A stretch of DNA of 34,968 nucleotides from Candidatus Woesearchaeota archaeon (GTDB lineage Archaea; Nanobdellota; Nanobdellia; Woesearchaeales; UBA10216): assembly GCA_016180065.1 (NCBI GenBank), contig JACPBY010000016.1, positions 1 to 34,968 on the forward strand. The letters run 5' to 3'. Positions 1-34,968 of the stretch are shown piece after piece. Positions within the stretch are counted from its first letter, which is position 1, and each line of letters begins with the position of its first letter. The notes beneath the pieces were generated by a model that was not told the origin of the DNA, did no database searches, and worked only from the letters and a program-made list of their open reading frames with translations. The translations under genes were made by a program, and so were the position numbers.

Positions 1-2172
1 TATGTTCCTGCACTTCGGGAACCTGTTGCAGCCGAGGAAGCTGCCGTAGACGCTTCTCCTTACCACCATCTTGCCCTCGCCGCATTTCTTGCAGGCGCTG
101 TTTTCGTTCTGGCTTATCAGCTTTCTCGCATCCGGTGAAACCTTGCTTGGGCAGTCCGGGTTTATGCACACTTCCTGGGGCCTTTTTGCAGACTTTATTA
201 CGGTTATCACCGGGTGCTTGCATGTTTCGCATGCCTTGTCAGTGTTTTTGACAAGCCCGTTTGCCGGCAGTTTGAAGGTTGTCTTGCAGTCAGGGTAGGC
301 GCTGCAGGCTATGAACCTGCCGAATTTGCCTCGTTTCATCATCAGGGTTCCTGTGCTGCACGTCGGGCATTTGCCTATTGTGTTTTCCTTTGTTTCAGAC
401 TCCTTCGTGGCTTCGAAAAGCCCTTCTCCTATGTCCTTCTCTTTTTTCTTGAACCCTTCCAGTATCTTTACAAGCACTGTTTTTGCCTCTTCCAGGACTT
501 CCCCGCCCTTCTTCTTGTCCTCCTGTATTTCCTCCATTTCAAGCTCAAAGTGCCGCGTAAGCTCTTCGTCTATTATTTCAGGGCTGTATTTTCCAAGCGT
601 CTCAATGACCTTTATTCCCAGGTTTGTGGCTTCAATCGTCCTTCCGGCCAGATAGTTCCTTTTGTATAGCGTGTCAACTGTCTCTGCCCTGGTTGCTTTT
701 GTCCCAAGGTTTCTTTTCTCAAGCTCCTTGATTATGGATGCCTGCGTATATCTGGCCTGGGGCTTTGTTTCCTTTGCCAGGAGTTCAAGCTTCTTTGCAG
801 TTACCGGTTCACCTCTTGTTATTGCAGGAAGCTCTTCCTCTTTGAACCGGGCATACTGGCCGTAGAACTCGTGCCAGCCCTTGTATTTGGTAGTCGTCCC
901 TGCAGCCACGAATATTTCCCCATTCACATCTATCTTTACGGAAACTGTCTCTCTTTTTGCTGCATCGGCAAAGGTTGCCAGGAATCTTCTCGCAACCAGG
1001 TCATAAATCCTGCCAGCGCGTTTGTCAAGGCTCTTCGGCTTGATTCCTGTTGGGTATATTGCGGGATGCGCAGGGTCTGTTTTCTTGCCGTTGTTTGGCT
1101 TCAGCCCACTTAGCGACAATAGCCGCTTGCATAATGCCCCATACTCTTCCTGCTGCGACAGGGCAGCCAGAACCTTTGCGTACCCGATTGTTGGCGGCAG
1201 CTGCTGTGATGATGTTCTCGGGTATGATATCAGGCCTGCAGTGTAAAGCTCCTGTGCAATCTCAAGCGTTGCCTTTGGAGGGGCACCAAAGCACCTGTAT
1301 GCCTCTGTCTGCAATGTTGTCAGGTCAAATGGGTAGGGTGGCTGCTGCTGGAACTCGTCTTTTTTCAGTTCAGCTATGGCGCCATTTTTGCCTTTGGCCT
1401 TCTCGTAAACAGCATCCGCTTCTTTCTTGTCCCAGAACCTGTCTTTCTCGTGCAGCGCAGTCAGCTCGCCGTTCTTGGCCTTTCCCTGCAGTTCAAGCTG
1501 CCAGAACGGCTGTGGCTTAAAGGCAGCAATCTCCTTTTCCCTCTGCACTATAATCTGCAGTGCCGGCCCCTGCACCCTTCCTATGCTTAGAATCTTGAAA
1601 AATCCTGCCTTTTTTATCGCAGAAGTCAGCGCCCTGCTGAGGTTTATGCCATAATACCAGTCAAGCTCATGCCTTGTCTCGCCTGCATGCGCCAGCCCCC
1701 ATTCAATGTGCGGTGAAATCTTCTCATACGCCTCAACAAGGTCTGGCTTTGTTAGGGTTGAAAACTTCATCCTCCTGGCGTCTTTCTGCTTGCAGATAAA
1801 CCTGAGAACATTAAAGCCTATCAGTTCCCCTTCCACATCGAGATCGCAGGCAACAGTATAATCCGTGGCGTCTTTGGACAGCCTCTTGAGCGTGTCAAGA
1901 TATTTCTTTGAGAAAGCAGCAGATTTTGTCGTTTCATGTAAGGGCTTCCACTCAACATCAAATGCAGGGAACCGCATCCCTTTTTTCTTCTCCTTTTCAG
2001 CCAGGCCGAACAGGTGGCCGACTGCGCACCCAACAAGGATGTCCTTCTTGCCGCGGGTTATCTCATAATATGACACTCCCTTGTCGCCTTTCCTTATCAC
2101 TTTGCCGTCGGCCAGGGCTTCAGCTATCCTTTGTGCAGCTTTCGGTTTTTCAGTTATGATGAGCTCTGCCAT
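1..2172 (-). CDS. topA: DNA topoisomerase I (type IA), 3' end outside window
   Basis: Relaxes negatively supercoiled DNA by a tyrosine-linked single-strand break. The minus frame is open from ATG at 2172 to the window edge (724 codons, no stop), so the C-terminus is missing. Visible parts: an N-terminal Toprim domain starting MAELIITEKPKAA with an acidic ACDLDVEGE motif; the active-site segment GLISYPRTSSQQ, whose Tyr is about residue 317; and C-terminal zinc fingers beginning CPTCSTGTL, CETCKHP and CKKCGEGKM, the last still running at base 1. The domain order is that of archaeal/bacterial TopA and not of reverse gyrase, as no helicase domain precedes it. A minus-strand TATA-like TTTTTATAC lies near 2202-2210, and GGAAGGA just before the ATG may be a ribosome-binding site. 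Confidence 0.95.
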   Translation of the reverse strand, partial: MAELIITEKPKAAQRIAEALADGKVIRKGDKGVSYYEITRGKKDILVGCAVGHLFGLAEKEKKKGMRFPAFDVEWKPLHETTKSAAFSKKYLDTLKRLSKDATDYTVACDLDVEGELIGFNVLRFICKQKDARRMKFSTLTKPDLVEAYEKISPHIEWGLAHAGETRHELDWYYGINLSRALTSAIKKAGFFKILSIGRVQGPALQIIVQREKEIAAFKPQPFWQLELQGKAKNGELTALHEKDRFWDKKEADAVYEKAKGKNGAIAELKKDEFQQQPPYPFDLTTLQTEAYRCFGAPPKATLEIAQELYTAGLISYPRTSSQQLPPTIGYAKVLAALSQQEEYGALCKRLLSLSGLKPNNGKKTDPAHPAIYPTGIKPKSLDKRAGRIYDLVARRFLATFADAAKRETVSVKIDVNGEIFVAAGTTTKYKGWHEFYGQYARFKEEELPAITRGEPVTAKKLELLAKETKPQARYTQASIIKELEKRNLGTKATRAETVDTLYKRNYLAGRTIEATNLGIKVIETLGKYSPEIIDEELTRHFELEMEEIQEDKKKGGEVLEEAKTVLVKILEGFKKKEKDIGEGLFEATKESETKENTIGKCPTCSTGTLMMKRGKFGRFIACSAYPDCKTTFKLPANGLVKNTDKACETCKHPVITVIKSAKRPQEVCINPDCPSKVSPDARKLISQNENSACKKCGEGKMVVRRSVYGSFLGCNRFPKCRNI

Positions 2173-2226
2173 TTCCTTCCAGAATTACAGAAATCAGCAA
2201 TTTGTATAAAAACCTGCCGAAATAGC

Positions 2227-3327
2227 CTAGTTGAAAGCAACAAACTTTAATTTGTCAACATTCTGCCTTGCCTTTTCAAGCTTGGTGGAGAAATCAGCCA
2301 GGAATGCAGTCATCTTCTCGCACGCAATCTGCTTCAGTTCCCCCGAAGTCATCTTGCCTGACTTGTAATCATCGTGTATCTTCTGCAGCTCGCTGTCATC
2401 CTCAACAAGGTGCTGCTTGAGCAGCTCAAACACCATGTCCTTTTCTATCACAGCTCCCAATTTCCTGTGCTCCTCAAGCGTATCCCTTCCTCCAGTAACC
2501 GCATTTTTTATCTTCTTGCATGCGCTTTTTGCATCCTCAGGCAGTTCTATGCAGCTTTCCGGCTCTGACTTGGACATTTTCAGCTTCCCGTTCAGCGCAG
2601 GCGTGTACCTGTTGTAGATGCCTGATGGCGGCACAAAGCCATACTTTGCCTTTGTCCTGGCGGCTATATCTCTTGTAAGCCTTATGTGAGGGTCCTGGTC
2701 AATTCCAACAGGGATTATTCCAGGCCTTCTTTTCTTCAGCTGCGGGTAGAGTATGTCTCCAACCTGAGTCAGTGCGCTGAACATCTTGCCCGGCTCATTG
2801 CTTCCGTAAATCGCCTCAAACTCGTTGGCAGTTATCTTCTTGGCAAACTCATAAGCAAGGTGCATTACCTCCTTGTTTTCTGACTGGAAGTAGAATGTTG
2901 TCTTTTTCGGGTCAAGCCCCAGTGCTATATAGGCTGGAATGTAAAATTCAAGCGCCCTTTTCCTGCCTTCTTCCAGGGTTATCCCCCTTGCTGCCGCGGC
3001 CTCAAGGTCTGCAACCAGCACATAAGTGTCAGCGCCGTGGTCCTGAAAGTATCTTATGTCCTCAATCACCATCTTCGTGCCGAGGTGTATCCTCTCCGCA
3101 GACGGCATTATTCCGGACAGCACATAGAAATCCTCTTTCTTTTTTATGGCGTCCGCTACCCTTTTGACATCCCGCCCGGCAAACACGACCCCTCTCCTCA
3201 TAAGCCTGCTCGGGCTTGGAAAAAGCTCCAGGTAATGTGAGAAGTGCTCCAGCCCAAAATCCTTTATCAGCTTTGTATAGTCCTCAACGAGGACCGAGCC
3301 CCAAGGGTCTATGGTTTTGGTCGTCAT
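2227..3327 (-). CDS. trpS: Tryptophanyl-tRNA synthetase (archaeal/eukaryotic type)
   Basis: Class I aminoacyl-tRNA synthetase that charges tRNA(Trp) in the cytoplasm. The 366-residue protein has the HIGH-equivalent GIMPSAERIHLGTKM around residues 72-86. This differs from the usual archaeal GFMPSGxxHxGH form in having LGT where the second His would be. The KMSKS loop is KLKMSKSEPES near residue 250. PVGIDQDPHIRLTRD is the typical archaeal/eukaryotic Trp-site segment, and the length is normal. ATG 3327 sits about 25 nt downstream of a clear TATA box, so the message is probably leaderless and independent of the cassette that follows it upstream in coordinates. The reading frame is complete. Confidence 0.96.
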   Translation of the reverse strand: MTTKTIDPWGSVLVEDYTKLIKDFGLEHFSHYLELFPSPSRLMRRGVVFAGRDVKRVADAIKKKEDFYVLSGIMPSAERIHLGTKMVIEDIRYFQDHGADTYVLVADLEAAAARGITLEEGRKRALEFYIPAYIALGLDPKKTTFYFQSENKEVMHLAYEFAKKITANEFEAIYGSNEPGKMFSALTQVGDILYPQLKKRRPGIIPVGIDQDPHIRLTRDIAARTKAKYGFVPPSGIYNRYTPALNGKLKMSKSEPESCIELPEDAKSACKKIKNAVTGGRDTLEEHRKLGAVIEKDMVFELLKQHLVEDDSELQKIHDDYKSGKMTSGELKQIACEKMTAFLADFSTKLEKARQNVDKLKFVAFN

Positions 3328-3345
3328 GGTTCCTTCTTACACCGG

Positions 3346-3356
3346 CTTATTTAAAT
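3346..3356 (-). promoter_or_regulatory. TATA box of trpS
   Basis: On the minus strand this reads ATTTAAATAAG and is centred about 25 nt upstream of the trpS ATG at 3327. That spacing puts the transcription start at or beside the start codon, as expected for a leaderless archaeal mRNA. No Shine-Dalgarno sequence is needed or evident. Confidence 0.6.
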
Positions 3357-3358
3357 TT

Positions 3359-4147
3359 CTATGCAATTAGATATTTCAGCTTTTCGTAGGGCTCTTCCTC
3401 TGCCTTCAAAAAGTGCACATTATCGTAAGCGTATTTCCTGGGTGTGATTAGCAACGGATAAAATGACTTGCCTTTTTCTTTTGCTTTGACAAAATTCATC
3501 AACCCGGCATTGTTCCCTGATTCTGTGCTGTATGTGCTGTATGATGTGATGTCACGAACAACGAACAGCTTCTTTGGTTTTATTTTAAATCCTTTTGTCT
3601 CGCCAGTCATGCCCAGATTTGCCAGTATTTCCCTTACGATTTCATAAGTGTCTCTCGCAAGGTTTGCCTTTGCATGCTTTCCCATTTCAAGCGACACGCC
3701 GCACTTACAGTGGTCTATAAGCGCTTTCCCGCTCGCAATGCGTTTGTGCATGTAAACCACCCTCTCTACAGGAATGCGCTCCAAAAATCTTAAGTGCTCC
3801 TTTGTTATTCTGCTTAGTATTATGAACGGCGGCGTAGATGTGCTTGACGAGTGTAAATCCACCACAAAATCACTTTTTCTAATGGCTTTCATAATCTTTG
3901 CCGCTAAGCGCTGTTCATGATTTCCCTCCCAAGTTCCAGGAAAAGAGCGGTTAAGGTCTTGTTTCACAAATCTCTGTTTTCTATCATGGGCTTTTTGGTT
4001 GGCAAACACAGTAACCAGTGTTCCTTTCCTGATTTTTAGCTTCCTCAGTCTAGCTAACACTTCCTTCCCGTAAAATTCATTCCCGTGAATGCAGCCGATG
4101 ACACCCACTATCGGCCTTCCTTTAATGGTTGTCAGTCCCTGTTGCAT
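3359..4147 (-). CDS. AspA/AstE-like (M14-fold) zinc amidohydrolase
   Basis: Predicted zinc hydrolase of the succinylglutamate desuccinylase/aspartoacylase family, which removes acyl groups from amino-acid amides. The 262-residue protein shows HGNE (zinc ligands His21 and Glu24), QDLNRSFPG (residues 63-71, substrate-binding Arg), DLHSS with the third zinc ligand His99, and GVSLEMGKH with the catalytic Glu about 154. All key residues are present, so it should be active. The substrate cannot be read from sequence. The start ATG 4147 lies inside the 3' end of the GCS2-like gene (26 nt overlap), which implies translational coupling. It is the last gene of a four-gene cassette; pairing an amide-forming GCS2-type ligase with an amide-cleaving enzyme suggests they act on related compounds (inference). 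Confidence 0.82.
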   Translation of the reverse strand: MQQGLTTIKGRPIVGVIGCIHGNEFYGKEVLARLRKLKIRKGTLVTVFANQKAHDRKQRFVKQDLNRSFPGTWEGNHEQRLAAKIMKAIRKSDFVVDLHSSSTSTPPFIILSRITKEHLRFLERIPVERVVYMHKRIASGKALIDHCKCGVSLEMGKHAKANLARDTYEIVREILANLGMTGETKGFKIKPKKLFVVRDITSYSTYSTESGNNAGLMNFVKAKEKGKSFYPLLITPRKYAYDNVHFLKAEEEPYEKLKYLIA

Positions 4148-5360
4148 TTGAAACCTCTAAAGATGCTTCTATGTATGGCCTATTCAGCCTAAATGCTTCG
4201 ATGAGGCTGTAAATGGCTGCCTGATGCCCCCGTTCCACACCAATTGCTTGCAGGCGTTCTGCAATTGTTCCTTTTTGCAGCCTTCCTTCCAATGGCAAAA
4301 GGAGCTGCCGTTCATCATTTGGCAGTGCTGCCTTTGCCATAATCAAAGTCTCTCTAAACAGGGAAAGGTCAAAAATTCCGGCACAGACAGCTTCCTCCAA
4401 TTCTTGTTCCAGGTGCAAGTCTGTTATCTTTCTGGGTTTTTCACTCTCTGTAATGCCTTTAATCAGTGCAAACATTGCCATCGTATCTGCCAGGGACGGT
4501 TGCTTGTCCATTACCCTTATCTCTGCAGCAACTCCCCTGTGGGGCATTGGCCTGATTAAATGGTAGAATGTGTTTGGGTGTGGATATTTAGTTGCCTCTA
4601 CAGCCCTTACGTAATCTTCAAGGCTTTCCAAAGGCGGCGGAATCAAGTCAGAAAAAGCCAAAGGCTTTCTCAGTGTTGCTTCTACCGCGAGTTTATACAC
4701 TAAAAGCCGTTGGGACTGGTGATCCCTGGCTGATGAAGAGGTTAAATTGCCACTTTCCGTAAAGGGTGATGCGGCAGAAAACCCTGCAATTACCGGGAGG
4801 TATGTCCTTAGCAAGTTAAATGTCCTGAAGGCATCTTCTTCATTTTTCCCTCCAATGTTAAGCTGGTCGCTAGCTACTCTCGAAGCATAGTAGACAAAGC
4901 TATTCCCAAACAAACTGGCCAGTAGTTTGTATCTGCTGCTTGCATCAGCCCTGTGCGGTGTTTCAGAAAGCCCTGTCACTATGTCCTTTGGATTTATGCC
5001 GCTGATATGCCCTGCGTAAGCCAAAGGAAGTACTGCAGAATGCACTAATCTTTTTTGTACTCCCGAGAAAATGCCTAGAAGCTCTTTATACATTGCAGAT
5101 AAGGACTCATGCGGTGCTCCTGTGACTTCAAACTGGCAACAGCTTAGCTCAGGTTTAACGCAATCTTTCAATGTCTCGTCACTATACAGCCTCTCAGGAA
5201 CAGGCCTCAGTGCTATCGTTTCACTTAACACAGGCTGTGCAGTGAACTGCTCCAATTCAGGCCCGTATTTCCGCCCCTTGTAATCCGCTACAAATCGTGT
5301 AGGCCCCCCGAATGCCGAGTGGCATTTTATTTCATATTCCTGCCTGTTTGATGTTGTCAT
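4122..5360 (-). CDS. GCS2-type glutamate-cysteine-ligase-like carboxylate-amine ligase
   Basis: Predicted ATP-dependent ligase of the glutamine-synthetase-like fold, family GCS2 (YbdK/EgtA-like), forming an amide between a carboxylate (usually the gamma-carboxyl of glutamate) and an amine. In the 412 residues I recognise CQFEVTGAPH (75-84), the segment SDQLNIGGKNEEDAFRT (164-180) that corresponds to the HVHVG region, FNLLRTYLPVIAGFSAASPF (181-200), and AAEIRVMDKQPSLADTM (278-294), the counterpart of the family's EFRxxDxQPT motif. The usual HVH is replaced by DQLN, so the metal/substrate site may differ from true glutamate-cysteine ligases. The start ATG overlaps the membrane-protein stop as ATGA. 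Family assignment is fairly firm; the actual substrates are unknown. Confidence 0.72.
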   Translation of the reverse strand: MTTSNRQEYEIKCHSAFGGPTRFVADYKGRKYGPELEQFTAQPVLSETIALRPVPERLYSDETLKDCVKPELSCCQFEVTGAPHESLSAMYKELLGIFSGVQKRLVHSAVLPLAYAGHISGINPKDIVTGLSETPHRADASSRYKLLASLFGNSFVYYASRVASDQLNIGGKNEEDAFRTFNLLRTYLPVIAGFSAASPFTESGNLTSSSARDHQSQRLLVYKLAVEATLRKPLAFSDLIPPPLESLEDYVRAVEATKYPHPNTFYHLIRPMPHRGVAAEIRVMDKQPSLADTMAMFALIKGITESEKPRKITDLHLEQELEEAVCAGIFDLSLFRETLIMAKAALPNDERQLLLPLEGRLQKGTIAERLQAIGVERGHQAAIYSLIEAFRLNRPYIEASLEVSNATGTDNH

Positions 5361-5989
5361 ATGCTTTTCCCTCCAAATAGGTTTAAGAGCGGCATTAGAA
5401 TCTTTGAAAGCAGGAAATAGACTAAGAACGGATGGACTATTGCAGCCAGGAGCAACTTGCCTGTGGGAGCTCCAAACATTGTTCCCAGGAAGATGAACAG
5501 CACGTCATTTGCGAAGACATATGCTGTGCCAGCCATTACAAGGTAGTTCAATGGAACGACTGCAGCCAATAAGCCTAATAGGGCAAACGAAATGGCATAT
5601 ATCCCTGATAAGAGTGCATTGCGGAATAGCATGAAATTTATTGAATGCCCCAAGAGTACAGAAAGCAAACCGACGATTATGCCAGCTTTTGGCCCGAACA
5701 GGTTGCCCGCAGCCACTGTAAAAAAGCTTTGAAGCTCAAAGTCAAAGCCCACATTAAATGCGATCTTGTAGACGGTTGAAAGCGCGCCTAGCACAATAAA
5801 AATAGTTAAAACAAAAAATACGGGCTTGAAAACTGCCAGCAAAAGGCTTGTGCAAACAAGCCCACTCAAAACTTTGTGCTTTTTTATTAGGCTTGATACG
5901 GAGCTGAGAAAGCTGTGAATTAAGCTAAGACTGGCTCCAAGCCTTCTATTGTTAAGCGCTCCGCTGAAATTTACAGGGAGAAATTCCAT
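5357..5989 (-). CDS. Polytopic membrane protein, possible ECF-type substrate-binding (S) component
   Basis: A hydrophobic protein of about 210 residues with five or six membrane segments. The stretch FFTVAAGNLFGPKAGIIVGL resembles the small S components of ECF transporters, but I see no decisive signature; a general small-molecule permease is equally possible. ATG 5989 is chosen because it follows the regulator's stop codon directly (TAAGATG). An earlier in-frame ATG at 6034 would add 15 polar residues overlapping the regulator gene. The 3' end overlaps the ligase gene by 4 nt (ATGA). No ATPase partner lies in this window. The context suggests transport of the substrate or product of the ligase and amidohydrolase encoded next to it. 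Confidence 0.6.
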   Translation of the reverse strand: MEFLPVNFSGALNNRRLGASLSLIHSFLSSVSSLIKKHKVLSGLVCTSLLLAVFKPVFFVLTIFIVLGALSTVYKIAFNVGFDFELQSFFTVAAGNLFGPKAGIIVGLLSVLLGHSINFMLFRNALLSGIYAISFALLGLLAAVVPLNYLVMAGTAYVFANDVLFIFLGTMFGAPTGKLLLAAIVHPFLVYFLLSKILMPLLNLFGGKSI

Positions 5990-5990
5990 C

Positions 5991-6245
5991 TTAGGCCATC
6001 CCCCTATAGAAATAGAGTTTTCTTCTGGTGTCATTCAAGAGTATTCTGAAGAAAGCCAGCTTTCTTTGTACAACTTCTTTAAGTGCGTACTTCACAGCCC
6101 TCTCAGAAAGCCCTGTCTCTTTGATTATCAGCTGTTGTGAAATCCCATCACTATGGCGGTGGCCAGATAGAACATCAAGCACTTTCACGCAACTGTTCGG
6201 GAGCCGAATGCCACCGGCAACCACCCCTGCCTTGTATTCCTGCAA
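5991..6245 (-). CDS. Small winged-helix DNA-binding protein, likely cassette regulator
   Basis: Up to 84 residues with a single winged helix-turn-helix. LPNSCVKVLDVL is helix 1, QLIIKETGLSERAVKYALKE is the turn and recognition helix, and LNDTRRKLYFY is the wing. The pattern matches small archaeal MarR/ArsR-like regulators that begin near an LPPSAKxVLKVL motif, so the domain is complete. The start is uncertain: TTG 6245 follows an in-frame TAG, and GTG 6224 (with AAGG upstream) is the other candidate; there is no in-frame ATG. A TATA box at 6430-6437 would start transcription near 6407, leaving a leader of about 160-180 nt with three hairpins. It is first in the cassette and probably regulates it. 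Confidence 0.7.
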   Translation of the reverse strand: MQEYKAGVVAGGIRLPNSCVKVLDVLSGHRHSDGISQQLIIKETGLSERAVKYALKEVVQRKLAFFRILLNDTRRKLYFYRGMA

Positions 6246-6268
6246 CTACCTTAGAAACCTGTTCCGGC

Positions 6269-6348
6269 TGCAAATCGGGCAACAGCCCGATTGCACAGTC
6301 GCAAGTCCTGCACGGCAGGACTGCGCATTCCGCTGTAGGCGGAATTGC
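6269..6348 (-). promoter_or_regulatory. Leader with three tandem hairpins of identical architecture
   Basis: Three perfect inverted repeats stand side by side upstream of the winged-helix gene. 6325-6348 has ATTCCGC/GCGGAAT with a 5-nt loop. 6301-6324 has AGTCCTGC/GCAGGACT with a 3-nt loop. 6269-6295 has AATCGGGC/GCCCGATT with a 4-nt loop. Each stem is closed by an outer GC clamp set off by a single bulged base, yet the stem sequences differ completely. Smaller hairpins lie at 6196-6208 (TTCGG/CCGAA) and 6209-6219 (TGCC/GGCA), inside the start of the gene. With transcription from about 6407 these would form in the 5' leader of the cassette mRNA. The inverted repeats are seen directly; an RNA-level role is inferred. 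Confidence 0.6.
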
Positions 6349-6429
6349 GGCTGCTGCCGACTTGTGCCCAAAGGCAATCACCACTCATCGTCGCAGTTGA
6401 ATCCATAATCACTTGGTAGAACAAGCTTG

Positions 6430-6437
6430 CTTAAATA
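6430..6437 (-). promoter_or_regulatory. TATA box of the wHTH/membrane/GCS2/M14 cassette
   Basis: On the minus strand the element reads AAGTATTTAAGC and its centre is about 27 nt from ATG 6406. That ATG opens only a 51-codon frame made largely of the hairpin repeats. The first credible gene start is 160-180 nt further on, so this promoter seems to give an unusually long leader for a genome that otherwise looks leaderless. Confidence 0.5.
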
Positions 6438-6456
6438 CTTTTAGATAGGTGCAAAG

Positions 6457-7416
6457 TCAGCTTTTGGCAGCCACCGCCTTCTTCACAACATCCGCTATCG
6501 CTTCCGCATCCAGCCCGTACTTCCTGAACAGGACTTTCTGCGTGTCTGATTCCGCAAACCTGTCCTTCACCCCAACCATCTGGAACTTTACAGCCAGCCC
6601 TTCCTCGGCGATTACTTCAGCCACAGCGCTTCCCAGCCCTCCGATGATGTTGTGGTCTTCTGCAGTTATCATCATTCCGGTTTCAGCAGCAGCTATTATT
6701 GCATCTCTATCAATAGGCTTTATCGTTGACATATTTACAACTTTGATGCTGATGCCCTCTTTTTTCAGCAATTCTGCAGCTGCCATTGACTCCTGCACCA
6801 TTATGCCTGATGCGATTATTGCAGCATCGTTACCATCTGCAACCACAGAAGCCTTGCCAATTTCAAATTTGTAGCTGTCATCATAAATCGTCTTCACATT
6901 TCCCCTTCCCAGCCTGACATAGGCGGGGCCTTTTATTCTGGCAATCTCAAGTATTGCCTTTTCAGCTTCCACAGCGTCAGCAGGGCATATCACGATGAAG
7001 TTCGGCACCGCCCTCATGTAAGCAACATCACCTATTGCCTGCGCTGTGGGGCCGTCCTCGCCAATAGCAACCCCTGCATGTGTGCCTATTATCTTGACGT
7101 TGCTGTTTGAGTAAGCTACCGAAACGAAAATCTGGTCCATGCCCCTTCCCAGCAGGAATGCTATGAAGCTTGTTGCAAAAGCGGTCTTGCCGCACTTGGC
7201 CATTCCCGCAGCCGTGCATATCATGTCTCCTTCGCTTATGCCCATGTTGAAGAACCTTGCAGGCCACTTCTCGCCGAATTTGCCGCTTTTTGTTGAGTCA
7301 GAGACTCCTGCATCCAGCACGACAACATTCGGGTCGCTGCCGCCAAGCTTAACCAAAGCATTTCCGTAGCCGTCCCTTGTGGCTGCCTCTTTTGCCGTTG
7401 TTGTTTGGGCGCTCAT
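6457..7416 (-). CDS. Transketolase, C-terminal subunit
   Basis: The pyrimidine-binding and C-terminal half of a thiamine-diphosphate transketolase, which in many archaea and some bacteria is a separate 310-330 residue polypeptide (319 here). Visible: GISEGDMICTAAGMA with the catalytic Glu that activates thiamine diphosphate, THAGVAIGEDGPTAQAIGDV, and a C-terminal Rossmann-like domain with ITAEDHNIIGGLGSAV. It works with the N-terminal subunit encoded just upstream, whose stop overlaps this start codon as ATGA, giving equimolar translation. Role: two-carbon transfer between sugar phosphates, probably to make pentose and erythrose phosphates. The homologous halves of DXP synthase are less likely because of the close transketolase motif match. 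Confidence 0.92.
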   Translation of the reverse strand: MSAQTTTAKEAATRDGYGNALVKLGGSDPNVVVLDAGVSDSTKSGKFGEKWPARFFNMGISEGDMICTAAGMAKCGKTAFATSFIAFLLGRGMDQIFVSVAYSNSNVKIIGTHAGVAIGEDGPTAQAIGDVAYMRAVPNFIVICPADAVEAEKAILEIARIKGPAYVRLGRGNVKTIYDDSYKFEIGKASVVADGNDAAIIASGIMVQESMAAAELLKKEGISIKVVNMSTIKPIDRDAIIAAAETGMMITAEDHNIIGGLGSAVAEVIAEEGLAVKFQMVGVKDRFAESDTQKVLFRKYGLDAEAIADVVKKAVAAKS

Positions 7417-8237
7417 TTTTGTGCCTCCAGTTCAGCAACAGCCTTGTTGAACATTTCCTGGTTTGGAGCCTTGCCATGCCACGCGTTTTGGTTCTCCATG
7501 AACGAAACGCCCTTTCCTTTTATGGTGTCAGCCACGATTACAATCGGCTTCCCTCTTGTCTTTTTTGCAGCTGCAATAGTATCAAGTATTGTGCTAATGT
7601 CATGCCCGTCAATCCTGTAAACCTGCCACCCAAACGCTTCAAACTTTTTGTCAACAGGCTCTATGCCTTTCATTGTCGCAGTCATGTTATCCTGAGCTAC
7701 CCTGTTGTTGTCAACTATTGCAACCAAGTGGTCGCTTTTGTATTGTGCTGCGCTCATTGCAGCCTCCCACACCTGCCCCTCGTTAAGCTCGCCGTCTCCC
7801 AGCAGCACATAAACATAATATTCCTTCTTGTCAAGCCTGCCAGCCAAGGCCATGCCGTGCCCGACAGAGAGTCCCTGCCCGAGCGAGCCTGTTGCTATTT
7901 CAACCCCTGGCAGCTTCGGGTTTGGGTGCCCTGTCAGCCTTCCAAGCCTTCTGTACGTTGCCAGCTCCTCTTTTGGGAAATAGCCCACATCAGCAAAAAC
8001 AGAGTAAAGAAGCGGTGTGCAGTGCCCTTTGCTTAGTATGAACCTGTCCCTGTCTGCCCAGTCAGGCCTTTTCGGGTCATACTTCATCTCGTTGTAATAT
8101 AGAACTGTCAGTATATCTGCGCCGGATAATGAGCCGCCCGGATGCCCTGAGCCTGCATGGAAAATGAGCTTCAGGCTGTCAATCCTAAGCTGTTTTGCCT
8201 TTGCCTTTAGCTTTGTAACAGTTGCTTGGTCAGCCAC
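7413..8237 (-). CDS. Transketolase, N-terminal subunit
   Basis: Diphosphate-binding half of the split transketolase, 274 residues. It has SGHPGGSLSGADILTVLYY, the gate His in KGHCTPLLYS, TGSLGQGLSVGHGMA, and the thiamine-diphosphate/Mg motif GDGELNEGQ followed about 25 residues on by VDNN. The start is GTG 8237, with a GGGGG purine run about 8-12 nt upstream; no better ATG exists in frame. It is translationally coupled (ATGA) to the C-terminal subunit gene. The COG1325-like gene ends 36 nt upstream on the same strand, so the three may share a transcript, although a weak TATA-like AATATAAAAC lies in the gap. Confidence 0.92.
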   Translation of the reverse strand: MADQATVTKLKAKAKQLRIDSLKLIFHAGSGHPGGSLSGADILTVLYYNEMKYDPKRPDWADRDRFILSKGHCTPLLYSVFADVGYFPKEELATYRRLGRLTGHPNPKLPGVEIATGSLGQGLSVGHGMALAGRLDKKEYYVYVLLGDGELNEGQVWEAAMSAAQYKSDHLVAIVDNNRVAQDNMTATMKGIEPVDKKFEAFGWQVYRIDGHDISTILDTIAAAKKTRGKPIVIVADTIKGKGVSFMENQNAWHGKAPNQEMFNKAVAELEAQK

Positions 8238-8273
8238 AGGAAAACCCCCTGGAAAAGCAGCTTCTGTTTTGTT

Positions 8274-8753
8274 TTATATTGTTTGTGGTTGCAGCATTTT
8301 TTGCAGGTGTTTTGTCATTACAGCCATCGCAGCTTCTTTTGTGCTGGGGAACGCTGCCACCTTTATCCTGACATGGTAGCAGTTTCCTTCGTCTGTCACA
8401 AGCAGGTCGTTGCGCTTCGCAAGGCTTTCTTTTTCAAGCCTTACAAAGAAATTCGCCTTGTCATCGATTCTCTGGGCAAGCTGCCTTAAAAGCATCTGCC
8501 TCTCAGTCTCGGGCATCCTGCTGAACAGGCTGCATAGGAGCGCTTCTGTGTGCATGCTCTTTTCCAGGACAACCTCAAATATGGCTATTTTCCTGTCATT
8601 AAACCCAAGGGCAGACTGCCTCTGGATTGTTATCTTTTCCTTTTCAAGGTCAAACGGCAGAAGAGCTTTCAGGCCGTCCATTATCTCTGCTTCGTTCTCT
8701 TCCTCCCCGCAGAATACCCTTATGGCAACAGAATGCGCTGTTTTCAAGGCCAT
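8274..8753 (-). CDS. COG1325-type RNA-binding protein (predicted exosome-associated)
   Basis: A 159-residue soluble protein that fits the archaeal family annotated as predicted exosome subunit (COG1325). It has an N-terminal alpha/beta stretch VAIRVFCGEEENEAEIMDGL, a central FNDRKIAIFEVVLEK strand, and the characteristic LAQRIDDKANFFVRLEKESLAKRN segment near residues 90-115, where members carry De-Nxxf-vRldKq. Function in the family is inferred from neighbourhoods and fold, not assayed to my knowledge. ATG 8753 lies about 28 nt from the centre of a palindromic TATATAA element shared with the divergent presenilin-like gene, so its mRNA is probably nearly leaderless. Confidence 0.7.
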   Translation of the reverse strand: MALKTAHSVAIRVFCGEEENEAEIMDGLKALLPFDLEKEKITIQRQSALGFNDRKIAIFEVVLEKSMHTEALLCSLFSRMPETERQMLLRQLAQRIDDKANFFVRLEKESLAKRNDLLVTDEGNCYHVRIKVAAFPSTKEAAMAVMTKHLQKMLQPQTI

Positions 8754-8773
8754 TCTTTTTGGGCGGTTACATA

Positions 8774-8788
8774 CCTTTTTATATAAGG
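8774..8788. promoter_or_regulatory. Shared bidirectional TATA element
   Basis: The plus strand reads CCTTTTTATATAAGG. The core TATATAA is nearly symmetrical and lies 24 nt from the plus-strand ATG at 8806 and about 28 nt from the minus-strand ATG at 8753. One element could therefore serve both the COG1325-like and the presenilin-like gene. Confidence 0.55.
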
Positions 8789-8805
8789 TTTTCTGGTTTC
8801 AGGGC

Positions 8806-9756
8806 ATGAAGCACCCCTTGCCAGCCACGGCAGTTCTTTTGGTCATGTTTCTTGCTGCCCAGATTATCGGCTTGTTGGTTGTCAGCTCTTACATAGACAA
8901 GTCAGCCAGCGAACAAGCAACTAAAGAGGCAGGCAAGCCGGTCGTTGTTTACGGTCAGCTGCCTTATGGCGTTGAGAGGCCGGCTATTGCTCCTGACACG
9001 TCTTTTATCTTTCTATCAGTTGCAATACTTATCGGTACAGTTCTCCTGCTGTTGATAATAAAGTTCAGGAAGATTTCGCTCTGGAAGGCGTGGTTCCTGC
9101 TTGCAATCATCATAACCCTCACAGTTTCGTTTTCGTCTTTTCTCCCAAAAGCATCTGCCGCAGCACTCGCTCTTGTTGTTGCTTACTTCAGGGTTTTCAA
9201 GCCCAATGTGCTGGCTCATAACATCAGCGAGCTCTTTGTTTACGGCGGCTTGGCTGCAATCTTCGTGCCAGTGCTTAATGTCAAGTCAGCTGCCATCCTT
9301 CTCACACTCATAGCAGCATACGACCTTTTTGCCGTCTTTGCAAGCAAGCACATGATAACCCTCGCAAAGTTCCAGGCTGCGAACAACATCTTCGCAGGGC
9401 TTTTCATTCCAAAGAAGCTCTCATTGAAGTCAGCAGTTTATCCCATCGCCTCTGTAGCAACTGCCATAGGCGCAAAGAAAGATTCACCGCAGCAGAAAAA
9501 AGCAGACGAAGCAGGCAAATACTCTGATACGGGCAGCTACGCTGTCATTGGCGGCGGCGATATTGGCTTCCCGCTCCTTTTTGCAGGCGCGGCAATGGCG
9601 TCTTTCGGGTTTTACAGAACCTTAATTATCCCTGTAGCAGCTGCCGCAGCCTTGGCAATCCTTCTGGCAATCGGAAAGAAAGGAAAGTTCTACCCTGCAA
9701 TGCCGTTCATTGCGGCGGGGTGCTTTGTCGGGTATGGTGTCCTGCAGCTCATTTAG
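8806..9756 (+). CDS. Presenilin/signal-peptide-peptidase-like GxGD intramembrane aspartyl protease
   Basis: A 316-residue membrane protein of the A22 (presenilin homologue, PSH/SPP) type that would cut transmembrane helices. The two catalytic aspartates are recognisable: YD at 172-173 (AAYDLFAVFASKHM) and GGGD at 249-252 (IGGGDIGFPLLFAG). A polar loop of about 25 residues between them replaces the large presenilin loop. About eight or nine hydrophobic segments are visible, beginning at residues 8-29. ATG 8806 is 24 nt from the TATA centre and gives a normal N-terminal membrane helix, whereas the longer upstream frame runs antisense through the COG1325-like gene and is rejected. SRP RNA is encoded just downstream, an apt neighbour for a membrane-protein quality factor, though the link may be chance. 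Confidence 0.88.
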   Translation: MKHPLPATAVLLVMFLAAQIIGLLVVSSYIDKSASEQATKEAGKPVVVYGQLPYGVERPAIAPDTSFIFLSVAILIGTVLLLLIIKFRKISLWKAWFLLAIIITLTVSFSSFLPKASAAALALVVAYFRVFKPNVLAHNISELFVYGGLAAIFVPVLNVKSAAILLTLIAAYDLFAVFASKHMITLAKFQAANNIFAGLFIPKKLSLKSAVYPIASVATAIGAKKDSPQQKKADEAGKYSDTGSYAVIGGGDIGFPLLFAGAAMASFGFYRTLIIPVAAAAALAILLAIGKKGKFYPAMPFIAAGCFVGYGVLQLI

Positions 9757-9760
9757 AAAC

Positions 9761-9768
9761 CTTTAAAA
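9761..9768 (+). promoter_or_regulatory. TATA box of the SRP RNA gene
   Basis: CTTTAAAA is centred about 26 nt upstream of position 9791, the 5' end deduced independently from the terminal SRP RNA helix. It follows the stop codon of the presenilin-like gene by only 5 nt. Confidence 0.55.
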
Positions 9769-9790
9769 CTGTTTAAGTATTGCCCTTCTT

Positions 9791-10068
9791 TGGGAGACTA
9801 GGCCGGCGCGCCAGCCCTGCGCTGTTACACCATACGGGCTTCACGGGTGGGCCGAAGCCAGGGGAGCGGCTTGGCGTTGGCCTGGATGCCTCAGCTTGAG
9901 CGTTGAGTCTCTGTCCTGCAGGGTCGGCATTTACGGTTAAAGTGTCAGGTCCGGAAGGAAGCAGCACGCATCATAAGTGCCTGCGCTTGCAGGGTAGCGG
10001 AGAGGAGCGATGGCTGAGCAAGCTGAAAGGCGCTTGCCAAATCCATCTCCGGGCACGTCTCCCGCTTC
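9791..10068 (+). ncRNA. 7S RNA of the signal recognition particle
   Basis: The invariant helix-8 motif GTCAGGTCCGGAAGGAAGCA lies at about 9944-9963, flanked by complementary GTG/CAC. The ends pair: GGGAGAC near 9792-9798 with GTCTCCC at 10057-10063. This fixes a length of about 278 nt, close to the roughly 300 nt of archaeal 7S RNAs. The 5' part (GGCCGGCGC...TGTTACACC) is consistent with the Alu domain found in archaea. A pyrimidine-rich CTTCCTCTTTCTTT run at 10065-10078 may end transcription. The exact 3' end is approximate. The RNA scaffolds SRP19 and SRP54 for membrane targeting of nascent proteins. Confidence 0.93.
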
Positions 10069-10115
10069 CTCTTTCTTTCAAAAATATTTTAAATTGTACA
10101 TGTGAACCTGCTTTT

Positions 10116-10865
10116 ATGGTCTCACAGGCCGCACCACACTTTTCTTTGGAAGTAGAAGTGGCCGAGCAGATTCAAAGCCTTGAAAAAATGGCTGTATGCC
10201 AGTCAATGAACAAAGGTTCTATGGCTTATTCAAGAGCACCGCTTTTGCGGCATAATGGAACCGCTGTCTATTTTTTGGTGGAGAAGCTGCGTAAATGCCT
10301 TTTTTTCGAAAAAGCAGGCTTGGAAATGGTGGTGGCTCTATGTGAGAGCCTTGGCAAACCCACTGAACAGGTTTTTATTAGAGTTCCTTTGCCAAAATTC
10401 CCCCTTAGCCTACACCTCTTATCAGCCCAAAGTTACCTGCTCATCTGCTACCACCAGCAGCCCAAACCTGAGCGGATAAGCCTCCATTTGATTGCCCTGC
10501 CATCCTCAAATTTGGTTCTTCACTGCTTGGCAAATGATTCTCAGCAAAGCGTACTTCCTGGCCTTACATCAGGTGTTCAATATTCAACTGTTTTAAAAAT
10601 GCCAGATGTCAGGGTTGATGCCCAAACTGCTGCGCAGATTCTTGGAATTTCTTATAAATCTTTTCAAACTAACGCCTGCCGTAGGTACCCATGGCTTTTT
10701 CCCGCAGAAGAGAAAAAGGAAACAACCCTGAGCCTTTTGGAACGCTGTGCACACTTAAGGGCCAAAAAAGGGCCGCAAGATTACGGGACCCGTCAAGCAA
10801 CTTTACAAGACACATTAAACAGGCTTAGGGAATACGAATCCACACAAGCCAATATTCAGAAATAG
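10116..10865 (+). CDS. Orphan protein with C-terminal helix-turn-helix
   Basis: A 249-residue protein I do not recognise. The start is ATG 10116, 26 nt after the centre of TATTTTAAAT (10085-10094); a longer frame would run through the SRP RNA gene and is rejected. The first 180 residues are a mixed alpha/beta stretch with hydrophobic strands such as SYLLICYHQQ. Near residues 170-200, VDAQTAAQILGISYKSFQTNA looks like a MerR/excisionase-style helix-turn-helix, followed by a charged helical tail (LQDTLNRLREYESTQ). It may bind DNA, but no target is evident. The 3' end overlaps the convergent NAD kinase gene by 10 nt. No signal peptide or membrane segment. Confidence 0.72.
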   Translation: MVSQAAPHFSLEVEVAEQIQSLEKMAVCQSMNKGSMAYSRAPLLRHNGTAVYFLVEKLRKCLFFEKAGLEMVVALCESLGKPTEQVFIRVPLPKFPLSLHLLSAQSYLLICYHQQPKPERISLHLIALPSSNLVLHCLANDSQQSVLPGLTSGVQYSTVLKMPDVRVDAQTAAQILGISYKSFQTNACRRYPWLFPAEEKKETTLSLLERCAHLRAKKGPQDYGTRQATLQDTLNRLREYESTQANIQK

Positions 10866-11647
10866 ATGAGGTTAAGCGGCTTTCTCGCCGCCTTTACCAC
10901 CAGCTTTGCTCCCTTGTTGAACCCGAACTCTTTCTTGTAAGAATCAATTACGGCCATTCCTTTGTGCCTTTCCCAGATGTTTGAAATAAGGGTTATTTTC
11001 TGGTCGGCATTGATTATTCCCTGCAGCATCCTTGGCTTTGTAAGCCTGCCGATGTAGGGCTCCCTTACAGTATACTGGATTTTTCTGGTAGTCAAAGGCA
11101 GCGTTTTGCCTCCGGCGCTTCTTGCCCAAGCGTAGCTGCCGGCTGGCGTTGATATTATGATGCCAGAGCTTTTTTGTCCCTCTCGTCTTTTTCCTATTAT
11201 CAGGGTGTACCTTGCCGTGTGGTAGGGCTCTTTGCTTCCCGCATAAATCTCGTTCAGTGCCTTGAATGGCAGTTTCTTGCCGTTAAGGGTTATTTCCAGC
11301 CTTAGCAGCGGCAACAGCTTGTATTTTCCTCTTGCAAGCAGCCTTGCTTTTTTGGCAATGTCCATGCCTGTCGCCCTTGAAAAGAAAGCCTCGTTGATGT
11401 TTGTGCTTGACGTTACAAGGAGTGTTGGCTGGCTTTCCACGAAGTGCGATGTTCTCAGCAGGGTTCCATCTCCACCCACTGCAATGACAGCATCAGCCTT
11501 GCCTGCAAGCTTCTTTATTTCCGCTTCCCTCTCCCTGTTTTTGTAATAGGCTGTTATTCTGTTTTCCCGCAAAGCCTTTTTCAGCTTTGTGAGCGTCCCG
11601 TAGTGCTTCGGGTAGTAAACAACAAGCGCTTTCCTTATTTTTTTCAT
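10856..11647 (-). CDS. nadK: NAD kinase (ATP-NAD kinase, PpnK type)
   Basis: Phosphorylates NAD to NADP. The 263-residue protein starting at ATG 11647 has the hallmark VGGDGTLLR (GGDGT at 58-62), ALNEIYAG matching the conserved NE/D motif, and SSGIIISTPAGSYAWARSAGG matching the family's TPTGSTAYxxSAGG, with Ala replacing the usual second Thr. A TTG at 11665 would extend the frame by six residues, but the TATA-like AGTAAATAAAGC near 11674-11685 would place the transcription start downstream of it, so ATG 11647 is preferred. The tail overlaps the convergent orphan gene by 10 nt. The gene has no obvious operon partner. Confidence 0.92.
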   Translation of the reverse strand: MKKIRKALVVYYPKHYGTLTKLKKALRENRITAYYKNREREAEIKKLAGKADAVIAVGGDGTLLRTSHFVESQPTLLVTSSTNINEAFFSRATGMDIAKKARLLARGKYKLLPLLRLEITLNGKKLPFKALNEIYAGSKEPYHTARYTLIIGKRREGQKSSGIIISTPAGSYAWARSAGGKTLPLTTRKIQYTVREPYIGRLTKPRMLQGIINADQKITLISNIWERHKGMAVIDSYKKEFGFNKGAKLVVKAARKPLNLIYF

Positions 11648-11710
11648 TCCAAAGCTTTTTAGCAACAGCAGCTTTATTTACTTATCGCTATTGCCGCAGA
11701 AAAAGTCCCC

Positions 11711-14383
11711 TCACTTCACCATTATCGCCGGCTTTCCCGGCATTGCGTTCCTGGCTTTCGGCTCTTTTGATTTCTCTGAAGGCGCTATGGCGACTGCAGC
11801 GCCATATTCTCTGTTTATTGTTTCTTTTACTGCTTCATATGCCTCAATCTCTTTTTCCCTGCCGATAAGCGTTTCAGGCAGCTTTCCAGGGTCTTTAAGC
11901 ACTGCCTGTACAAGTTTTGCAACTTCCTGTCCGTGTTGTTTTATGTCTTTTTCGGCAAGGCAGGTGTTTATCAGCGCTCTTTGGTCTCTTGTTTTCTTTA
12001 TCTCTTCTTTCAGGATTCTGGACAACTCATATTTCCATGCTGGTGCAACAACAAGCAAAACTTCTTTAGGCTTTTCTATCTGAGCCAGCTTCAGCACAGT
12101 TTCAAAGTCAGACAATGTGTCATGAACAAGCTGCTCTGCCGCTTCTGCTTCCCTGTCTATTTTTTCCTCTTCATATTCCGGCCAGTTCTGAACCGCAACG
12201 AAGCTTTCATTTCCCTGCAGCTGCCAGAGCTCCTCTGCAAGGAGAGGGGCAAACGGGGCAAGCAGCAGCGTGAGATTCTGCAGTGATTCTTTGTGCACTT
12301 TTTCATTGGCTTCAGCTTCGCAGTATTTTGACAGCGCATTAACAAGTTCTATCATTGCACCTATTGCAGCATTGAGCTTGAACTCTTCAATAAGCTCTGT
12401 CACTTTCTTTATTGTTGAATGCGTCTTGCTCAGCAGTTGCCTGTCTTTGTTTGTTAATTTGCTGCTGTAGGAAGGCTGTTTCGTTGCCAAAGCGTATATC
12501 TTGTGCAGGAGCCTGAAGCTTCCTTCAACCCCCTTGTCCGACCATTCAAGCTCTTTTTCAGGCATTGCCATGAACAGTATGAACAGCCTTGCCGTGTCAG
12601 GCCCGTATTTCTCAATTATTGTCCTCGGGTCAACAACATTGCCGCGGCTCTTGCTCATGACAGCCCCGTCTTTCAGGACCATCCCCTGGCAGAGCAGGTT
12701 GCTGAACGGCTCACTGGAATTAACTAACCCTAAATCCCGCAGCACTTTTGTAAAGAATCGGGCATACAGGAGGTGCATTACAGCATGTTCTATCCCTCCT
12801 ATGTACTGGTCAACAGGCATCCAGTAATCTGCTGCTTTCTTGTCAAATGGCGCTTTGTTTTCCTTGTTGCTGCAATAACGGAGGAAGTACCAGCTGCTGT
12901 CAACGAACGTGTCCATAGTGTCTGTTTCTCTTCTCGCAGCAGCCTTGCATTTCGGGCATTTCACGCTGACAAACTCGCTGCAGCCGTCCAGTGGGTTGCC
13001 TTCGCCTGTGAACCTGACTTTTTCAGGCTCAGGCAGCTTAACAGGCAAATCCCCCTCAGGAACAGGCACTATGCCGCATTTGCCGCAGTAAACTATCGGA
13101 ATCGGTGTTCCCCAGTACCTCTGCCTGGATATGAGCCAGTCGCGGAGCTTGTAGTTGGTGACTTTTTTGGCGTTCTTGTTCTTGCATAGCCACTCAGCTA
13201 TTTTCGGCAGGGCTTCAGCGTTAGTCAGGCCGTTGAACTGGTCGGAGTTTATCATTATGCCATCTTCCGTATAAGCTTCGGAAAGCTGTTCCACGCTGAA
13301 GTTTGGATTGTCAGTAGGTCTTATCACGACCTTCAGTGGTATGCCGTACTTCTTGGCAAACTTAAAGTCTCTTTTATCGTGGGCGTCGCACATTACTGCT
13401 CCTGTTCCGTAATCCATCACAGCAAAATTCGCAACCCATACAGGTATTTTTTCCTTTGACGCAAGATTTAACACATAACGCCCTGTGAACACGCCCTTTT
13501 TTTCTTTCTCTTCGTTGAGCCGGTCTATTGTGCTTTCTCGTATGGCGGCTTTCACAAACTCAGCAACCTCTTTTTCGTATTTTGTTCCTTTTGTTAATGC
13601 TGGAACAAGTTGGTGCTCTGGTGCCAGAACAATGAACGTGACAGAGAATATCGTGTCAGGTCGTGTTGTGAATGTAGGAATTGCTGTTTTCATACCATCA
13701 GCAGGGAAGAATATTTCAACCCCTTCACTTTTCCCAATCCAGTTTCTCTGCATTATTTTGACCCTTTCAGGCCAGTTCCCCAGCTTGTCCAAATCGTTCA
13801 GAAGCTGTTCAGCGTATGCTGTAATCTTGAGGAACCACTGCTCAAGCTCTTTTTGCTCCACAGGGCTGTGGCATCTCCAGCATCCGCCTTCATGCACCTG
13901 TTCGTTTGCCAGGACAGTCTTGCAGCTCGGGCACCAGTTTGCAGATGCCTTTTTCTTGTAGGCAAGCCCTTTTTCAAGCATTTTGAGGAATATCCACTGG
14001 TTCCAGCGGTAGTATTCTGGGTAACACGTTGCAACCTCTCTGCTCCAGTCGTAGCTTAATCCAAGAAGCTTTTGCTGGCTTTTCATAAGTGCCATGTTGC
14101 TTTCTGTCCATTTTTTTGGGTCAACCTTGTTTTTTATGGCTGCATTTTCTGCTGGCAGCCCGAAAGCATCGTAGCCCATGGGGTATAGGACATTAAAGCC
14201 TCTCATTCGCTTATAGCGGGCGTAGCAGTCACCAATAGCGTAATTCCTGACGTGCCCCATGTGCAGGCCGCTGCCCGACGGGTAAGGAAACATCTCCAGG
14301 GCGTAAAACTTCTTTTTCTTGGAATCCTCTTTTACTTTGAATATTCCAGATTCTTCCCACTTTTTTTGCCACTTTTCTGCCAT
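11711..14383 (-). CDS. leuS: Leucyl-tRNA synthetase, bacterial type
   Basis: Charges tRNA(Leu). The 890-residue protein has the HIGH motif in FPYPSGSGLHMGHVRNYAIG (HMGH 41-44), then ARYKRMRGFNVLYPMGYDAFGLPAEN; a zinc module WCPSC...CWRC; a CP1 editing domain with TTRPDT and GTGAVMCDAHDKRDFKFAKK; and the KMSKS loop VMSKSRGNVVDP near residue 577. The HMGHVRNYxIGD signature, editing-domain wording and C-terminal layout are those of bacterial LeuRS and not of the longer archaeal/eukaryotic form, suggesting acquisition from bacteria. ATG 14383 starts right at the usual EKxWQKxWE helix, so the N-terminus is slightly short. A TATA-like AGTTTAAAAACG lies near 14410-14421. Confidence 0.95.
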   Translation of the reverse strand: MAEKWQKKWEESGIFKVKEDSKKKKFYALEMFPYPSGSGLHMGHVRNYAIGDCYARYKRMRGFNVLYPMGYDAFGLPAENAAIKNKVDPKKWTESNMALMKSQQKLLGLSYDWSREVATCYPEYYRWNQWIFLKMLEKGLAYKKKASANWCPSCKTVLANEQVHEGGCWRCHSPVEQKELEQWFLKITAYAEQLLNDLDKLGNWPERVKIMQRNWIGKSEGVEIFFPADGMKTAIPTFTTRPDTIFSVTFIVLAPEHQLVPALTKGTKYEKEVAEFVKAAIRESTIDRLNEEKEKKGVFTGRYVLNLASKEKIPVWVANFAVMDYGTGAVMCDAHDKRDFKFAKKYGIPLKVVIRPTDNPNFSVEQLSEAYTEDGIMINSDQFNGLTNAEALPKIAEWLCKNKNAKKVTNYKLRDWLISRQRYWGTPIPIVYCGKCGIVPVPEGDLPVKLPEPEKVRFTGEGNPLDGCSEFVSVKCPKCKAAARRETDTMDTFVDSSWYFLRYCSNKENKAPFDKKAADYWMPVDQYIGGIEHAVMHLLYARFFTKVLRDLGLVNSSEPFSNLLCQGMVLKDGAVMSKSRGNVVDPRTIIEKYGPDTARLFILFMAMPEKELEWSDKGVEGSFRLLHKIYALATKQPSYSSKLTNKDRQLLSKTHSTIKKVTELIEEFKLNAAIGAMIELVNALSKYCEAEANEKVHKESLQNLTLLLAPFAPLLAEELWQLQGNESFVAVQNWPEYEEEKIDREAEAAEQLVHDTLSDFETVLKLAQIEKPKEVLLVVAPAWKYELSRILKEEIKKTRDQRALINTCLAEKDIKQHGQEVAKLVQAVLKDPGKLPETLIGREKEIEAYEAVKETINREYGAAVAIAPSEKSKEPKARNAMPGKPAIMVK

Positions 14384-14445
14384 AGGCTTATGAGGAGCAG
14401 CAGGTCGTTTTTAAACTTTGCTTCATAAACTTCTGCGTCGTAAGA

Positions 14446-14453
14446 TTTAAATA
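14446..14453 (+). promoter_or_regulatory. TATA box of the 14476 orphan gene
   Basis: TTTAAATA is centred 26 nt upstream of ATG 14476, which supports this otherwise unrecognised small gene being transcribed as a leaderless mRNA. Confidence 0.55.
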
Positions 14454-14475
14454 ACAACCTGCATTCCCTTGACGT

Positions 14476-14802
14476 ATGGGGGAATACCAGGTAGTTTATC
14501 AAACAAGAGGCTTGCCTTCTGAAGGCGGGGGGTTTAGGACTCGAACTTTTCTTAAAGATGCCGAAGCTCTTGAAAGGTGGTACACCCCCGAAGTAGCCAA
14601 GGATTACTTGATTGTTGCTGCTGGCATTATGAATGAAGCAACAGCCATAGCTTTGTGCATGCAAACGTCTTTTGAGTCGAACTTGGGCATGATTGTTGCT
14701 GAAGCAACAAATCCAACCACAGGTGAAGTCAATAAGAGAGATGTGGTGTCTAGTTTAAAGAGACTCGGGCTTGCAAAGCAGTTTCTAGAACAGAACTTGT
14801 AA
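14476..14802 (+). CDS. Small orphan protein
   Basis: A 108-residue protein with no family I can name. It starts with a short basic/aromatic strand (MGEYQVVYQTR), then a charged helix (FLKDAEALERWY), a more hydrophobic central helix (DYLIVAAGIMNEATAIALCM), and ends with a helical segment rich in Lys and Leu. It is soluble, with no zinc motif and no signal peptide. The evidence that it is real: ATG 14476 lies 26 nt from a strong TATA box, the frame is complete, and it fills the gap between divergent leuS and convergent rpoN. The helix-rich C-terminal half could be a dimerisation or nucleic-acid-binding fold, but nothing in the sequence proves it. Confidence 0.6.
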   Translation: MGEYQVVYQTRGLPSEGGGFRTRTFLKDAEALERWYTPEVAKDYLIVAAGIMNEATAIALCMQTSFESNLGMIVAEATNPTTGEVNKRDVVSSLKRLGLAKQFLEQNL

Positions 14803-14811
14803 ATAACTTTT

Positions 14812-14999
14812 TTACGCCTTCTTGAATTGTCCGGCCACATCGGTCAGGTCAACGTGCCCCAGGAATAGTGCCCTGCAGCAGTATCTTTCCATGCCAAGCT
14901 CATCAAGGACTCTTCGCCTTTTGCAATGCGTTCTTTGAACTGCTCGTATAAATGGCCAACTGGCTTTCCGCAGGCAAAACAGCGAATCGGGATTATCAT
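14812..14999 (-). pseudogene. rpoN: RNA polymerase subunit Rpo10 (RpoN), reading frame broken
   Basis: Rpo10 anchors assembly of the Rpo3-Rpo11 platform of RNA polymerase. From ATG 14999 the frame reads [20 protein letters not shown], the classic N-terminus with the first CxxC zinc pair. After AKGEE (near 14911) it runs out of frame to a different stop at 14844. A second minus-strand frame continues the family exactly: [20 protein letters not shown] (from 14910), then [12 protein letters not shown] and stop at 14812, including the essential CC pair. The family normally has three or four residues (DPxK) between GE and VLDELG, so about 10 nt seem missing. Because the subunit is essential, an assembly error or recoding is more likely than true loss. 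It is the last gene of the ribosomal cluster, 16 nt after rps9. Confidence 0.85.
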
Positions 15000-15015
15000 T
15001 TTTTTGTTCCCTCCA

Positions 15016-15426
15016 TTAACGGTAAGATTTCTGAACAGCCGCCCTTGCTTTTCCATGCCTGTTTGGCTTCCTGACTTCTTTTCTTCTTACGTCTGCCACA
15101 AGCATATGCCGGTCATAGTCTGAGAATGTCTTTTCAAGCTTTTTATCCCTGAGGAAGGCAACCATGCCTTTTGCCAGTGCAAGCCTTGCAGCGTCTGCCT
15201 GGCCCATTACGCCTCCGCCGTTAACGCTGATTTCAACGTCAATCTTGGCTGCGGCATCGCCTGCAAGAAGCAGAGGCTCTTGCAGCTTCATTCTGGCAAT
15301 CGTTGGCTCGTAATAATTCAGCAGCGCACTATTTACCTTGACTCTGCCGGTTCCCGCCCTTATCACAGCCCTGGCTACAGCGCTCTTTCTTTTCCCGGAA
15401 ACGACAACTGTTTTGCTCGCAGTCAT
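15016..15426 (-). CDS. rps9: Ribosomal protein uS9 (S9)
   Basis: Small-subunit protein whose C-terminal tail reaches the P-site tRNA. The 136-residue protein has [26 protein letters not shown], a central [20 protein letters not shown], and the universal C-terminus AAVQKSYR. Start ATG 15426. It lies in the standard archaeal order eL18-uL13-uS9-RpoN, 25 nt after uL13, and is very likely part of the same transcript. Confidence 0.96.
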
Positions 15427-15451
15427 TTTTTTGCCTCATCGATAAGTTTTG

Positions 15452-15871
15452 TTATCTGGTCTTGTATCCGATATGCTTGCATAGTTCGTTGATTGTGATG
15501 TGGGATGCTTTTTTGATTCTTTTCACATCCGCCTCGGGGATTGTCTTTGCATCTTCAGGCTTTATCTGCGGAGGCATGCCGATGTGGCAATTGACCCTTC
15601 CAAAAACCATTCTGCCTCTCGGCTTTCTCCAGGGCAGCATCCCCCTGATTGCCCTTCTCACAAACATATCCGGCCTTCTTTGGAAATACGGGCCTTGGTT
15701 GACCTGTCCAATCTGCATCCGTTCATCATAGCTTGCAAATGCCTGCTTCTTGTCGCCTGTTATGACCGCTTTTTCGCAGTTGACCACAACGATGTCTTCC
15801 CCTTGCAGTGCCTGTTTTGCGGCTTTCGTTGCAAGCCTTCCCAATATGAGGTTTGTGGCGTCGATTATCAT
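15452..15871 (-). CDS. rpl13: Ribosomal protein uL13 (L13)
   Basis: Large-subunit protein, 139 residues. Recognised by the N-terminal DATNLILGRLATKAAKQALQ, the family's VVNCEKAVITG, and RAIRGMLPWRKPRGR, all typical of archaeal/eukaryotic uL13. Complete, with normal archaeal length. It starts 14 nt after eL18 and is followed by uS9, the conserved archaeal gene order. Confidence 0.96.
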   Translation of the reverse strand: MIIDATNLILGRLATKAAKQALQGEDIVVVNCEKAVITGDKKQAFASYDERMQIGQVNQGPYFQRRPDMFVRRAIRGMLPWRKPRGRMVFGRVNCHIGMPPQIKPEDAKTIPEADVKRIKKASHITINELCKHIGYKTR

Positions 15872-15885
15872 TTTTTTCCCTTGTA

Positions 15886-16245
15886 TCAGCCGATTATCCT
15901 TACCTGTGCTCCTTTTACGCCGTTCTTTGCAAGGTCATTGATTGTTATTGCCTTTGCGTTGGCTTTTGTTATCTTTTCAATTGCCTGTTGTGAGAACTTC
16001 CACGCTGCTATGGTTATGCTTTGGCTGAGTTCCCCCGAAGCCAGGACCTTTCCCGGCACTACGACAAGCTCGCCTTTTTTGGCATACCTGCTTATTTTTG
16101 AGAGGTTGACTTCCCTTTTTTGCCTGGTTGGCTTCTCAAGGTCTTCAGCTATTCTTACAAATAGCGGGGTATCCTCTGCGTACCCTTTCTTCCTCAGTTC
16201 TTCTATGAGCTTTCTGAGGTTTGTGTTCGTTGGTCCTGTTCTCAT
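15886..16245 (-). CDS. rpl18e: Ribosomal protein eL18 (L18e)
   Basis: Archaeal/eukaryotic-specific large-subunit protein, 119 residues, one of the clearest domain markers in this window. Visible family segments are MRTGPTNTNLRKLIEELRKK, LSKISRYAKKGELVVVPGKV and ASGELSQSITIAAWKFSQQA. Start ATG 16245. It lies 3' of the tRNA(Leu) gene and a strong hairpin (16288-16323), within the S13-to-RpoN cluster. Whether it is expressed by read-through of that hairpin or from its own promoter is not clear; I see no strong TATA box just upstream. Confidence 0.95.
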   Translation of the reverse strand: MRTGPTNTNLRKLIEELRKKGYAEDTPLFVRIAEDLEKPTRQKREVNLSKISRYAKKGELVVVPGKVLASGELSQSITIAAWKFSQQAIEKITKANAKAITINDLAKNGVKGAQVRIIG

Positions 16246-16287
16246 TTTCTTTGCGTTGTTTTTGTTCGGCTTTTCTCAGTTTTTGCC

Positions 16288-16323
16288 CAAACTTTTTGCG
16301 AACCGCAGTGAGCAAAAAGTTTG
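16288..16323 (-). terminator. Strong hairpin directly after tRNA-Leu
   Basis: CAAACTTTTTGC and GCAAAAAGTTTG form a perfect 12-bp stem with a 12-nt loop, beginning 2 nt beyond the 3' end of tRNA(Leu) and 43 nt before eL18. Archaeal termination usually needs only a U-run, which each arm supplies, so it could terminate, protect or help process the tRNA precursor. A similar A5/T5 hairpin follows tRNA(Gly) at 32704-32726. Confidence 0.5.
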
Positions 16324-16325
16324 AA

Positions 16326-16463
16326 TGCGGGGGACGTGATTCGAACACGTGCACCCACTAAGGGACTACCCGTTTGACATTTTTTGGTCAAGCTACTGCC
16401 GGCAGCAGCCGGCAGAAGGTTGTCCTCAAGGTAGCGCATTTGACCGGGCTCTGCCACCCCCGC
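16326..16463 (-). tRNA. tRNA-Leu (GAG) with 52-nt intron
   Basis: On the minus strand the acceptor GCGGGGG (16463-16457) pairs with CCCCCGC, with discriminator A at 16326. The anticodon stem is CTACC/GGTAG with loop TTGAGG plus G, giving anticodon GAG. The T arm is ACGTG-TTCGAAT-CACGT, and a class-II variable arm CCC-TTAGT-GGG is present. The intron spans 16372-16423, between positions 37 and 38, the canonical archaeal site. It contains an 8-bp hairpin CTGCCGGC/GCCGGCAG and a 5-bp one TTGAC/GTCAA. The CCA end is not encoded. The gene sits between rpoD and eL18 in the ribosomal cluster with no obvious own TATA box, so it may be cut from the operon transcript. Confidence 0.93.
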
Positions 16464-16557
16464 AATAAGGGCAGCTCTGCGCCGCCCCCATCACCCCTGC
16501 GGATGACAGGAGCAATCATTGCCCTTTCAACCCACGATGAGCTGAGTGTGAGCAGCG

Positions 16558-17367
16558 TCATTTCGCTTCCAGCTCTTTGGTTTCTTTGAGCAGCTTTTCA
16601 AATTCTTCAAGGTCTTCATCAAGAGTTTTTGCAGCCTGCTCCAGTATCTCCTTGCAGCCCAGCTGCCCGAAGCTTTCTACGAACATTATGAAATCATCGG
16701 ATTTTTCTATCTTCACTTCACCATTGCTTGCTTCTTCTGCAAGGCCTGCAAGGTCTGTTGTCAGCAGCTTTTCCTCGTTTACCACGAGCTTGTTGTTTTT
16801 GACTTCAAAAACTCCCGGCTGGCACGCTTCAGCAACTTTGTGTGGTTCCTTGACGTTGCCGATTTTGGCAACTTGCTTATGCTTGTACCATACATGGGCT
16901 GGGCTCCATTTTGAATGGGTTCCTCCTGTTCCAAGTATTGCTGTCGCTTCAACCTCTATCTTCTGCCCTTTCAGCAGCTTTACAATTGGCATTTCCGGGA
17001 AGACTGGCCTGATTTTAGGGTCCTTTGACTTGATTTCTGATGCAGTTACTATGCCCGGTCCCTCTGCTTCCAGCGTAAGCTTTACCTGGCAGCTTGCGCA
17101 CCCTTCGCCGTTGCATTTGCATTTTGCAGGAAGGTTGTATGACTCAAGGTCTGTTGTCAGGGGGGTCAGCCCCAGCCTGTGGGCCACTACCTCATCATAA
17201 AGGACTGAGGAGTTCTTTCTTATCTCAACATCTTCAATTGCCATGGTGGGCACGTTGTTCATTACAGCCCGCCTTATTGAGTTTACAAACGCATCGTTAG
17301 CCTTCTTTACAAGTATTATGAGCTTGTTGTTTTTCTTGTCTGCCTTTACAACTTCAATTTCTGCCAC
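16558..17367 (-). CDS. rpoD: RNA polymerase subunit Rpo3 (RpoD, alpha-like)
   Basis: Assembly-platform subunit, counterpart of bacterial alpha and eukaryotic Rpb3; it pairs with Rpo11 and contacts Rpo10. The 269 residues include FVNSIRRAVMNNVPTMAIED (alpha motif), VAHRLGLTPLTTD, and a Cys cluster CKCNGEGCASC at about 83-93 within the insertion domain, where some archaea hold an Fe-S cluster. I count four closely spaced cysteines. The start is GTG 17367, with GGTGA about 8-9 nt upstream; an overlapping ATG is out of frame. It follows uS11 by 11 nt in the standard archaeal order S13-S4-S11-RpoD. Confidence 0.95.
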   Translation of the reverse strand: MAEIEVVKADKKNNKLIILVKKANDAFVNSIRRAVMNNVPTMAIEDVEIRKNSSVLYDEVVAHRLGLTPLTTDLESYNLPAKCKCNGEGCASCQVKLTLEAEGPGIVTASEIKSKDPKIRPVFPEMPIVKLLKGQKIEVEATAILGTGGTHSKWSPAHVWYKHKQVAKIGNVKEPHKVAEACQPGVFEVKNNKLVVNEEKLLTTDLAGLAEEASNGEVKIEKSDDFIMFVESFGQLGCKEILEQAAKTLDEDLEEFEKLLKETKELEAK

Positions 17368-17378
17368 AGCATTTCACC

Positions 17379-17777
17379 TTATACTCTCCTTCCACGCTTG
17401 CCACCTTTCTTTCTGCAGGTGTCATGGGGTAAGGGTGTTACGTCCTCAATCGTTCCTATTCGCAGCCCCATTCTTGACAGGGCTCTTATGGCCGCCTGTG
17501 CCCCTGGCCCTGGCGTGTTTGGGCCGTTGTGGCCGCCTGGCGCTTTTATCTTGACATGTATGCCGGTTATGCCTTTGTCTATGGCACTTTCTGCAGCTCT
17601 TTTTGCTGCGGCCATGGCTGCAGTGGGCGAGCCTTCGAGCCTGTCAGCCTTTACTACCATGCCTCCGCATGCCTTTCCAAGCGTCTCGGTGCCTGTTATG
17701 TCAGTTATGTGTATAATTGTGTTGTTGTAAGAGCTGAAGATGTGTGCTATTCCCCACCTTATCCTGTTTCGTTCCAT
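17379..17777 (-). CDS. rps11: Ribosomal protein uS11 (S11)
   Basis: Small-subunit platform protein, 132 residues from ATG 17777. Clear segments are [40 protein letters not shown], and the C-terminal [20 protein letters not shown]. The chosen ATG follows the uS4 stop as TAAAATG; an in-frame ATG at 17792 would overlap uS4 and add MQGNK only. It is part of the S13-S4-S11-RpoD transcript. Confidence 0.95.
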
Positions 17778-17778
17778 T

Positions 17779-18375
17779 TTATTTCCCTGCATTTACCTTT
17801 GGTTCCGCATTTTCTGCGGGTGCTTTCTCCGCGGTTTCAGCGTCTGTGGGCGCTTCAGGTTTCTTTTGCACCCTTTCAGGGTGCATGCTGTCTGACAGCC
17901 CTGATTCCTGGGAGAATGCTATCATTTCTTCTTCATTTTTTTTGACTAAATAAGAAGGCATCGCTATCTTTTTTTCCTTCACTGTTATGTGTTCGTGGAT
18001 TATGAATTGCCTTGCCTGGCTTACTGTCCTTGCAAGGTTCTTTCCGTGAACAAGAGTCTGGAGCCTTCTGTTAAGCAGGTCCTTTATTGTCAGGCCAAGC
18101 ACGGCATCAAGGTCTGCTGTCTGGCTTATCAGGCCTAGCGAGGCAAGCCTGGTCAGCAGCTGTTGCTTCTCCTTGCCAGCCTGTTGCCCTCTTGCAGCTA
18201 TCAGTTTTTTAGCCTGTGCTTTGAACCTTCTGAGCATTGTTTCTGTTTTCCACATCTCTTTTTTGTTCTTAAGGCCGTACGCGTCTGCAAGCTTTTTCTC
18301 TTCTGCCAGCCGGGTTTCATCCCATTGCTTGAACGGCCTTGCGAATTTTTTCTTGAATGTTCTTGGGTTTCCCAT
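17779..18375 (-). CDS. rps4: Ribosomal protein uS4 (S4)
   Basis: Primary 16S rRNA-binding protein, 198 residues. The N-terminus [20 protein letters not shown] is typical of archaeal uS4, and the S4 RNA-binding domain lies around [20 protein letters not shown] (about residues 99-118). The last 45 residues are an Ala/Glu/Pro-rich tail ([17 protein letters not shown]) longer than in most archaea and probably disordered. Start ATG 18375; it ends 1 nt before the uS11 ATG. No zinc-binding motif, as expected for archaeal members. Confidence 0.95.
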
Positions 18376-18401
18376 TTCTTGTTACCTTGGCAATTGTTTG
18401 T

Positions 18402-18938
18402 TTACTTTTTTGCTTTTGCTTCCTTCCCTTTTTCTTCCTTGGCTGCTGCCACTGCTTGTGCAACCTCTTTCTTTTTGATGACTCCGAGGACTTTCCCCTT
18501 GTTTTTCCTGAAGTTTGACCTTGTCCTTTGCCCTCTTACAGGGGCGCCGATGCCGTGCCTGACGCCTTTGTAGCTTCTTATCTGCATCATAAGCCTTATG
18601 TCGCTTTCCTGTGCAAATGACAAGTCTCCTCCTACGAGGTGCTTGTCCTTGCCATCTTCAAGGTTTTTTCTCCGGTTCAGGAGCCAGCTTGGCATAATGC
18701 TTGCGGCGTTTGCAACAGTATCATCTATCTTCTTGACCTCTTCGGGCAGGAGGTTGCCTGTTTTTTTCGTCATGTCAACCTTGGAAATGCAGCAGATTGC
18801 ATTGGCAAGCGAGAAGCCGATTCCCTTTATTTTTCTGAGGGCATCAATTACCTTCTTGTTGCCGTCCAGGTCTGTGTTGGCTATTCTGACTATGTGCCTG
18901 AATTGCGATTCTGCCGGCTGTTCTGTTTTCAGTTCCAT
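18402..18938 (-). CDS. rps13: Ribosomal protein uS13 (S13)
   Basis: Head protein of the small subunit, 178 residues. Family segments are FRHIVRIANTDLDGNKKV, ALRKIKGIGFSLANAICC, and SYKGVRHGIGAPVRGQRTRS followed by FRKNKGKVLGV. The C-terminal 25 residues are Lys/Ala-rich. It is the first gene of the long cluster ending at rpoN. A TATA box at 19044-19051 would start transcription near 19021, leaving a leader of about 80 nt, long by the standard of this window. GAGG about 11 nt before ATG 18938 could be a ribosome-binding site. Confidence 0.95.
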   Translation of the reverse strand: MELKTEQPAESQFRHIVRIANTDLDGNKKVIDALRKIKGIGFSLANAICCISKVDMTKKTGNLLPEEVKKIDDTVANAASIMPSWLLNRRKNLEDGKDKHLVGGDLSFAQESDIRLMMQIRSYKGVRHGIGAPVRGQRTRSNFRKNKGKVLGVIKKKEVAQAVAAAKEEKGKEAKAKK

Positions 18939-19051
18939 TTTGGGTTTGCCTCAAAGTGCCTGAGAAGAAACTAGCTGTTTCCAGCCACCCTAACATCGCT
19001 CTTCCCAGAACTCGGGCGGATGAGAAGAGAAACTAAAGGGTGGTATTTAAA
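18939..19051 (-). promoter_or_regulatory. Promoter and structured leader of the S13-S4-S11-RpoD cluster
   Basis: The minus strand has CCTTTAAATACC (TATA core 19044-19051), then about 80 nt of transcribed leader. Within it a GNRA-capped hairpin GCTG-GAAA-CAGC occurs near 18975-18986, and CTCA/TGAG pairing near the start codon could mask part of a GAGG ribosome-binding site. The words AGTTTCTCTTCTCA and AGTTTCTTCTCA (plus-strand 19021-19034 and 18961-18972) form an imperfect direct repeat about 60 nt apart. The promoter call is reasonably supported. A regulatory fold for ribosomal-protein feedback is inference. Confidence 0.45.
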
Positions 19052-20456
19052 GGTTGCTGTGGCGTGGTTGGCTTTTTCTGCTCTTTGCCTGTTTTTGGCT
19101 CTCAGCTACCCTCATCGCTCTCCTGTAAATCTGCTTTGCCTCAGCTACCGGGTTTTTGCAGTTGCCGCACTCTGCGGTGCATTCTATTCCCAGTTCCTTG
19201 TAGTAGCTGGCGTTGCTGCAGTTTGGAGGCAGCACTTTTTCGCTTTTATGCTTGTGGTAGTTGAGGTGGGTTGCAATGGCAAGCTGTGGCAGTGGCTCCT
19301 TGTTTTTTCTGTTCCATCCATTTATGAGGCTTTCAATCTCACTGCTGCCGTAATTGCAGCAGCTTAGGAAGTTCACGAGCACAAACAGGGCCCTTTTCCT
19401 GCCATCAGAAACCCCTCCCAGAATTTTCCTGATGCATGGCGGGAAGTATTGTTCAGGAATTTTGCCTTCAAGCTCTTCGTATTCTGTGTTGTAGCTGCCT
19501 TTTTCGCCTTCTTCCACTTTTACGGTTTGTGTTTTTCCAAAATCGTATGCTGCTATGAACAGGCTGCGAGCCTCCCCTTCCAGTGCTGCTGCCCTTTGCA
19601 TAAACGGGTGTTTTCCCACAACCGCTTTTTCAGGCGAGGCTGAGATTTTGTCAAACGCCATTATGCTGCCGATGTCAACAGGCACTGACACCAGCCCTGA
19701 TTTTTCATGCAGGGAGTATGGCATCCTGTACATGTGCCTTGATGAAATGAGGACTGTATCAATAACGAGGAAAGGCTCTGCGTCGAATTCAATGCTGCTT
19801 TCGCTTTCCAGCCCGCCCTTTACACGTTGCTGATACACAAATTCCTTCTTATCCTTGCCGGTTTTCTGGGCAATGGCGTTGTAATCCTGTTTTTCGTGTT
19901 CCAGTATCCGCTCGCCCAGCTTTTTCTTAATCCTCTCTTTCAGGTAAAGTGCTATTTTTTTGGCAGCTTCAGGGAACAGTTCTTTCGTTTCTTTCCCGTT
20001 AACTTCTTTCGGGAAGGCTTCGTAAGGCACTGCAATGTGGAATCCTTTGTTGCCGGAAAATTTAACGGTTACTGCAGTTATTCCATGCAGCTTTAGCTCC
20101 TTCACAATCAAGTCTGCTGCAATCTTTGAATACTCCAGTCTCGTGCTCTCCTCTTTGGCGTCAGTGTCAATGTCCAGAAGCAGATCCCAGCCCTTTCGCA
20201 GCTTGTCCAGCTCTTTCTTGTCCATCTGGGGCACAAGCAGCATAGCGTTTGTCCACAGCTCTTCTGAGCAATGAAAAGACGTTGCCCCTTGCTTTGCCAG
20301 CTCAAGGACATCGTTTGGGTAAGATAGTGTGTCCGGCCTTTTGCCGAACTGCTCGTTGAACCTTGCTGCCACTTCCTTGTCCTTGCCATGCTCTACAATG
20401 GCCTTTTGCACGTCTTCTCTTTTGTAGTATTTCAGAGAGGTGCTGAGGTGTATCAT
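19047..20456 (-). CDS. priS: Single-chain DNA primase: PriS catalytic domain fused to PriL-like Fe-S domain
   Basis: Makes RNA/DNA primers for replication. From ATG 20456 the protein has 469 residues. The catalytic half has LLLDIDTD (metal-binding Asp pair about 95-97), KFSGNKGFHIAVP (134-143), and RHMYRMPYSLHEKSGLV, the third primase motif. The C-terminal 130 residues carry Cys341 (PPCIRKIL), Cys413 (PNCSNASYYKELGIEC) and further cysteines at about 426, 430 and 433. This resembles the Fe-S domain of PriL, as in the one-chain primase of Nanoarchaeum equitans. The upstream TTG at 20498 is rejected because it precedes the TATA box (20478-20490), which is 26 nt from ATG 20456. The 3' end touches the S13 promoter. 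Confidence 0.88.
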   Translation of the reverse strand: MIHLSTSLKYYKREDVQKAIVEHGKDKEVAARFNEQFGKRPDTLSYPNDVLELAKQGATSFHCSEELWTNAMLLVPQMDKKELDKLRKGWDLLLDIDTDAKEESTRLEYSKIAADLIVKELKLHGITAVTVKFSGNKGFHIAVPYEAFPKEVNGKETKELFPEAAKKIALYLKERIKKKLGERILEHEKQDYNAIAQKTGKDKKEFVYQQRVKGGLESESSIEFDAEPFLVIDTVLISSRHMYRMPYSLHEKSGLVSVPVDIGSIMAFDKISASPEKAVVGKHPFMQRAAALEGEARSLFIAAYDFGKTQTVKVEEGEKGSYNTEYEELEGKIPEQYFPPCIRKILGGVSDGRKRALFVLVNFLSCCNYGSSEIESLINGWNRKNKEPLPQLAIATHLNYHKHKSEKVLPPNCSNASYYKELGIECTAECGNCKNPVAEAKQIYRRAMRVAESQKQAKSRKSQPRHSNL

Positions 20457-20477
20457 ACTCGGTGGTTTTGCCTTTGC

Positions 20478-20510
20478 GTTTAAATAACTTCTTAGCAAAC
20501 ATATTTAACT
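20478..20510. promoter_or_regulatory. Back-to-back TATA boxes for primase and Toprim gene
   Basis: GTTTAAATAACTT at 20478-20490 serves the minus-strand primase (26 nt from ATG 20456). ATATTTAAC at 20501-20509 serves the plus-strand Toprim gene (about 28 nt from ATG 20533). Both genes appear leaderless, and the two divergent promoters fit into a gap of only 76 nt. Confidence 0.6.
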
Positions 20511-20532
20511 TACTGCATCAGTGGTAGGTGAA

Positions 20533-20898
20533 ATGCTTGCGCCAGAAACAGCTTTGGAGTTTGGGCAGCTGCTGCAAAAGCTGCTGAAATCCGGGGCAGC
20601 GGTAATTGTCGAAGGCAAAAAGGACAAGGCTGCGCTTGAAAAGCTCGGAGTTGGAGGCGGCACCGTCTTTGTTCTGAATAAGCAGCCTCTTTTCGCTGTT
20701 GCTGAAGGCATTGCCGCCAATTACAAGAGGGCGGCCATTCTTACAGACCTTGATTCTGAGGGCAAAAAACTGTATGGCCGGCTTAACACGCAGCTGCAGC
20801 AGCTTGGAGTTAAGGTGGATAACCGGCTCAGGAACTTTCTTTTCAAGAATACGAAGCTGCGGCAGGTTGAAGGGCTTGCGGTCCTTCATCAGCCATAA
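20533..20898 (+). CDS. Small Toprim-domain protein (UPF0292-like)
   Basis: A 121-residue protein consisting almost only of a Toprim fold: AVIVEGKKDKAALEKLG with the catalytic-type Glu27, and ILTDLDSEGKKLYGRL with the DxD pair (Asp72, Asp74). This is the layout of the small archaeal DnaG-/RNase M5-like Toprim family, whose exact role is not settled. ATG 20533 is about 28 nt from a TATA box; a GTG at 20521 would add four residues and lie closer to it than the expected transcription start. It is divergent from primase, hinting at a DNA or RNA processing role. Its 3' end overlaps the opposite-strand zinc-ribbon frame by 56 nt. Confidence 0.82.
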   Translation: MLAPETALEFGQLLQKLLKSGAAVIVEGKKDKAALEKLGVGGGTVFVLNKQPLFAVAEGIAANYKRAAILTDLDSEGKKLYGRLNTQLQQLGVKVDNRLRNFLFKNTKLRQVEGLAVLHQP

Positions 20899-20998
20899 TC
20901 GCCCACGCTATCCAGGCTTTGCAGTTCTCGCAGAACGCCCTGTTCTTGTGGACTTTAAGCATTGTGAGAACTGCCTCGCACTTGTCGCATTTTAGCAT
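20843..20998 (-). CDS. Small zinc-ribbon protein
   Basis: A 51-residue frame beginning MLKCDKCEAVLTML and continuing HKNRAFCENCKAWIAW. The two CxxC pairs, 17 residues apart, form a plausible single zinc ribbon. ATG 20998 is 27 nt from the centre of a TATA-like CATTTAAGC (21021-21029), the same leaderless geometry as its neighbours, which argues that it is real. The frame runs 56 nt antisense into the end of the Toprim gene, where the last dozen residues look unstructured. The function is unknown; such mini-ribbons often assist RNA polymerase or the ribosome. It stands alone, between Toprim and TFE. Confidence 0.6.
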   Translation of the reverse strand: MLKCDKCEAVLTMLKVHKNRAFCENCKAWIAWAIMADEGPQALQPAAASYS

Positions 20999-21031
20999 CA
21001 AAATTTGAGAAAAACAGGTTGCTTAAATGAT

Positions 21032-21613
21032 TTATGCACTAACTGCTTCCATTTCCCTCACTTTTTCCCTGAGAAAATCGATTGTTCTTGTGTTATCTTC
21101 ATGGGAAAGCAGTTGGCCGCATTCTCCGCATTTGAAGCTTTGCTGGACGGCTGTTGCGAACTCTGCTCTTGTGCATGCGTCAGGGCAGATGTAGAAGCCT
21201 TGGCTTTCCGCTTCCTCTTCAAGCCTTTTCCTTGTTTGCTGAAGCCTTTCTTGGTGCAGCCTCATGAACAGCTGTTCGGCATTTGCCCTGTTGAATGTCC
21301 AGTAGCTAAAGTAGGTGCCGTTTCCATTGTCCCTTGCCTTTCGGTAGTCTGCCAGGCTGTTGCTATGCAGCATGTAAAGAATTTTTCTTACATGATGTAT
21401 GTCAAGCTTTGTTCTCCGCGCTATCTCGATCTCAGAAATGTCTTTTCTCTTGGCCATGATCTGGACTATCCCGACAGCATCTTTCCCTGCTGCAGCCCTG
21501 ACCGCTTCGGCACTTTCAGCGTCAAATGGAGTATTCCTTGCACTGTTTCGCTTCTGTTTTTTGCTATGTGGTGCAGGCTTGTAGCTGTTTCCGCTGTTTT
21601 TTATTATCTTCAT
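21032..21613 (-). CDS. tfe: Transcription factor E, alpha subunit (TFE)
   Basis: Archaeal homologue of TFIIE-alpha that helps RNA polymerase melt promoters. From ATG 21613 it has 193 residues: a basic N-terminal extension of about 35 residues, a winged helix (VGIVQIMAKRKDISEIEIARRTKLDI is its core), a linker coiled coil (QERLQQTRKRLEEEAESQ), and a C-terminal zinc ribbon with CPDAC and CGEC pairs. The order is that of the family. A GTG three codons upstream (21622) is the alternative start. GGGTG precedes the ATG by about 8 nt and the TATA box 21650-21657 is about 40 nt away, so this mRNA seems to have a short leader. Confidence 0.85.
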   Translation of the reverse strand: MKIIKNSGNSYKPAPHSKKQKRNSARNTPFDAESAEAVRAAAGKDAVGIVQIMAKRKDISEIEIARRTKLDIHHVRKILYMLHSNSLADYRKARDNGNGTYFSYWTFNRANAEQLFMRLHQERLQQTRKRLEEEAESQGFYICPDACTRAEFATAVQQSFKCGECGQLLSHEDNTRTIDFLREKVREMEAVSA

Positions 21614-21649
21614 CCCCAACACCCAATTGTGTCTTTCTTATTGATTTTG

Positions 21650-21657
21650 TATAAATA
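21650..21657. promoter_or_regulatory. Symmetrical TATA element between tfe and the 21678 mini-frame
   Basis: TATAAATA reads TATTTATA on the other strand. It is about 40 nt from the tfe ATG (minus) and 24-25 nt from ATG 21678 (plus), so it can act in both directions. Confidence 0.5.
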
Positions 21658-21677
21658 CTTTGCAGTCAGTTGAAAAT

Positions 21678-21767
21678 ATGCTTTACAAAACAACATTCAC
21701 AGTAGCTACAAAAAAGCCAGATGACCAGGATTTTTATTCGTATAATGTCAGAAGCTTGCGCTTCTGA
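21678..21767 (+). CDS. Possible 29-residue leaderless mini-protein or gene remnant
   Basis: The frame begins MLYKTTFTVATKKPDDQDFY at an ATG with perfect leaderless spacing from TATAAATA, and has reasonable amino-acid content for about 24 residues. It ends inside the first hairpin of the cluster at 21749-21813. It could be a tiny protein, or the 5' fragment of a gene cut off by the hairpin-rich DNA. I recognise no family. Confidence 0.3.
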   Translation: MLYKTTFTVATKKPDDQDFYSYNVRSLRF

Positions 21768-21813
21768 GCACGCTCAGAAACCAAAAGTTTCTGGCGAACC
21801 AAAAATACGCCAG
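21749..21813. repeat. Four overlapping hairpins upstream of htpX
   Basis: Contiguous perfect inverted repeats: CAGAAGC/GCTTCTG (21749-21766), TTCTGAGC/GCTCAGAA (21762-21779), CAGAAAC/GTTTCTG (21775-21793) and CTGGCG/CGCCAG (21791-21813). Neighbouring stems share bases, so not all can form at once. They lie 30-100 nt upstream of the htpX TATA box (about 21842-21850). The repeats are seen directly; the role is unknown. Confidence 0.55.
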
Positions 21814-21871
21814 CAGGGAAATGGCTTTTTTTGGCGATACGTTTTTAAACATCCTTTCCATTACCACAGCT

Positions 21872-22726
21872 ATGAGCTGGGGTAATCAGGTTAAGACAGT
21901 GTTGCTGCTTGGATTGCTCACAGGGCTGCTTTTGATAGTTGGCAGCCTGCTTGGCGGCAGGGCTGGGCTGTTTATAGCGCTTGCTTTTTCTGTGATTATG
22001 AACTTTGGCGTTTACTGGTTCTCTGACAGGATTGTTCTGGCGATGTATCGGGCTAAGCCTGCAGATAAAGGCACTCATGCGCACCTGCATAAAACTGTTG
22101 AGGAGGTTGCCGCAGCTGCAAAAATTCCAAAGCCAAAAACATATGTCATACCATCAGAAGCTGCAAACGCCTTTGCTACTGGCCGTTCTCCAAATCATGC
22201 CGCAGTTGCCTGCACAGAAGGCATTATGAAGCTCCTTACTGATGAAGAGCTCAAGGGTGTAATCGCCCATGAAATCAGCCACGTTAAAAACAGGGACGTG
22301 CTTGTAACAACGGTAGCCGCTACAATCGCGGGTGTTATCTCTTACTTGGCTCACATGGCGCAGTTCGCAGCAATTTTTGGCGGTGGCAGGAGGGATGAGC
22401 GCGGAGGCAGCAATATCATGGGCTTGCTGGCTTTGGCAATTATTACACCTATTGTAGCAATGATTCTGCAGTTGGCAATCTCGCGGTCGAGGGAGTTTCT
22501 TGCAGACCGCAGCGGTGCGTCAATAATCAAAGATGGAGCGCCTTTGGCTTCTGCCCTTTCAAAGCTTGACAAGGCAGCCTTGCACCACAAGCTTGGCATT
22601 GGTAACGAGGCAACAGCAAGCTTGTTTATTGTAAACCCGCTAAAGGGGCACAGCTTAACATCTCTTTTTTCAACCCATCCCCCGCTTGAGGAGCGCGTGA
22701 AAAGGCTCAGGGCAATGAAGTTTTAG
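21872..22726 (+). CDS. htpX: HtpX-type membrane zinc metalloprotease
   Basis: M48B protease for quality control of membrane proteins. From ATG 21872, 284 residues: two N-terminal membrane helices (about 8-27 and 32-50), HEISHVKN at 133-140 (zinc ligands and catalytic Glu), two further hydrophobic stretches (about 142-165 and 180-205), and SRSREFLADRSGA bearing the third zinc ligand, followed by HPPLEERVKRL. A frame from 21821 adds 17 residues, but the TATA-like GTTTTTAAAC at 21841-21850 is 26 nt before ATG 21872, and HtpX proteins normally begin at this NQxKTVLLL helix. The stop overlaps the convergent YiiX-like gene by 4 nt. Confidence 0.93.
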   Translation: MSWGNQVKTVLLLGLLTGLLLIVGSLLGGRAGLFIALAFSVIMNFGVYWFSDRIVLAMYRAKPADKGTHAHLHKTVEEVAAAAKIPKPKTYVIPSEAANAFATGRSPNHAAVACTEGIMKLLTDEELKGVIAHEISHVKNRDVLVTTVAATIAGVISYLAHMAQFAAIFGGGRRDERGGSNIMGLLALAIITPIVAMILQLAISRSREFLADRSGASIIKDGAPLASALSKLDKAALHHKLGIGNEATASLFIVNPLKGHSLTSLFSTHPPLEERVKRLRAMKF

Positions 22727-23313
22727 CTGATTGTGCCTTCCGAAACTTTTGAGAGAAGTCTTGATCCTTCATAGTCTTTTGGCACAACGTATTCTGGCAT
22801 GTGCCTGTCGCTTACAGGGAATCCAGCCTCATAAAATGCCATTGCAACCATGTTTGAGCAGGCTACGCTGTGGGCATTGCATTTATGCCCGGGCATGCAC
22901 ACCAGGCTCTTGTTGCCTTCTCCGTTCCAGTGCAGCACCCGTCCAAAAACTATTCTCAAATACTGTATCCACGAGAACGGCTTGCCCAGGAAAAGCCTTA
23001 GTGCTGTGCTGATAACTTTTTTCCTTTGCGGGTTTGTGAGTCTCTTGTTTCTAAGTATTTTGTATGCGAAGTAATCCTTTTCTGTGAGGTCATACATCAG
23101 GTCGCATATGTGGCAGCCTTTCTTCGGGGTTGCTTCTATTGTTCTGCCCTGCCCCATGTAGAGCATTACATGGTGCCACTTGCTTCCCTGCAATGCCCGG
23201 TTTATTGAATGGAGAAGCCCTTTTTCGCTTACCAGTATGACGTCTGCCTCATGAAGCTTTTTTATCAGGCGCTGCGCTTTCCCAAGTCTCCTGATTCCCA
23301 GCTTAAGCCTCAT
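22723..23313 (-). CDS. YiiX/YebB-like permuted papain-fold hydrolase (NlpC/P60 superfamily)
   Basis: A 196-residue protein resembling the circularly permuted NlpC/P60 hydrolases. EADVILVSEKGLLHSINRAL is the permuted start, KWHHVMLYMGQGRTIEA carries the catalytic-type His, and NAHSVACSNMVAMAFYEAG carries the Cys nucleophile (CSxMV in place of the family's CSxLV). Middle motif GKPFSWIQYLRIVFG. No signal peptide or membrane helix is visible, so it would act in the cytoplasm. Family members cut amide or thioester links in peptides or lipids; an archaeon lacking murein would need another substrate. It is convergent with htpX. Fold call good, function open. Confidence 0.72.
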   Translation of the reverse strand: MRLKLGIRRLGKAQRLIKKLHEADVILVSEKGLLHSINRALQGSKWHHVMLYMGQGRTIEATPKKGCHICDLMYDLTEKDYFAYKILRNKRLTNPQRKKVISTALRLFLGKPFSWIQYLRIVFGRVLHWNGEGNKSLVCMPGHKCNAHSVACSNMVAMAFYEAGFPVSDRHMPEYVVPKDYEGSRLLSKVSEGTIS

Positions 23314-23374
23314 TTTTTTGCCTCATTTTAAGCATCCAACCTTTTTTTGAGGCCTCTCTTTTTTAACCTTTGTG

Positions 23375-24028
23375 CTATCTGTATTCTGAATCCAGGACTT
23401 TTCTTATCTCTGCAGCTTTCTTTGGCCCTATAAGCTCAACTTTCTGGAGCTGCTCCTCGGTTGCGTTTATTATTTCCGCTGCAGAGCCGAATTTTTGCAG
23501 CAGCGATTTTGCAAGTTTTGCCTCTATTCCCGGCAGGGATGCTATTATGTACTCTTGCTGCTGTGCAAGTGTTGCTGGCTTTTGAGGGTGCATTGATGGC
23601 TGGGGGTGTTTGGCACCTCTTTCCCTTTTTGCTATCGCAACAAGAAGCCCTGCAGTGTCTTTCGGGTTTTTTGAATAAATTATTGGTATCCCGTAGCTTA
23701 CCGCTATTGTTGCAAGCATGCCCCTTATGGCGTTCGGATGGACGTTTCTGATTGAGTATATGTCTTTCTCCTCGCTGCCTTCAATTAGAAGAACAGGCCT
23801 TTCAAAGTTTTCCTTGAGTTCTTTAAGCTGCAGCAGCAGCCTTCCGTCTATTATTGAGTTGACAAAGTCCCCTGCCCGTTTTACTTCAACAGCCACCCTG
23901 CTGCTGCAAAGGAAATCCCCAATCGGAAGGGCTTTGAGCTCTATCAGCGCGCCCTCATCGTAAAGTGCCTTGACCACGCCGGAATGCTTTTCCCTTACGT
24001 CAGCGAATATCAGTATTTTTCCTTCCAT
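23375..24028 (-). CDS. XPF/ERCC4-type structure-specific nuclease with HhH domain (nuclease half of Hef)
   Basis: Cuts branched DNA such as stalled forks and 3' flaps. In 217 residues, the ERCC4 nuclease domain shows FADVREKHSG (Asp10, Arg12, Glu13), IGDFLCSSRVAVEVKRAGD (37-54) and DGRLLLQLKEL. A C-terminal pair of helix-hairpin-helix motifs (ASLPGIEAKLAKSLLQKFG, VELIGPKKAAEIRKVL) is present. The conserved ERKx3D reads EVKx3D here, an unusual change next to the catalytic Lys. In Euryarchaeota this domain is often fused to the Hef helicase; here the helicase is a separate gene 1.8 kb away on the same strand, with a restriction-modification pair between. It may equally be a stand-alone crenarchaeal-style XPF. 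Confidence 0.9.
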   Translation of the reverse strand: MEGKILIFADVREKHSGVVKALYDEGALIELKALPIGDFLCSSRVAVEVKRAGDFVNSIIDGRLLLQLKELKENFERPVLLIEGSEEKDIYSIRNVHPNAIRGMLATIAVSYGIPIIYSKNPKDTAGLLVAIAKRERGAKHPQPSMHPQKPATLAQQQEYIIASLPGIEAKLAKSLLQKFGSAAEIINATEEQLQKVELIGPKKAAEIRKVLDSEYR

Positions 24029-24046
24029 TTTTTTAAAAACAGCAGG

Positions 24047-24835
24047 TCAGGCAATATTAACAACCGCTTCGTATAATTCAGGCCATCGGTCTTGCTTCAT
24101 TCTGAACTTTGTCCCGTGGTTATGGCTTGTTCGGGCATCAAAATCTACATAGATAGTCCCATTCTCTATTGCAGAAATAAAGCGGCTTAAACTAAACTTT
24201 TGAAGCATTTTTATGTCAGAATACTTAAAATATTCTTTTCCATCAATTCGTTTAACTTCTGCTTTCACAAAAAAACAATTCAATAGTTTTGTGCCTGCTT
24301 TATGAAACAAGTCATCAAAACCCCAATATGGCTGCGGGTTAAGTTCACTTAATCCAGTTCGCTTTTTTACTGACGCTAGCCAATCTTTATGCCGAGGGGA
24401 AACAGCTTTAGCATCAAAAGATGTGAGTACTTTTCTATTTTTACTGTCTATGGCCACCTTAAACCCTCTATCGCTTCTTGTCGTGCAGCTTATTGTTTGT
24501 CTAAAACTCATTTCATTTGCAGGATATTTAGTTCCTGCTTCTTGGTGCTTCCAGCCATATTTTAAAAGCAGAATGTTTGGAACAAATTTTAATACTCTGG
24601 GAGACGGTTCCATATGAAACAGAGTTGTAAGTGAAGAAGTATCTGTCCTTTGGCATTTCAGTTCCCATTCGGCAGCGTTTGGTATAGGGAGATTGTTCTC
24701 TTTAATCCCTAAAAAGTCCTCTAAGGTGTTTCCTACTCCACCAACATTTCCTTGTCTGCCTCCAAGAACCCGCCCTTTACTTTTAAGCTCACGGAGTTTC
24801 TGAATCAGCTTGTCTTTAGTGTAAATTTCAACCAT
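24047..24835 (-). CDS. MvaI/BcnI-family type II restriction endonuclease
   Basis: A 262-residue nuclease. Family signatures are VGGVGNTLEDFLGI (31-44), then AEWELKCQR with the catalytic ExK (58-60), and the C-terminal VDFDARTSHNHGTKFRMKQD typical of MvaI/BcnI enzymes. Known relatives act as monomers on CC-W/S-GG sites; the exact site here cannot be read. ATG 24835 begins 4 nt after the methyltransferase stop, so the two are co-translated, methyltransferase first. The DNA is visibly more A+T-rich than the ribosomal or primase genes, as expected for a mobile defence module. Confidence 0.85.
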   Translation of the reverse strand: MVEIYTKDKLIQKLRELKSKGRVLGGRQGNVGGVGNTLEDFLGIKENNLPIPNAAEWELKCQRTDTSSLTTLFHMEPSPRVLKFVPNILLLKYGWKHQEAGTKYPANEMSFRQTISCTTRSDRGFKVAIDSKNRKVLTSFDAKAVSPRHKDWLASVKKRTGLSELNPQPYWGFDDLFHKAGTKLLNCFFVKAEVKRIDGKEYFKYSDIKMLQKFSLSRFISAIENGTIYVDFDARTSHNHGTKFRMKQDRWPELYEAVVNIA

Positions 24836-24839
24836 TCAG

Positions 24840-25763
24840 CTAACCGTCACGATTGTCATTAGTTGTATCGGCAGGTTTCCAAAAGTCGAGCAGATATTCA
24901 AAAGTTACGCCCATGGTGATGTAGTTGCTTGGCCAACCAAAAATGCCCACTTTGTTAACAATGTTTGTTCTATCCCAGATTATTGTATTTCTTAATTCAT
25001 ACCCTCTTTTTCTCAATTCTTCAATTAAAGAAACGTGAATGGTTATCCTCTTATTTTCCCACCACATATCAGGGACATTAATGACGCAATGGCCTTTTTG
25101 TTTTAATAAGGGCAGCAGCTTTTCAAAAATATCCCCCATATTTTTAGTGTAATCTTCAATGGACATTGTTCCAAGGTCTCTTACGTCTTGCGAATATTGT
25201 TCTACAATCCCAAGCTGCCCATTGTCCCTGTCCCTTCTTGATTTGTTCTTTCTTGCCCTGTTAAGAAGATTGGCGTATGGTGGGGATGTCCAAATAAGCT
25301 TTATCGTATTAGGTTTAAAATACTCAGGTATGTTTATTGCATCATCACAAACTGCAATCTGCTTTGCTGTGCCAAACAGTTTAGTTTCTGTTAATCTGCT
25401 CTTGGCAAGTTTAACGAATTTCTCGTTTAAATCAAAACCAACGGCGTTTCGCTCTAAATCTTGGGCTGCTACAAGCGTTGTTCCACTGCCAACAAACGGG
25501 TCTAAAATAAGTTCCCCTTTGTGAGTGAACAACTCAATAACCTTCTTTGATAAGGAAATCGGAAATGTTGCAGGGTGAACAGTTTTATCCCTTATGTCTC
25601 TTTTTTCATAAAAAAACTGCCATACTCCTATTTGACTTTTAAGCCATTCTTTTGCGGTCATGCAATTAAGATGGGTTATGTCACAATCGCAAACGCGTTC
25701 GCTGCTTATGTTTAGTGGTTTCTTATGGATTGCCGTAGTTTTCATTTCCATTACACTTTCCAT
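24840..25763 (-). CDS. Type II DNA methyltransferase, probably N4-cytosine
   Basis: Protects the host from the neighbouring endonuclease. From ATG 25763 it has 307 residues: HPATFPISLSKKVIELFT then DPFVGSGTTL (88-97, AdoMet site), the catalytic TSPPYANLLNRA (TSPPY 159-163), and a C-terminal target-recognition region. SPPY is the usual form in N4-cytosine enzymes, matching the m4C methyltransferases that accompany MvaI/BcnI nucleases. The frame is open further upstream to a TTG at 25877 that overlaps the helicase gene. Codons before 25763 look less protein-like and a TATA-like ATAATTTAAAAG lies in them, so the ATG cluster at 25763/25751/25745 is preferred. A+T-rich like its partner. Confidence 0.85.
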   Translation of the reverse strand: MESVMEMKTTAIHKKPLNISSERVCDCDITHLNCMTAKEWLKSQIGVWQFFYEKRDIRDKTVHPATFPISLSKKVIELFTHKGELILDPFVGSGTTLVAAQDLERNAVGFDLNEKFVKLAKSRLTETKLFGTAKQIAVCDDAINIPEYFKPNTIKLIWTSPPYANLLNRARKNKSRRDRDNGQLGIVEQYSQDVRDLGTMSIEDYTKNMGDIFEKLLPLLKQKGHCVINVPDMWWENKRITIHVSLIEELRKRGYELRNTIIWDRTNIVNKVGIFGWPSNYITMGVTFEYLLDFWKPADTTNDNRDG

Positions 25764-25830
25764 ACCCTCTTTTAAATTATCCTCGCTTATAAGCCTTACG
25801 CCTTCTTGTCCAGTGTCCAGTGCCCTCTCG

Positions 25831-27387
25831 TCACGAAAACTTTCCGGAATCAAGTTGTTTCTGCCCTGCCGGCTCAAGCTTTAGCTTGCTTTTAAGCGTT
25901 TTCAGTATGCGGTGCATCCTTTTTTCCTTGTGGTGGGCAACCCACCTGAAAGTCTCGTCCCTCGTGTTTCTCGTCATGAGTATTGTGACCTTGCCTTTTT
26001 CCTGCCTTCCTGTCCTGCCCCTTCTTTGTATCTGCCTTATTGCTGAGGGTATGGGCTCATAAAACACGACAAGGTCGACCTTTGGTATGTCAAGCCCTTC
26101 TTCCCCTATCGAAGTGGCTATTATGACGTTAAACTCACCTGCTGTGAACTTGTCAAGAAGTTCCCGCTGCTGTTTCTGGCTCAATCCAGTTTCGCCTTTT
26201 TTCATCTGCCCGACAAAGATGCTTGCCCGTATGCCCTCAATCTGGTTCAGTTCCTCCTGCAGCTTCAATGCAGAATCCCTGTAATGGTTGAAGACTATTG
26301 CCTTTGCGCCTTTGGCATCTGCAATGTTTTCTTTTATTATCCTTTTCAGCTCGTCGATTTTCGGGTGCTCAATCTTTTTTTCATGGAGCTGCTGCGTTTT
26401 GGCAATTGCTGCGAGGAAGTTGTTGTCGGAAAAAAGCCTTTTTGCGGCCTTTGTTTTTCCCGCCTTCGCATCTTCCCTGAGCCTGTCAAAGTACTTTTGC
26501 AGCGCAGTGATTCCCTGCGTTTCGAGAAGCTCAAGCGCATGCCCGACTTTCATGGCTTCCGCGAGTGATGATATTGCCCTCAGGAGAGGAAAATTTCTGT
26601 AATCGCCTGCGAGTTCAGAGCGGAGAGATGCCTGGAGCTCCAGAAGTTCTTTTTTGGAAATTCCAGTGATGCCTCTGAGGTAGCCTGTATTTTTCACCAC
26701 TTCCAGCTTTGACCTGAATGAAGCGTCGAGAAGCTTTTTTACTTCTGCAAATTCAGGCGGAAGGTCTACCTTCACCCAGTCAATCTCTATTTCCTGGATG
26801 TAAGGCTTGACGTCAGGGTCTGCCTCTGTCCTTACCTCTATGTCCTCTATTGAGAGGTTCCTGCACACCTCGCTTATCTTATCCAGGTCGCTTCCTGGTG
26901 ATGCCGTGAGTGCAAGTACCCTCGGGAACCTGGCGGTTTTCATGTAATGCTTTGCTATCCATACATAGCTGTATTCTTTTACTGCCCTGTGCGCTTCGTC
27001 AAATCCCAGCAGGACAACATCCTCAAGGCTTATCTTCCCAGACAGAAGGTCATTCTCCAGGCCTTGGGGTGTGCTGAATATTACGCTGGCTTTTTCCCAA
27101 AGCCCTCCCCTTTTTCCCGCAGCAACCATTCCCGTAAGCACAGCCATTTTCTCTTCAGCAATGTTCAGGTGCTTCTTGAACACTTCCATGTACTGGTCTA
27201 TAAGCGGCCTTGTCGGCCCTATGAAAAGTATCTTGCTGTCAGGATAGAGCTTAAGCCTGTGAGCTGCCAGCATAAGGAATATGTTTGTCTTCCCAAGGCC
27301 TGTTGGAAGCACTACAAGCGTGTTTCTTGCCGCAGCAGTTGCCAGTATGGTTTCCTGGTAAAGCCTTGGTGTAAAGCCTTTTATCAT
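25831..27387 (-). CDS. hef: Hef/FANCM-type SF2 DNA helicase (helicase half of Hef)
   Basis: Remodels stalled replication forks. From ATG 27387 it has 518 residues: motif I VVLPTGLGKTN (28-34), GPTRPLIDQY, DEAH at 130-133, LTASPGSD, an insert domain between the two RecA folds as in Hef/MDA5-like helicases (about 180-330), and motifs V-VI IATSIGEEGLDIPKVDLV and QIQRRGRTGR. The C-terminus stops soon after the helicase fold. The XPF nuclease that Hef normally carries is a separate gene beyond the restriction-modification pair. A TTG at 27414 would add nine residues. The stop lies in the region upstream of the methyltransferase gene. Confidence 0.93.
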   Translation of the reverse strand: MIKGFTPRLYQETILATAAARNTLVVLPTGLGKTNIFLMLAAHRLKLYPDSKILFIGPTRPLIDQYMEVFKKHLNIAEEKMAVLTGMVAAGKRGGLWEKASVIFSTPQGLENDLLSGKISLEDVVLLGFDEAHRAVKEYSYVWIAKHYMKTARFPRVLALTASPGSDLDKISEVCRNLSIEDIEVRTEADPDVKPYIQEIEIDWVKVDLPPEFAEVKKLLDASFRSKLEVVKNTGYLRGITGISKKELLELQASLRSELAGDYRNFPLLRAISSLAEAMKVGHALELLETQGITALQKYFDRLREDAKAGKTKAAKRLFSDNNFLAAIAKTQQLHEKKIEHPKIDELKRIIKENIADAKGAKAIVFNHYRDSALKLQEELNQIEGIRASIFVGQMKKGETGLSQKQQRELLDKFTAGEFNVIIATSIGEEGLDIPKVDLVVFYEPIPSAIRQIQRRGRTGRQEKGKVTILMTRNTRDETFRWVAHHKEKRMHRILKTLKSKLKLEPAGQKQLDSGKFS

Positions 27388-27429
27388 GGTCTTTTTAAGA
27401 AAAAGGCCAATCAAAAACTTTTCCTTTTA

Positions 27430-27798
27430 TTATGCCAAGAAGTCAAGCTTTTTGTGCAGCTGGTAGCTTGCAAACTCCGCAACAACGAATATCAGCGCAA
27501 TCAGCAACCCGCTTCCTATCCTGTGCCCAAAAATATAGCCAATAAGAAAAGCAATGCTCATTGCATGGAACGGCAAAGGGTCGTTCTCCCTTCTGAGGTA
27601 GATAAGCCTGCCAAAAATAAGCCCGGCTGCGGCAACGAGCATGTATGAGAAGTTCCTGTCAACAATCAGTTTTCCGGCTGCAAACCCGAAAGCCAGAAGC
27701 ACGACAAAGGATAGCTCTACCCAGTTCGTCAGGACTTCAAACCCGCCCTTTCCCCATCCCTTGGCGTAAACTATGCCTGTTTTAATCTCAACAGCCAT
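27430..27798 (-). CDS. Small integral membrane protein, unknown
   Basis: A 122-residue protein with about four hydrophobic segments (VELSFVVLLAFGFAAGKLIV, FSYMLVAAAGLIFGRLIYL, AMSIAFLIGYIFGH, GLLIALIFVVAEFASYQL). The N-terminus is short and polar (MAVEIKTGIVYAKG). I recognise no family; no catalytic motif is visible. ATG 27798 lies about 20 nt from TATA-like TCTTTAAAAAGG. It sits between the site-2 protease and hef on the same strand, 42 nt before the end of the protease gene, and may share its transcript. Confidence 0.65.
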   Translation of the reverse strand: MAVEIKTGIVYAKGWGKGGFEVLTNWVELSFVVLLAFGFAAGKLIVDRNFSYMLVAAAGLIFGRLIYLRRENDPLPFHAMSIAFLIGYIFGHRIGSGLLIALIFVVAEFASYQLHKKLDFLA

Positions 27799-27839
27799 TC
27801 CGGCTTTTAGCCTTTTTAAAGATTGTGCAAAGCCTTGAG

Positions 27840-28607
27840 TTATGGCGGCCAGTCTCCAATTTTTGGCTCCAGAAAGTTGAAGTAAGCAAAGGCCGTAACA
27901 ACCCCTATGACCAGTGATGCGGTTAGCGCAAGCAGCACGTTTATGTTTGTCATCAGCAGCAGCACTCCGCAGCTTATTATTGCCCCAAACACCAAAGGGT
28001 AGAATGTTTTGCTGGCGTACATGATGTTCGCCCCGTCCAATGGTGGTATTGGCAGGACGTTTGTTATGGCGAAAAGCACGTTGACCAGAACCATCTTCTC
28101 GGCAAACGCAGCAGGCAGGAATCCCCCGAACCCTTTCACCAATGCTGCAACGAACAGGTTTGCAAGCACCCCCACCAGGGATACCTTTCCCAGGTCAAAG
28201 TAGCCCAGCCTGTACCTGAAGTAGCCCAGCCTGTGCTTTTCCATGAAGTGCAGGAACACTCCACTGTATGCCAAGAATATCACTTTGCCGTAAGTCATAA
28301 AGGCAAGTATTACTCCGGCAACAAGGCCGTATAGGAATGGCTTGAACTCTGTCTTGTAGCCCATGTTTAATCCAAAAATCCTGTGGGCAGATTCGTGCAC
28401 GAAAACAGCTATTGCAACAGCTATCAGGCTCAGCGCGAAATTGCTGGCAAAGGCGCCAAAAACGAACTTTTCCCCTTCAAAACTGAAGCCGACTATAAAC
28501 GCCATGGCCAGCACAGAGGCAAGCAGCCAGAGCTGCTCCTGCTTTGAGAAGGCAAAGTACCTTCTCAGCCTGTCAATCCAGTCGTAAAACGAGTATAGCG
28601 ACGCCAT
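27840..28607 (-). CDS. Site-2-protease-family (M50) intramembrane metalloprotease
   Basis: Cleaves membrane-spanning segments. A 255-residue polytopic protein with FVHESAHRIFG (HExxH at 71-75) in one membrane helix and NVLPIPPLDGANI (183-195, third zinc ligand Asp about 191) in another, the two halves of the S2P site. About six hydrophobic segments; no PDZ or CBS domain. A short internal duplication (HRLGYFRYRLGYF, residues 125-137) comes from a 15-nt direct repeat in the DNA. AGGA precedes ATG 28607. A minus-strand TATA-like GCATTTAAAAAC lies near 28653-28664. Confidence 0.88.
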   Translation of the reverse strand: MASLYSFYDWIDRLRRYFAFSKQEQLWLLASVLAMAFIVGFSFEGEKFVFGAFASNFALSLIAVAIAVFVHESAHRIFGLNMGYKTEFKPFLYGLVAGVILAFMTYGKVIFLAYSGVFLHFMEKHRLGYFRYRLGYFDLGKVSLVGVLANLFVAALVKGFGGFLPAAFAEKMVLVNVLFAITNVLPIPPLDGANIMYASKTFYPLVFGAIISCGVLLLMTNINVLLALTASLVIGVVTAFAYFNFLEPKIGDWPP

Positions 28608-28726
28608 CTTCCTGCTTTCTGATGCCTCTTTTTATCCACAGCCCAGCTTTGCATGTTTTTAAATGCTTTGGTCAATTGCTGGCAGATGTTTAACAAAATA
28701 TTTAAATTAATAGTTATCGCCCATTC

Positions 28727-29554
28727 ATGATTTGCATGGCTATATCAGGTAAGGATCTTGGCATCTTAAGGCAGTGGACAGGGCAGTCAAGAGATGGCCC
28801 GGTTATAATTGTAAATGTTTCATGTTCTTATGATGCAGCTGTGTTGAGGGATGAGCAAAAGCTGACGGAAGAACTTAGACAACTTGCCGCAAGAGAAAAC
28901 CGTTTCGATATAGAAGGAGTAGGCGGGCTTGAGCCGATTGTTAGGCAGGGGCAACACAAGCGGAATGGAACTTTGCCAAATGGCTCAAGAGACATAGCTA
29001 AGAACCATTTTGAATATGAGATGGCTGGCAATGTATTGTCTTCCGCCATCTTCAAGGGCAGCCTTTCCCTCTCAGTCAGGAGAATCCATGCTTACTTTTC
29101 AAGGCTTGCTCAGCACCAGCCAGATATGTTCTATTCGCCACAATTCTCCGATTCTGTTCTCTATGCGCTTTTTCAGGCACAGCGTTCAATTTCAAAAGAG
29201 CCTTCAGCTGTTGCCCAGGAAAGGTTGCTTGGAAGATTGGAATTGATTGCAGCCGTCGCTTTTGGGCAGTTGGATGAACGCCCCGCCTTCAGCTTATTCA
29301 GGAATTTCCATTACGTCGATGGCTGTTTGGATGGGGAAGTGCCAGCTTCAACTAAAAACACAGCAGATCATAGAACAAAGTCATCCTTTGTTCACCCGGC
29401 AAGCAACGGTCACAAAAGTCATTATCAAGATGTACCAAGCAAGCCACTGAATTCCGGCACCAGACAGCAGTATTTCCCTGCATGGTCTACTTCCTCTCCG
29501 CGGATAAGTGTTATGCATGACGCGGTGTTTGGAATGTCTGTAACTAGCCGCTAA
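28727..29554 (+). CDS. Orphan protein, 275 residues
   Basis: Not recognised. ATG 28727 is 24-25 nt from TATTTAAA (28699-28706), so the gene seems genuinely expressed as a leaderless mRNA. The first third is alpha/beta (GPVIIVNVSCSYDAAVLRDE, then a charged helix). The middle is helix-rich (LSLSVRRIHAYFSRLAQHQP; AVAQERLLGRLELIAAVAFG). The last 70 residues are Ser/Thr/His-rich and probably disordered. No signal peptide, membrane helix or zinc cluster. It is convergent with the TraB-family gene, overlapping by 4 nt. It could belong to the lineage-specific genes of this genome together with those at 10116, 14476 and 30676. Confidence 0.68.
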   Translation: MICMAISGKDLGILRQWTGQSRDGPVIIVNVSCSYDAAVLRDEQKLTEELRQLAARENRFDIEGVGGLEPIVRQGQHKRNGTLPNGSRDIAKNHFEYEMAGNVLSSAIFKGSLSLSVRRIHAYFSRLAQHQPDMFYSPQFSDSVLYALFQAQRSISKEPSAVAQERLLGRLELIAAVAFGQLDERPAFSLFRNFHYVDGCLDGEVPASTKNTADHRTKSSFVHPASNGHKSHYQDVPSKPLNSGTRQQYFPAWSTSSPRISVMHDAVFGMSVTSR

Positions 29555-30231
29555 TTTTGTGCCTTTGCCATCCTCACAATCTCTTTTTCATGTCCCGCTC
29601 CGACAACTGCAACAATCCTGCTTTGCGGCTCAGAAGCCATAATCCTTGAAAGCGTCTTTGCCATGTGGATGTTCCTGTCTTTTACCAGCGCCTTGTAAAG
29701 TTCAGGATAGCGTTCTTGCAGCTTTTTCATAGCCAGCTTTACAAACTGTTCACTCGGGGTTTTTGACAGGTCTATGTCAATCTTGGCAAGCTCTTTTTCC
29801 TCGCCAAGCCCGCCTATTCCGAGCAGCAGGTCTGCAGCCAGCCTCAGCTTTTCTTTCAGGCTTATCCTCGAGATGTTCTTCATGGTTATGTCAAGGGGCT
29901 GGTCTATCAGGGCAATCCTTATGCCGTTCTGCCTTGCAGCCTTGACTGCTGTCTTCATCTCCTCTCCCGGAACTGCTCCTATCATTTTGCCAAGCTTTCT
30001 CTGCACAAGGCTGCCGATGGCAAAGAACAGGGTTCCTGCGATTCCCATCTGCTTCACCATTGAAAGGCTGAACCTTTGCTTCTGTTCAGAGAGCAGGGCG
30101 TGGAGCCTTGCATGGTCCAGCTCCACAGCCACTATGTCCGGCTTCTCCGCAAGGATTATCCGCTCTACTTCCGCCACACTGTCTTTTGCAATGTGCGATG
30201 TCCCGATTATGGTCAGGTTTCCGTGTTTCAT
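29551..30231 (-). CDS. TraB/PrgY-family protein
   Basis: A 226-residue protein of the TraB (pheromone shutdown)/Tiki-like fold, common in archaea with uncertain function, possibly metal-dependent peptidases. It shows IIGTSHIAKDSVAEVERII with the conserved GTxH, VAVELDHARLHALL with the conserved Glu, IRIALIDQPLD, and VVGAGHEKEIVRMA near the C-terminus (GxGH). The long C-terminal membrane region found in many archaeal homologues is absent; only a short central hydrophobic stretch (MGIAGTLFFAIGSLV) remains. ATG 30231 is chosen; a TTG at 30264 close to the expected transcription start (TATA near 30284-30294) is possible. Confidence 0.85.
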   Translation of the reverse strand: MKHGNLTIIGTSHIAKDSVAEVERIILAEKPDIVAVELDHARLHALLSEQKQRFSLSMVKQMGIAGTLFFAIGSLVQRKLGKMIGAVPGEEMKTAVKAARQNGIRIALIDQPLDITMKNISRISLKEKLRLAADLLLGIGGLGEEKELAKIDIDLSKTPSEQFVKLAMKKLQERYPELYKALVKDRNIHMAKTLSRIMASEPQSRIVAVVGAGHEKEIVRMAKAQN

Positions 30232-30345
30232 TTTCGTTTGCAGCAGTGACGATGAATTCTCCAACTCAAAACGCGCCTGTCATAAAATTTATATACAGCC
30301 GCTGCAGTAACAATAAGTCATAGTTTAAAGTGTTTTTGGATTGAA

Positions 30346-30362
30346 CCTTTTTCGCAAAAAGG
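30346..30362 (+). promoter_or_regulatory. CCTTTTT/AAAAAGG hairpin in the PRC-barrel leader
   Basis: CCTTTTT-CGC-AAAAAGG forms a 7-bp stem 18 nt before the start codon at 30380. The same stem occurs in the tRNA(Gly) intron and just after tRNA(Gly). It argues against the TTG at 30341 being the true start, as the hairpin would then lie in coding sequence. Confidence 0.4.
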
Positions 30363-30379
30363 GTCATGAGGTGGTTGTG

Positions 30380-30655
30380 ATGCTAAGGACGAAAAGAGTG
30401 ACGGAAGCTTATGACATGAGGGTTTTTACAGACACTGGCGATTATTTTGGCGATATTGAGGAAGCTATTCTTACCCAGACAAAGGTTATTGGCTGGCGTG
30501 TTAAGGCAACGAGGAACTCAGTCCTGAGCAAGCTTCTCGGCTCTGCCAAGGGCGTTATCGTTCCCCACCAGCTTGTTAAGTCTGTCGGAGACGTAATGAT
30601 AATATCAAAAGCGGCGATGCCAAGCTATACACCTGACGAGCCGGCTAATGTTTGA
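30380..30655 (+). CDS. PRC-barrel domain protein
   Basis: A 91-residue, single-domain PRC-barrel protein. MLRTKRVTEAYDMRVFTDTG is the first strand pair, GDIEEAILTQTKVIGWRVKA the second, and AKGVIVPHQLVKSVGDVMII the last. In haloarchaea similar small proteins (CdpB1/CdpB2) form part of the SepF/FtsZ division machinery, while others relate to RNA processing; which applies here is not known. ATG 30380 has GAGGTGG 5 nt upstream, one of the few clear ribosome-binding sites in the window, and fits the family start better than TTG 30341. It is divergent from the TraB-family gene across a shared A/T-rich ATTTATATA element near 30287-30295. Confidence 0.85.
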   Translation: MLRTKRVTEAYDMRVFTDTGDYFGDIEEAILTQTKVIGWRVKATRNSVLSKLLGSAKGVIVPHQLVKSVGDVMIISKAAMPSYTPDEPANV

Positions 30656-30675
30656 AATTCTTCTTCAGCTTACTT

Positions 30676-31983
30676 TCATGCAACTGCTGTGGCAGCATAT
30701 GACAGTTTAGGCTTTTGAGGCATCAGGTCGTATTGCGCAAATGCGACCAGATTGTGCAGTGCGATGTCCAGGTCAACAAGCCGCGAGGGCAGTGTGCTTC
30801 TTACTAGTTCGTCCCTCTCGATGCCGCCTCTCACAGACCTTTCCAAGTCCTCTACAATAACCCCTCCCGTAGAGCCCCCGCTTGTTGTTCTTGTTCCATA
30901 GAACTTTCTGAATTCCTTCATTGCATCAGCAGGGATATGTAAGAACATTGGTAAGACTATAAATTCCCTGCCGGGCGGCTCGCCGCCAGCTAGTTGTCGC
31001 TGTGCTTTTCTCATGGTCCTGATTGCCGCAAAATGGGTGCTGTGGCTGAACCATTCCATGTCCCCTTTTCTGGCATCTTCTCCTGATTTCATGGGCCAGA
31101 GTGTTTCCTTTTCTGAGGTGCTCCTTGAGTAGAGGTCATAGCTCATGATGACAGCTTGAGGCGTAACAATGGCTGTTCTGTAGTTGCCATGATTCCTGTC
31201 GACTATGGGGATGTGGGAAAGCTCTATGTAGTGGGTCTTGCCGGGTTTGCTGATTGAGGGCACGTTTTGTATTATTGCCTCAGCTCCATCTTCCCACAAG
31301 TTCGTTGGCGTATACAAAGCTACTTCTCCAAGAACAACATCGTCTATGTTTGGCGGAAGCTGGTCAAGTAATTGTGCTCTGAAGATTGCGGCGAGGTGGG
31401 ATCTCCTGAACATTCGGCCTGTGTACTTGATGCCTTGCCGTTCGACGCCAACGAGTACGTCACCGACACGCGCTTCTTTTAAGCGCATGGCTTCAGCTTG
31501 TGCAGCTAGCATCGCGTTACTTGCATCGTTAATGCCGGCAAGCCTGGGTGCCTTTACGACAGGCTGTTCCTTTAAGAGTTTCATGCCGTTATAATGTGGC
31601 AGGATGTTGTTTTCTGGCGTTAAGCGAACTACGCGGTCAGGCGTGGCATTCATTCGCGCTTCTATGAGCCTGTTCCACGCATCCCTGTGTAATTGTTCGA
31701 GGTGGGCGTATTCGCCTGTGGGCAATAGTCCGCCCTGTGCTTTCCTGTGCACTCTATACTCTGGAGTGAGTTTTAAGTCCGGCTGCACTATCAGCCCTTT
31801 TTTAACTAGCATGGCGATAATGTCACCGCTACTGTTAAGGTAATCCTTCCATTTAAGTCCTGCCATTCGAACTTTTGGGCCAAGAAGTTCTTCAATTCCA
31901 GCCGGATGAACTACACCTCTGACTAAATTTGCCAGTTTTTCTTTGGTTCCTGCAGGCAATTCATCCTGTTCGACAGAGGCCAT
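30676..31983 (-). CDS. Large orphan protein, 435 residues
   Basis: Not recognised. ATG 31983 is preferred to a 51-residue longer frame because the longer frame overlaps the divergent MIP18-like gene, and a TATA element (GATATAAAC, minus TTTATATC, near 32009-32017) lies about 30 nt upstream. Visible: an N-terminal helical/winged-type region (LVRGVVHPAGIEELLGPKVR; MLVKKGLIVQPDLKLTPEYR), a central RxGDVLVGVERQGIKYTGRM barrel-like stretch, beta-rich segments (THYIELSHIPIVDRNHGNYR; AIVTPQAVIMSYDLYSR), and a C-terminal GTRTTSGGSTGGVIVEDLER with a Gly/Ser/Thr loop. Soluble, no signal peptide, no Cys cluster. The mix of an HTH-like start and a beta-rich core is only suggestive. Confidence 0.72.
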   Translation of the reverse strand: MASVEQDELPAGTKEKLANLVRGVVHPAGIEELLGPKVRMAGLKWKDYLNSSGDIIAMLVKKGLIVQPDLKLTPEYRVHRKAQGGLLPTGEYAHLEQLHRDAWNRLIEARMNATPDRVVRLTPENNILPHYNGMKLLKEQPVVKAPRLAGINDASNAMLAAQAEAMRLKEARVGDVLVGVERQGIKYTGRMFRRSHLAAIFRAQLLDQLPPNIDDVVLGEVALYTPTNLWEDGAEAIIQNVPSISKPGKTHYIELSHIPIVDRNHGNYRTAIVTPQAVIMSYDLYSRSTSEKETLWPMKSGEDARKGDMEWFSHSTHFAAIRTMRKAQRQLAGGEPPGREFIVLPMFLHIPADAMKEFRKFYGTRTTSGGSTGGVIVEDLERSVRGGIERDELVRSTLPSRLVDLDIALHNLVAFAQYDLMPQKPKLSYAATAVA

Positions 31984-32008
31984 TCTAACGCGGGATAATG
32001 CGTTTCCA

Positions 32009-32040
32009 GATATAAACCTTATTCTCGGCAGCTTTTTAAA
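32009..32040. promoter_or_regulatory. Divergent TATA boxes between the 435-aa orphan and the MIP18-like gene
   Basis: GATATAAAC (32009-32017) faces the minus-strand orphan at 31983. TTTTTAAA (32033-32040) is centred 26-27 nt before the plus-strand ATG 32063. The arrangement matches the other leaderless divergent pairs in this window. Confidence 0.5.
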
Positions 32041-32062
32041 TTGAGCCTGATTTACGGTTGCT

Positions 32063-32365
32063 ATGGCCCAGCTCACCAAAGCATCAGTCCTTGAGCAGCT
32101 CAAGACTGTCGAAGACCCCGAAATAAAATACAGCATCGTTGACCTCGGCCTGGTTTATGGCGTGAAGATAGACAAAGGCATGGTTGTTGTTGACATGACT
32201 TTTACCTCTCCTTCCTGCCCCCTGGGCCCTTTCATAATATCTGAAGTGGAAGCTGCAGTTAAGAAGCTTAAGGGCGCCAAGGGCGTTACAGTCAACATAG
32301 TCTGGGAGCCTTTATGGAGCCCGGAAAGGATGAGCGATGAGGCAAAGGTTGCATTGGGGATATAG
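32063..32365 (+). CDS. MIP18/SufT-like (DUF59) Fe-S assembly protein
   Basis: A 100-residue DUF59 protein that in related systems helps deliver or insert Fe-S clusters (SufT, eukaryotic CIA2/MIP18). The pattern is complete: KTVEDPEIKYSIVDLGLVYG, VVDMTFTSPSCPLGPFI with the single conserved Cys, and VNIVWEPLWSPERMSDEAK. ATG 32063 is 26-27 nt from TTTTTAAA. Its stop codon TAG begins a 14-bp hairpin (32363-32412), probably the transcript end. Candidate Fe-S clients in the window include the primase tail and perhaps the RpoD Cys cluster (inference). Confidence 0.93.
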   Translation: MAQLTKASVLEQLKTVEDPEIKYSIVDLGLVYGVKIDKGMVVVDMTFTSPSCPLGPFIISEVEAAVKKLKGAKGVTVNIVWEPLWSPERMSDEAKVALGI

Positions 32366-32492
32366 AGGACTTTGAATCACCCTTATTTATCACTTTTGTT
32401 CAAAGTCCTCTAAGACAATGTTGACAACGGTCAACAAGGTTCCGCCATAGGCAGAACCAACTTTGACTCTTTACAGGTGGATAATCAAAGTT
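32363..32492 (+). repeat. Array of four hairpins after the MIP18-like gene
   Basis: In order: a 14-bp stem TAGAGGACTTTGAA/TTCAAAGTCCTCTA with a 22-nt A/T-rich loop (32363-32412); TGTTGAC/GTCAACA (32419-32436, 4-nt loop); GGTTC-c-GCC/GGC-a-GAACC (32438-32458, one mismatch); and CAACTTTGA/TCAAAGTTG (32458-32493). ACTTTGA/TCAAAGT recurs in the first and last stems, so they could exchange partners. The first hairpin may be a terminator. The others, in a 213-nt gap before tRNA(Gly) that holds no convincing frame, may be an untranslated RNA or a palindrome-rich spacer. Confidence 0.5.
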
Positions 32493-32578
32493 GTCTATAA
32501 CGCCGCAGCAGCAACAATTTTAAATTACGGCTTTTTTATCCATAGGGGTTGATAAGGGATTCAGTAGCGGCCCTTATT

Positions 32579-32700
32579 ACGGCAGTGGTCCAGTGGTAGG
32601 ACAGAAGCTTCCCACAACCTTTTTGTTCGCTGCTGCTCAAAAGCTTGGCCAAAAAGGATGAAAAGAGCTTCTAATGCGGGTTCGATTCCCGCCTGCCGTA
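32579..32700 (+). tRNA. tRNA-Gly (CCC) with 51-nt intron
   Basis: Acceptor ACGGCAG (32579-32585) pairs perfectly with CTGCCGT (32693-32699), with discriminator A32700. D arm GTCC-AGTGGTA-GGAC; anticodon stem GAAGC/GCTTC with loop TTCCCA plus A, giving anticodon CCC; 4-nt variable region; T arm GCGGG-TTCGATT-CCCGC. The intron, about 32615-32665, sits at the canonical 37/38 position and has an internal stem CCTTTTTG/CAAAAAGG. No CCA is encoded. An A1-U72 first pair is unusual for tRNA(Gly). A possible promoter is TTTTTTATCC near 32531-32540, giving a short 5' leader in which ATAAGGG/CCCTTAT (32552-32577) can fold just before the tRNA. Confidence 0.93.
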
Positions 32701-32703
32701 TCA

Positions 32704-32726
32704 AAACCTTTTTGTTAAAAAGGTTT
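32704..32726 (+). terminator. A/T-rich hairpin directly after tRNA-Gly
   Basis: AAACCTTTTT and AAAAAGGTTT pair perfectly over 10 bp around a GTT loop, starting 4 nt beyond the tRNA. The T5 run on the plus strand suits archaeal termination. The arm is nearly the same as part of the tRNA(Gly) intron stem. It lies between the convergent tRNA and trkA genes. Confidence 0.55.
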
Positions 32727-32747
32727 ATCAAAAAAAACGATTGCGCT

Positions 32748-33413
32748 TCACTTAATCCTGAAGTGCTCGCAGAAGTGCTTCACGTCCTCGGTTTTGCCCA
32801 CCATCGTTACCTTGTCCTCTTTCCGGAAATTCAGGTTTGTTGACGGCACTACCGTCCTTTCAGTGCCGCGCTGTATTGCCAGCACAAGGACATTGAACTT
32901 TGTGCCTATATGCAGGTGCTTTATTGTTTTGTTCACAAACTGTTTCGGGACCTCAACCTCCTTTACCGCGTACTGGGGGGAGAGTTCGATGAATTCAAGC
33001 ACGTCAGAGCTCATGAGCTGCCATGCCAGCCTTTTGCCCGTGTCAACTTCAGGGTAAATCACCCTGTCAGCACCCACCTTTGCAAGGACCTTTCCGTGCT
33101 GTTCACTGTTCGCCTTCGCAACAACATAACTGACGCCGAGCTCTTCAAGGTTGAGTGTTGTGAGCACGCTTGCATCGACATCTTTGCCTATCGCAACAAC
33201 AACAGCATCACAATTGACTATCCCTGCCTCTTTCAGCGCATCTTTGTCCGTAGCATCTGCCTGCTTTGCAGATGTCACATAGTCCTTTACGCCGTTTATT
33301 TTTTCATTGCTTTTGTCTATTGCAAGCACATGCTGGCCTTCCTGCATCAGTGTAAGCGCAACACCTGTGCCGAACTTTCCCAGCCCTATCACGCCAAAAT
33401 TTTTCTTTGCCAT
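32748..33413 (-). CDS. trkA: TrkA/KtrA-type regulatory subunit of potassium uptake
   Basis: Cytoplasmic nucleotide-binding (RCK) subunit that gates the TrkH/KtrB channel. From ATG 33413 it has 221 residues: an N-terminal Rossmann domain with FGVIGLGKFGTGVA (GxGxxG) and AIDKSNEKI ending in the ribose-binding acidic residue, the conserved DATDKDALKEAGI, and a C-terminal TrkA_C domain (VKEVEVPKQFVNKTIKHL...KEDKVTMVGKTEDV). A TTG at 33431 is a weaker start. It lies 44 nt after the trkH stop on the same strand, so the two are probably one operon. Confidence 0.94.
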   Translation of the reverse strand: MAKKNFGVIGLGKFGTGVALTLMQEGQHVLAIDKSNEKINGVKDYVTSAKQADATDKDALKEAGIVNCDAVVVAIGKDVDASVLTTLNLEELGVSYVVAKANSEQHGKVLAKVGADRVIYPEVDTGKRLAWQLMSSDVLEFIELSPQYAVKEVEVPKQFVNKTIKHLHIGTKFNVLVLAIQRGTERTVVPSTNLNFRKEDKVTMVGKTEDVKHFCEHFRIK

Positions 33414-33457
33414 GTGCTTCTTTTCTCTCAACAGCCTCTTATAAAACTTTGTTTTTT

Positions 33458-34813
33458 CTACCCCACTACAGCATCCTCTTCAGGAAGCCTTGTCCGCTGG
33501 GAGGTTTTCCTGGCTAAAAAGAGGTGCAGCAGCGCAACAGGGCTTATCCTGCCTATGAACATCACAGCAGCCAGGATTATTTTTGCAGCACTGCTGAGGC
33601 TGGGCGTTATCCCTGTGCTCATGCCTGTTGTGCTGAATGCGGATATGGCCTCGAAGAGTATTTTTTCAAAGGCTTCAGGCTCGATAAGGCTGATAAGCAT
33701 GGAAGCCGCTGTTACAACTCCTGCAGCAGCGAATATTGTCACGAAAGACTTCGTTATTACGGCGTTGCTTATTCTCCTGCCGAAAATCTCAACATCAGTT
33801 TTGCCCTTCACAAACGATTCAGCCGTTCCTAATGCTATTGCAACAGTGGTTGTCTTCACTCCCCCTCCAGTCCCGCCAGGAGAGGAGCCTATGAACATGA
33901 GGATTCCCAGAAGCATCAGAGTTGTCAGTGCAACGTTGTCAAGGTTTGTTGTAACAAAGCCAGATGTTCTTGCAGTTGCAGAATGAAAAGCAGATATGGT
34001 TATCTTGTTAGCCATGCTTAGGCTGCCGAGTGTTTTTTCATTGCCTGATTCAATGAAATAAAACGTGGCAGCGCCAAGCAACAACAGCACAACGCTTGCA
34101 GTCAGGGCAATTTTTGTATGCAGGCTTAGCACCCTTTTCCTGTTCCTGAGCTTCTGCCACAAATCATCTATCACCAGGAAGCCCACCCCTCCTGCCAGCG
34201 TCAGGGAAATTATTGCGATGTTAACCCAGACATTGCCAGCATAGCCTGCAAGGCTGCTGAACCCGCCAAACAGGTCAAAGCCTGCATTGTTGAATGCCGA
34301 AACAGAATGAAATATGCCATACTTTGCAGCGGTTTTCACATCAGCATTTGCAGACCAGATTAAGGTCAAAGCAACTGCTCCTGCAATTTCAAAAAGCAGC
34401 ACGAACACAACAGTGTGTTTTGCAAACTTGTAGACGTCCCCCAGCGCTGGCAGGTTCATGGATTCCCGCATGTACATGCCTCCTGAAAGTTTCATGTTTC
34501 TTGCAAATATGAATAGAAAAGACATAAAAGTCATATAGCCCAGGCCCCCGATCTGTATCAGGAACAGTATTATGAGCTGGCCTGTTGGTGAGTAAAAGTC
34601 ATGGGTGTCCTTCACAACCAGCCCTGTTACCGTCGTTGCAGAAGTGGCTGTAAACAGTGCATCAACAAAGCCGGTCCTTGTGCCTTCCCGGGAAGAAAAA
34701 GGCATCATGAGAAGCAAGGTTCCTATGGCTATTATTGCAAGGAAGCTTACCGCTATCGCCTTTACAGGGTTGACTTTCTTTGCAAGGACTTTGTCGTAAG
34801 CCATCTTTGTCAT
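33458..34813 (-). CDS. trkH: TrkH/KtrB-type potassium (or sodium) uptake channel
   Basis: Membrane subunit of a K+ uptake system, 451 residues, with four repeated M1-P-M2 units. The four selectivity-filter segments are recognisable: SATTVTGLVV, SAFNNAGFDLF, TARTSGFVTT and SAFSTTGMSTG. An SSPGGTGGGVKTTTVAI loop follows the third pore, as in KtrB, where it gates the channel. ATG 34813 is used; ATG 34804 is possible. Two A/T-rich elements upstream (TTTTTAAATAG at 34818-34828; GTTTTAAAAGCC at about 34857-34868) leave the promoter undecided. Confidence 0.95.
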   Translation of the reverse strand: MTKMAYDKVLAKKVNPVKAIAVSFLAIIAIGTLLLMMPFSSREGTRTGFVDALFTATSATTVTGLVVKDTHDFYSPTGQLIILFLIQIGGLGYMTFMSFLFIFARNMKLSGGMYMRESMNLPALGDVYKFAKHTVVFVLLFEIAGAVALTLIWSANADVKTAAKYGIFHSVSAFNNAGFDLFGGFSSLAGYAGNVWVNIAIISLTLAGGVGFLVIDDLWQKLRNRKRVLSLHTKIALTASVVLLLLGAATFYFIESGNEKTLGSLSMANKITISAFHSATARTSGFVTTNLDNVALTTLMLLGILMFIGSSPGGTGGGVKTTTVAIALGTAESFVKGKTDVEIFGRRISNAVITKSFVTIFAAAGVVTAASMLISLIEPEAFEKILFEAISAFSTTGMSTGITPSLSSAAKIILAAVMFIGRISPVALLHLFLARKTSQRTRLPEEDAVVG

Positions 34814-34922
34814 AAACTATTTAAAAACCAACTGCCTGCTGTTTCCCTCATTAAGGCTTTTAAAACTTTGCAGGCGGCTCGCAGCAACATCTTTTAATAG
34901 CCGGCGTGTTTTCCGGAATTCT

Positions 34923-34968
34923 ATGGAGCAGGCAAAAGAGTTTCATGCAGTGATTGAGCACATAACAT
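34923..34968 (+). CDS. 5' end of an unidentified gene, cut by the window edge
   Basis: ATG 34923 opens a frame MEQAKEFHAVIEHIT that is still open at the last base. CTTTTAATAG at 34891-34900 is centred about 27 nt upstream, the same leaderless spacing seen for many genes here, which supports a real start. Fifteen residues are too few to name a family. Divergent from trkH. Confidence 0.5.
   Translation, partial: MEQAKEFHAVIEHIT

Follow-up and report, generated by a model that had tools for sequence, protein, structure and literature searches.

A GCS2-like ligase and an AspA/AstE-like hydrolase in a candidate operon at a variable trpS-linked slot of an uncultured Woesearchaeota archaeon

A cassette of four genes, coding for a small winged-helix (wHTH) protein, a membrane protein, a GCS2-like ligase and an AspA/AstE-like hydrolase, occupied a variable slot flanked by a transketolase gene and trpS in the genome of an uncultured Woesearchaeota archaeon of about 1 Mb (Table 1). 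The whole stretch of DNA analysed, hereafter the window, comprised 34,968 nucleotides. The sequence shows an operon with intact catalytic residues, a recurrent ligase-hydrolase pairing, a swapped amide-forming enzyme and a variable trpS-linked slot. The cassette is tentatively read, at somewhat below even probability, as a regulated operon that conjugates a small amino compound reversibly through a gamma-glutamyl-type amide.

The four co-directional ORFs and the three junctions described in the initial annotation were all present. The AspA/AstE-like and GCS2-like genes overlapped by 26 nt (4122-4147), the GCS2-like and membrane-protein genes overlapped as ATGA (5357-5360) and the membrane-protein ATG at 5989 followed the wHTH stop as TAAGATG. 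The span given in the initial annotation ran to 6440, but positions 6246-6440 did not code for the wHTH protein and held the promoter, a short ORF and a leader element. The complete cassette was found in identical order in G015 (JACQST010000003.1, L002/L004/L093), a member of another genus of the same family, with per-gene identities of 47-48, 47, 53 and 46%. Because the whole set recurs in order in another genus, it is not a chance arrangement.

Table 1. Features of the cassette and its borders in the window.
Feature	Position	Strand	Remarks
Tryptophan--tRNA ligase (trpS)	2227..3327	-	Downstream border of the slot; TIGR00233 252.7 bits, cut-off 176.75
AspA/AstE-like (M14-type) zinc amidohydrolase	3359..4147	-	262 aa; PF24827 82.5 bits, cut-off 25
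GCS2-like ATP-dependent carboxylate-amine ligase	4122..5360	-	412 aa; PF04107 35.1 bits, cut-off 21
Polytopic membrane protein	5357..5989	-	210 aa; predicted ECF S-component-like fold; multicopy family
Small winged-helix (wHTH) regulator	5991..6245	-	HTH_24 sub-threshold; homologues at equivalent locus elsewhere
Short ORF with leader element	6251..6406	-	MDSTATMSGDCLWA...AAGTGF; conserved element GTGATTGCCTTTGGGCA at 6364-6381
Conserved promoter (BRE/TATA) TGCACCTATCTAAAAGTATTTAA	6431..6453	-	0-2 mismatches across 8 wHTH-holding slot loci
Split transketolase	6457..8237	-	C-half 6457-7416, N-half 7413-8237; upstream border of the slot; ORFs, shared neighbours in relatives

Both enzyme assignments of the initial annotation were borne out by Pfam matches above the curated cut-offs, with E=1.2e-8 for the ligase (PF04107, GCS2) and E=3.8e-23 for the hydrolase (PF24827, AstE_AspA_cat). 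The ligase resembled the GCS2 family, including plant glutamate-cysteine ligases (2gwc/6gmo), YbdK (1r8g/1tt4) and EgtA, in a profile match over the catalytic domain, with GxExE, E78, QxN, R218 and ExR conserved. Residues G33, E35, E37 (GxExE 33-37), E78, Q166, R218, E280 and R282 (ExR) were invariant in nine relatives, and the conserved residues of the catalytic sheet, metal/ATP-binding glutamates and an arginine, aligned with 2gwc. The protein fell under all NCBIfam equivalog and subfamily cut-offs (GshA/EgtA, YbdK), the best being TIGR02050 with 40.2 against 176.4 bits. Unlike known GCS2 systems, the window ligase had no adjoining glutathione-synthetase or ergothioneine genes. The profile of GCS2-like proteins matched plant glutamate-cysteine ligases best (5e-24), and these carry QVN at the position aligned with DQLN, HVH being the YbdK form. 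The exchange of HVH for DQLN, previously taken as a sign of an unusual substrate, therefore fails as evidence for one.

The hydrolase shared with AspA, AstE, DoeB and aminoacylase-3 the PF24827 domain and the zinc- and carboxylate-binding residues. H21, E24, N66, R67, H99 and E154 were invariant in ten relatives. By comparison with human aspartoacylase, H21, E24 and H99 are presumably the zinc ligands (HxxE...H), E154 the catalytic glutamate and N66 and R67 the N-R carboxylate clamp. Unlike these enzymes, the hydrolase was of a compact form (235-265 aa) and had amide-forming enzymes as partners. Scores stayed below the NCBIfam equivalog cut-offs for Aspartoacylase, AstE and DoeB (68.1/180 for PRK02259, 25.3/305.65 and 23.3/402.7 bits). 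To our knowledge, gamma-glutamyl-amides are not among the characterised substrates of AspA/AstE enzymes.

The membrane protein had no family match in the profile search. Its AlphaFold2 model (pLDDT 87, pTM 0.76) placed S-components on top in Foldseek (prob ≤0.99, TMq 0.46-0.50, none at E<0.2). The earlier description as carrier-like thus agrees with a predicted S-component-like fold, the matches being weak (E above 0.2). The top structural matches were the ECF S-components RibU, FolT, PanT and ThiT, with TM-scores of 0.3-0.5 and E-values that were not significant. In contrast to ECF transporters, a search of 19 family genomes found no EcfT (CbiQ, PF02361; 0/19, control positive in 10/14), and a canonical ECF transporter was rejected on this ground. 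Paralogues numbered up to seven per genome.

The ligase-hydrolase co-occurrence proposed as a check in the initial annotation was found in related genomes. The two genes adjoined each other in seven genomes of six family-level groups and in both orders: the window, G015, G442 (L009), G430 (L025), G323 (L033), G530 (L133) and G622 (L149). They overlapped or abutted in the paired loci. Outside ligases of the window type came closest in G530 (217 bits), where the order was AstE-GCS2. The literature search returned no paper on the pair. In the class sample of 378 genomes, of which 26 and 31 held the two families, co-occurrence was only about twice the expectation (four genomes against about 2.1), and all four of these had the genes adjacent (4/4). 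The pairing signal is adjacency rather than genome-level co-occurrence. Two genes often inserted in small archaeal genomes could also meet as passengers sharing no chemistry, given that the slot swaps its cargo freely and that both genes are sporadic (window-type ligase in 3/193 relatives, hydrolase in 31/378 genomes of the class sample). The overlapping or abutting pairs in both orders, and the adjacency in every class-sample genome with both families, make this the least probable of the readings considered.

Partners of the hydrolase changed over time. A single clade of GCS2-linked hydrolases was rejected (AU p=0.018), with at least three partner changes, and about 15 other genomes had the same hydrolase family beside a GNAT-like acyltransferase. 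Therefore, the amide hydrolase is the constant part and the amide-forming enzyme is swapped. Among plasmid-borne haloarchaeal AstE homologues, no adjacent GCS2 gene was found; one Natrinema glutamate-cysteine ligase lay about 3 kb off. Other GCS2 genes of the class adjoined class-II amidotransferase-like (GATase_4-type) hydrolases at six loci and glutathione-synthetase-type ATP-grasp genes at two, so that pairing of such a ligase with a hydrolase is usual.

In ergothioneine synthesis, a gamma-glutamyl group is added and then removed by EgtA/EgtC. The cassette and the six other class GCS2 genes resemble this arrangement in that a ligase lies next to an amide hydrolase; the window differs in that its hydrolase is a zinc AspA/AstE enzyme and not class-II amidotransferase-like. 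By analogy, the ligase would add gamma-glutamyl to an intermediate and the hydrolase strip it at the end of a pathway whose other steps are encoded elsewhere. Such transient protection would fit the repeated GATase_4-type pairings, among which the window pair would stand as the AstE variant, and a QxN motif matching plant glutamate-cysteine ligases. With no further tailoring enzyme in the cassettes of the window or G015, and a genome of about 1 Mb, it is considered unlikely.

For reversible conjugation, the preferred reading, the family of the ligase suggests that it would couple an amine with a side-chain carboxylate at the expense of ATP; the two are most likely the alpha-amine of an amino acid and the glutamate gamma-carboxylate. 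The zinc hydrolase, judged by its family and the acyltransferase swap, would cut the amide and free the amino acid. The S-component-like membrane protein may bind or move the amino acid or its conjugate, and the wHTH protein may switch the operon through the conserved promoter and leader. Against this reading, opposing ligase and hydrolase activities would form a futile cycle unless the two acted at different times or places.

The promoter, short leader and wHTH of the slot were common to eight genomes and the cargo differed. Besides GCS2 with AstE, the slot held a protein of unknown function with a His-phosphatase, anthranilate synthase, or a TyrRS-fold protein, alone or with an Asp/Glu racemase. 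The wHTH had only a sub-threshold HTH_24 match (0.0057) and homologues at the equivalent locus in seven other genomes. Of its candidate start codons, TTG at 6245 and GTG at about 6224, the latter is more likely the conserved one. The regulator had been called dedicated, but neither it nor the membrane protein is tied to the ligase and hydrolase alone: at the equivalent locus in same-genus genomes, both preceded different enzymes. The strong TATA promoter occurred once in the window and was missing from slot loci without the wHTH. About 25 nt past the TATA box began the leaderless-looking short ORF, whose region held an insert specific to the window and containing three hairpins.

A short conserved ORF with GCLWA/G accompanied the promoter in slot loci, and it could be the peptide to which the ligase adds an amino acid that the hydrolase trims. 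The model for such peptide or protein modification would be RimK/RimB, in which an AstE-like hydrolase accompanies an ATP-grasp ligase. Free amino acids are the usual substrates of GCS2 enzymes, which speaks against a peptide acceptor. The leader was also common to slots without GCS2/AstE and overlapped the wHTH start in another frame; it is therefore better read as a regulatory element, and peptide modification is very unlikely.

Sequence searches against solved structures gave nothing useful for either the 307-aa cargo or the TyrRS-fold cargo. With AlphaFold and Foldseek, TyrRS gave the best matches to the latter (E 3e-9), and a distant relative matched TIGR04539 at 4e-5. By eye the cargo had looked like a cyclodipeptide synthase; TyrRS ranked best, and no such synthase was among the best 50 structure matches listed. 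The cargo resembles cyclodipeptide synthases and class Ic aaRS-like proteins in its TyrRS fold and its tandem position with trpS; it lies in the slot of relatives and is absent from the window, and membership in the cyclodipeptide synthases is unproven.

The slot ended at trpS in every case, and trpS fell into two diverged types within the family. This boundary, the TyrRS-fold and racemase cargo, and GNAT-AstE pairs near HisRS as well would suit a chemical conflict at aminoacyl-tRNA synthetases, in which the slot makes, modifies or neutralises an inhibitor or aminoacyl mimic and the trpS variant is the resistant target. However, trpS type did not follow cargo: the window had that of the cargo-free G006, and G015, with the same cargo, had the other. 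No inhibitor pathway, exporter or toxin was identified and no cassette protein had a PADLOC match, on which ground a defence island was also rejected. Such a conflict is judged quite unlikely.

For the preferred conjugation reading, tryptophan is the first candidate. TrpRS lay within three genes of the hydrolase in the window, G015, G135, G342, G260 and G249, TyrRS was a neighbour in G323, as was prephenate dehydratase in G442, and a tyrosine-decarboxylase-like gene was adjacent in G571. As the hydrolase family is linked to trpS, tyrS and aromatic-amino-acid genes, our leading guess for the substrate is an aromatic amino acid. The link was noticed post hoc and is partly phylogenetically dependent; HisRS near the hydrolase in G473, G419 and G264 would point in another direction. 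The same M14 group includes mammalian aminoacylase-3, which removes the acetyl group from N-acetyl aromatic amino acids (PMC11511702).

The constant switch with exchanged enzymes beside trpS suggests that modules of amino-acid chemistry plug in at this unstudied site. A broader reading, to which we give a low probability, is a modular site of reduced archaea where one promoter, leader and wHTH would run interchangeable small-molecule modules tied to tryptophan charging, for symbiont-host signalling or competition. Under that same low probability, the modules would yield gamma-glutamyl conjugates, TyrRS-fold aminoacyl-transfer products with D-amino acids and chorismate-derived products. DPANN archaea are usually viewed as lacking secondary chemistry. 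A switch with exchangeable modules and a recurring pair of amide-making and amide-breaking enzymes is a testable entry to the small molecules of uncultured cells, and the rule of a fixed hydrolase with a swapped ligase or acyltransferase could serve to assign substrates within a compact AspA/AstE subfamily that is widespread.

The window was one contig of a genome of approximately 1.06 Mb and 88% completeness, whose named close relatives were Candidatus Woesearchaeota MAGs. Between transketolase and trpS, the minus strand encoded a small winged-helix protein (wHTH), a polytopic membrane protein, a GCS2-like ligase and an AspA/AstE-like hydrolase. The ORFs matched the four genes and junctions of the initial annotation exactly, and its two enzyme family assignments were upheld, exceeding the curated Pfam cut-offs. 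Scores against the NCBIfam equivalog models of known GCL, YbdK, AspA and AstE enzymes were far below threshold, and the specific function was therefore left at family level. The favoured reading of the cassette is a regulated operon whose enzymes would place an amino acid in a gamma-glutamyl-type conjugate and release it again.

Nine ligases shared the invariant residues GxExE, E78, Q166, R218 and E280-x-R282. The best solved-structure relatives were plant glutamate-cysteine ligases (5e-24), which carry QVN at the position of QLN in the window; YbdK has the HVH form. In ten hydrolases, H21, E24, N66, R67, H99 and E154 were invariant; by reference to human aspartoacylase, they supply the zinc ligands, the carboxylate clamp and the general base.

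G015 (JACQST010000003.1), a genome of another genus of the same family, carried all four genes in unchanged order, at 46-53% identity. A third ligase, in genome G179 (loci L003/L005), was located at a contig end and could not be judged. GCS2 genes abutted or overlapped AstE-like genes in G442, G430, G323 and G622. The order was reversed in G530, whose ligase was the closest to that of the window beyond G015 and G179. Altogether, the ligase-hydrolase pair pointed out in the initial annotation was adjacent in seven genomes from six family-level groups, counted in MAGs with many loci cut at contig edges and with neighbours called from profiles built for this analysis. This runs against the outcome that the initial annotation named as refuting, a complete lack of co-occurrence between the homologues.

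The AstE-like family was present in about 50 genomes of the class across two overlapping samples (31/378 and 26/353). In about 15 of them, its neighbour was a GNAT-like acyltransferase, mostly directly upstream. Pfam support was clear for some (L017, 1.3e-9; L026, 5e-4; L014, 0.009); the remainder were assigned through profile relatedness. The tree of 28 hydrolases required at least three partner changes, and a single clade of GCS2-linked hydrolases, represented by the five best placed, was rejected (p-AU 0.018). Differing amide-makers thus came to lie repeatedly beside one type of amide hydrolase, an argument for action on the same bond. Transient protection within a longer pathway is a rival use of such a pair; reversible conjugation is preferred. 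Other GCS2 genes of the class adjoined GATase_4 hydrolases (L055, L056, L043, L063, L068, L060), a class-I GATase (L007) or a glutathione-synthetase-type ATP-grasp (L045, L047).

In the slot flanked by the transketolase C-half and trpS, relatives differed in their cargo.

Features of the window, slot cargo and related loci
Locus	Feature	Position	Strand	Remark
Window	split transketolase	6457-8237	-	one border of cassette
Window	trpS	2227-3327	-	other border of cassette; first trpS type
L004	trpS	4363-5490		second trpS type
Window	promoter, leader, short leaderless-looking ORF	6251-6453		GCLWA/G-type motif; ~90-nt insert with three hairpins within
Window	genes adjacent to each other	24047-25877		by eye, DNA methyltransferase-like and restriction-enzyme-like protein
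Window, G015	cargo wHTH, membrane protein, GCS2, AstE			G015 contig stops before any transketolase
G005, G001	cargo wHTH, membrane protein, unknown 307 aa, His phosphatase			G001 halves on two contigs
G004	cargo wHTH, TyrRS-fold protein, Asp/Glu racemase
G009, G017	cargo wHTH, TyrRS-fold protein			broken frame in G017
G018	cargo wHTH, TrpE-like, TrpG-like
G007	cargo racemase alone
G006, G012	slot empty
L091; L092	307-310 aa protein, then histidine phosphatase; same slot	3757-4686; 992-1912		APSCPDYKH.. motif, no family match
L116; L119; L154; L158	TyrRS-fold genes, unannotated	6699-7559; 2054-3055; 1489-2367; 1282-2283		HIGH signature apparently absent; beside trpS and frequently an Asp/Glu racemase
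L083; L080; L087; G000:C11	~190-aa membrane proteins, S-component-like fold	G000:C11:49564-51570		multicopy, partly tandem

The racemase, TrpE/TrpG-like and phosphatase assignments were upheld by Pfam and NCBIfam. The TyrRS-fold protein (AlphaFold2 pLDDT 88) matched TyrRS in Foldseek at 3e-9. Its family also adjoined trpS in G114 and G058 and a racemase in G114, G031 and G091, and possibly comprises cyclodipeptide-synthase-like enzymes. The two trpS types, with about 35% identity, alternated among close relatives, suggesting replacement of the synthetase gene.

All eight wHTH-bearing slot loci shared a 23-nt promoter (0-2 mismatches) and the leader element GTGGTTGCCTTTGGG (G004 copy read by eye). 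G007 retained a leader copy alone; the G006 and G012 slots had neither. In the wHTH-bearing loci, a short ORF containing GCLW, DCLW or a similar motif started ~25 nt past the TATA box. Because some genomes use this DNA, read in a different frame, as the start of the wHTH gene, the ORF was treated as a regulatory leader, possibly the operator, rather than a product peptide. Peptide modification is a rival function of the cassette to the favoured amino acid conjugation.

TrpRS was located within three genes of the AstE-like gene in the window, G015, G135, G342, G260 and G249. AstE-like genes were also found near TyrRS (G323), near prephenate dehydratase (G442) and adjoining a tyrosine-decarboxylase-like gene (G571). 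HisRS was the neighbour in G473, G419 and G264. In one family of the class, HisRS was adjoined by GNAT-like and AstE-like genes or a lone AstE-like gene (L028, L031, L032). As a rival to amino acid conjugation, the cassette chemistry could be directed at aminoacyl-tRNA synthetases. The aromatic pattern was spotted post hoc and some of its cases share ancestry, so the link to aromatic amino acids is taken as a lead. The known action of mammalian aminoacylase-3, a relative from the M14 group, on N-acetyl aromatic amino acids (PMC11511702) fits this pattern.

The membrane protein had paralogues: genomes in the family of the window carried up to seven members, often arranged in tandem. A model from 18 members (AlphaFold2 pLDDT 87) gave ECF S-components as leading Foldseek matches (FolT, probability 0.99; PanT, 0.96; RibU, 0.93), all weak with TM-scores of at most 0.50 and E-values of at least 0.2. 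EcfT was found in none of 19 family genomes searched. The protein perhaps works like a solitary S-component.

In the favoured operon, the wHTH would act as the switch and the ligase would form a gamma-glutamyl-type conjugate of an amino acid, perhaps tryptophan. The hydrolase would free the amino acid again, and the membrane protein may have a binding or moving role.
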